Shown here: piece after piece, positions 1-33,364 of the stretch
Numbering within the stretch: the first letter of the stretch is position 1
How the letters are laid out: each line of letters opens with the position of its first letter
Origin: an uncultured bacterium
Lineage (GTDB): Bacteria > Armatimonadota > HRBIN16
Length of the DNA: 33,364 nucleotides
Assembly (NCBI GenBank): GCA_938027655.1
Contig: CALJAP010000061.1
Span: forward strand, 1 to 33,364
Direction: 5' to 3'
Translations under genes and position numbers: made by a program
The notes under the pieces: generated by a model
The model's input: the letters and a program-made list of their open reading frames with translations, nothing else
Told to the model about the DNA's origin: nothing
Database searches by the model: none

Positions 1-2
1 TG

Positions 3-287
3 AACCTGTATGCGTACTGCCGCAACCGCGTGGTGACACAAAGTGACTACTTGGGCACCCAGAGTAACATACTGCTTCCTCCTTTCGAACTTATAGGGTG
101 GCTTTGGAAACTGTTACAGCATGTGGGAGGTGAGTGCGCAAGATGCGCTACGGAATCGCTGAAGCTGGCGAGAAGGGTGCTCGAGTGGTCGTCGAATGAC
201 CTGTTGGCGCACTGTTACGCAACCTGTGAGATTACAAGGTGCAGTTGTTCCCCAGTCTGTGTAGGGTTAGCCGGGGGAGTGTCATGA
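3..287 (+). CDS. C-terminal tail of an Rhs/YD-repeat protein (5' partial)
   Basis: The reading frame is open from the left edge and begins with NLYAYCRNRVV, a form of the NLYAYV-N-V motif that ends the conserved core of Rhs/YD-repeat proteins. Everything upstream lies outside the window. The roughly 80 residues after the motif are a variable tip. In Rhs proteins this part is often a toxin domain. Here it is cysteine-rich in its second half and I do not recognise a domain. The stop is TGA at 285-287. The usual DPxG boundary that follows the motif is degenerate, so the gene may be an eroded tail rather than a working effector. The short remnants downstream at 1113, 1990 and 3282 carry the same core end, which supports the family call. 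The frame is certain and the function of the tip is unknown. Confidence 0.55.
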   Translation, partial: NLYAYCRNRVVTQSDYLGTQSNILLPPFELIGWLWKLLQHVGGECARCATESLKLARRVLEWSSNDLLAHCYATCEITRCSCSPVCVGLAGGVS

Positions 288-440
288 ACAATGCCAGGAG
301 GTACGCCATCGAGTACGCCCGCGTGTAAATCCTGAAGGCGCGAGTGAGAGAGACCGCGCAGCAAACCGCAGTGGGATGGCATGTGCTAGCTCAAAGGAGA
401 GTTGCTTGTCGTGCTGCATACGTAAGTGGGGTAAAAGACG

Positions 441-1100
441 ATGAACCCTACTCTTGAACAAGATACCCGTCGCCCAGCATGGGTGGTATCGCTCATCATG
501 CAGGCATTACCCCTAATACTGCTATGGTTTGTACTGGTCTTACAACAATGGTTTACCACTGTTGAGTGCGGCACTTTTCTCAAGGAATTTGCCTCGCTGC
601 GTAGCGGCATCTCTAAAGGCGAGATCGAGCAACGATTCGGGAAACCGGATTTTGTTGCCAGCTTCCTAAAACGGCGGGGGGATTCCTATCAGTTGCAGGA
701 GGAGGAATGGTACTACATGTGCAGTGATGAACCCTTTCAGCTAGTTATGAATTCGAAGGGTCAGTTTCAAGGGTACCAAAACGTGCGTTCTGGGGTGCTG
801 AATCGCCCTTTGTATCACCTTCTGTTGATTCATATTATATATCTGCTGGGTTTAGCACTGGGTGTTTGGTGCTTTCAAGGCTCGCGCACGGGACGATGGT
901 CGTTGTTGCTGTTTATCGCCTCCTTGGTGTGTATGGACGTGCTAATGGTTCTGGTGGAATTGTATCCTGTTTCTTTATGGCGGTTTACCTTTCGTTGGTT
1001 GCTTTTGATCAGCGGAATGTTGTGGTTCACCGCGGCTGGCACAGCGATCGCCAATTTGTTTTTGGGGTCGAAGGGTTCACACGTGGGGTCTCAGGAGTAA
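441..1100 (+). CDS. Four-helix membrane protein with a BamE/SmpA-like segment, unknown function
   Basis: This 219-residue protein has a predicted membrane helix at about residues 14-36, a soluble stretch of about 85 residues, and three further helices near 124-145, 152-172 and 184-208. The soluble part contains SGISKGEIEQRFGKPD (residues 55-70), which resembles the short helix-loop motif of BamE/SmpA-type domains (G-x-s-x-x-e-v-x-x-x-x-G-x-P). This is a pattern match only. The start ATG has a weak GGGG-type ribosome site. The gene sits between the Rhs tail at the left edge and an orphan Rhs remnant that begins 12 bases after its stop. This is where cognate immunity proteins of Rhs toxins usually lie, so an immunity role is possible but not shown. 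I do not recognise a named family. Confidence 0.55.
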   Translation: MNPTLEQDTRRPAWVVSLIMQALPLILLWFVLVLQQWFTTVECGTFLKEFASLRSGISKGEIEQRFGKPDFVASFLKRRGDSYQLQEEEWYYMCSDEPFQLVMNSKGQFQGYQNVRSGVLNRPLYHLLLIHIIYLLGLALGVWCFQGSRTGRWSLLLFIASLVCMDVLMVLVELYPVSLWRFTFRWLLLISGMLWFTAAGTAIANLFLGSKGSHVGSQE

Positions 1101-1112
1101 CAGATAGGACAA

Positions 1113-1286
1113 ATGCTCGAGTGCTTGCCCAAACCATGTGGCTGGGGTCAGCCCTTGTGCGGCAGCAACCCCACCCCCTACGGTCACAAAGGTCAGTGGG
1201 GCTACTACACCGATGTGGAAAGTGGTATACTGTTGCTGACGCATCGCTACCTTGACCACGCGACGGGGAGGTTTTTCGTCTCCTAG
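1113..1286 (+). pseudogene. Orphan Rhs core-end remnant (copy B)
   Basis: A 57-codon frame carries the end of an Rhs core: NPTPYG, then GQWGYYTDVESG, then LLLTHRYLDHATGRF. It then breaks off at FVS and a TAG stop, where DPIG and the NLYAY motif should follow. The upstream residues (from MLECLPKPCGWG) are not Rhs-like, so homology begins at about NPTPYG. The piece matches the remnant at 1990-2702 and, more weakly, the one at 3282-3368. It is too short to fold as a protein and has no ribosome site. It is best read as a displaced or decayed tail cassette of the Rhs gene that enters from the left edge. Confidence 0.7.
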
Positions 1287-1353
1287 AGTATCCCAAAGTG
1301 TTAGCTGAGGTATGATATATTCAAGTACGTGAACGTATACTCGGAGGAAGTAG

Positions 1354-1593
1354 ATGGAAACTTCTGCATGGCGAGAGCGCATCGTGGTTGACCCGCGAAT
1401 CTGTCACGGAAAGCCGGTTATCCGAGGGCTACGTTATCCGGTGGAGACCATTCTGGACCTGATGGCTTCCGGAATGACCTTTGAGCAGATAATGGAGGAC
1501 TACCCCGACCTGGAACGCGAGGACTTGCTGGCGTGCCTGCAGTATGCAGCGCGGATAGTGCGTACGGAGCAGCTGCAGGAGCTAGTGCCATAG
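1354..1593 (+). CDS. DUF433 family antitoxin
   Basis: This 79-residue protein shows the DUF433 signature: RIVVDPRICHGKPVIRGLRYPVETILDLMASGMTFEQI with DYPDLEREDLLACLQYAA. DUF433 proteins have a small winged-helix-like DNA-binding fold and are usually paired with a DUF5615 PIN-like toxin. That is the gene directly downstream here. The pair probably represses its own transcription, as such modules usually do. The start is secure: GGAGG lies about 8 bases before the ATG. The length is normal for the family. The gene lies between two Rhs remnants, so it probably arrived as a mobile toxin-antitoxin cassette. Confidence 0.88.
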   Translation: METSAWRERIVVDPRICHGKPVIRGLRYPVETILDLMASGMTFEQIMEDYPDLEREDLLACLQYAARIVRTEQLQELVP

Positions 1594-1946
1594 TGAAGTT
1601 CTTAGTAGACGCGCAGTTGCCCAGAAGGCTGGCATCCTTCTTAGAAGGGGCGGGGCACGATGCGACACATACCCTAGACCTGCCAGAGGGTAATCGCACC
1701 CCGGATGAGGTGATTGAGGAGATTTCGCGGCGGGAACGTGCTGTGTTGATAACCAAGGATAGGGGCTTCATCCCTCATCTCGTGCTGGAGGCAGGAGCCT
1801 ATAAACTGCTGTTGGTTAGCACGGGCAATATCAGTAACGATAAGCTGCTTTCGCTGTTTGCCTCTCACCTTGAGAATTTGGCATCGGTGCTGGAGAATCA
1901 TGATTTTGTCGAGTTGACGCGCGAGCGGTTGATCCTTCACTGGTAA
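1593..1946 (+). CDS. DUF5615 family PIN-like toxin
   Basis: The 117-residue product begins VKFLVDAQLPRRLASFLEGAGHDATHTLDLPEG and continues with the conserved acidic blocks RTPDEVIEEISRRERAVLITKDRGF. This is the DUF5615 family, a PIN-like fold expected to be a metal-dependent ribonuclease. Probable metal ligands are the Asp of LVDAQLP, the DEVIEE acidic stretch and the Asp of TKDRGF. I chose GTG at 1593 as the start. It overlaps the stop of the DUF433 gene by one base (TAGTG), which implies translational coupling. An in-frame upstream ATG lies inside the antitoxin gene and would add residues unlike the family. Frame and length look intact, so this pair may be active. Confidence 0.87.
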   Translation: MKFLVDAQLPRRLASFLEGAGHDATHTLDLPEGNRTPDEVIEEISRRERAVLITKDRGFIPHLVLEAGAYKLLLVSTGNISNDKLLSLFASHLENLASVLENHDFVELTRERLILHW

Positions 1947-2036
1947 AGGTGGGGATTACTTTCGTAGTCCGCTTGACTGTCGTACCTACCCCACGCCGTG
2001 CGGTCGCCAAGCCCAATGGGGCTACTACAGAGATGC

Positions 2037-2136
2037 GAAAATGCGCATCCAGCCTGCGCTGGCTCGCAACCCTGCGAAGGCAGGGTTGCGTTTGCAAGGG
2101 AACGGCTTTAGCCGTGGGGGAATGCCAAGTTGAAAA
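2037..2136 (+). mobile_element. MITE-like 90-bp double-hairpin element with GAAAA target duplication
   Basis: GAAAA occurs at 2037-2041 and again at 2132-2136. Deleting the 90-bp element (2042-2131) and one copy restores an uninterrupted Rhs frame (YYRDAKTGVESD). That is strong evidence for insertion with a 5-bp target-site duplication. The element contains two hairpins. One has 11-base arms (CGCAACCCTGC and its complement) around GAAG at 2065-2090. The other has arms ACGGCT and AGCCGT around TT at 2102-2115. The ends are weakly inverted (TGCGCATCC against GGAATGCCA). It encodes nothing, so it must have been moved by another system. A diverged copy lies at 3193-3268. Confidence 0.75.
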
Positions 2137-2585
2137 CCGGTGTAGAAAGTGATATGCTATTTCTAACCCACCGTTACCTTAATCCCGCGACGGGGAGGTT
2201 TCTCACCAGAGACCCGATAGGGATGGAAGACGGCGTGAACCTGTATGCGTATGTGGGCAATGGGGTGGTGGTGCGCACTGACCGCACGTGGTGCTCAAGG
2301 ATTAGGAGCATGTTTGCTGGCTACCCTAGCGATGCTTTGTGCGCTCTGGGAATGTCCTACGCTGCAGCCTGCATTGGCTTCTGCTTCAGCATAGCAGGGT
2401 TTGTTATTGCGTTACTGTCCCACAAAGCATGGCGAACGAGGTACAAACCTCGCTGGCCGGGTATTCTGCTATTGGTAGGAGGCTTGTATCTGCTGATTGC
2501 TGGCATCATCGGTGCCTGGCAGATACGTCAGGAGGTTATCCGGCGCCGCGCCAGTGAAAATGCCACTGGGAGGAACATCGCCCGA

Positions 2586-2702
2586 ATGGATATAATATCG
2601 TATGAGGTGAGCAACGTGTTGACCATACGCGGGGTCTATGATGGCAAAACGATACGTCCTCTCGAACAGGTATGCTACAGTTACCAGAAAGAGCGAGGTT
2701 AG
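2586..2702 (+). other. Antitoxin-like (AF2212/DUF104-type) C-terminal segment within the copy C frame
   Basis: The last 38 codons of the copy C frame, from an internal ATG, read MDIISYEVSNVLTIRGVYDG and then KTIRPLEQV. The stretch TIRGVYDGKTIRPLE closely resembles the opening strand pair of AF2212-like (DUF104) antitoxins, with their V-Y-D/E-G-x-x-x-x-P-L motif. The usual continuation (about 40 further residues) is missing. The gene is therefore either a truncated antitoxin fused by chance to the Rhs tip or a very short one. An AbrB-type antitoxin gene begins nine bases after the stop. The resemblance is from pattern memory and is short. Confidence 0.3.
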
Positions 2703-2711
2703 CAGGAACCA

Positions 2712-2927
2712 ATGAGAACTCTGACCATACAACGCATAGGCAGTCAGGCAGGCATTATTCTGCCGGAGGAGCTGCTACGCCATCTGGGAGAAGGGGTTGT
2801 GATTGCGCTGGAGACGCCTTACGGGGTAGAGTTGCTCCCTTACGACCCCGAGGTTGCCCGACAGCTGCAAGAGGCTGAAGTGGTTATGGCGGAGGATGCG
2901 GAGACGCTTCGCCGGTTGGCAGGATGA
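2712..2927 (+). CDS. AbrB/MazE-type (SpoVT-AbrB) antitoxin
   Basis: This 71-residue protein starts MRTLTIQRIGSQAGIILPEE and then LLRHLGEGVVIALETPYGVELLPYDPEVARQLQEAE. This is a typical single swapped-hairpin AbrB domain (residues 1-45) that binds DNA as a dimer, followed by a C-terminal helix that grips the partner toxin. The form with LLPYDPE is usual in antitoxins paired with Doc-type (Fic fold) toxins. The gene after it, overlapping by 4 bases, begins like Doc but is broken. The start ATG has AGGA 5 bases upstream. Length is normal. With its toxin lost, it may be a solitary remnant. Confidence 0.85.
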   Translation: MRTLTIQRIGSQAGIILPEELLRHLGEGVVIALETPYGVELLPYDPEVARQLQEAEVVMAEDAETLRRLAG

Positions 2928-3057
2928 TGGAACTGGTATGGTTGAGAAAGGAACTGGTGTTGGTCGTGCATCGCAGGCAGGTGTTACAGCATTGGTTTCT
3001 GAGGGAGAGTTCGCGCAGTGGCTTCGGGAACATACCGTTTCTACTCTCACAGGGTAA
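2924..3057 (+). pseudogene. Doc-like toxin remnant, frameshifted and truncated
   Basis: From ATG 2924 (ATGA overlap with the antitoxin stop) the frame reads MMELVWLRKELVLVVHRRQVLQHW. This matches the start of Doc-type toxins, which read like W-L-S-K-E-L-V-L-A-I-H-x-x-Q-L-x-E-H. The family then expects GG-x-x-GVRDEGLLESALARP. In this frame the text becomes unrelated. In the frame that ends at 3057 it continues ALVSEGEFAQWLREHTV, which fits a worn copy of that block. A frameshift near 2990 is therefore likely. The Fic-type HxFxDGNKR active-site motif is absent from the remainder. The toxin should be dead. The match to Doc rests on about 20 residues. Confidence 0.55.
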
Positions 3058-3117
3058 TCCCGGCAACACGGGTCTATTGGGTAGAGGTTTTTTATCGTGT
3101 GTCAAGATTCATTCTTG

Positions 3118-3143
3118 GGGAGGGCAAGGTTCCTGCCGAGCCG
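3118..3143 (-). repeat. Dispersed GGCTCGG...GGA(G/A)CC repeat, copy 1
   Basis: Read on the minus strand, the stretch begins GGCTCGGCAGGAACCTTGCC. It matches the plus-strand stretch at 9409-9432, which begins GGCTCGGACGGAGCCTCGC. The repeat is short, GC-rich, and contains a small inverted repeat (GGCTC/GAGCC in the better copy). It encodes nothing and lies in a non-coding gap between the broken Doc gene and the Rhs remnant at 3282. It is probably a REP-like dispersed element of this genome. Confidence 0.45.
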
Positions 3144-3192
3144 ATGTGGATAGAAGAGGTGTCTTTACGGCTGAAGCCGCACCCGTTGGGAC

Positions 3193-3268
3193 GAAGCCAG
3201 CCTGCGCCCGCTGATAAGCCTGCGAAGGCAGGGTGTTGGTTTGCCGGCGAGCGGCTATAGCCGTGTAC
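3193..3268 (+). repeat. Second, diverged copy of the double-hairpin element
   Basis: This stretch aligns with the element at 2042-2131. Both have CCAGCCTGCG near the left end, then the hairpin CCTGC-GAAG-GCAGG (3219-3232 here), a TTTGC segment, and the hairpin CGGCTATAGCCG (3252-3263 here). In both places the right end runs directly into an Rhs piece at the same codon, just before the LFLTH block. The left flank has been lost or rearranged, so no target duplication is visible. A related CGGCT-GA-AGCCG hairpin lies nearby at 3168-3179. Confidence 0.6.
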
Positions 3269-3281
3269 AGTAGGTTCAAGA

Positions 3282-3368
3282 CTGGTGCAGGATGGCATAC
3301 TGTTCCTGACGCATGGGTGCGTTGACCCTGCGAGGGGGAGGTTTGTGGATGCTCTGGGCCAGGTTTGA
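3282..3368 (+). pseudogene. Orphan Rhs core-end remnant (copy D), strongly decayed
   Basis: The frame reads QDGILFLTHGCVDPARGRFVDALGQV and then TGA. The middle corresponds to SGILLLTHRYLDPATGRF of the better copies, with several substitutions and loss of DPIG and NLYAY. It directly follows the second copy of the double-hairpin element, as in copy C. The coding potential is lost. It is the third orphan Rhs end in 2.3 kb. From here to 3485 I see only the repeat at 3424-3451. Confidence 0.55.
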
Positions 3369-3423
3369 TGTGTGTTCTTGTCATGGTAAGCGTTAGCGAA
3401 AAGGGTTTTGGTGGGTATAAAAT

Positions 3424-3451
3424 GAGATGCTTCGCTTCGCTCAGAATGACA
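3424..3451 (-). repeat. Widespread TCATTCTGAGCGAAGCGAAG-type repeat
   Basis: On the minus strand this reads TGTCATTCTGAGCGAAGCGA and then AGCATCTC. This is a short repeat that recurs in intergenic DNA of many unrelated bacteria. Its chance translations (HSERSEAS, VILSEAKHL) appear as false proteins in databases. It contains an imperfect palindrome around GAGCGAAGCGAAG. Here it lies 35 bases upstream of the DUF2961 gene, in a gap without genes. Its function is unknown. It marks non-coding DNA. Confidence 0.6.
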
Positions 3452-3485
3452 GTCCAGTGCAACCACTCTGCCAACATCTCACAGC

Positions 3486-4574
3486 ATGGAGGGTGCCAGG
3501 TTGATTGATGTGCGGTTAGCAAGAATACTCTCGGAGCGTCGCACTGCGCTGGGCAACGGCGGATGGTGCTATGACGCCTATCCGGAATTGAAACCGCTGA
3601 ACGCGGGAGCCACCATCCCCATCGCGGAGATAGAGGGCAGCGGCGTCATTACCTGCATCCATAGCACCCAGCATCTGGTCATGCCCACCCCGCAGACGCA
3701 GCATCTCTCCGACACAGAGCGCAAGGCGTTGAGCGCACGGGGAGTGGTGTTGCTGGTCTACTTCGACAACGCCTCCTCCCCTTCCGTTTGCGTGCCGTTG
3801 GGCGACTTCTTCGCGGACGGCTGTGGTGGTCTGGCGCGCCATTTCAGCAGCTTGTTGGTGGAGAAGGCGCCCGAGTCTTATAACGGTTACTTCCCTATGC
3901 CTTTCCGTAAGTCTGCTCGCGTCTACCTGCGCAACGATACCGCTTACGATATGGCGAACTACAGCTTTGTGGAGTACGAGCTGACACCAAATCTGGAAAC
4001 CGACCTGGGCTACTTCCATGCCACCTGGAGGCGGTTTGCTTTCCAACTGCACTCGGGCTCGGTAGAAAGGTTTTTCGAGGTAAACGGTGGTGGACATTTG
4101 GTGGGACGGGCATGGAGCGTGTGCACCGACGAGCCGCTGTTCGAGGGCTTCCACTTCGTGATGGAGGGCAATAACGGCGTCTTCATCGACGGCGAGAGAA
4201 AGCCGCGTCTGGACTATCTGGGCAGTGAGGACTCGTTTGGTTTCAGCTGGGGCTTTCGCGAACCGTTCTGCGGACCTTACGCGGGCATCAACTATGTGCG
4301 CGACAGGGAGCCTGCGCAGCTGAGCATCTACCGTTTTCATCTGAGCAACCCCATCCGCTTCTCGCGCAGGCTATTGTGGCAGGTGGACTGGCGACACGAG
4401 TTCAGGGGCTGGCGCGAGTTCCACGAGAAGCTGTCTGAACGCCACCGCGCCGGCAAGGGCTGGATTGACTACGCGGTGACCACGTACTGGTATCAACGGG
4501 AGGTGGGGTACCCCCATGCACCCCTGCCGCCGCTGGAGGAAAGGCTCAAACCGGCGCTGAGAAACAACTTGTAG
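3486..4574 (+). CDS. DUF2961 family protein, probable carbohydrate-active enzyme
   Basis: The 362-residue protein fits the DUF2961 family. It opens with an S-x-x-R-R-T-A-L-G-N-G-G-W-C-Y-D block (residues 16-31). The family fold is a double jelly-roll, and some relatives act on glycans. No signal peptide is visible, so a cytoplasmic location is likely. The start is uncertain. ATG 3486 has no ribosome site, whereas GGAGGG at 3488-3493 is well placed for TTG 3501 or GTG 3510. A start there would give (M)IDVRLARILSERR and suit the family better. The gene stands alone, without a sugar-enzyme neighbour, between the Rhs debris and the MNT-HEPN pair. The substrate cannot be told. Confidence 0.8.
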   Translation: MEGARLIDVRLARILSERRTALGNGGWCYDAYPELKPLNAGATIPIAEIEGSGVITCIHSTQHLVMPTPQTQHLSDTERKALSARGVVLLVYFDNASSPSVCVPLGDFFADGCGGLARHFSSLLVEKAPESYNGYFPMPFRKSARVYLRNDTAYDMANYSFVEYELTPNLETDLGYFHATWRRFAFQLHSGSVERFFEVNGGGHLVGRAWSVCTDEPLFEGFHFVMEGNNGVFIDGERKPRLDYLGSEDSFGFSWGFREPFCGPYAGINYVRDREPAQLSIYRFHLSNPIRFSRRLLWQVDWRHEFRGWREFHEKLSERHRAGKGWIDYAVTTYWYQREVGYPHAPLPPLEERLKPALRNNL

Positions 4575-4637
4575 TGGGAGTTCAATGAAGGCGTCTCAGG
4601 CTTCGTAGCTGAGGTAGTAAGAGAAACACCGTCAGGT

Positions 4638-5060
4638 TCACGACCGTATTAGCTTTTCAGCCAAGGCAAGGCTTTCCCGTGCCAGTGCGATAGCCTCTTG
4701 TGCATCCTCCTCACCGAACAATTCCCAGGGTGTGGCGCCTGCGGTCTCGTCTCCATAGTCCGTCTGGATGTGAATGTCGTAGCCTAACTCCTCAGCACAC
4801 TCTGCCAGCCTCAACACAAGAGGCGCGGCGTCATGGGCGAACAACCCTGCGTCAACGGCTTCACGTAGCAAAGAAGACGGATTATGTGTGCGTCCTACGG
4901 GCATTACCAGAGCCAGCACCGCCTTTGCCGCGTTCTCCACCGCCAGCTGGGCATTGTCAACCGCAGAACGCCACCGCGCCATTTGCACATCCTGATCGCC
5001 TTCTGCGAGGAAACCGCGCGCAAGCTTTAGGCGATATCGTGCATGCTCTGAACCGTTCAA
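4638..5060 (-). CDS. HEPN domain protein, partner of the adjacent nucleotidyltransferase
   Basis: The 140-residue helical protein reads HARYRLKLARGFLAEGDQDV, then RWRSAVDNAQLAVENAAKAVLALV. This is the HEPN helix pair, followed by VGRTHNPSSLL and HIQTDYGDETAGATPWELF. HEPN proteins paired with minimal nucleotidyltransferases are often RNase toxins silenced by their partner. The HepT RNase motif R-x4-H-x-Y is not evident here, so activity is doubtful and it may belong to a different HEPN branch. I chose TTG at 5060. It overlaps the stop of the upstream gene as TTGA, and the residues encoded upstream of it in frame are unlike HEPN. The gene is cotranscribed with the nucleotidyltransferase. Confidence 0.82.
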   Translation of the reverse strand: MNGSEHARYRLKLARGFLAEGDQDVQMARWRSAVDNAQLAVENAAKAVLALVMPVGRTHNPSSLLREAVDAGLFAHDAAPLVLRLAECAEELGYDIHIQTDYGDETAGATPWELFGEEDAQEAIALARESLALAEKLIRS

Positions 5061-5569
5061 CTCTGCACCTCTTCCCAGCGAAGTGCCCACCCAGCTTTCG
5101 GGGATGCCTCCCATGTCCACACGATATCCGGCCCGCGTCTTTGTCGGACCAAACCGAGCCTGCGGATAAGCAGGCGAATCTGGTGGAGCTTGCGTTGCAT
5201 GTAGCCGATGGGGTCGTAGACAATCAGTCCATCCCACGCGATATCCAGATACAAAGGGGGCAAAGCCGACTCAAATTCAGAAGGGGTTTTGGCGAGCACT
5301 GAGATGCACCCTCGCCAGCGAGGAGGTAAGCAGCTTTTCACGAAGCGATAACGCGCCAGTGTTCTAGCTGGTAGTCCCTCTGATACTATCAGAATGTCCC
5401 AATCACTTGTCTCAGCGGCTTCACCGCGTGCCCGTGAACCAAAGAGCACCACAGCAAGAAGGTTATGCCCCAACTGTTCGTGCAGGCTACGAACCACCTC
5501 ACCCAGGGTAGCGGTTTCTCCCTGCGTGCTGTTGCTTGTCGTATCCAACGAGCGCGCGGCTTTGCTCAT
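5057..5569 (-). CDS. MNT-type minimal nucleotidyltransferase
   Basis: The 170-residue protein carries the exact nucleotidyltransferase motif GS-x10-D-x-D: GSRARGEAAETSDWDILIV, at about residues 44-62. The two Asp bind the metal. A third acidic residue is probably in the YLDIAWDGLIVYD strand (about residues 107-119). In MntA-HepT systems the nucleotidyltransferase disarms its HEPN partner by adding AMP. The same role is inferred here from the 4-base overlap with the HEPN gene. The start is good, since GGAGGGA lies about 8 bases upstream of ATG. The long basic C-terminus (IRLLIRRLGLVRQRRG) is somewhat unusual. The pair is a likely type VII toxin-antitoxin module. Confidence 0.83.
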   Translation of the reverse strand: MSKAARSLDTTSNSTQGETATLGEVVRSLHEQLGHNLLAVVLFGSRARGEAAETSDWDILIVSEGLPARTLARYRFVKSCLPPRWRGCISVLAKTPSEFESALPPLYLDIAWDGLIVYDPIGYMQRKLHQIRLLIRRLGLVRQRRGPDIVWTWEASPKAGWALRWEEVQS

Positions 5570-5622
5570 TAGTTTAGTCCCTCCGTATGAAATTATACAG
5601 AGGTTGGAGTGTCACGGTCAAT

Positions 5623-5863
5623 CTACATAGACCAACGCCCCGATGAGAAGGAGGTACCGGCAAGGTCAAAGTGGGGATACCTCCAATGTCCTCGCATAGA
5701 CACGAAAGATGCCCAGAGGATACCATAGACAAACCTCTCAACCTCTTCCACAGATAGGGGCATTCTCTGGCTCGTCCAGACGATCTTCGTCGGGGAGTCC
5801 AAGGTAACGTCGCATAGTTTCCCGTGGAATGTATGCTGGATAGGGTTTGAGCAGCTCTTTCAC
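5623..5863 (-). pseudogene. Small unrecognised gene downstream of gyrB, apparently frameshifted
   Basis: On the minus strand, from GTG 5863, the frame reads MKELLKPYPAYIPRETMRRY, then LGLPDEDRLDEPENAP, and stops at 5738. Skipping one base in the CCCC run at about 5760 opens another frame: LSVEEVERFVYGILWASFV, then SMRGHWRYPHFDLAGTSFS, to a TAG at 5623-5625. The two parts read as one sensible protein of about 79 residues. I do not recognise it. No ribosome site precedes the GTG. It lies in the 320-base gap between gyrB and the MNT gene. It could be a true frameshift, a sequencing indel, or chance. Confidence 0.3.
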
Positions 5864-5890
5864 TTCTGGCGCGAGAGGTTCTGATCGGTT

Positions 5891-8011
<2,121 letters not shown>

Positions 8012-8127
8012 ATATTGGGATGTAAACCACGCTTGCCCATCGCTGCCACCCCGTTGGGCAGGAGTCAGCACGTTGCGGCTGCGAATCAGGGTTATGCATA
8101 GACCGCAGGTGACGAGGAGAGGTGACG

Positions 8128-9336
8128 ATGAGAGCGATATGTTTCGCGCTGTGCTGGGTGCTCTGGGCTGGGCGAGCTCTGGCTCAGGTTTCGGTAGAGG
8201 AGTGGTTTCGGTATCCGCCTCAGCCGGTGCAAGCGGAGGTGCTAAGGCTCGGCGCGGCAGGAGACAATACTCACCTGCTGGTCAAGTTTCCCAGTTTGGT
8301 AAAGACCCCTGATCATCCACAGAACCAGATGGTGTATGCGGAGGTGTTTCTGCCAAATCGGCACCAGAGGATGCCAGCAGTGGTTATCCTACACTCGTGG
8401 GGTGTGCAGAAGCCAGATATCGAGGTCTCTCTGGCGCGTTCGCTGGCAAGGCGCGGCTTTGTTGCTGCAGTCATGACCTTACCGTATCATATTCAGCGCA
8501 CTCCCAGTGGCTACCTGAGCGGCGAGTTGATGATTGTGCCCGACGCCACGCAGATGCGCGATACGATGAGGCAGGCGGTGCTGGATACCATGCGCCTGAT
8601 GGACTGGCTCCAATCCCAGCCGCAGGTAGCATCCGGCAAGGTAGGTATTGTGGGAATCAGTCTGGGCGCGATTATCGGTGCGCTGGTACTGGGAGTAGAG
8701 ACGCGGCTGCAGTCGGGTGTGCTGGTGTTAGGTGGGGCGAACCTGGCGCATGTCCTGTGGCGCAGCCCGTTAACCATGAACATACGCAGCGAGCTGCGAA
8801 GCAAGGGCATCGGCTACGAGAGGCTGCGCGAGGAGATGGTGTCTGTGGAACCGCTTACCTTCTTGCACGGGCAATATGGCGAGCGCGTGTTGATGGTGAA
8901 CGGGAGGTACGACCTGGTGATACCGCGTGAGGATGCTCTTGCCCTGCGGCGCGCTCTGGGCGAGGGGCCTATCCTGTGGTTGAACACAGGGCATTACGGT
9001 CCTGCGCTGGTGCGAAGCGCGTTATTCGGCGTGGTCGAGCGGTTTCTGGTTTCGCACTTGCAGGACGCCGCCCAGCCGTTTATCTTGCCGACTACGCTCC
9101 ATGAGCCTACTCTTCGTATCGGCTTGCTTTATAGCGGAGCGTGGGGGGCGCGTGTGAGCGCGGCGGTAGATGTCTGGCGGTGGGAGCGCGAGGGCAGGGC
9201 AGGGGTGGCGCTGCAGGCTTCTCCACGCAACGTCTCGGTGCTGGTGGGTTTGCGTCCGCTCTCTCCGTTGCACGTGGGCATTGAGCTTTCCTCACGCGCG
9301 CCTTCAGGTTACGTGTTGTTTCACTTCGTGTTGTAG
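8128..9336 (+). CDS. Secreted alpha/beta hydrolase with C-terminal beta-rich extension
   Basis: This 402-residue protein begins with a signal peptide, MRAICFALCWVLWAGRALAQ, cut probably after ALA. It continues as an alpha/beta hydrolase resembling dienelactone-hydrolase-like enzymes. HSWGVQKPD may form the oxyanion region. The nucleophile elbow is GISLG with Ser178. Asp262 (NGRYDLVIP) and His289 (TGHYGPA) complete the triad. The last 85 or so residues (from LRIGLLYSGAWG) alternate hydrophobic and polar residues, as in beta strands, and end HFVL. This part is outside the hydrolase fold and could anchor to the outer membrane. Start: ATG 8128 preceded by GAGGAGAGG; GTG 8122 is the alternative. 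The substrate is unknown. It stands alone between gyrB and the dcw operon. Confidence 0.75.
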   Translation: MRAICFALCWVLWAGRALAQVSVEEWFRYPPQPVQAEVLRLGAAGDNTHLLVKFPSLVKTPDHPQNQMVYAEVFLPNRHQRMPAVVILHSWGVQKPDIEVSLARSLARRGFVAAVMTLPYHIQRTPSGYLSGELMIVPDATQMRDTMRQAVLDTMRLMDWLQSQPQVASGKVGIVGISLGAIIGALVLGVETRLQSGVLVLGGANLAHVLWRSPLTMNIRSELRSKGIGYERLREEMVSVEPLTFLHGQYGERVLMVNGRYDLVIPREDALALRRALGEGPILWLNTGHYGPALVRSALFGVVERFLVSHLQDAAQPFILPTTLHEPTLRIGLLYSGAWGARVSAAVDVWRWEREGRAGVALQASPRNVSVLVGLRPLSPLHVGIELSSRAPSGYVLFHFVL

Positions 9337-9408
9337 GGGAGAACCGCTCGCCAGCAGCCTTGCCCCTGTCATTGCACCTTCTGGATGCTTCTCACTCCGT
9401 CAGGGGAC

Positions 9409-9432
9409 GGCTCGGACGGAGCCTCGCTCTCC
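9409..9432 (+). repeat. Dispersed GGCTCGG...GGAGCC repeat, copy 2
   Basis: The stretch starts GGCTCGGACGGAGCCTCGC and is the better preserved relative of the minus-strand repeat at 3118-3143. GGCTC (9409-9413) and GAGCC (9419-9423) form a five-base hairpin around GGACG. It lies 72 bases after the hydrolase stop in the gap before the dcw promoter. It might act as a weak terminator, but no T-run follows. Confidence 0.45.
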
Positions 9433-9523
9433 AGATGCGGCGATTGACACGATAGCGAGCTTTGCCCTTCGCGCTACCAGTCCGCAGTAATACTCCACGC
9501 ATAAATGTCTACATATAGTGGGC

Positions 9524-9555
9524 TGAGAAAAATTTTTCTCAAAATATTGAGAAAA
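9524..9555 (+). promoter_or_regulatory. Triple half-site palindrome upstream of the dcw promoter
   Basis: TGAGAAAAATTTTTCTCA (9524-9541) is a perfect 18-base palindrome. Its right arm is shared by a second inverted repeat: TTTTCTCAA (9534-9542), spacer AATA, TTGAGAAAA (9547-9555). Together they give three TGAGAAAA half-sites in forward, reverse, forward order, ending 14 bases before the -35. The position suits a regulator binding site. The A/T tracts could also serve as an UP element for RNA polymerase. No T-run terminator geometry is needed to explain it. Confidence 0.55.
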
Positions 9556-9569
9556 TACCCCAAAAACCG

Positions 9570-9599
9570 TTGACAAGCCCGCCCCGTATTTTTTACAAT
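9570..9599 (+). promoter_or_regulatory. Main promoter of the dcw operon
   Basis: TTGACA (9570-9575) is perfect and TACAAT (9594-9599) has one mismatch, with an 18-base spacer. Transcription should start near 9606. All genes from mraZ to ftsZ follow on the same strand without a gap above about 45 bases, so this could drive the whole 18-kb operon. The ATG at 9600 overlaps the promoter and is unlikely to be a start codon. Confidence 0.8.
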
Positions 9600-9611
9600 A
9601 TGAGCAACCGA

Positions 9612-9655
9612 GTGGATGTTCGGTGGATGCCAGGTGGTGAAAGGGTGGAGGAACA
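9612..9655 (+). promoter_or_regulatory. Putative MraZ operator: four GTGG boxes, 11-bp period
   Basis: GTGG occurs at 9612, 9623, 9634 and 9645, exactly 11 bases apart, starting just after the predicted transcription start. The units read GTGGATGTTCG, GTGGATGCCAG, GTGGTGAAAGG and GTGGAGGAACA. MraZ proteins of E. coli and mycoplasmas repress the dcw operon by binding several short G-rich direct repeats (TGGG or GTGG type) about one helical turn apart at this position. The match in layout is good. That MraZ binds here is inferred. Confidence 0.65.
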
Positions 9656-9695
9656 GGCTCCAAACAAGCAGTTTGAGGAGCAGCTGGTGGAGGCA

Positions 9696-10187
9696 ATGAG
9701 GGGTGAGCTCGAAGCCTCCCCGCTGGCTCTGCTGCAAGGCTACTCGGAGCACTCGGTAGATGATAAGGGGCGCATCATCATGCCGCAACGCTTCCGGGAC
9801 CTGTTCGGTCGCTCCTGCGTGATTACGCAAGGCTGGGATCGAAGCCTGTTCGTTTTTCATCCCGACACCTGGCAACAAGTACGAGCACATCTGGCGCGCT
9901 ATCCGTTTATGAATCAGGACGCGGTACGCCTGCAACGTTTCTTTATCGCTCCAGCAGATTATGTAGACATCGATTCGCAGGGGCGTTTAGCGATTCCTGC
10001 GCATTTGCGCGAGTTTGCTAGGATCAGCTTGCCTACTGCCGAATCGCCCAGCACGGTAGTTATCGTGGGGGCACCCTACCGGTTGGAAATCTGGAGCAAG
10101 CAAAGGTGGAAAGAGGTCAACGCGCAGATCGAGGATGCTACCGTCTTCCAGGCAGCAGCCACTCTGGGCGTGAAACTGGAGCTGTGA
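9696..10187 (+). CDS. mraZ: Transcriptional regulator MraZ
   Basis: MraZ is a DNA-binding ring-forming protein with two AbrB-like halves. The first half shows GYSEHSVDDKGRIIMPQRFR and the second ADYVDIDSQGRLAIPAHLR; the paired D-x-x-G-R motifs identify the family. The frame is open from far upstream. I chose ATG 9696, which gives 163 residues (family about 140-150), places the GTGG boxes in the leader, and has GGTGG 5 bases upstream. ATG 9627 is possible but would put the boxes inside the gene. ATG 9600 lies on the promoter. It is first in the dcw operon, one base before rsmH, and probably represses its own operon through those boxes. Confidence 0.9.
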   Translation: MRGELEASPLALLQGYSEHSVDDKGRIIMPQRFRDLFGRSCVITQGWDRSLFVFHPDTWQQVRAHLARYPFMNQDAVRLQRFFIAPADYVDIDSQGRLAIPAHLREFARISLPTAESPSTVVIVGAPYRLEIWSKQRWKEVNAQIEDATVFQAAATLGVKLEL

Positions 10188-10188
10188 C

Positions 10189-11133
10189 ATGATGACGATG
10201 AACAGCCATGCACCGGTAATGGTGCGCGAAGTGTTGCATCTGTTGCGCCCGCAGCCGGGAGAGGTCTTTGTGGACGCTACGGTGGGGTTGGGTGGGCATT
10301 CGGTGGAGATTGCCCCTCGCCTGATACCCGGCGGCTGGCTCATCGGCATTGACCGCGACCAGCACGCGCTGGAGATTGCTGGGCGGAGGCTGGAGCAGTT
10401 CAGCGGGGCGATACGTGTCACGCTGGTGCATGCGGACTTTCGTGAGTTGCCGCAGGTGTTGAGCGCGCGTGGACTGGAAGGCGTGGACGGTATTCTGTAC
10501 GACCTTGGCGTGAGCTCGATGCAGCTGGACAGTGCGGAGCGTGGGTTCAGCTTTCGGTTCGATGCGCCGCTGGACATGCGTATGGACCCGTCCCGGGAAA
10601 GTATCACGGCGGCGGACATCGTCAACCGATGGAGCGAGGTGGACCTGCGTCGGTTGATCCAGGAGTACGGGGAGGAGCCTGCCGCCACGCGCATTGCTCG
10701 CGCGATCGTGCAGAACCGTCCGATACTCAGCACCCAACAGCTTGCTGCACTGGTCGCTAAAGCCGTAGGGCGCCGGGGCGGGCACATTCACCCGGCAACG
10801 CGCACTTTCCAGGCGTTACGCATCGCGGTCAACCGTGAGCTGGATGGCTTGCAGGAGGCGATAGAGCAGGCGATGCGTTGTTTGCTTCCGGGTGGACGCA
10901 TTGTTGTGCTGAGCTATCACTCACTGGAGGCACGCGCGGTGAAGCGGGCTTTCCAGCGGTTGAGCGGGAAGTGTGTCTGCCCGCCTGATGTGCCTGAGTG
11001 CCGGTGCGGTGCAGAGCGGTTGGTACATCTTCTTACTCCTCACGCGCTCAAGCCGGATGCGGAGGAGATTGCACACAATCCGCGCTCTCGCAGTGCTCAA
11101 TGTCGTGCTGCGGAGAGACTGGCGGCGTCGTGA
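10189..11133 (+). CDS. rsmH: 16S rRNA m4C1402 methyltransferase RsmH (MraW)
   Basis: RsmH uses S-adenosylmethionine to N4-methylate C1402 of 16S rRNA in the ribosomal P site. The 314-residue protein has all family blocks: HAPVMVREVLHLLRP near the start, the SAM motif DATVGLGGHS with IGIDRDQHAL, ILYDLGVSSMQLD, ERGFSFRFDAPLDMRMDP, RTFQALRIAVNREL, and VVLSYHSLEARAVKRAF. The C-terminal NPRSRSAQCRAAER is also typical. The first ATG, one base after the mraZ stop, has GGAG upstream; two more in-frame ATGs follow within four codons. It is the usual second gene of dcw clusters. Confidence 0.96.
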   Translation: MMTMNSHAPVMVREVLHLLRPQPGEVFVDATVGLGGHSVEIAPRLIPGGWLIGIDRDQHALEIAGRRLEQFSGAIRVTLVHADFRELPQVLSARGLEGVDGILYDLGVSSMQLDSAERGFSFRFDAPLDMRMDPSRESITAADIVNRWSEVDLRRLIQEYGEEPAATRIARAIVQNRPILSTQQLAALVAKAVGRRGGHIHPATRTFQALRIAVNRELDGLQEAIEQAMRCLLPGGRIVVLSYHSLEARAVKRAFQRLSGKCVCPPDVPECRCGAERLVHLLTPHALKPDAEEIAHNPRSRSAQCRAAERLAAS

Positions 11134-11155
11134 GACATCCAGCAAGGAGGGCATG

Positions 11156-11500
11156 ATGGTTTTTCAACACGCAGTCCAAGCGGGGGGGCGAGTAGGCTCT
11201 AAAGCCGTCGCGAGGTACCGCGTTCTCTCGTGGGCGCGTTTATGGTGCGTTGCCGTTGCAGTGGGAATGGTGGCATACATTGCGGCGTGTGGTTACGTGT
11301 ACAACCTTTCTCGTGAGCGACACGACCTGTTGAAACAGCGCAACGCGCTGAGGGAGGAGTATCTTCTGCTGCGCAGCCGATGCGAGGCGCTGCGTAGCCC
11401 GTTGCGAATCCACAAGCAGGCAGAAGCCTACGGCATGGTATTGTTGACCGAACCACAGGCAGTTGCCGGCGCACCGGTTGTTCTGGCACGGCGAAACTGA
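11156..11500 (+). CDS. ftsL: FtsL-like cell division protein
   Basis: FtsL is a small bitopic protein that, with FtsQ and FtsB, activates FtsW/FtsI at the septum. The 114-residue product has a basic cytoplasmic N-terminus, one membrane helix at about residues 28-50 (LWCVAVAVGMVAYIAACGY), and an outside coiled coil (LSRERHDLLKQRNALREEYLLLRSRCEAL). It ends with the AxxxGMVLLTEPQ-type motif common in FtsL. Sequence identity is always low in this family, so order (rsmH-ftsL-ftsI) carries much of the call. I chose ATG 11156, 5 bases after AGGAGG; ATG 11153 is too close. No separate ftsB is visible. Confidence 0.8.
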   Translation: MVFQHAVQAGGRVGSKAVARYRVLSWARLWCVAVAVGMVAYIAACGYVYNLSRERHDLLKQRNALREEYLLLRSRCEALRSPLRIHKQAEAYGMVLLTEPQAVAGAPVVLARRN

Positions 11501-11514
11501 GCGTAGGGGCATTG

Positions 11515-13395
11515 ATGTCTGCACGTCGGCGAGGGCGCCAATTCTCTCTTGACGACGCCCGGTGGAGATTGCTGCTGACCGGGTGGATGGTCGCTTTGCT
11601 CTTCTGCGGCGCATGGGGTCGCCTGCTGTATCTACAGACGGTCAAAGCGGACGCTCTGCGCTCGCAAGCGCAAAGGTATGGAGGACTGCGCAAGCGTACT
11701 TGGACGGTGTACGGGACGCGCGGAGCCATCAAGGACCGTCGGGGCAATGTGCTAGCTATGGATGTCATGTCGCTTTCTGTGCATATCCGTCCTAAAGCGG
11801 TTACCGACGTACGGCAACTAGCTCGGCGGCTAAGCCCGATTGTGGGACTGCCAGCTTCGGATATCGAGCGACAGATTGTACAGTGGAAAAGGCGTATCGA
11901 GGAAGCGGAGCAGAGAAAATCCGTCGCGCAAGATGACCGGTCTGGAGCAAGCGTTCCGCGCTCGTTCTTTCTCAAAAGGGAGCTGGTGGGCGAAAAAGCA
12001 AAACAGATGCAAGAGGCAGTTGACCAGGAACGACAGCGCCTTGGCAAAGAACTCGGGCAGCTTGCGCGTTCACGTGCCAGAGTGCAGCAGACATCTTGGC
12101 TAGATGGCGTAGATATACTTGAGGAACCATGTCGCCAGTATCCTTATGGGGCAATCGCTTCTGCACTCATCGGCTTCACCGATTCGGACGAGAGAGGCTT
12201 AACAGGTGTCGAGTACCTCTTCGAGCAAACCCTTCGTGCCAGGCATGGTCTAGTAGAGGGGGTGATGGGCGCAAAAGGGCAGATACTTGTGGGCACGCGG
12301 GTGGTGCGAACCCCGTTCAGGAACGGAGGCGATGTGCAGTTAGCCATCGATGCAAACATCCAGAACATCGCCGAAGAGTGCCTGCAAGAGGTGATGGAGA
12401 GACACCAGCCCGCCGGTGCGTGCGCTGTTGTCATGGACGTGCGCAGTGGGGATTTGCTTGCCGTTGCGAGCATGCCGCGTATCGACTTGAATAACTGGAG
12501 ACAGGAGGTCAAACGGCGCGGTTTAGGTGTGATGCGCAACATGGCGACCTCGTTTTTGTTTGAACCGGGGTCTACGTTGAAACCCATCACGATTGCGGCA
12601 GCAATGCAAGCCGGTGTGGTGGGAAGCGGCAGCAGTTTTTATTGTAACGGCTCTTTGAAAATCGGCAGGCATACCATCCATTGCGCGCGGCATGGTGGTT
12701 CGCGGGCGCATGGGCACCAGAGGTTGGAGGAGGTGGTTGCCCACTCATGCAATATAGCAACCGCCCAGATCGGCATGAGGTTGGGTGCGAATGCTCTGTA
12801 CGAGGCTGTCCAGCGGTTTGGTCTGCTTGAGAAGCCGGTTGTGGGCAGTGAGAAAGGCAGGTTGGAAAAGCCCGACGGTTGGCAGAGGATTCGGCTGGCA
12901 AACGTCGCTTTTGGGCAGGGGGTTCAGGTGACGCCGTTGGGATTGGCAGCTGCCTACGCCACGATTGCGAACGACGGCGTGTATGTGAAGCCCCGACTGC
13001 TATTGAATGAGCCGGTGGAAACTCATGCTGTCCTGTCGCCGCAGGTGGCGCGTCAGATGCGCGAGTATCTGAAGGCGGTTGTAGGCGAAGGTACAGGCAA
13101 ACTTGCGGACGTAAAAGGCTACGAGGTGGCGGGCAAAACAGGCACTGCCCAGAAAGTCATCCCCGGCAAGCGGGGGTATGCCCCCGGCAAGTATGTGGCG
13201 TCCTTTGTGGGTTTTGCGCCTGCCGATAACCCGCGCATCGTGGTGTTGGTGGCGGTGGACGAACCACGTAACGGTTACTTTGGGGGCGTGGTTGCAGCAC
13301 CAGCTTTTGCCAGAATCACCGAGCGGGTGCTGGCATATCTAGGCGTGCCCGCTCAGCCTGATAAGAAGAAAAACGTATCCCTTTCGGTTCGCTGA
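11515..13395 (+). CDS. ftsI: FtsI-type class B penicillin-binding protein (septal transpeptidase)
   Basis: This transpeptidase cross-links septal peptidoglycan together with FtsW. The 626-residue protein has a short cytoplasmic tail, a membrane helix at about residues 18-40, and a pedestal beginning RGAIKDRRGNVLAMD. The catalytic domain has the SxxK motif STLK with nucleophile Ser353 (EPGSTLKP), the SxN motif SCN (Ser411) and KTGT (Lys541, AGKTGTAQ). No PASTA domain follows. A charged coiled-coil-like stretch (about residues 125-190) enlarges the pedestal. ATG 11515 was preferred over TTG 11512, as AGGGG lies about 6 bases upstream. It is downstream of ftsL by 14 bases, as in most dcw operons. 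Confidence 0.93.
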   Translation: MSARRRGRQFSLDDARWRLLLTGWMVALLFCGAWGRLLYLQTVKADALRSQAQRYGGLRKRTWTVYGTRGAIKDRRGNVLAMDVMSLSVHIRPKAVTDVRQLARRLSPIVGLPASDIERQIVQWKRRIEEAEQRKSVAQDDRSGASVPRSFFLKRELVGEKAKQMQEAVDQERQRLGKELGQLARSRARVQQTSWLDGVDILEEPCRQYPYGAIASALIGFTDSDERGLTGVEYLFEQTLRARHGLVEGVMGAKGQILVGTRVVRTPFRNGGDVQLAIDANIQNIAEECLQEVMERHQPAGACAVVMDVRSGDLLAVASMPRIDLNNWRQEVKRRGLGVMRNMATSFLFEPGSTLKPITIAAAMQAGVVGSGSSFYCNGSLKIGRHTIHCARHGGSRAHGHQRLEEVVAHSCNIATAQIGMRLGANALYEAVQRFGLLEKPVVGSEKGRLEKPDGWQRIRLANVAFGQGVQVTPLGLAAAYATIANDGVYVKPRLLLNEPVETHAVLSPQVARQMREYLKAVVGEGTGKLADVKGYEVAGKTGTAQKVIPGKRGYAPGKYVASFVGFAPADNPRIVVLVAVDEPRNGYFGGVVAAPAFARITERVLAYLGVPAQPDKKKNVSLSVR

Positions 13396-13404
13396 GGCAT
13401 ACTG

Positions 13405-13410
13405 TATAAT
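13405..13410 (+). promoter_or_regulatory. Possible internal -10 box before murE
   Basis: A perfect TATAAT lies in the 45-base gap between ftsI and murE, one of the widest gaps within the operon. No good -35 lies 16-18 bases upstream and the TG before it is one base off the extended -10 position. If used, the transcript would begin near 13417, about 24 bases before the murE ATG. It may be chance. Confidence 0.3.
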
Positions 13411-13440
13411 ACGTAGGAGTATCGTCTCGAGGTGCGTGAA

Positions 13441-14916
13441 ATGCCGCAGGTTCTGTTGTCCGAGTTAATCGAATCGCTTCCTGAAGCGCTTCTCGTGGGC
13501 ACGTCCGACGTTCACGTGTGGGTAACGGACATCGCTTACGACTCGCGCAAGGTGCAGCCGGGTGCGCTTTTTGTGGCAATACCGGGGCAACGGTATGACG
13601 GGCACGACTTCGTGCAGGACGCGCTGTCGCGGGGGGCAGTGGCGGTGGTGGAACGCCCTGCAGGAAACACCTCAGTACCCGTACTGCAGGTACCTCACTC
13701 GCGGGAGGCGTTGGCCCTACTTGCCAACCGGTTCTATGGCTGCCCATCGCGTTCTCTGCTGCTGGTTGGAGTAACCGGAACAAACGGCAAAACCACCACC
13801 ACGCATCTTATCGCCCACCTGCTTCGAGCGAACGGTTTCAGTACAGGCTCCATCGGCACGCTGGGGGCAGTACTGGACGGTGTGGGCGAGGTGCCCATCT
13901 CACACACCACCCCGGAGGCCCCTGATATTCAGCGTGTACTCTATACAGCTGTGCAGCACGGGGTGAAAGCGGTGGTGATGGAGGTCTCATCCCATGCGCT
14001 TCATCAGCATCGCACGCTGGGGTTGGAATTCGACCTTGCGGTATTCACCAATTTGACGCAGGACCATCTGGATTACCACCAAACAATGGAGGAGTACGCG
14101 GAAAGCAAGCGCAGGCTCTTTGTGATGTATCCACAGCGCAGCAAAAAGCGGTTCCAGGCGGTTTTTAACCTTGATGACGCTATCGGCAGGAGATGGTATC
14201 AGGAGAGTGTCTATACCCGGTGGGGGTATGGGGTATTCAGCGCAGATGCTTCTATCAGAGCGCTGGACGTGCATTTACTTCCCGATGCTATACAGATGCG
14301 TGTGGCAACTCCTGCGGGAGAACGCGAGGTGCATGTTCCACTGGGCGGCGCATTTCAGGTATACAATGTACTTGCAGCACTAACTGCCTCGTTCGCCCTG
14401 TCGCTTCGGCCGGAGGTGACTTTTGAATCGCTGGGTAAGGTGCCGCAGGTGCCGGGACGGTTTGAGATTATCCCTAATCGTCGGGGTATCACGGTCGTCG
14501 TAGACTACGCGCACACCCCGGATGGACTGGAAAATCTGCTGCGTTCGGCAAGGGCATTGCAGCCGCGGCGTTTAATTACCGTATTCGGTTGCGGTGGCAA
14601 TCGCGACCGCGCCAAACGCCCCAAGATGGGGGCTATTGCCTCAGAACTGGCAGACCTGTGCGTGGTCACTTCCGATAACCCGCGTAATGAACCACCCGAG
14701 GCAATAATTGAGGAGATACTGCAGGGCATCCGACGACGAGAGGCAGTTCTGGTAGAACAAGACCGACGCAAAGCCATCGCCCTGGCGATTCAACACGCAC
14801 AGCCGGGCGACATGGTCGTAATTGCGGGTAAGGGGCACGAGAGCGTACAAATCATTGGGGAGAACCGAATACCTTTTGACGATAGACAGGTCGTGCGCGA
14901 GATGCTGGAAGGTTGA
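13441..14916 (+). CDS. murE: UDP-MurNAc-tripeptide ligase MurE (meso-diaminopimelate-adding)
   Basis: MurE adds the third stem residue to UDP-MurNAc-L-Ala-D-Glu in the cytoplasm, using ATP. Domain 1 has DSRKVQPGALFVAIPG. The ATP loop is GVTGTNGKTTTTHLIA, followed by MEVSSHALHQHR, FTNLTQDHLDYH with the carbamylated-Lys block KRRLF, and VVDYAHTPDGLENLL. The C-terminal motif is DNPRNE, which in the family marks enzymes that use meso-diaminopimelate; lysine-adding enzymes differ at that Arg. The wall is therefore inferred to be DAP type. ATG 13441 has GAGG 8 bases upstream and gives 491 residues; GTG 13432 is an alternative. It ends 5 bases before murF. Confidence 0.95.
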   Translation: MPQVLLSELIESLPEALLVGTSDVHVWVTDIAYDSRKVQPGALFVAIPGQRYDGHDFVQDALSRGAVAVVERPAGNTSVPVLQVPHSREALALLANRFYGCPSRSLLLVGVTGTNGKTTTTHLIAHLLRANGFSTGSIGTLGAVLDGVGEVPISHTTPEAPDIQRVLYTAVQHGVKAVVMEVSSHALHQHRTLGLEFDLAVFTNLTQDHLDYHQTMEEYAESKRRLFVMYPQRSKKRFQAVFNLDDAIGRRWYQESVYTRWGYGVFSADASIRALDVHLLPDAIQMRVATPAGEREVHVPLGGAFQVYNVLAALTASFALSLRPEVTFESLGKVPQVPGRFEIIPNRRGITVVVDYAHTPDGLENLLRSARALQPRRLITVFGCGGNRDRAKRPKMGAIASELADLCVVTSDNPRNEPPEAIIEEILQGIRRREAVLVEQDRRKAIALAIQHAQPGDMVVIAGKGHESVQIIGENRIPFDDRQVVREMLEG

Positions 14917-14921
14917 ATAAT

Positions 14922-16298
14922 ATGGAGACTATCACTCTCGACGATATTGCAAAGGCAATTGGAGGGGTGCTCATCGGGGAGCGATCGCTTCCGGTGAAAG
15001 GCATCGGTATCGATAGCCGAACGATCGAAGCAGGTCAGCTCTTCTTCGCGATACCCGGTGAACGCACGGATGGACATCAGTATGTGCGCCTGAGCGCGGA
15101 GCGTGGCGCTGCGGGGGCGGTGGTCTCCAAGTCGGTGGATGCGCCACACGGGTTCCCGCTTATCTATGTGGCGGATACGATATGGGCACTGGGTTGCTTT
15201 GCACGCTGGTATCGAAGTTTGTTTCCTATTCCTGTGGTGGGAATTACCGGAAGTGCGGGTAAAACTACCACAAAAGAGATGACCGCCGCCGCTCTCAGCG
15301 CACGCCACGCGGTGCTGAAATCCCCCCAGAACCTGAATACCGAGATTGGCTTACCTCTGGCGATTGCCCAGATAGAAAGCTCCCATACGGTAGCGGTACT
15401 GGAGATGGCGATGCGTGGCAGAGGGCAGATTGACTGGCTGGCAACCATCGCTCGCCCCACGATTGGTGTGATTACCAACATTGGCTGGGCGCATTTGGGG
15501 CTTCTTGGCTCGCGGGACAACATCGCCCGGGCAAAGTCCGAACTGCTTCATCGCCTGCCTGAGGATGGGGTGGCCGTGTTGAACGCGGACGATGAGTATT
15601 TCGATTTCTGTCGGCGGCAAGCTCCTTGCCGGGTTGTCTGCTTTGGGTGGCAGAAATCGGCGATGGTGCGGGCAACAAAAGTGCGTCTGGACAGGGATGG
15701 CAGGGTACGATGCGTGGTGCGCTACGGGCGTCAAACTGCCTTATTACAGGTTCCAGTGCCCGGTTTGCACCATTTGAGCAACGCGCTGGCGGCTCTTGCG
15801 GTGGCGGTCGTGCTGGATGTTCCGCTCGCGGAAGCAGCGGCGAGTCTGCAACAGATGCAGGCAGTGGAAAAGCGGATGCAGGTGTTGCACACACCGAAAC
15901 AGGTCACTGTGCTGGATGATACCTACAACGCCAATCCCGCCTCGGTGAACGCGGCGTTGCATACTCTGGAGCGCATGGCGAACGGCTGTCGGCGTGTGGT
16001 CGTGCTGGGGGATATGCTGGAGCTCGGTGATGACGCCCCGCAGCTACACCGCGAGGCTGGGCAGGAAGCGGCACGAATCGGCGCACATGTGCTGGTGGCG
16101 GTAGGCGAAATGGCAGAAGAGGTGGTGCGGGGAGCAAAGAGCATGGCACACGCTCCGATATGCTTGACCTTTGGCGATAGCCGCGCCGCGGCGGAAAACG
16201 TTCTCCGGTACCTGCAGCCTGGCGATGTGGTACTGGTCAAGGGGTCGCGCGCGCTGCAAATGGAGCAAGTTGTCAAAGCCATTTGTGAGGACTGTTAA
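14922..16298 (+). CDS. murF: UDP-MurNAc-tripeptide:D-Ala-D-Ala ligase MurF
   Basis: MurF joins D-Ala-D-Ala to UDP-MurNAc-tripeptide, the last cytoplasmic step before MraY. Visible blocks are DSRTIEAGQLFFAIPGERTD in domain 1, the ATP loop GITGSAGKTTTKEMTAA, ITNIGWAHLGLLGSRDNIARAK, and the late motifs DDTYNANPASVNAAL, LGDMLELGD and LVKGSRALQMEQVV. Length (458 residues) is usual. I chose ATG 14922 with GGAAGG about 9 bases upstream. TTG 14913 would overlap the murE stop and is less likely. Its substrate D-Ala-D-Ala comes from Ddl at 22262 and ultimately from the alanine racemase at 30376. Confidence 0.95.
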   Translation: METITLDDIAKAIGGVLIGERSLPVKGIGIDSRTIEAGQLFFAIPGERTDGHQYVRLSAERGAAGAVVSKSVDAPHGFPLIYVADTIWALGCFARWYRSLFPIPVVGITGSAGKTTTKEMTAAALSARHAVLKSPQNLNTEIGLPLAIAQIESSHTVAVLEMAMRGRGQIDWLATIARPTIGVITNIGWAHLGLLGSRDNIARAKSELLHRLPEDGVAVLNADDEYFDFCRRQAPCRVVCFGWQKSAMVRATKVRLDRDGRVRCVVRYGRQTALLQVPVPGLHHLSNALAALAVAVVLDVPLAEAAASLQQMQAVEKRMQVLHTPKQVTVLDDTYNANPASVNAALHTLERMANGCRRVVVLGDMLELGDDAPQLHREAGQEAARIGAHVLVAVGEMAEEVVRGAKSMAHAPICLTFGDSRAAAENVLRYLQPGDVVLVKGSRALQMEQVVKAICEDC

Positions 16299-16299
16299 C

Positions 16300-17295
16300 A
16301 TGCTCTGGTTCTGGGTAGCGTTTCTGGTCGCGCTCATCGTGGTGCTGCTAATGGGCGAACCGACCCTGCGCGCTCTCGTTGCGATTAAAGCGGGGCAGGC
16401 AATTCGGGAGGATGCGCCAGAGCGTCATCGCACTAAAGCGGGCACGCCCACCATGGGAGGGGTGCTGATGGTAACAGGGCTGGTGGTGGGTGTGTTGCTG
16501 ACGCTGGGGGGACAAGCTGCGCTCTCCCAGCAAGCACTTACCAGAACGTGGGACCCGGCGGTTTTTTGCACTACCGTGCTGGCGTTCGCAGGCATCGGTT
16601 TACTGGACGACTATCTGATTATCCGACGGGGCAAGAATCTGGGCTTGAAGGCACGCCAGAAGCTGTTCATGCAATGTGCGGTTGCAACGGTATTTGTAGG
16701 TTACCTCGCTCTGAACGCGGAGCCGGGTATCACCACTGCCTTGCAGGCGGGCGAGTGGCGTCTGGACATGGGCATCTGGTACTATCCGCTGGCGGTGTTG
16801 TTCATCGTTGCGCTGTCCAACGCGGTGAACCTTGCCGATGGACTGGATGGGCTGGCAGCGGGACTATCGCTTATCGCCGCATCTGCTCTGGGCAGCATCG
16901 TCAGCTTGCGAGAGGGTTCCTGGGTGTTGCAGGGCGCAGGTGCGCTGAGCGGAGCATGCGCCGGTTTCCTGAACTTTAACCGCTACCCAGCCCGGGTATT
17001 CATGGGCGACACTGGCTCGCTGGCGCTGGGGGCAGCTCTAGCGCTGATCGCCCTCTTCGCCAAAGTAGAGCTGATTGCGCTGGTGGTGCTACTGGTCTTC
17101 TGGATAGAGATGCTGTCGGTGATATTACAGGTGATTTCTTTTCAAACAACGGGAAAACGGATATTTCGGATGTCACCGTTGCATCACCACTTCGAATTGT
17201 TGGGAATGCATGAGACACGTGTGGTGATGATGTTCTGGATAGCAGGCATTATTAGCGCCATAATGGGCTACGTTATCGCCTGGGTAAACGCATGA
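16300..17295 (+). CDS. mraY: Phospho-MurNAc-pentapeptide transferase MraY
   Basis: MraY moves phospho-MurNAc-pentapeptide from UDP to undecaprenyl phosphate, giving lipid I at the inner face of the membrane. The 331-residue protein has about ten membrane helices. Family motifs are DAPERHRTKAGTPTMGG near the start, the DDYL motif (IGLLDDYLIIRRGKNLGL), NAVNLADGLDGLAAG, the catalytic-Asp loop FMGDTGSLALG, and the HHHFELLG loop. The start, ATG 16300, is one base after the murF stop with GAGG 9 bases upstream. It overlaps murD by 4 bases (ATGA). The lipid carrier it needs is built from isoprenoids supplied by the pathway that includes IspG. Confidence 0.96.
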   Translation: MLWFWVAFLVALIVVLLMGEPTLRALVAIKAGQAIREDAPERHRTKAGTPTMGGVLMVTGLVVGVLLTLGGQAALSQQALTRTWDPAVFCTTVLAFAGIGLLDDYLIIRRGKNLGLKARQKLFMQCAVATVFVGYLALNAEPGITTALQAGEWRLDMGIWYYPLAVLFIVALSNAVNLADGLDGLAAGLSLIAASALGSIVSLREGSWVLQGAGALSGACAGFLNFNRYPARVFMGDTGSLALGAALALIALFAKVELIALVVLLVFWIEMLSVILQVISFQTTGKRIFRMSPLHHHFELLGMHETRVVMMFWIAGIISAIMGYVIAWVNA

Positions 17296-18680
17296 GCAGC
17301 ACACGCTGGAAAGACATGCACATACTGGTAGTGGGTATTGGGCGAAGCGGCTACGACGCGGCACGGGTGCTTCACTCGCTTGGTGCACGGGTTACTGCCT
17401 GCGACGCCGTCCGTCCCGCTTTGGCAGATGATTTGGCAAGTCTGGGGGTGGACGTGCTGACCAACTGGCAGGCAGGATTACCTGCGAAGAGTTACGACCT
17501 TGTGGTAACCAGTCCGGGCGTCTATGCGGACAATCCTATCCTGCAGGAGGCGGTGCAGGAAGGCATTCCTGTTTGGTCAGAGGTGGAGCTGGCGTACCAT
17601 TTCAGCCGGGCACCCATCGTCGGTGTTACCGGTACTAACGGCAAGAGCACAACCGCTGCGCTCATCGCACATATCCTGAACACTGCGGGCTATCAGGCGA
17701 TATTATGCGGTAATATCGCAATAGACGAGAACGAGCGCACCCTGACCGATGCCGCCTGGCAATCCCGTCCCGACCATATCCTGGTAGCGGAGGTGAGCAG
17801 TTTTCAGCTGGAATGGGTGCATGAATTTCATGCTCATGTGGGGGTGTGGACGACCCTTTCGGAAGACCATCTGAACCGTTACCCTTCGCTGGAAGACTAC
17901 GGCAGGACCAAGGCGAGGCTGTTTCACCGCCAGACGGAAGCAGATACTGCCGTCGTGCCCGGTGACGACCCGTTCATTCACAGCCTATTGCAGACGAGGG
18001 CAAGATGTATCTATTTTTCTCACCAGAACATAGACATAAATGCGGAATCCACCGTCTGGTGTGACGCAACCGGGGTATACTTAAAACACAAGGGCGAGGT
18101 TCGCCATCTTGCTTCTGTCGAGCGGTACCGCTTGCGTGGCGAGCACAACCGGCGTAATCTGGCTGCAGCGGTCGCTGCATGTCTTGCCTGGGACGTTAGT
18201 GGTGACTGTGTGCAGGAGGCAATAGACACCTTCCAGACGTTGCCCCATCGCATGGAGCGGGTAACAGAGGTTGCCGGAGTGCAGTATGTCAACAACTCCA
18301 TGTGTACGAATCTAAAGGCAGCGGAGGAGAGTCTGAAAGCAGTGCCCGCCCCAGTGGTGCTGATTATGGGAGGCGTGGATAAGGGGTACAGCCCCTTCGA
18401 AAGGCTTGTGCCTGTTCTGCGTGAGAAAGCGCGTGGCGTGGTGCTCATCGGGAAGGATGCCGAGCGCATCGAGAATCAGTTGCGCAACGCAGGGTGGGAG
18501 CATACTATTCGATGTGATAGTCTGGAAGAGGCGGTGTTGTGTGCCCGCGATCTGGCGCGCCCGGGGGACTGGGTGATGTTGTCGCCGGGGTGTGCCAGCT
18601 TCGATATGTTCACCGATTTCAAGGAACGCGGCAGAATGTTCCGCCGCATTGTGCGTCGGCTGGAGGGGCGCGATGAATGA
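17292..18680 (+). CDS. murD: UDP-MurNAc-L-alanine:D-glutamate ligase MurD
   Basis: MurD adds D-Glu to UDP-MurNAc-L-Ala. The 462-residue protein starts with a dinucleotide-like fold (ILVVGIGRSGYDAARVL) for the UDP part. The ATP loop is GVTGTNGKSTTAALIAHIL. Further blocks are VAEVSSFQLEWV, LSEDHLNRYPSLEDYGRTKARL with the Lys that is carbamylated, HNRRNLAAAVAACL, and the C-terminal GGVDKGYSPFERL and LSPGCASFDMFTDFKERG. The last block, with its Ser-Phe-Asp-x-Phe core, is specific to MurD. It is coupled to mraY by an ATGA overlap and overlaps ftsW by 8 bases. Confidence 0.96.
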   Translation: MSSTRWKDMHILVVGIGRSGYDAARVLHSLGARVTACDAVRPALADDLASLGVDVLTNWQAGLPAKSYDLVVTSPGVYADNPILQEAVQEGIPVWSEVELAYHFSRAPIVGVTGTNGKSTTAALIAHILNTAGYQAILCGNIAIDENERTLTDAAWQSRPDHILVAEVSSFQLEWVHEFHAHVGVWTTLSEDHLNRYPSLEDYGRTKARLFHRQTEADTAVVPGDDPFIHSLLQTRARCIYFSHQNIDINAESTVWCDATGVYLKHKGEVRHLASVERYRLRGEHNRRNLAAAVAACLAWDVSGDCVQEAIDTFQTLPHRMERVTEVAGVQYVNNSMCTNLKAAEESLKAVPAPVVLIMGGVDKGYSPFERLVPVLREKARGVVLIGKDAERIENQLRNAGWEHTIRCDSLEEAVLCARDLARPGDWVMLSPGCASFDMFTDFKERGRMFRRIVRRLEGRDE

Positions 18681-19884
18681 TTCGCAGCGTTCTAAGGACG
18701 ACAAACTGCTATCGTGGGCGGTATTTGTGCTGGTGGTTGTGGGGCTGATAGTGGTGTACGACGCCAGTTTCCCCAGGTCAGGCTTCTGGCAGATTACCAA
18801 ACAGTCCGCGTGGGCGATGGTTGGCTGGCTAGCTTATATGGCGGGCAGGCGGCTTTCGCTGATTACTCTCTATCGCTGGGCGCCCGCGCTGGCTATCGTT
18901 ACGCTGATTCTGATGCTGATGACACGCTATTCACCACTCGGCATCGAGAGAGGAGGGGCACATCGCTGGCTAAGGCTGGCGGAAATAGGACGAGTTGAAA
19001 TCACTATACAGCCCGCCGAGATCGGCAAGGTTGTGTTGGTTATCCTGCTGGCACGGTTGTTGTGCCACTCGAATCTGGTATCTGCGTGCAAATCGATTCA
19101 GGAGCGCCTGTGGCACTGGCTGCTGGCGATAGGGAGCATCCTTGTGGCATCGGGGGTCGTCGTCGTGGTGCAGAAAGACCTAGGCACCGCGCTTGTGTTC
19201 GCTGGTGTCGGCGTGGTGATGCTCTTCATCGCCGGTTTGCCGTTTCGCTGGGTGACGACGCTTGTGGCTCTGCTGGCTACTGCGGGCATCCTCTTTACCT
19301 TCCGCGAGGAGTATCGCTGGCAGCGTGTTGTCGCTTTTACCCAGCCCTTTGCGTACATCGATACCGCCGGCTACCAGCTTGCTCACTCGCTCATGGGTAT
19401 CGGCACCGGCGGATTTTGGGGGACGGGGCCCGGTCAGGGGCGTGCAAAGGAGTTTCTGCCGGCAGCAGAGACCGACTTCGTGTTCGCCACCGTTGCCGAA
19501 GAGACCGGTGTGTGGGGAAGTACTGCCATTATCGCACTGCTGGCGCTGCTACTGTGGCGCACGTTCGTCATTGCACACAAAACGCAGGCGATGTTCCCGT
19601 TGTTGCTGGTGAGTGGTACAGGAGCGATGATTGCGCTGCAAAGCCTGTTGAACCTCTACGTAGTGACCGGTTCGGTGCCGACAACGGGTGTGCCCTTGCC
19701 GTTTATCAGTTACGGTGGGTCTTCACTGGTCAGTTTGCTATTCAGTATAGGTTTAGTACAAAAAGTTGCAAGCCATCCAATGGCAGAGCGCGTCAAAGGA
19801 GAATCTCATGCGCGTGCTGCTCGTGGGCGGGGGAACGGGAGGACACCTGTTTCCCGCCGTGAGTATCGCCGAGGCGTTGCGTGA
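18673..19884 (+). CDS. ftsW: Septal peptidoglycan polymerase FtsW (SEDS family)
   Basis: FtsW polymerises glycan strands from lipid II, in complex with FtsI. The 403-residue protein has about ten membrane helices. SEDS landmarks are GAHRWLRL, QPAEIGKVVLVILLA, QKDLGTALVFAGVGVVMLF, the large outside loop with YQLAHSLMGIGTGGFWGTGPGQ, and the signature PTTGVPLPFISYGGSSL. Its place between murD and murG argues for FtsW rather than RodA. ATG 18673 has GGAGG 6 bases upstream. The reading frame runs on for 77 bases past the start of murG, giving a basic cytoplasmic tail (about the last 35 residues, rich in Arg, Gly and Ala). This tail is encoded by overlap and is probably lineage-specific. Confidence 0.94.
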   Translation: MNDSQRSKDDKLLSWAVFVLVVVGLIVVYDASFPRSGFWQITKQSAWAMVGWLAYMAGRRLSLITLYRWAPALAIVTLILMLMTRYSPLGIERGGAHRWLRLAEIGRVEITIQPAEIGKVVLVILLARLLCHSNLVSACKSIQERLWHWLLAIGSILVASGVVVVVQKDLGTALVFAGVGVVMLFIAGLPFRWVTTLVALLATAGILFTFREEYRWQRVVAFTQPFAYIDTAGYQLAHSLMGIGTGGFWGTGPGQGRAKEFLPAAETDFVFATVAEETGVWGSTAIIALLALLLWRTFVIAHKTQAMFPLLLVSGTGAMIALQSLLNLYVVTGSVPTTGVPLPFISYGGSSLVSLLFSIGLVQKVASHPMAERVKGESHARAARGRGNGRTPVSRREYRRGVA

Positions 19885-20893
19885 TGCGGGCGCTACCGAC
19901 ATCGCCTTTGCCGGGCGCGAGGAGGGTCTGGAAGGGCGGATTATTCCGCCTCTGGGATGGAGGTTCTTCGCCATCCAGGCGTTGCCTCTGAGGCGTTCGC
20001 TGTCTCCCGCGGCGATAGGCGCGTTATTGCGCACGGTGCACACTGCGCATCGTATTTTGCGCGAGTTCGCCCCCGATGTGGTGGTAGCAACAGGGGGGTA
20101 TGTCGCAGCAGGGGTGGTGCTGGCACAGGCGTTGCGTCGCGGCAAAATCGTATTGCACGAGCAGAACGCCATTCCGGGGCGCGCTAATCGCTGGATGGCA
20201 CGATGGGCGCGCCGGGTATGTGTCACTTTTGAAAGCACAGCACGCTACTTCGGAGGGAACCGGTGTGTGCATACCGGTTTGCCCGTACGCAAAGAGCTGC
20301 TTCGCTGGCGAGTGGAACGTCGTTATGCCTGCGAGGCGCTCGGCATGAGCCTTGCCGGGCGAGTGCTTTTCGTTATCGGTGGCAGTCAGGGGGCGCGTAC
20401 GCTGAACGGATGGGTAGCGGAAATGCTGCCAAATCTGCACCAGATGGGAGTGCAGGTGGTGCATCAGGTCGGCGAGCGCAATATGCAGGAGTTTGAGCGG
20501 TATCCACAGGGCACAGGCTACCGATGGTTTGGTTTCATGGACGCTCAGACGCTGGGGCAGGCGTTGTCGGCGGCGGATCTGGTGCTGTCGCGAGCGGGAG
20601 CGTCCACGCTCAACGAAATTGCGCTGTTTGGTAAAGCGGCGGTGTTTGTACCCTATCCGTATGCCTATGCGGACCACCAGTGGTACAACGCGCAGGAGCT
20701 GGCGCGGCTCGGCGGGGCGGTTGTGTTCCGCGAAAGCGAGATGGACGCGCAGCAGCTCGCCAAAAAACTGCTGGAGTTGCTGCACGACGAGTGCAAACTG
20801 CGGGAAATGGGCGAAGCCAATCGTCGGTGGAGTAGAGAGGATGCCGCTGAGCGAGTGGTTCAGCAGGTGATGGAGGTCGCGGCGCAAACATGA
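19808..20893 (+). CDS. murG: UDP-GlcNAc:lipid I N-acetylglucosaminyltransferase MurG
   Basis: MurG adds GlcNAc to lipid I, giving lipid II, at the inner membrane face. The 361-residue GT-B protein starts MRVLLVGGGTGGHLFPAVSI with the first G loop. It continues with the second G loop VATGGYVAAGVV, HEQNAIPGRANR, TGLPVRKEL, the third loop IGGSQGART, and the UDP-GlcNAc site SRAGASTLNEIALFGKAAVFVPYPYA-DHQ. The ATG lies inside the 3' end of ftsW; AAAGGAGA about 6 bases upstream makes it the clear start. It overlaps murC by 4 bases (ATGA). Confidence 0.96.
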   Translation: MRVLLVGGGTGGHLFPAVSIAEALRDAGATDIAFAGREEGLEGRIIPPLGWRFFAIQALPLRRSLSPAAIGALLRTVHTAHRILREFAPDVVVATGGYVAAGVVLAQALRRGKIVLHEQNAIPGRANRWMARWARRVCVTFESTARYFGGNRCVHTGLPVRKELLRWRVERRYACEALGMSLAGRVLFVIGGSQGARTLNGWVAEMLPNLHQMGVQVVHQVGERNMQEFERYPQGTGYRWFGFMDAQTLGQALSAADLVLSRAGASTLNEIALFGKAAVFVPYPYAYADHQWYNAQELARLGGAVVFRESEMDAQQLAKKLLELLHDECKLREMGEANRRWSREDAAERVVQQVMEVAAQT

Positions 20894-22269
20894 ACAGGGT
20901 TCGCGTGCACTTTGCGGGCATCGGCGGTATCGGCATGAGTGCAATCGCGCAGGTGTTGCATCGGCGCGGCTGGCAGGTTACTGGCTGCGACCTCAAGCCG
21001 AGCTCCACGACGCAAAGGCTGCAAGAGGCGGGTATACCGGTCTGGATTGGGCACGACCCGGCACATGTGCGCGAGTGCGACGTGTTTGTCTACACCGCGG
21101 CGGTGCATGAAGACAACGCCGAGCTGATTGAGGCGCGTCGGGCTGGCGTTCGGGTGCTGCGACGTTCGCAAGCGCTCGGTATGCTGCTGGAGGGGCACAA
21201 GGGCATCGCCGTAACCGGTACGCATGGCAAAACCACTACGACAGCGATGGTAGCATCTGTGCTGGAGGCGGCGGGCACAGACCCACAGGTGCTTATCGGG
21301 GGCGAGGTTCGCCGATATGGTGGCAATGTGCGGCTTGGGCAGGGGGAGTACGTGGTGGTGGAGGCTTGTGAAGCGTACGATTCGTTTCTGGACCTGCATC
21401 CCTATGCGGCGGTGATTACCAATGTGGAGGCAGAGCATCTCGATTACTACCGCACTGAGGAGCGGATGTTGGAGAGCTATCGCCGGTTTGTTTCGCAGGT
21501 GCATCCGCAAGGAGTAGTGGTCACATGGGCAGATGACGTGCGCAGTCTCGAAGCGTGCAGGCAAGCAAGGGCGAAGGTTGTGACGTTCGGAAAGGGCGAT
21601 GAAGCCGAGCACAGAGCGGCGCCGGGTGATAGCGAGGGGGCTTTTGTGCTGGAGGTGCGAGGTAGGAGAATAGGGGAAGTACGCCTTCAGGTGCCCGGGG
21701 CGCATAACGTCCTGAACGCCACCGCCGCTGCAGCGATGGGACTGGAGCTGGGCTTTTCATTCGACGTAATACGTAGGGGGTTAGAGAGTTTTGAAGGGGT
21801 GCAGCGCAGGCTGGAGTTCGTCGGGCGGGCGGAAGATAAAAATATAGAGATATACGACGACTACGGTCATCACCCGACAGAGATAGAGGTGACGTTGCGC
21901 ACCATACGTCCCCGTGTGCGCAAAAGGTTGGTGGTTGCCTTTCAACCGCACTTGTACAGCCGCACGCACGACTTTTGGCATCAATTTGTGGAGGTGCTTG
22001 CTAGTGGCCCTGATGCGCTGGTGCTGGTGGACATCTATCCTGCACGGGAAGAACCCATACCGGGTATCAGTTCCGCACGCCTTGCGGATGAGATACGATT
22101 GCGACGCCCAGAACTGCCGGTCGCTCTGGCGGAAACTCCCGAACAGGCAGCGGAGGTGCTTCTGCAGATGATACAGCAGGGAGATACGGTGCTGACTCTG
22201 GGGGCGGGCGAGCTGGACCGCACCGCTCGCTTGCTACTGCGGTTGCTGGGAGGTTTGAACAATGCCTGA
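20890..22269 (+). CDS. murC: UDP-MurNAc:L-alanine ligase MurC
   Basis: MurC adds L-Ala to UDP-MurNAc, the first amino acid of the stem. The 459-residue protein begins RVHFAGIGGIGMSAIAQVL, the typical N-terminal UDP-binding loop. It shows YTAAVHEDN, the ATP loop VTGTHGKTTTTAMVASVLE, EACEAYDSFLDLHP, ITNVEAEHLDYY, and the C-terminal blocks YDDYGHHPTEI and FQPHLYSRTHDF. Length is normal, with no fusion to MurB or Ddl. It overlaps ddl by 8 bases. MurB, which often follows murC in dcw clusters and makes the substrate UDP-MurNAc, is not encoded here. Confidence 0.96.
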   Translation: MNRVRVHFAGIGGIGMSAIAQVLHRRGWQVTGCDLKPSSTTQRLQEAGIPVWIGHDPAHVRECDVFVYTAAVHEDNAELIEARRAGVRVLRRSQALGMLLEGHKGIAVTGTHGKTTTTAMVASVLEAAGTDPQVLIGGEVRRYGGNVRLGQGEYVVVEACEAYDSFLDLHPYAAVITNVEAEHLDYYRTEERMLESYRRFVSQVHPQGVVVTWADDVRSLEACRQARAKVVTFGKGDEAEHRAAPGDSEGAFVLEVRGRRIGEVRLQVPGAHNVLNATAAAAMGLELGFSFDVIRRGLESFEGVQRRLEFVGRAEDKNIEIYDDYGHHPTEIEVTLRTIRPRVRKRLVVAFQPHLYSRTHDFWHQFVEVLASGPDALVLVDIYPAREEPIPGISSARLADEIRLRRPELPVALAETPEQAAEVLLQMIQQGDTVLTLGAGELDRTARLLLRLLGGLNNA

Positions 22270-23257
22270 GAAGGTTATGGTGCTGATGGGGGGAGATTCC
22301 ACCGAGCGAGAGGTGTCTCTCTCCTCGGGACGGCGCGTGGCGGATGGGTTGCGCGGCGCAGGTTACCATGTTATCGAGATGGATGTGGTGTTTGACCCTT
22401 CACTGGCAGAACAGCGTGGTCTGGAAGCGACCTCCTCTCGTGCGGTGGGGCTTGCCGATTTTGTGCAGCGTTTGCAAGAGCATCAGCCAGATGTGGTGTT
22501 TATTGTGCTGCACGGTGCGCCGGGTGAGGACGGGCGTGTGCAAGCGGTGCTGGACCTGATGCACATACCCTATACCGGTTCCGGTGTTCTGGCAAGTGCG
22601 CTTGCACTGGATAAGGTGATGACCAAGCGGGTGCTGGAGGCGTTTGGCGTTCCAGTGGCGCCGGACGTCGTATTGCATCGTTGCGAGGGTGGGCATACCG
22701 CTATACAGAAGGTGGGCGAGTCTCTGGGCTATCCGGTTATTGTCAAGCCGAACACGCAGGGTTCCACCATCGGCGTCCATCGGGTATATCGAGAAGAGGA
22801 GTTGGTTGCGGCACTGGAAGACGCTTTCCGTTACGATGAATGCGTGCTGATCGAGCCGCTTATCTGCGGCGTGGAACTAACCGTGCCCGTAGTGGGCAAC
22901 CGACGGGCTGTAGCATTGCCGATGATTGAGATTGTACCTGCGGGTGGGTTTTACGACTACGAGGCGAAATATACTCCGGGTGCCACCGAAGAGATTATCC
23001 CCGCCCGCGTGCCAGACGAAGTGCACAAGCAATGTGCACACGATGCTCTTCTGGCGCATTCCGCGCTGGGCTGTCGCGGGATGTCGCGCATCGATTTCAT
23101 CTGGGACCGGTGTCGTGTTGTCGTGCTGGAGGTGAACACCATTCCGGGCATGACGCCGACCAGCTTACTACCTCGTTCGGCGGAGGCGTATGGCTGGAGC
23201 TTCGAGCGTCTGGTGGACAACATTGTGCGTCTCGCAAGGGGAGAGGAGGTTGTATGA
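22262..23257 (+). CDS. ddl: D-alanine--D-alanine ligase
   Basis: Ddl joins two D-Ala for MurF. The 331-residue ATP-grasp protein opens with VMVLMGGDSTEREVSLSSGRRV, whose G-G-x-S/T-x-E-x-x-V-S motif binds the first D-Ala. It has LHGAPGEDGRVQAVLDLMHIPYTGSGVLASALALDK, the ATP-grasp strand YPVIVKPNTQGSTIGV, and the metal/ATP end DFIWDRCRVVVLEVNTIPGMTPTSLLP. The Tyr residues around the D-Ala sites point to D-Ala, not D-lactate, as product. The start overlaps murC by 8 bases, and the stop overlaps ftsQ by 4. Its substrate probably comes from alanine racemase at 30376. Confidence 0.95.
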   Translation: MPEKVMVLMGGDSTEREVSLSSGRRVADGLRGAGYHVIEMDVVFDPSLAEQRGLEATSSRAVGLADFVQRLQEHQPDVVFIVLHGAPGEDGRVQAVLDLMHIPYTGSGVLASALALDKVMTKRVLEAFGVPVAPDVVLHRCEGGHTAIQKVGESLGYPVIVKPNTQGSTIGVHRVYREEELVAALEDAFRYDECVLIEPLICGVELTVPVVGNRRAVALPMIEIVPAGGFYDYEAKYTPGATEEIIPARVPDEVHKQCAHDALLAHSALGCRGMSRIDFIWDRCRVVVLEVNTIPGMTPTSLLPRSAEAYGWSFERLVDNIVRLARGEEVV

Positions 23258-24030
23258 GAGCACGTGGTGTCGCGATAAGACATCAGACAGAGCGGCGGGT
23301 GAAACGCAGTGTGTGGCGCACGATGAGGGGGCTATTGTTGTTGGTTCTGCTTGCAGAGGTCGGTACGGCGATGTGGCGTAGTCCTGCATTCAGCGTGAGG
23401 CAGGTGGTGGTGGAAGGCATTGCCTTAACGCGCCCGGAGCAGGTCGTTCACGAAATACGCATAGGCAATGGAGATAGCTGGGTGTTTCTGCCGGCATCTC
23501 GCATCGCTCACAGGATACAGCGTCTCCCGACCGTCGCCGAGGCGGTGGTGTCGCGGGGGATGCCGGGCAAGGTGATTGTGCGCGTGTTTGAGCGTCAGCC
23601 GATTGCCCTGTTGCGGACGGCGAATGGTGGCTACTGGGTGGACGAGCGGGGAGTACCTTTCTGGAAAACGGAGCGGGCACAGGGCATGCCTACCGTTCGG
23701 ATAGATACTCCGTTGCCGGTTGCTTTGGGGCAACCTATCCGAAGCAAATCTGTGCAAACTGCACTGGAAATTTTATGCCGGTATAGCCCAGAATATCAGT
23801 TGCCTGTGGCTCAAATAGTGGTTGACCGCGAGGGCAATCTGTGTTTAAATATGAGAGAAGGGTTGCCACTGGTGAAGATCGGGGATAGCACGGAGTTACC
23901 TCGAAAAATGATGCGAACCGCCGAGCTGTGGACTCAGCCTCAGATTATCCGGCAGGCTGAGTACCTGGACGTCAGCTGTGTGGACAGGCCGGTCTGGAAG
24001 CCGAAGGAGAACAGGAAGGGGGCACTGTGA
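23254..24030 (+). CDS. ftsQ: FtsQ/DivIB-type cell division protein
   Basis: FtsQ (DivIB) is a bitopic protein that links the early and late division proteins and regulates FtsW/FtsI. The 258-residue protein has a basic cytoplasmic end (RHQTERRVKRSVWR), one membrane helix at about residues 24-42, and a POTRA domain beginning AFSVRQVVVEGIALTRPEQVV. The following part includes RLPTVAEAVVSRGMPGKVIVRVFERQPIALL, the usual P-x-x-x-x-A-x-V-x-R...V-x-E-R-x-P-x-A motif. ATG 23254 has GGAGG about 5 bases upstream and overlaps the ddl stop by 4 bases. The frame extends upstream inside ddl but lacks support there. Confidence 0.9.
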   Translation: MRARGVAIRHQTERRVKRSVWRTMRGLLLLVLLAEVGTAMWRSPAFSVRQVVVEGIALTRPEQVVHEIRIGNGDSWVFLPASRIAHRIQRLPTVAEAVVSRGMPGKVIVRVFERQPIALLRTANGGYWVDERGVPFWKTERAQGMPTVRIDTPLPVALGQPIRSKSVQTALEILCRYSPEYQLPVAQIVVDREGNLCLNMREGLPLVKIGDSTELPRKMMRTAELWTQPQIIRQAEYLDVSCVDRPVWKPKENRKGAL

Positions 24031-24831
24031 ATGAATCTAAACGTATTTCTCTCCAGTATTCGGAACAATCCCTGGATAACGCCGGTGACGGTGATGGCGC
24101 TTGTCCTGGGGGCGTTGCTTGCGGTCTCGCTCAAGACGCAGCAGACCATCCGCTCCGCCTCGCTACCGTCTAACCGCTTCTCCGGGCTGGCGGCGGCATA
24201 CCGCGACCAGCAAGAGCAGCTCAAGATGGCAAACGAGGAGATAAGCAAGCTGCGTGAGCGCACTACCCAGTATGAAAACGAGATGGCGAGTGCCTCGGAA
24301 AAGGCGAAACTGCTGAACGACTCGCTGCAGGAGGCGAAGTTCCTGGCGGGGCTGACGCCGGTTGAGGGACCCGGCATTGAGATAGTTCTGCAGGACAGCA
24401 AGAAACGCCCACCCGCTAACTCACCGATAGACATTGAAAACTATATTATTCACGACTCAGACCTACAAAGGGTGGTCAATGAGCTGCACGCTGCCGGAGC
24501 CGAGGCGGTAGCCATTAACGGACAGCGCATCATCGCTAATACTGCTATTCGCTGTGTGGGACCGACGGTACAGGTGAACAGTATCGCCCTGTCCTCGCCG
24601 TACGTGGTTCAAGCCATTGGCGACCCGGAGACGCTTGCCAGCGCGTTGAACCTGCCTCAGGGGGTACTGGCGGACATACAGGCGTTGGACCCGAATATGG
24701 TGAAGATAGTCAAAAAGAGCAACATCCAGATACCGGCGTATACCGGCAGTCTGGTCTTTCGCTATGCCAAGCCGGTGACTACGACGCCGGGTGGTTCGGT
24801 ACAGCAAGGGAAGGGGAACAGTTCTCAATGA
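24031..24831 (+). CDS. DUF881 family protein (YlxW/YlxX-like)
   Basis: This 266-residue protein has an N-terminal membrane helix (about residues 15-33), a coiled coil (about residues 58-105: AYRDQQEQLKMANEEISKLRERTTQYENEM) and a DUF881 domain (from GPGIEIVLQDS, with VNELHAAGAEAVAINGQRI and IRCVGPTVQVN). DUF881 genes sit between ftsQ/divIB and ftsA in many Gram-positive and some other bacteria. Their role is not settled; an envelope or division function is inferred from this constant neighbourhood. The start directly follows the ftsQ stop, with AGGGGG about 9 bases upstream. It overlaps the next gene by 4 bases (ATGA). Confidence 0.88.
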   Translation: MNLNVFLSSIRNNPWITPVTVMALVLGALLAVSLKTQQTIRSASLPSNRFSGLAAAYRDQQEQLKMANEEISKLRERTTQYENEMASASEKAKLLNDSLQEAKFLAGLTPVEGPGIEIVLQDSKKRPPANSPIDIENYIIHDSDLQRVVNELHAAGAEAVAINGQRIIANTAIRCVGPTVQVNSIALSSPYVVQAIGDPETLASALNLPQGVLADIQALDPNMVKIVKKSNIQIPAYTGSLVFRYAKPVTTTPGGSVQQGKGNSSQ

Positions 24832-25196
24832 ACTGGCTACCTGTTATCGCGCTGCTGATAGGCTTTTTTGTCTTTTACTTTGTGCCGCTGGAATTGCCCA
24901 GCGATTACGCACCTTATCTGAGCCTGGCCACTTTGTCCGGGTTAGATTCGATTTTGGGAGGGATTCGTGCAGGTATTGAAGGCAAGTTTCACGTAGATGT
25001 ATTCGTATCAGGGTTCATCTTCAATACCCTGCTGGCAGCGTTGCTGGCGTATCTGGGAGACCAGATCGGGGTAGACCTGTTTCTTGCAGCGGTCGTCACG
25101 CTGGGCGGGCGGATGTTTCTGAACCTGTCTCTCATTCGGCGATACTACCTGACCCAGTGGAACATATCTCGACAACGGGACACAGAAAGGACCTGA
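24828..25196 (+). CDS. sbp: Small basic protein, DUF1290 family
   Basis: The 122-residue membrane protein fits DUF1290. It begins WLPVIALLIGFFVFYFVPLELPSDYAPYLSLATLSGLDSILGGIRA and has KFHVDVFVSGFIFNTLLAALLAYLGDQIGVDLFLAAVVTLGGRMFLNLSLIRR. The three helices lie at about residues 3-20, 58-77 and 82-102. In Gram-positives the family member is called Sbp and its gene precedes ftsA. Function is unknown. Despite the name, only the C-terminal tail is basic here. Start overlaps the DUF881 stop; spacing to ftsA is 16 bases. Confidence 0.88.
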   Translation: MNWLPVIALLIGFFVFYFVPLELPSDYAPYLSLATLSGLDSILGGIRAGIEGKFHVDVFVSGFIFNTLLAALLAYLGDQIGVDLFLAAVVTLGGRMFLNLSLIRRYYLTQWNISRQRDTERT

Positions 25197-25212
25197 GACG
25201 GGAGTTCACATC

Positions 25213-26430
25213 ATGATTGCCGGACTGGACATCGGCACAACAAAAATCGCGGCTTTAGTCGCGGACGTTACCGACAACATGCGCCTGGACATCATCGGGG
25301 TTGGGGTTGCACCTTCCAAAGGGCTGCGCAAGGGAACGGTGGTGGATATCGAGCAGGCAACCGAATCTATTGTGCACGCTGTGGAACAAGCGGAGCATAT
25401 GGCGGGGCGACGCATCGAGTCGGTGTTCGTTGGGGTGACCGGCGAGCACATTCGCTCCATGAACTCGAAGGGGATGATCGCCGTCACGTCCCCGACGCGT
25501 GAGATCTCGAAAGAAGACGTGGAGCGGGTGATGGAGAGCTCGCGCACGGTAGTGCTGACACCCGACCGCGAAATCATCCACGCTATTGCGCGGGGATATG
25601 TGGTGGATGGACAGAACGGCATCCGGCACCCGGAGGGGATGAGCGGTTCGCGCCTCGAGGTGGAAACGCACATCATCCACGGCAGCAGTTCCTTTCTGCA
25701 GAATGTCACCAAGTGTGTGTTAAGGGCGCAGCTGCAGATTAATGCTCTGGTAGTGGAGCCGATTGCTACCGCGGAGGCGGTGCTTACCGAAGCCGAGCGC
25801 AGTCTGGGGGTGGCGCTGGCAGATATTGGCGGCGGTACCACCGATGTAGCGATTTTCACCGACGGTGAGATATACTATACGGGTGTTATCCCCGTAGGTG
25901 GCAACCATGTCACTAACGACATCTCGATGGGGTTGCGCACCCCGCCGGAGGAGAGCGAGCGTATTAAGCTGCAGTACGCCTGCGCGCTCCAGGAAATGGT
26001 TGGAGATAACGAGGTGGTGCCTCATCGCCCAATGGGTAGCAACGAGGAGCGGAAGGTTCCTGCGCGGGTGCTGGCGGAGATTGTGGAGCCCCGGATGCGC
26101 GAACTGTTTGAACTCATCTACGAGGAGATCAAGAAGTCGGGCACGGCGGGCATGTTGCCCGGCGGACTGGTGTTGAGCGGGGGCGGTAGCCTGATGCGCG
26201 GTGTGGCGGAGCTGGCGCGAGAGGTAACCGATATGCCCGTCCGGGTTGGCAAGCCCATGAACGTCGGTGGGCTGGCAGATAAAGTAGATAGCCCGGTCTT
26301 TGCAACCGGAGTGGGGTTGCTGTTGTACGGACTGAAACATTCCTACGTTCCCAGCGACAGCCGTTACGGTTCTTTCTGGCACAGGGTAACGGTCGGGTTG
26401 CGTCGCTGGTTGTCACGATTTGCACAATAA
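25213..26430 (+). CDS. ftsA: Cell division protein FtsA
   Basis: FtsA is an actin-like ATPase that tethers FtsZ filaments to the membrane and recruits the later division proteins. The 405-residue protein starts IAGLDIGTTKIAALVADV (phosphate 1), contains the SHS2/1C insert (VFVGVTGEHIRSMNSKG), phosphate 2 VALADIGGGTTDVAIF, and adenosine-site LPGGLVLSGGGSLMRGV. It ends with an amphipathic helix (SFWHRVTVGLRRWLSRFA) fit for membrane binding. ATG 25213 has GGGAG about 9 bases upstream. It precedes ftsZ by 30 bases, which hold only the ftsZ ribosome site. Confidence 0.95.
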   Translation: MIAGLDIGTTKIAALVADVTDNMRLDIIGVGVAPSKGLRKGTVVDIEQATESIVHAVEQAEHMAGRRIESVFVGVTGEHIRSMNSKGMIAVTSPTREISKEDVERVMESSRTVVLTPDREIIHAIARGYVVDGQNGIRHPEGMSGSRLEVETHIIHGSSSFLQNVTKCVLRAQLQINALVVEPIATAEAVLTEAERSLGVALADIGGGTTDVAIFTDGEIYYTGVIPVGGNHVTNDISMGLRTPPEESERIKLQYACALQEMVGDNEVVPHRPMGSNEERKVPARVLAEIVEPRMRELFELIYEEIKKSGTAGMLPGGLVLSGGGSLMRGVAELAREVTDMPVRVGKPMNVGGLADKVDSPVFATGVGLLLYGLKHSYVPSDSRYGSFWHRVTVGLRRWLSRFAQ

Positions 26431-26460
26431 TCCAAATTTGATCATAGGGGGCTAACACCA

Positions 26461-27615
26461 ATGGCTGGCGTACGACAGTATGCTCAGATTAAGGTCATCG
26501 GCATCGGTGGTGGGGGCACAAACGCCGTCAACCGCATGATTGAGGCGGGATTGGCAGGGGTGGACTTCTGTGCCATGAACACCGATGTGCAGGTGCTGGA
26601 GATTTCCGCAGCGGAGAAGAAGGTTCAGCTCGGTGAGAACCTGACCCGGGGACTGGGGGCAGGTGGTAATCCGCAGATCGGTCGCAGTGCAGCGGAGGAG
26701 AGCAAGAACGAAATCATGAAGGTGCTGGAGGGCGCGGACATGGTGTTCATCACCGCCGGGATGGGTGGTGGCACCGGTACCGGCGCAGCGCCTGTGGTCG
26801 CGCAGCTGGCGAAGGAGATGGGCGCGCTGACCGTCGCGGTGGTGACAAAACCTTTTAATTTCGAGGGACCGCGCCGGATGCAGATTGCGGAAGAGGGCGT
26901 TGCCAATCTGCGCGAGCACGTGGATACGCTTATCGTTATTCCCAACGAGCGCCTGTTAAACGTGGTAGAAAAGCGCACTACTTTAGTGGAGGCCTTCCGC
27001 GCCGCCGATGATATTCTGCGACAAGGCGTGCAGGGCATCTCCGATATTATTACCGTTCCGGGCTTAATCAACGTGGACTTCGCGGACGTTAAAACCGTTA
27101 TGTCCAACGCAGGTCCCGCGCTCATGGGCATCGGGCATGGCAGCGGCGAACACCGTGCACGCGAAGCGGCGGAAGGCGCAACCAACAGCCCGTTGCTGGA
27201 GACCTCCATCGATGGCGCACAGCGTGTGCTGATTAACGTCACCAGCGGTCCCGACATGACCCTGCAGGAACTGAGCGAAGTGGCAGCGGTCATCCAGACT
27301 CTGTGTGACATCGATACCGCGCATATTATTTACGGACACGTCCTGGATACGAAGATGGAGGGTGAACTCAAGATTACGGTGCTGGCGGCTGGATTGCCTG
27401 CTTCGGCTCAAACATCCTTGACGGAGCGTCCGACGCAGCGCCCGGAACCGCTGCGGCGCCCAGAGACTCTGGGGGAGCGCATAGGAGTAGTGCCTCCTCG
27501 CTCTGCCGAGCGTACCCCGGCAGCGCCTTCGGGCACGCCGGAACGTCAGCCACAACAGACGCCAGTGAACGACACCGATTACGACATCCCAACCTTCCTG
27601 CGCCGGCGCGGCTAA
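26461..27615 (+). CDS. ftsZ: Cell division GTPase FtsZ
   Basis: FtsZ polymerises with GTP into the ring that marks the division site. The 384-residue protein has [17 protein letters not shown] near the start, the tubulin signature [20 protein letters not shown] (about residues 100-119), [22 protein letters not shown], and the T7-type synergy loop region. The body ends near residue 318. A Pro/Thr/Arg-rich linker of about 50 residues follows, then the conserved tail [12 protein letters not shown] that binds FtsA and other partners. A GGGGG ribosome site lies 9 bases before ATG. It is the last gene of the operon and is followed by a hairpin. Confidence 0.97.
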
Positions 27616-27642
27616 AGCCCGATGGCAAAACTCTTTTATTCG

Positions 27643-27668
27643 CAGGGGCGAGGTTGTCCTCGCCCCTG
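27643..27668. terminator. Strong hairpin between convergent ftsZ and isomerase genes
   Basis: CAGGGGCGAGG (27643-27653) and its exact complement (27658-27668) flank TTGT, giving an 11-base GC-rich stem 27 bases after the ftsZ stop and 3 bases before the stop of the opposing gene. Neither side has a clean T-run, so it is not a classical intrinsic terminator. It may act as a two-way stop or transcript-stabilising hairpin. The GGGGCGAGG-type palindrome may also be a dispersed repeat. Confidence 0.5.
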
Positions 27669-27671
27669 TCG

Positions 27672-28457
27672 CTACACGCCTGCAATAATGCGCTCAATGC
27701 GCTGTGCGACATCGCGTAGGTAGTTCGCGTCGCCACCGCCCAGCTCGGCGGTCAAAAATCCCCTGTAGCCTACCTCATCCAGCGCTTTCCGTACCTCTCG
27801 CCAGTTAACATCACCCTCCAGCAGGTTCACAAACTGGCGTGTGGACCGCTTGAAGTCCTTCAGGTGAACCCGATGGATGCGTTTGCCCAGCGTGCGTATC
27901 CAGTCCTCTGACCACCCAAACGCCAGCACATTGCCCACATCGAAGTACGCTTTCACGAAGGGGCTACGCAACTCGTCCACATACCGCGCAAACTCCAGCG
28001 GACTGAGCAGGAAGTTGTTCCACACGTTCTCTACCGCGATGACCACTTTCAACTTCTCCGCCAGCGGGATGAGCTTGCGGATATTTTGCTGAGAGCGCGT
28101 ATAGGCGTCCGCGTAGCGCGTGCTTTCGTTGACGATGGCGGGCACAAGCAGCACCGTATCCGCCCCCAGCTCTTTGGCGCACTGTAAAGCCGCCTGCACG
28201 TCCTGAATACCCCTTTCCACCGTGCGCGGGTCGGCACTGGAGAGTGGCGCGTGCCAGCCACCGTAGATAATAGAGTGAACAGGCACGCCGCTTGTTTCCG
28301 AAGCCGCGCGGATTCTTCTTATCTCTTCCGCATCGGTGATGGGCGGAGCCTCGATGCCGTCAAAGCCCACCTCTTTCGCCAGATTGAACCGCTCGACGTA
28401 ACTCAGATTGCCCGGCAACATGGAAAGCACCAGCGCTTTTTTCAGTCCGTTCTGCAT
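27672..28457 (-). CDS. Sugar phosphate isomerase/epimerase family protein (TIM barrel)
   Basis: The 261-residue protein fits the xylose-isomerase-like TIM barrel (AP endonuclease 2 family), which includes hydroxypyruvate isomerase, inosose dehydratase and sugar epimerases. Metal ligands typical of the fold are Glu of IAVENVWNN (about residue 143), Asp of YFDVGNVLAFG (about 177), His of RVHLKDFK, and the final Glu of TAELGGGD. The opening reads KALVLSMLPGNLSYVERFNLAKEVGFDGIEAP. The substrate cannot be told. It faces a kinase and an aldolase across a 97-base gap, so a shared sugar pathway is possible. GGAGG lies about 8 bases upstream of ATG. Confidence 0.88.
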   Translation of the reverse strand: MQNGLKKALVLSMLPGNLSYVERFNLAKEVGFDGIEAPPITDAEEIRRIRAASETSGVPVHSIIYGGWHAPLSSADPRTVERGIQDVQAALQCAKELGADTVLLVPAIVNESTRYADAYTRSQQNIRKLIPLAEKLKVVIAVENVWNNFLLSPLEFARYVDELRSPFVKAYFDVGNVLAFGWSEDWIRTLGKRIHRVHLKDFKRSTRQFVNLLEGDVNWREVRKALDEVGYRGFLTAELGGGDANYLRDVAQRIERIIAGV

Positions 28458-28554
28458 CGTGCGACCTCCTTAACGGTGTCAACCAGTAGAAGGATACTGA
28501 AAACAGAAGGGGAATCCTGCTCATTGAGTGGGAAACCTGTTTTGAGGAAGAACG

Positions 28555-29517
28555 ATGCCACAGGTAATGTCTCTGGGTGAACTTCTGGTGGAGGTCATGC
28601 GCCCTGTTGTTGACCAGCCGCTGGACGAGCCGGGGCAGTTCGTGGGACCGTTTCCCAGTGGTGCACCGGCCATTTTTATCGACGCGGTAGCACGGCTGGG
28701 TGTGGCGTGTGGCTTCATCGGCGTGGTGGGCAATGACCCGTTCGGCAAGTGTGTGTTGCGCAGGCTGAAAGGGGACGGCGTGGATGTGAAACATATACGG
28801 GTGGTACCGCACCGCACAACCGGCATCGCTTTTGTTTCCTACCGGTCGGATGGTTCCCGGCAGTTCCTGTTCCATCTGCCGCAGTCTGCCGCTGCGCTGC
28901 TGAGCCCGGAGGACGTGCGTGAGGATTATCTGCATGACGTGCGGGCACTGCATATCACCGGCTCGGCGCTGAGTATCGGCGAAAGCGCGCGCGAGGCGTG
29001 CTATCGGGCGGTCAGGCTGTGCAAACAGCGTGGAGCAGTGGTGAGCTTTGACCCCAATATTCGCCCGGAACTGCTTGGCGTGGACACCGTTCGGACGCTG
29101 TGCGAACCCGTGTTACAGTCGTGCGACATCCTATTGCCCAGCGGTCAGGAAGCCACGATGCTGACCGGCGATACTGACGAGGAGACCGCGTGCTACAATC
29201 TGGTGGCGAGAGGTATCCCCATCGTGGTGTTGAAGCGCGGGGCGCAGGGTTGCATCGTTTTTACCGACCAGCACAGGACGCAGATACCTGCATACCCGGT
29301 AGAGGAGGTAGACCCCACAGGCGCAGGCGATGCTTTTGCAGGTGGCTTTGTGGTGGCGATGCTGCGCGGGATGTCGGTCACCGAATCGGCGCGATTTGCC
29401 AGCGTAATCGGGGCACTGGCGGTCACCAGGCAGGGACCGATGGAGGGTCTGCCGACCCTTGCGCAAGTGGAAGCGTTCCTGTCCTCGATGGAGGGGGGCG
29501 AGAGAAGATGCATTTGA
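28555..29517 (+). CDS. PfkB family sugar kinase
   Basis: The 320-residue ribokinase-fold protein starts VMSLGELLVEVMRP and has the substrate loop GPFPSGAPAIFIDAVARLG with GFIGVVGNDPFGK (PfkB signature 1 region). The C-terminal signature is DPTGAGDAFAGGFVVAML, where the second Asp is the catalytic base. It phosphorylates a sugar or sugar acid with ATP; the substrate is unknown. Relatives act on ribose, fructose, 2-keto-3-deoxygluconate or 5-dehydro-2-deoxygluconate. It overlaps the aldolase gene by 10 bases, which suggests that its product, after any isomerisation, is what the aldolase cleaves. GAGGAAG about 5 bases before ATG supports the start. Confidence 0.9.
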   Translation: MPQVMSLGELLVEVMRPVVDQPLDEPGQFVGPFPSGAPAIFIDAVARLGVACGFIGVVGNDPFGKCVLRRLKGDGVDVKHIRVVPHRTTGIAFVSYRSDGSRQFLFHLPQSAAALLSPEDVREDYLHDVRALHITGSALSIGESAREACYRAVRLCKQRGAVVSFDPNIRPELLGVDTVRTLCEPVLQSCDILLPSGQEATMLTGDTDEETACYNLVARGIPIVVLKRGAQGCIVFTDQHRTQIPAYPVEEVDPTGAGDAFAGGFVVAMLRGMSVTESARFASVIGALAVTRQGPMEGLPTLAQVEAFLSSMEGGERRCI

Positions 29518-30356
29518 AAGAAGCACTGGAAACAAAACGCCGACACGCATCTGCTGTCCTGGCGACCAACTTTTACAACGTCGAGACCCTGCTGGCAGTG
29601 CTGCGCGCTGCGCGAGAAACCAGCTCTGCGCTCATTCTGCAAACCTCCCCAGCAACGATACGCTATCTGGGCGTGAAAACCGCTGTAGCGATGGCGCGCG
29701 CCGCTGCTGGCGAGGTGGGTGTTTCGGCGTGGTTGCACCTTGACCATGCGCGCGATGTGGAGCTGGTATGCCGGTGTATAGAGGCTGGCTACGACTCAGT
29801 GATGATAGACGCCAGCGATAAAGACTTTGACACCAACGTACGCCTCACCCGAGAGGTGGTTGCGCTGGCGCATCCGCGAGGCGTGCTGGTGGAAGCAGAG
29901 CTGGGATACATTCCCAAGCTGGGCGAGCGCGCGGCACAAGAGTACGACATGACCTCGCCGGAACAGGCGGAACACTTTGTGCAGGAGACTGGCGTAGACC
30001 TGCTGGCGGTCGCTATCGGTAACGCGCACGGCTTTTACAAGCGGCAGCCACAACTGGACATCCGGCGTTTGCAAGCCATTCGAGAGCGCGTGGATGCGTT
30101 TCTGGTTCTGCACGGTGCGTCGGGAATACCGGACGACCAGTGGCGCGAGGCTGTACGAAGCGGTATCGTGAAAGTGAACTTCGCCACAGAAATCAAGGAT
30201 ACATTTATGGCGCACCTGCGCGAGGCAATGGTGCGCATGGAGAGCATCGACATCCGACAGGTTTTTCCTCCTGCTATGCAGGCGGTCACGGAGCTGGTGA
30301 AGAGCAAGATGCTGTTGTGTGCAGGGCAGGATTCCTCTGCCCTCTCGCTGAAGTAA
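29508..30356 (+). CDS. Class II (zinc) ketose-bisphosphate aldolase
   Basis: This 282-residue TIM-barrel enzyme cleaves a ketose bisphosphate (or a deoxy-ketogluconate phosphate) to dihydroxyacetone phosphate or a related C3 unit and an aldehyde. Zinc and catalytic sites are visible: HLDHARD (Asp/His), VEAELGYI (Glu), IGNAHGFYK (His) and VLHGASGIP (His). The phosphate loop reads KVNFATEIKD. KVNxATE is closer to GatY/KbaY/IolJ types than to standard Fba (INVNTE). HLDHA in place of HLDHG, and GASGI in place of GGTGI, are small departures. The start, ATG 29508 with GAGAGAAG upstream, overlaps the kinase by 10 bases. The exact substrate is uncertain. Confidence 0.88.
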   Translation: MHLKEALETKRRHASAVLATNFYNVETLLAVLRAARETSSALILQTSPATIRYLGVKTAVAMARAAAGEVGVSAWLHLDHARDVELVCRCIEAGYDSVMIDASDKDFDTNVRLTREVVALAHPRGVLVEAELGYIPKLGERAAQEYDMTSPEQAEHFVQETGVDLLAVAIGNAHGFYKRQPQLDIRRLQAIRERVDAFLVLHGASGIPDDQWREAVRSGIVKVNFATEIKDTFMAHLREAMVRMESIDIRQVFPPAMQAVTELVKSKMLLCAGQDSSALSLK

Positions 30357-30375
30357 GGCAAAAACAGGCTCGGGC

Positions 30376-31506
30376 ATGAGAACAGACCGGTTAACCCTTT
30401 CCTCACGCACCACCGCCATCATCCGTCGGTCCGCGCTCGCGCACAACGTGCAGTGGCTTCGTAAGCATCTGCCTGCGGGCACGCGAGTCATGGCGGTGGT
30501 AAAAGCCAACGCCTATGGGCATGGCGCGGCGACCGTCGCGCCGGTTCTGCAGCAGATCGGTGTGAATGCCTTTGGGGTAGCAGCAACAGCGGAAGCGAAG
30601 GAGTTGCGCGACGCAGGTGTTGTTGCACCTGTTTATCTGCTCAGCCCCGTGCTACCCGATGAAGTGGAGGCGGTTCTGGCAACGCAGGTGACCTGTCTGG
30701 TGCAGGATGCCGATTTCGTGCGCCATCTTGCGCGAGCAGCGACGCGGTGTGGGCAAAATGTGGAGGTGCACCTGAAGGTAGATGTGGGCATGAGCCGTTT
30801 CGGCGTTCTTCCCGACCATGCACCGGAGGTTGCAGAGGCGATAGAGAGCGTCCCAAACGTACGCCTGACAGGCATTGCGACCCATTTCCCCTGCGCCGAT
30901 TCCTCCCCTGAACTCACTCGATACCAGTGGAACCTGTTTGTGCAGACCGCCGACAAGGTGGCGTCCTGTTTGGGAAGACCGCTGGTGCGCCATGCGGCTG
31001 CCAGTGCGGGGTTACTGTCCGTGCCGGAATCTGCCGCGCAGATGGTACGATGCGGGCTACTGGTATACGGTATCGCTCCTTCAGGATATACCCCGACAGC
31101 GCTGGGATTACAACCCGCCCTCTCACTACACACCAGAGTAACCGCCCTGCGTCGCGTGCCAGCTGGCGCAAGGGTGGGGTACGGAGGGACCTTTGTCACG
31201 CAGAGAGAGACTCTGGTAGCCACTGTGCCGGTCGGCTATGGCGATGGGTATTTGCGTGCGTTAGGCAATCGGGCGCAGGTATTGTTAAGGGGCAGGCGTG
31301 TGCCCGTCATCGGGCGGGTATGCATGGACCAGATGATGATAGACGCCACCGATACCGGCGCGGAGATTGGCGACGTGGTAACCATCATCGGCGAACAGGA
31401 AGGGGAGCAGATCACCGTCAACGAGGTTGCCTGCTGGCTGGACACCACTCCGCACGAGGTAACAACCCTGCTCTCGGCAAGAGTTCAGCGAGTGCTGGTG
31501 GACTAA
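30376..31506 (+). CDS. alr: Alanine racemase
   Basis: Alr interconverts L- and D-alanine with pyridoxal phosphate and so feeds Ddl, the cell-wall ligase encoded in the dcw operon to the left. The 376-residue protein shows [12 protein letters not shown] with the PLP Lys43, [21 protein letters not shown] (the usual HF/HL-A-x-AD block), [12 protein letters not shown], the second catalytic Tyr269 in [19 protein letters not shown] and [13 protein letters not shown]. The N-terminus has an extra ten residues before the first strand. Only a weak ribosome site is seen, which fits its place 19 bases after the aldolase. It converges on ispG with a 4-base overlap of the stops. Confidence 0.95.
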
Positions 31507-32681
31507 GGCTCTACCCACTTGCCATCCTGCTTCAGCAGGTTCACCAGCTCCTCCACACCGCGCTCTTGTGGGATGTTATCTTTTACCAGCTCGCGCCCGC
31601 GATACAGCGCGATTTTGCCCGCTGCTCTGCCCACATAGCCATAGTCGGCATCTGCCATTTCGCCGGGCCCATTAACGATACAACCCATTACAGCAATATC
31701 AAGTCCTTTAAGATGCTTAGTGGCACGACGAACTTCATTTAGGACGGTCGGCAGGTCAAACTTGGTGCGTCCGCAAGAGGGGCAGGCGATGTATTCCACC
31801 TGTGTCTTGCGCAAGCCCAGCGACTGCAGGATATCGTAGCAAACTGGGATTTCGTTCACCGGGTCTTCCGCGAGCGAGACGCGAATGGTATCGCCGATGC
31901 CCTCTGCCAGCAGGGTGGCGATACCGGCGGTGCTTTTGATGCGCGCGTATGTGCCGTCGCCTGCTTCCGTGACTCCCAGATGGATGGGGTAATCACGCCC
32001 AGTTTCATCCAGCCGCTTTGCCAGCAGGCGATTCGCTGCCAGCATGATGGGCACACGGCTTGCCTTCATCGAAATCACGATGTCGCGGAAGTGGTGCCTC
32101 TCACAAATCTCGATGTATTCCATCGCCGACTGTACCATGCCCTCCGGGGTGTCGCCGTAGGTCACCAACATCCGCTCGCTCAGGCTGCCGTGGTTTACCC
32201 CGATGCGCAGAGCGATACCATGCTTTTTACATGCCTCTATGACGGGAACCAGCGCCTCTTCGATCGCCTGCCGTTCCTGCTCATGCTCTTGTGGGGTGTA
32301 GTCGTCAGCACGACCGCGCGGCTTGCGGTAGACGAACAGGCCGGGGTTGATGCGTACCTTGTCTACATACTGTGCGACCTCTACCGCGATGTCCGTACCC
32401 TGATGATGCACATCTGCCACCAGAGGCACGCGATAGCCCTTTTTCAGCAGAATATCGCGGATCTCGCCGATACACTGCGCCTCCCGCAGGTTAGGGGCAG
32501 TGATGCGTACAATCTCTGCACCTGCGTCCCACAGCTGCATCACTTGCTCCGCGGCGCGCTGCACGTCCCACGTTTCCGCCGTAATCATGGATTGTACCAC
32601 AATGGGGTGTCCACCCCCGATGGTAATCGCGCCCACACGCACCGGGCGCGTTTTGCGCCGAGCATATTCTATCTGCCACAT
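31503..32681 (-). CDS. ispG: 4-hydroxy-3-methylbut-2-enyl diphosphate synthase IspG
   Basis: IspG is the iron-sulfur enzyme of the MEP isoprenoid pathway that converts the cyclic diphosphate MEcPP to HMBPP. The 392-residue protein has the TIM-barrel part ([20 protein letters not shown], with [11 protein letters not shown] and RINPG) and the C-terminal cluster domain: CPSCGRT gives two cysteines and [14 protein letters not shown] the third Cys plus the Glu ligand. Length is typical for the bacterial short form (no plant-type insert). The presence of ispG indicates the MEP rather than mevalonate route. The start ATG has only a weak ribosome site (GGAACC). It is transcribed alone from a promoter near 32722-32751. 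Confidence 0.96.
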
Positions 32682-32721
32682 GGGTTCCGATTCTGACTCC
32701 GTTGGGATGGCTGCGTGTACT

Positions 32722-32751
32722 ATTCTAGCACCTCACGAAGGTAAAAAACAA
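32722..32751 (-). promoter_or_regulatory. Possible promoter of ispG
   Basis: On the minus strand TTGTTT (32746-32751) and TAGAAT (32722-32727) lie 18 bases apart, 41 bases upstream of the ispG ATG. The -10 has one mismatch and the -35 three. The -35 coincides with the T-run of the terminator of the upstream gene, so the -35 part could be a by-product of that T-run. Confidence 0.4.
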
Positions 32752-32776
32752 CGGCGGGAGTATTTCTCCCGCCGTT
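32743..32776 (-). terminator. Intrinsic terminator of the beta-barrel protein gene
   Basis: On the minus strand a perfect 11-base stem (AACGGCGGGAG and its complement, 32750-32776) with a five-base loop is followed directly by G and six Ts. It begins 21 bases after the stop at 32797. This is a textbook Rho-independent terminator and separates that gene from ispG on the same strand. Confidence 0.9.
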
Positions 32777-32796
32777 GCCACCGCACAAGGTGGTAG

Positions 32797-33330
32797 TTAG
32801 AACCTCGCGCCAAGGTAGACGGCAAAGCCGTTGTGCTCGTTGTCGGTACCGGTCAGTCCGTTGTAGCGCAGTTCGAGGAACAGCGGCGTGCCGCCCTCTC
32901 GACCCATTGTAAAGTCATACCCGACACCGATGGTGTAGGCAAAGCCGGTCTTGGTGTCACCACTTTCCGGTCGCTTCGAGAAGCCCACGCCAACGCCGGC
33001 TACGTAGTTCAACCCTCCGCCGAGTTTGCCCCAGTAGTTGAGCAGAACGGGGATGTTGTACACCTTGCCGGAGCCGTAGTAGTCGATACTCACGCCGAGG
33101 TCCGCTGCGTAGCCCTCTTTGACAACAATGCCACGCTGCAACACATAATCCACACCGGCTCCGAACCAGGTATTGGCTTCGTTGCGGGAGATGGACTTGC
33201 TGGGGAAGAACGCGCCGATGCGCACGCGGAGATTGTTGCCCGTCGTTTCCTCACCCCACTGCGCAAACGCTGGCACCGTCCATGCCGTCAGCACCACTGC
33301 CGCCGCGAACGCGAACCACAGTCGTTTCAT
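32797..33330 (-). CDS. Exported beta-barrel-like outer membrane protein
   Basis: This 177-residue protein starts with a signal peptide (MKRLWFAFAAAVVLTAWTVP ending AFAQ). The mature part is rich in short alternating strands with Gly and aromatic residues (VRIGAFFPSK, FGAGVDYVLQ, VSIDYYGSG, GVGVGFSKRP, FAYTIGVGYDF, LFLELRYNGL). It ends AVYLGARF, with the terminal Phe typical of outer-membrane barrels recognised by the Bam machine. Eight strands would fit the length. I do not recognise a specific family; it resembles small OmpA/OmpW-like barrels in pattern only. GGGAGG about 9 bases upstream of ATG supports the start. It indicates a diderm envelope. Confidence 0.75.
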   Translation of the reverse strand: MKRLWFAFAAAVVLTAWTVPAFAQWGEETTGNNLRVRIGAFFPSKSISRNEANTWFGAGVDYVLQRGIVVKEGYAADLGVSIDYYGSGKVYNIPVLLNYWGKLGGGLNYVAGVGVGFSKRPESGDTKTGFAYTIGVGYDFTMGREGGTPLFLELRYNGLTGTDNEHNGFAVYLGARF

Positions 33331-33364
33331 ACTGAAACACCTCCCTCGTAAAGTGAACAGGTTG

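Follow-up and report, generated by a model that had tools for sequence, protein, structure and literature searches.

A GTGG repeat array with a uniform 11-bp step is a probable MraZ operator in an uncultured bacterial lineage

MraZ is understood to be a regulator that forms rings, and its gene comes first in the dcw (division and cell wall) operon; the Escherichia coli operator of MraZ at Pmra was reportedly described by Eraso et al. in 2014. The E. coli K-12 leader, used here as a control, carries GTGGG three times at 10-bp steps, starting about 7 bp after the -10 hexamer, with a degenerate GGGG one step beyond the third GTGGG and adjoining the Shine-Dalgarno sequence. In EMSA, MraZ of Burkholderia cenocepacia binds DNA carrying four GTG repeats, each of 7 nt and with 3-nt spacers between them (PMC7761207). 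The mollicute MraZ site has been given as (AAAGTGKN3)3, with a 10-bp step, and M. gallisepticum MraZ binds the HsdC site, (GTGTTAN5)2, whose step is 11 bp, about as strongly in vitro; MraZ overexpression in vivo had no effect on this 11-bp site (PMC5282649). Since the HsdC site is bound in vitro, an 11-bp step is readable by an MraZ ring or octamer, and the 10-bp step is a property of the characterised operators, not a proven requirement.

The window analysed here, a stretch of 33,364 nucleotides from an uncultured bacterium, carries GTGG at 9612, 9623, 9634 and 9645, in steps that direct reading confirmed to be exactly 11 bp, as the first-pass annotation had reported. The array lies between the -10 hexamer and mraZ, at the predicted transcript start, with box 1 located 12 bp after the -10, and the preceding promoter (TTGACA-18-TACAAT, 9570-9599) matches 11 of 12 hexamer positions. 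The features are as follows.

9570-9575, forward strand: -35 hexamer TTGACA, shared unchanged by the nine genus leaders
9594-9599, forward strand: -10 hexamer TACAAT, a promoter match kept in the genus leaders
9612-9615, forward strand: putative MraZ box 1, GTGG, invariant in nine leaders in its extended form GTGGATGTT
9623-9626, forward strand: putative MraZ box 2, GTGG, from the sequence and the leader alignment
9632-9640, forward strand: likely mraZ Shine-Dalgarno sequence AGGTGGTGA, from 16S pairing energy in nine leaders
9634-9637, forward strand: putative MraZ box 3, GTGG, inside the likely Shine-Dalgarno sequence
9645-9648, forward strand: putative MraZ box 4, GTGG, whose GTG is the likely mraZ start codon
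9645-10187, forward strand: mraZ from its likely GTG start, 180 aa, PF02381, start chosen by conservation
10189-11133, forward strand: rsmH (mraW), the next dcw gene, PF01795, 344 bits

The gene after the array is mraZ, matching PF02381 with two domains (101.7 bits) and encoding DDKGR, an instance of the family motif DxKGR, in the N-terminal half of the protein; sequence relatives with solved structures include 1n0e, 9qlr and others. It is the only copy in the genome, and because rsmH, an ftsI-like transpeptidase gene and two Mur ligase genes come next, it heads a dcw cluster. Elsewhere in the phylum, genomes G010, G024, G200 and others (families f2, f5, f17 and f38) appear to have between two and four mraZ-like genes each.

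With at least three repeats, a GTGG core and a single orientation throughout, the array has the general form of an MraZ operator. It shares with that of E. coli the GTGG core, direct repeats one turn apart and a position directly after the promoter -10, but has four boxes in place of three GTGGG plus GGGG, an 11-bp in place of a 10-bp step, and 12 bp in place of about 7 bp between the -10 and box 1. The B. cenocepacia region likewise has four GTG-core repeats downstream of the -10, there overlapping the transcript start, but its 7-nt repeat and 3-nt spacer make a 10-bp step (PMC7761207). Mollicute sites have the GTG core and direct repeats in common with the window array and differ in their AT-rich flanks and natural step of 10 bp. 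The 10-bp step of E. coli, Burkholderia and mollicutes was not found here: every one of the nine genus leaders has 11 bp. The first-pass annotation's contrast with E. coli holds for the step and is weaker for the number of boxes, given the additional GGGG in E. coli and the four repeats published for Burkholderia (PMC7761207). Overall, the feature appears to be a real and largely explained MraZ operator that is new in this lineage and extends the system to an uncultured bacterial group, a modest variant whose uniform 11-bp step is distinctive.

Dinucleotide-preserving shuffling of 9560-9760 gave four GTGG at a constant step within 5-20 bp once in 20,000 trials and at a step of 11 bp never, and any tetramer repeated four times at any step of 5-20 bp was seen in 2 of 3000 shuffles of the same region. 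No other perfect four-box match occurs within the window, no second four-box site exists in the whole 3.53-Mb genome with up to one mismatch allowed, and a search of plasmids for a similar leader gave no match. In ten genomes of the genus, moreover, the three-box pattern was no commoner than its reversed control. A wider MraZ regulon was rejected on these last genome-scale counts, and with no second site MraZ probably regulates just this operon. A second, looser GTGG run with steps of 12, 10 and 11 bp lies inside rsmH at 10270-10306. Similar runs occur at the same place in congeners and the codons read V-G-L-G-G-H-S-V, so this run is most simply explained as coding sequence, probably for the VGLGGHS motif.

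Conservation within the genus agrees with an operator. An mraZ match was obtained in nine of ten genomes, the window's own included, the tenth being only 77% complete; the close relatives include the genome 'bacterium HR16', unclassified in NCBI. All nine leaders keep the array at 11, 11 and 11 bp, eight of them with four perfect boxes (box 4 of L011 is GCGG), and the -35, the -10, their 18-bp spacing and a gap of 12-13 bp from the -10 to box 1 are likewise kept. The alignment proposed in the first-pass annotation showed the boxes to be conserved, with 15 of 16 box columns invariant in nine leaders as opposed to 5 of 21 spacer columns (Fisher p = 3e-5, which is only a guide because the sequences are related). 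These five spacer columns spell the ATGTT that immediately follows box 1.

Relatives and phylum searches added 81 further mraZ loci, and 70 leaders outside the genus could be anchored. In these leaders of other families, GTGG pairs were separated by 10 bp in 31 cases and by 11 bp in 41, compared with about 0.7 expected per distance and a maximum of 3-5 in 200 shuffles, 4 for the 10- and 11-bp distances, whereas pairs at 9 bp were absent and a single pair was found at 12 bp. Pairs also accumulated at longer distances, 28 at 21 bp and 11-13 at each of 31-33 bp; no such peaks were seen in coding sequence just downstream in these genes or in the reverse-complemented leaders. Among 19 leaders matching at least 15 of the 16 GTGG letters, with steps of 9 and 12 bp allowed, there were 34 steps of 11 bp and 23 of 10 bp. 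Steps of 11, 11 and 11 bp, as in the window, recur in four genomes of another family, f31, and steps of 10 and 11 bp occur together in families f13 and f22. The average step in the phylum is close to one B-DNA turn (10.5 bp), and box 1 lay mostly 7-13 bp after the -10 in the 16 leaders of other families that were examined. Together with the nine genus leaders, these paired distances strongly support the MraZ-operator reading put forward in the first-pass annotation, as judged from comparative sequence.

Runs of at least three perfect GTGG at 10- or 11-bp steps were present in 20 of the 70 leaders outside the genus; the other 50, including many of the large family f12, have weaker GTGG arrays or none, and the box has therefore been altered or lost in parts of the phylum. 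In some families (leaders L018, L025, L026 and L054), G-rich GGGG(G) boxes after the promoter seemingly replace GTGG, perhaps reflecting a changed MraZ specificity.

Alternative explanations for the GTGG run were considered. The run might simply be codons of an N-terminally longer MraZ starting at TTG 9570, ATG 9600 or ATG 9627, as no stop interrupts the frame in the window back to 9570 and the nine leaders align without indels across 9612-9759. However, the frame is disrupted in relatives, by a TGA abutting box 1 in L010 and by one extra base upstream of box 1 in L009 and L011. ATG 9627 is replaced by ATA, AGA, TTG or AGG in four relatives, and the pN/pS of 0.97 in frame over 9600-9644 gives no sign of coding constraint. 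Furthermore, the array is kept in other genera despite stops in the mraZ frame between the boxes. The first-pass annotation had named conservation of the encoded protein without conservation of the boxes as the pattern that would speak against an operator; because of the stop in L010 and the extra base in L009 and L011, the opposite was seen, with boxes kept and the protein that they would encode not. Both ATG 9600 and ATG 9627 were rejected as starts by conservation, and we consider a longer MraZ very improbable as the origin of the repeats.

Slightly less probable still is that the G-rich repeats serve as a G-quadruplex in DNA or RNA. Four GG pairs do occur in a row, and a G-quadruplex has been reported for the Staphylococcus aureus mraZ promoter, with conservation claimed in other bacteria (PMC11796246). 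However, GG doublets with 9-nt loops make a weak candidate, and a G-quadruplex needs neither the fixed 10- or 11-bp step nor the T of GTGG, both of which are kept. In addition, the predicted fold of the leader RNA is no more stable than those of shuffled sequences (z = -0.89), a result from a folding program that, as used, does not address G-quadruplexes. With this fold and no Rfam match for the leader, a structured leader RNA was rejected. That the boxes are instead the site of another regulator at the mraZ promoter, as further conserved elements upstream of the -35 (9506-9556) could suggest, is equally hard to credit, since the GTGG array accompanies mraZ in numerous families across the phylum, occurs only once in the genome and matches the known MraZ core. 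Those upstream elements do imply that more than one factor may bind the leader.

If the array is an MraZ operator, its last two boxes probably have additional roles. The first-pass annotation took ATG 9696 as the mraZ start; four of the nine leaders (L003-L006) have ATG at that position, the other five have ACA, CCA, GGA, TGG or CTG, and this start was rejected in favor of the better supported GTG 9645. This GTG, which makes up the opening three letters of box 4, is present in eight of nine leaders, and L011, which has lost it, has an ATG one codon upstream instead. Pairing energies of AGGTGGTGA with the 16S tail lie between -6.7 and -12.4 kcal/mol across the nine leaders, the background mean being -5.2; a standard 16S tail was taken in place of this organism's own. 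Another conserved codon, GTG 9687, is our second choice, with Shine-Dalgarno energies of -1.1 to -8.5 against the same background and near it in several relatives. The pN/pS of 9645-9686 is 0.73 in the mraZ frame versus 0.75 in another frame. In several other families the layout is the same, box 3 taking the form GTGGAGG before a start codon at or beside box 4 in L022, L073, L077, L057 and L062. Most likely, then, box 3 is also the Shine-Dalgarno sequence and box 4 also contains the GTG start codon, which places the start at 9645 and not 9696. We regard GTG 9645 as the probable start, which would correct the earlier assignment and give operator boxes that apparently double as ribosome-binding site and start codon. 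Between this likely start and the first MraZ domain, the sequence at 9687-9728 is very variable and free of indels in the nine leaders.

A mechanism can be proposed on this basis. Transcription is predicted to start near A9606, which is invariant in nine of nine genus leaders, and the boxes would then lie at about +7 to +43. Adjacent subunits of one MraZ ring may each contact one GTGG box, the boxes being presented one per helical turn on the same DNA face. Given their location, MraZ bound there would prevent promoter escape or early elongation and thereby repress its own operon. What the sequence shows is an array that is present once, selectively conserved and associated with mraZ promoters in many families of the phylum; from this we infer both the binding and the repression. 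Deletion of mraZ raised expression of downstream genes in Mycoplasma genitalium (PMC8475190) and lowered it in Neisseria elongata (PMC9395523), and these opposite effects make the sign of regulation uncertain. Taken as a whole, the explanation of an MraZ operator whose boxes 3 and 4 double as Shine-Dalgarno sequence and start codon, and through which MraZ would repress its own operon, is in our judgment very likely.

The most useful by-product of this analysis is the distribution of steps over the phylum, at 10 or 11 bp. As a natural series of 10-bp, 11-bp and mixed steps from which 9 and 12 bp are essentially absent, it offers material for testing how DNA is read by a ring-shaped regulator. 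A broader proposal, that the MraZ operator of the phylum is fused with the translation start and that the ring reads 10- and 11-bp steps in any mixture and not 9 or 12, seems unlikely. If true, such reading would amount to a tight geometric rule for the MraZ-DNA complex, and an operator fused with the translation start could allow MraZ to act on both the transcription and the translation of its own mRNA.

Two further elements were observed upstream of the promoter. Just before the -35, at 9533-9556, lies the inverted repeat TTTTCTCAA-AATA-TTGAGAAAA, which is kept in the nine genus leaders with slight changes in L004 and L010, has no near match elsewhere in the genome, does not occur in other families, and is probably the site of a second regulator. 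Farther upstream, ATGTCTACATATAGTGG at 9506-9522 is nearly invariant in the nine leaders and contains ATGTnnACAT; together with the CCAC at its left, it forms an imperfect CCAC...GTGG dyad.
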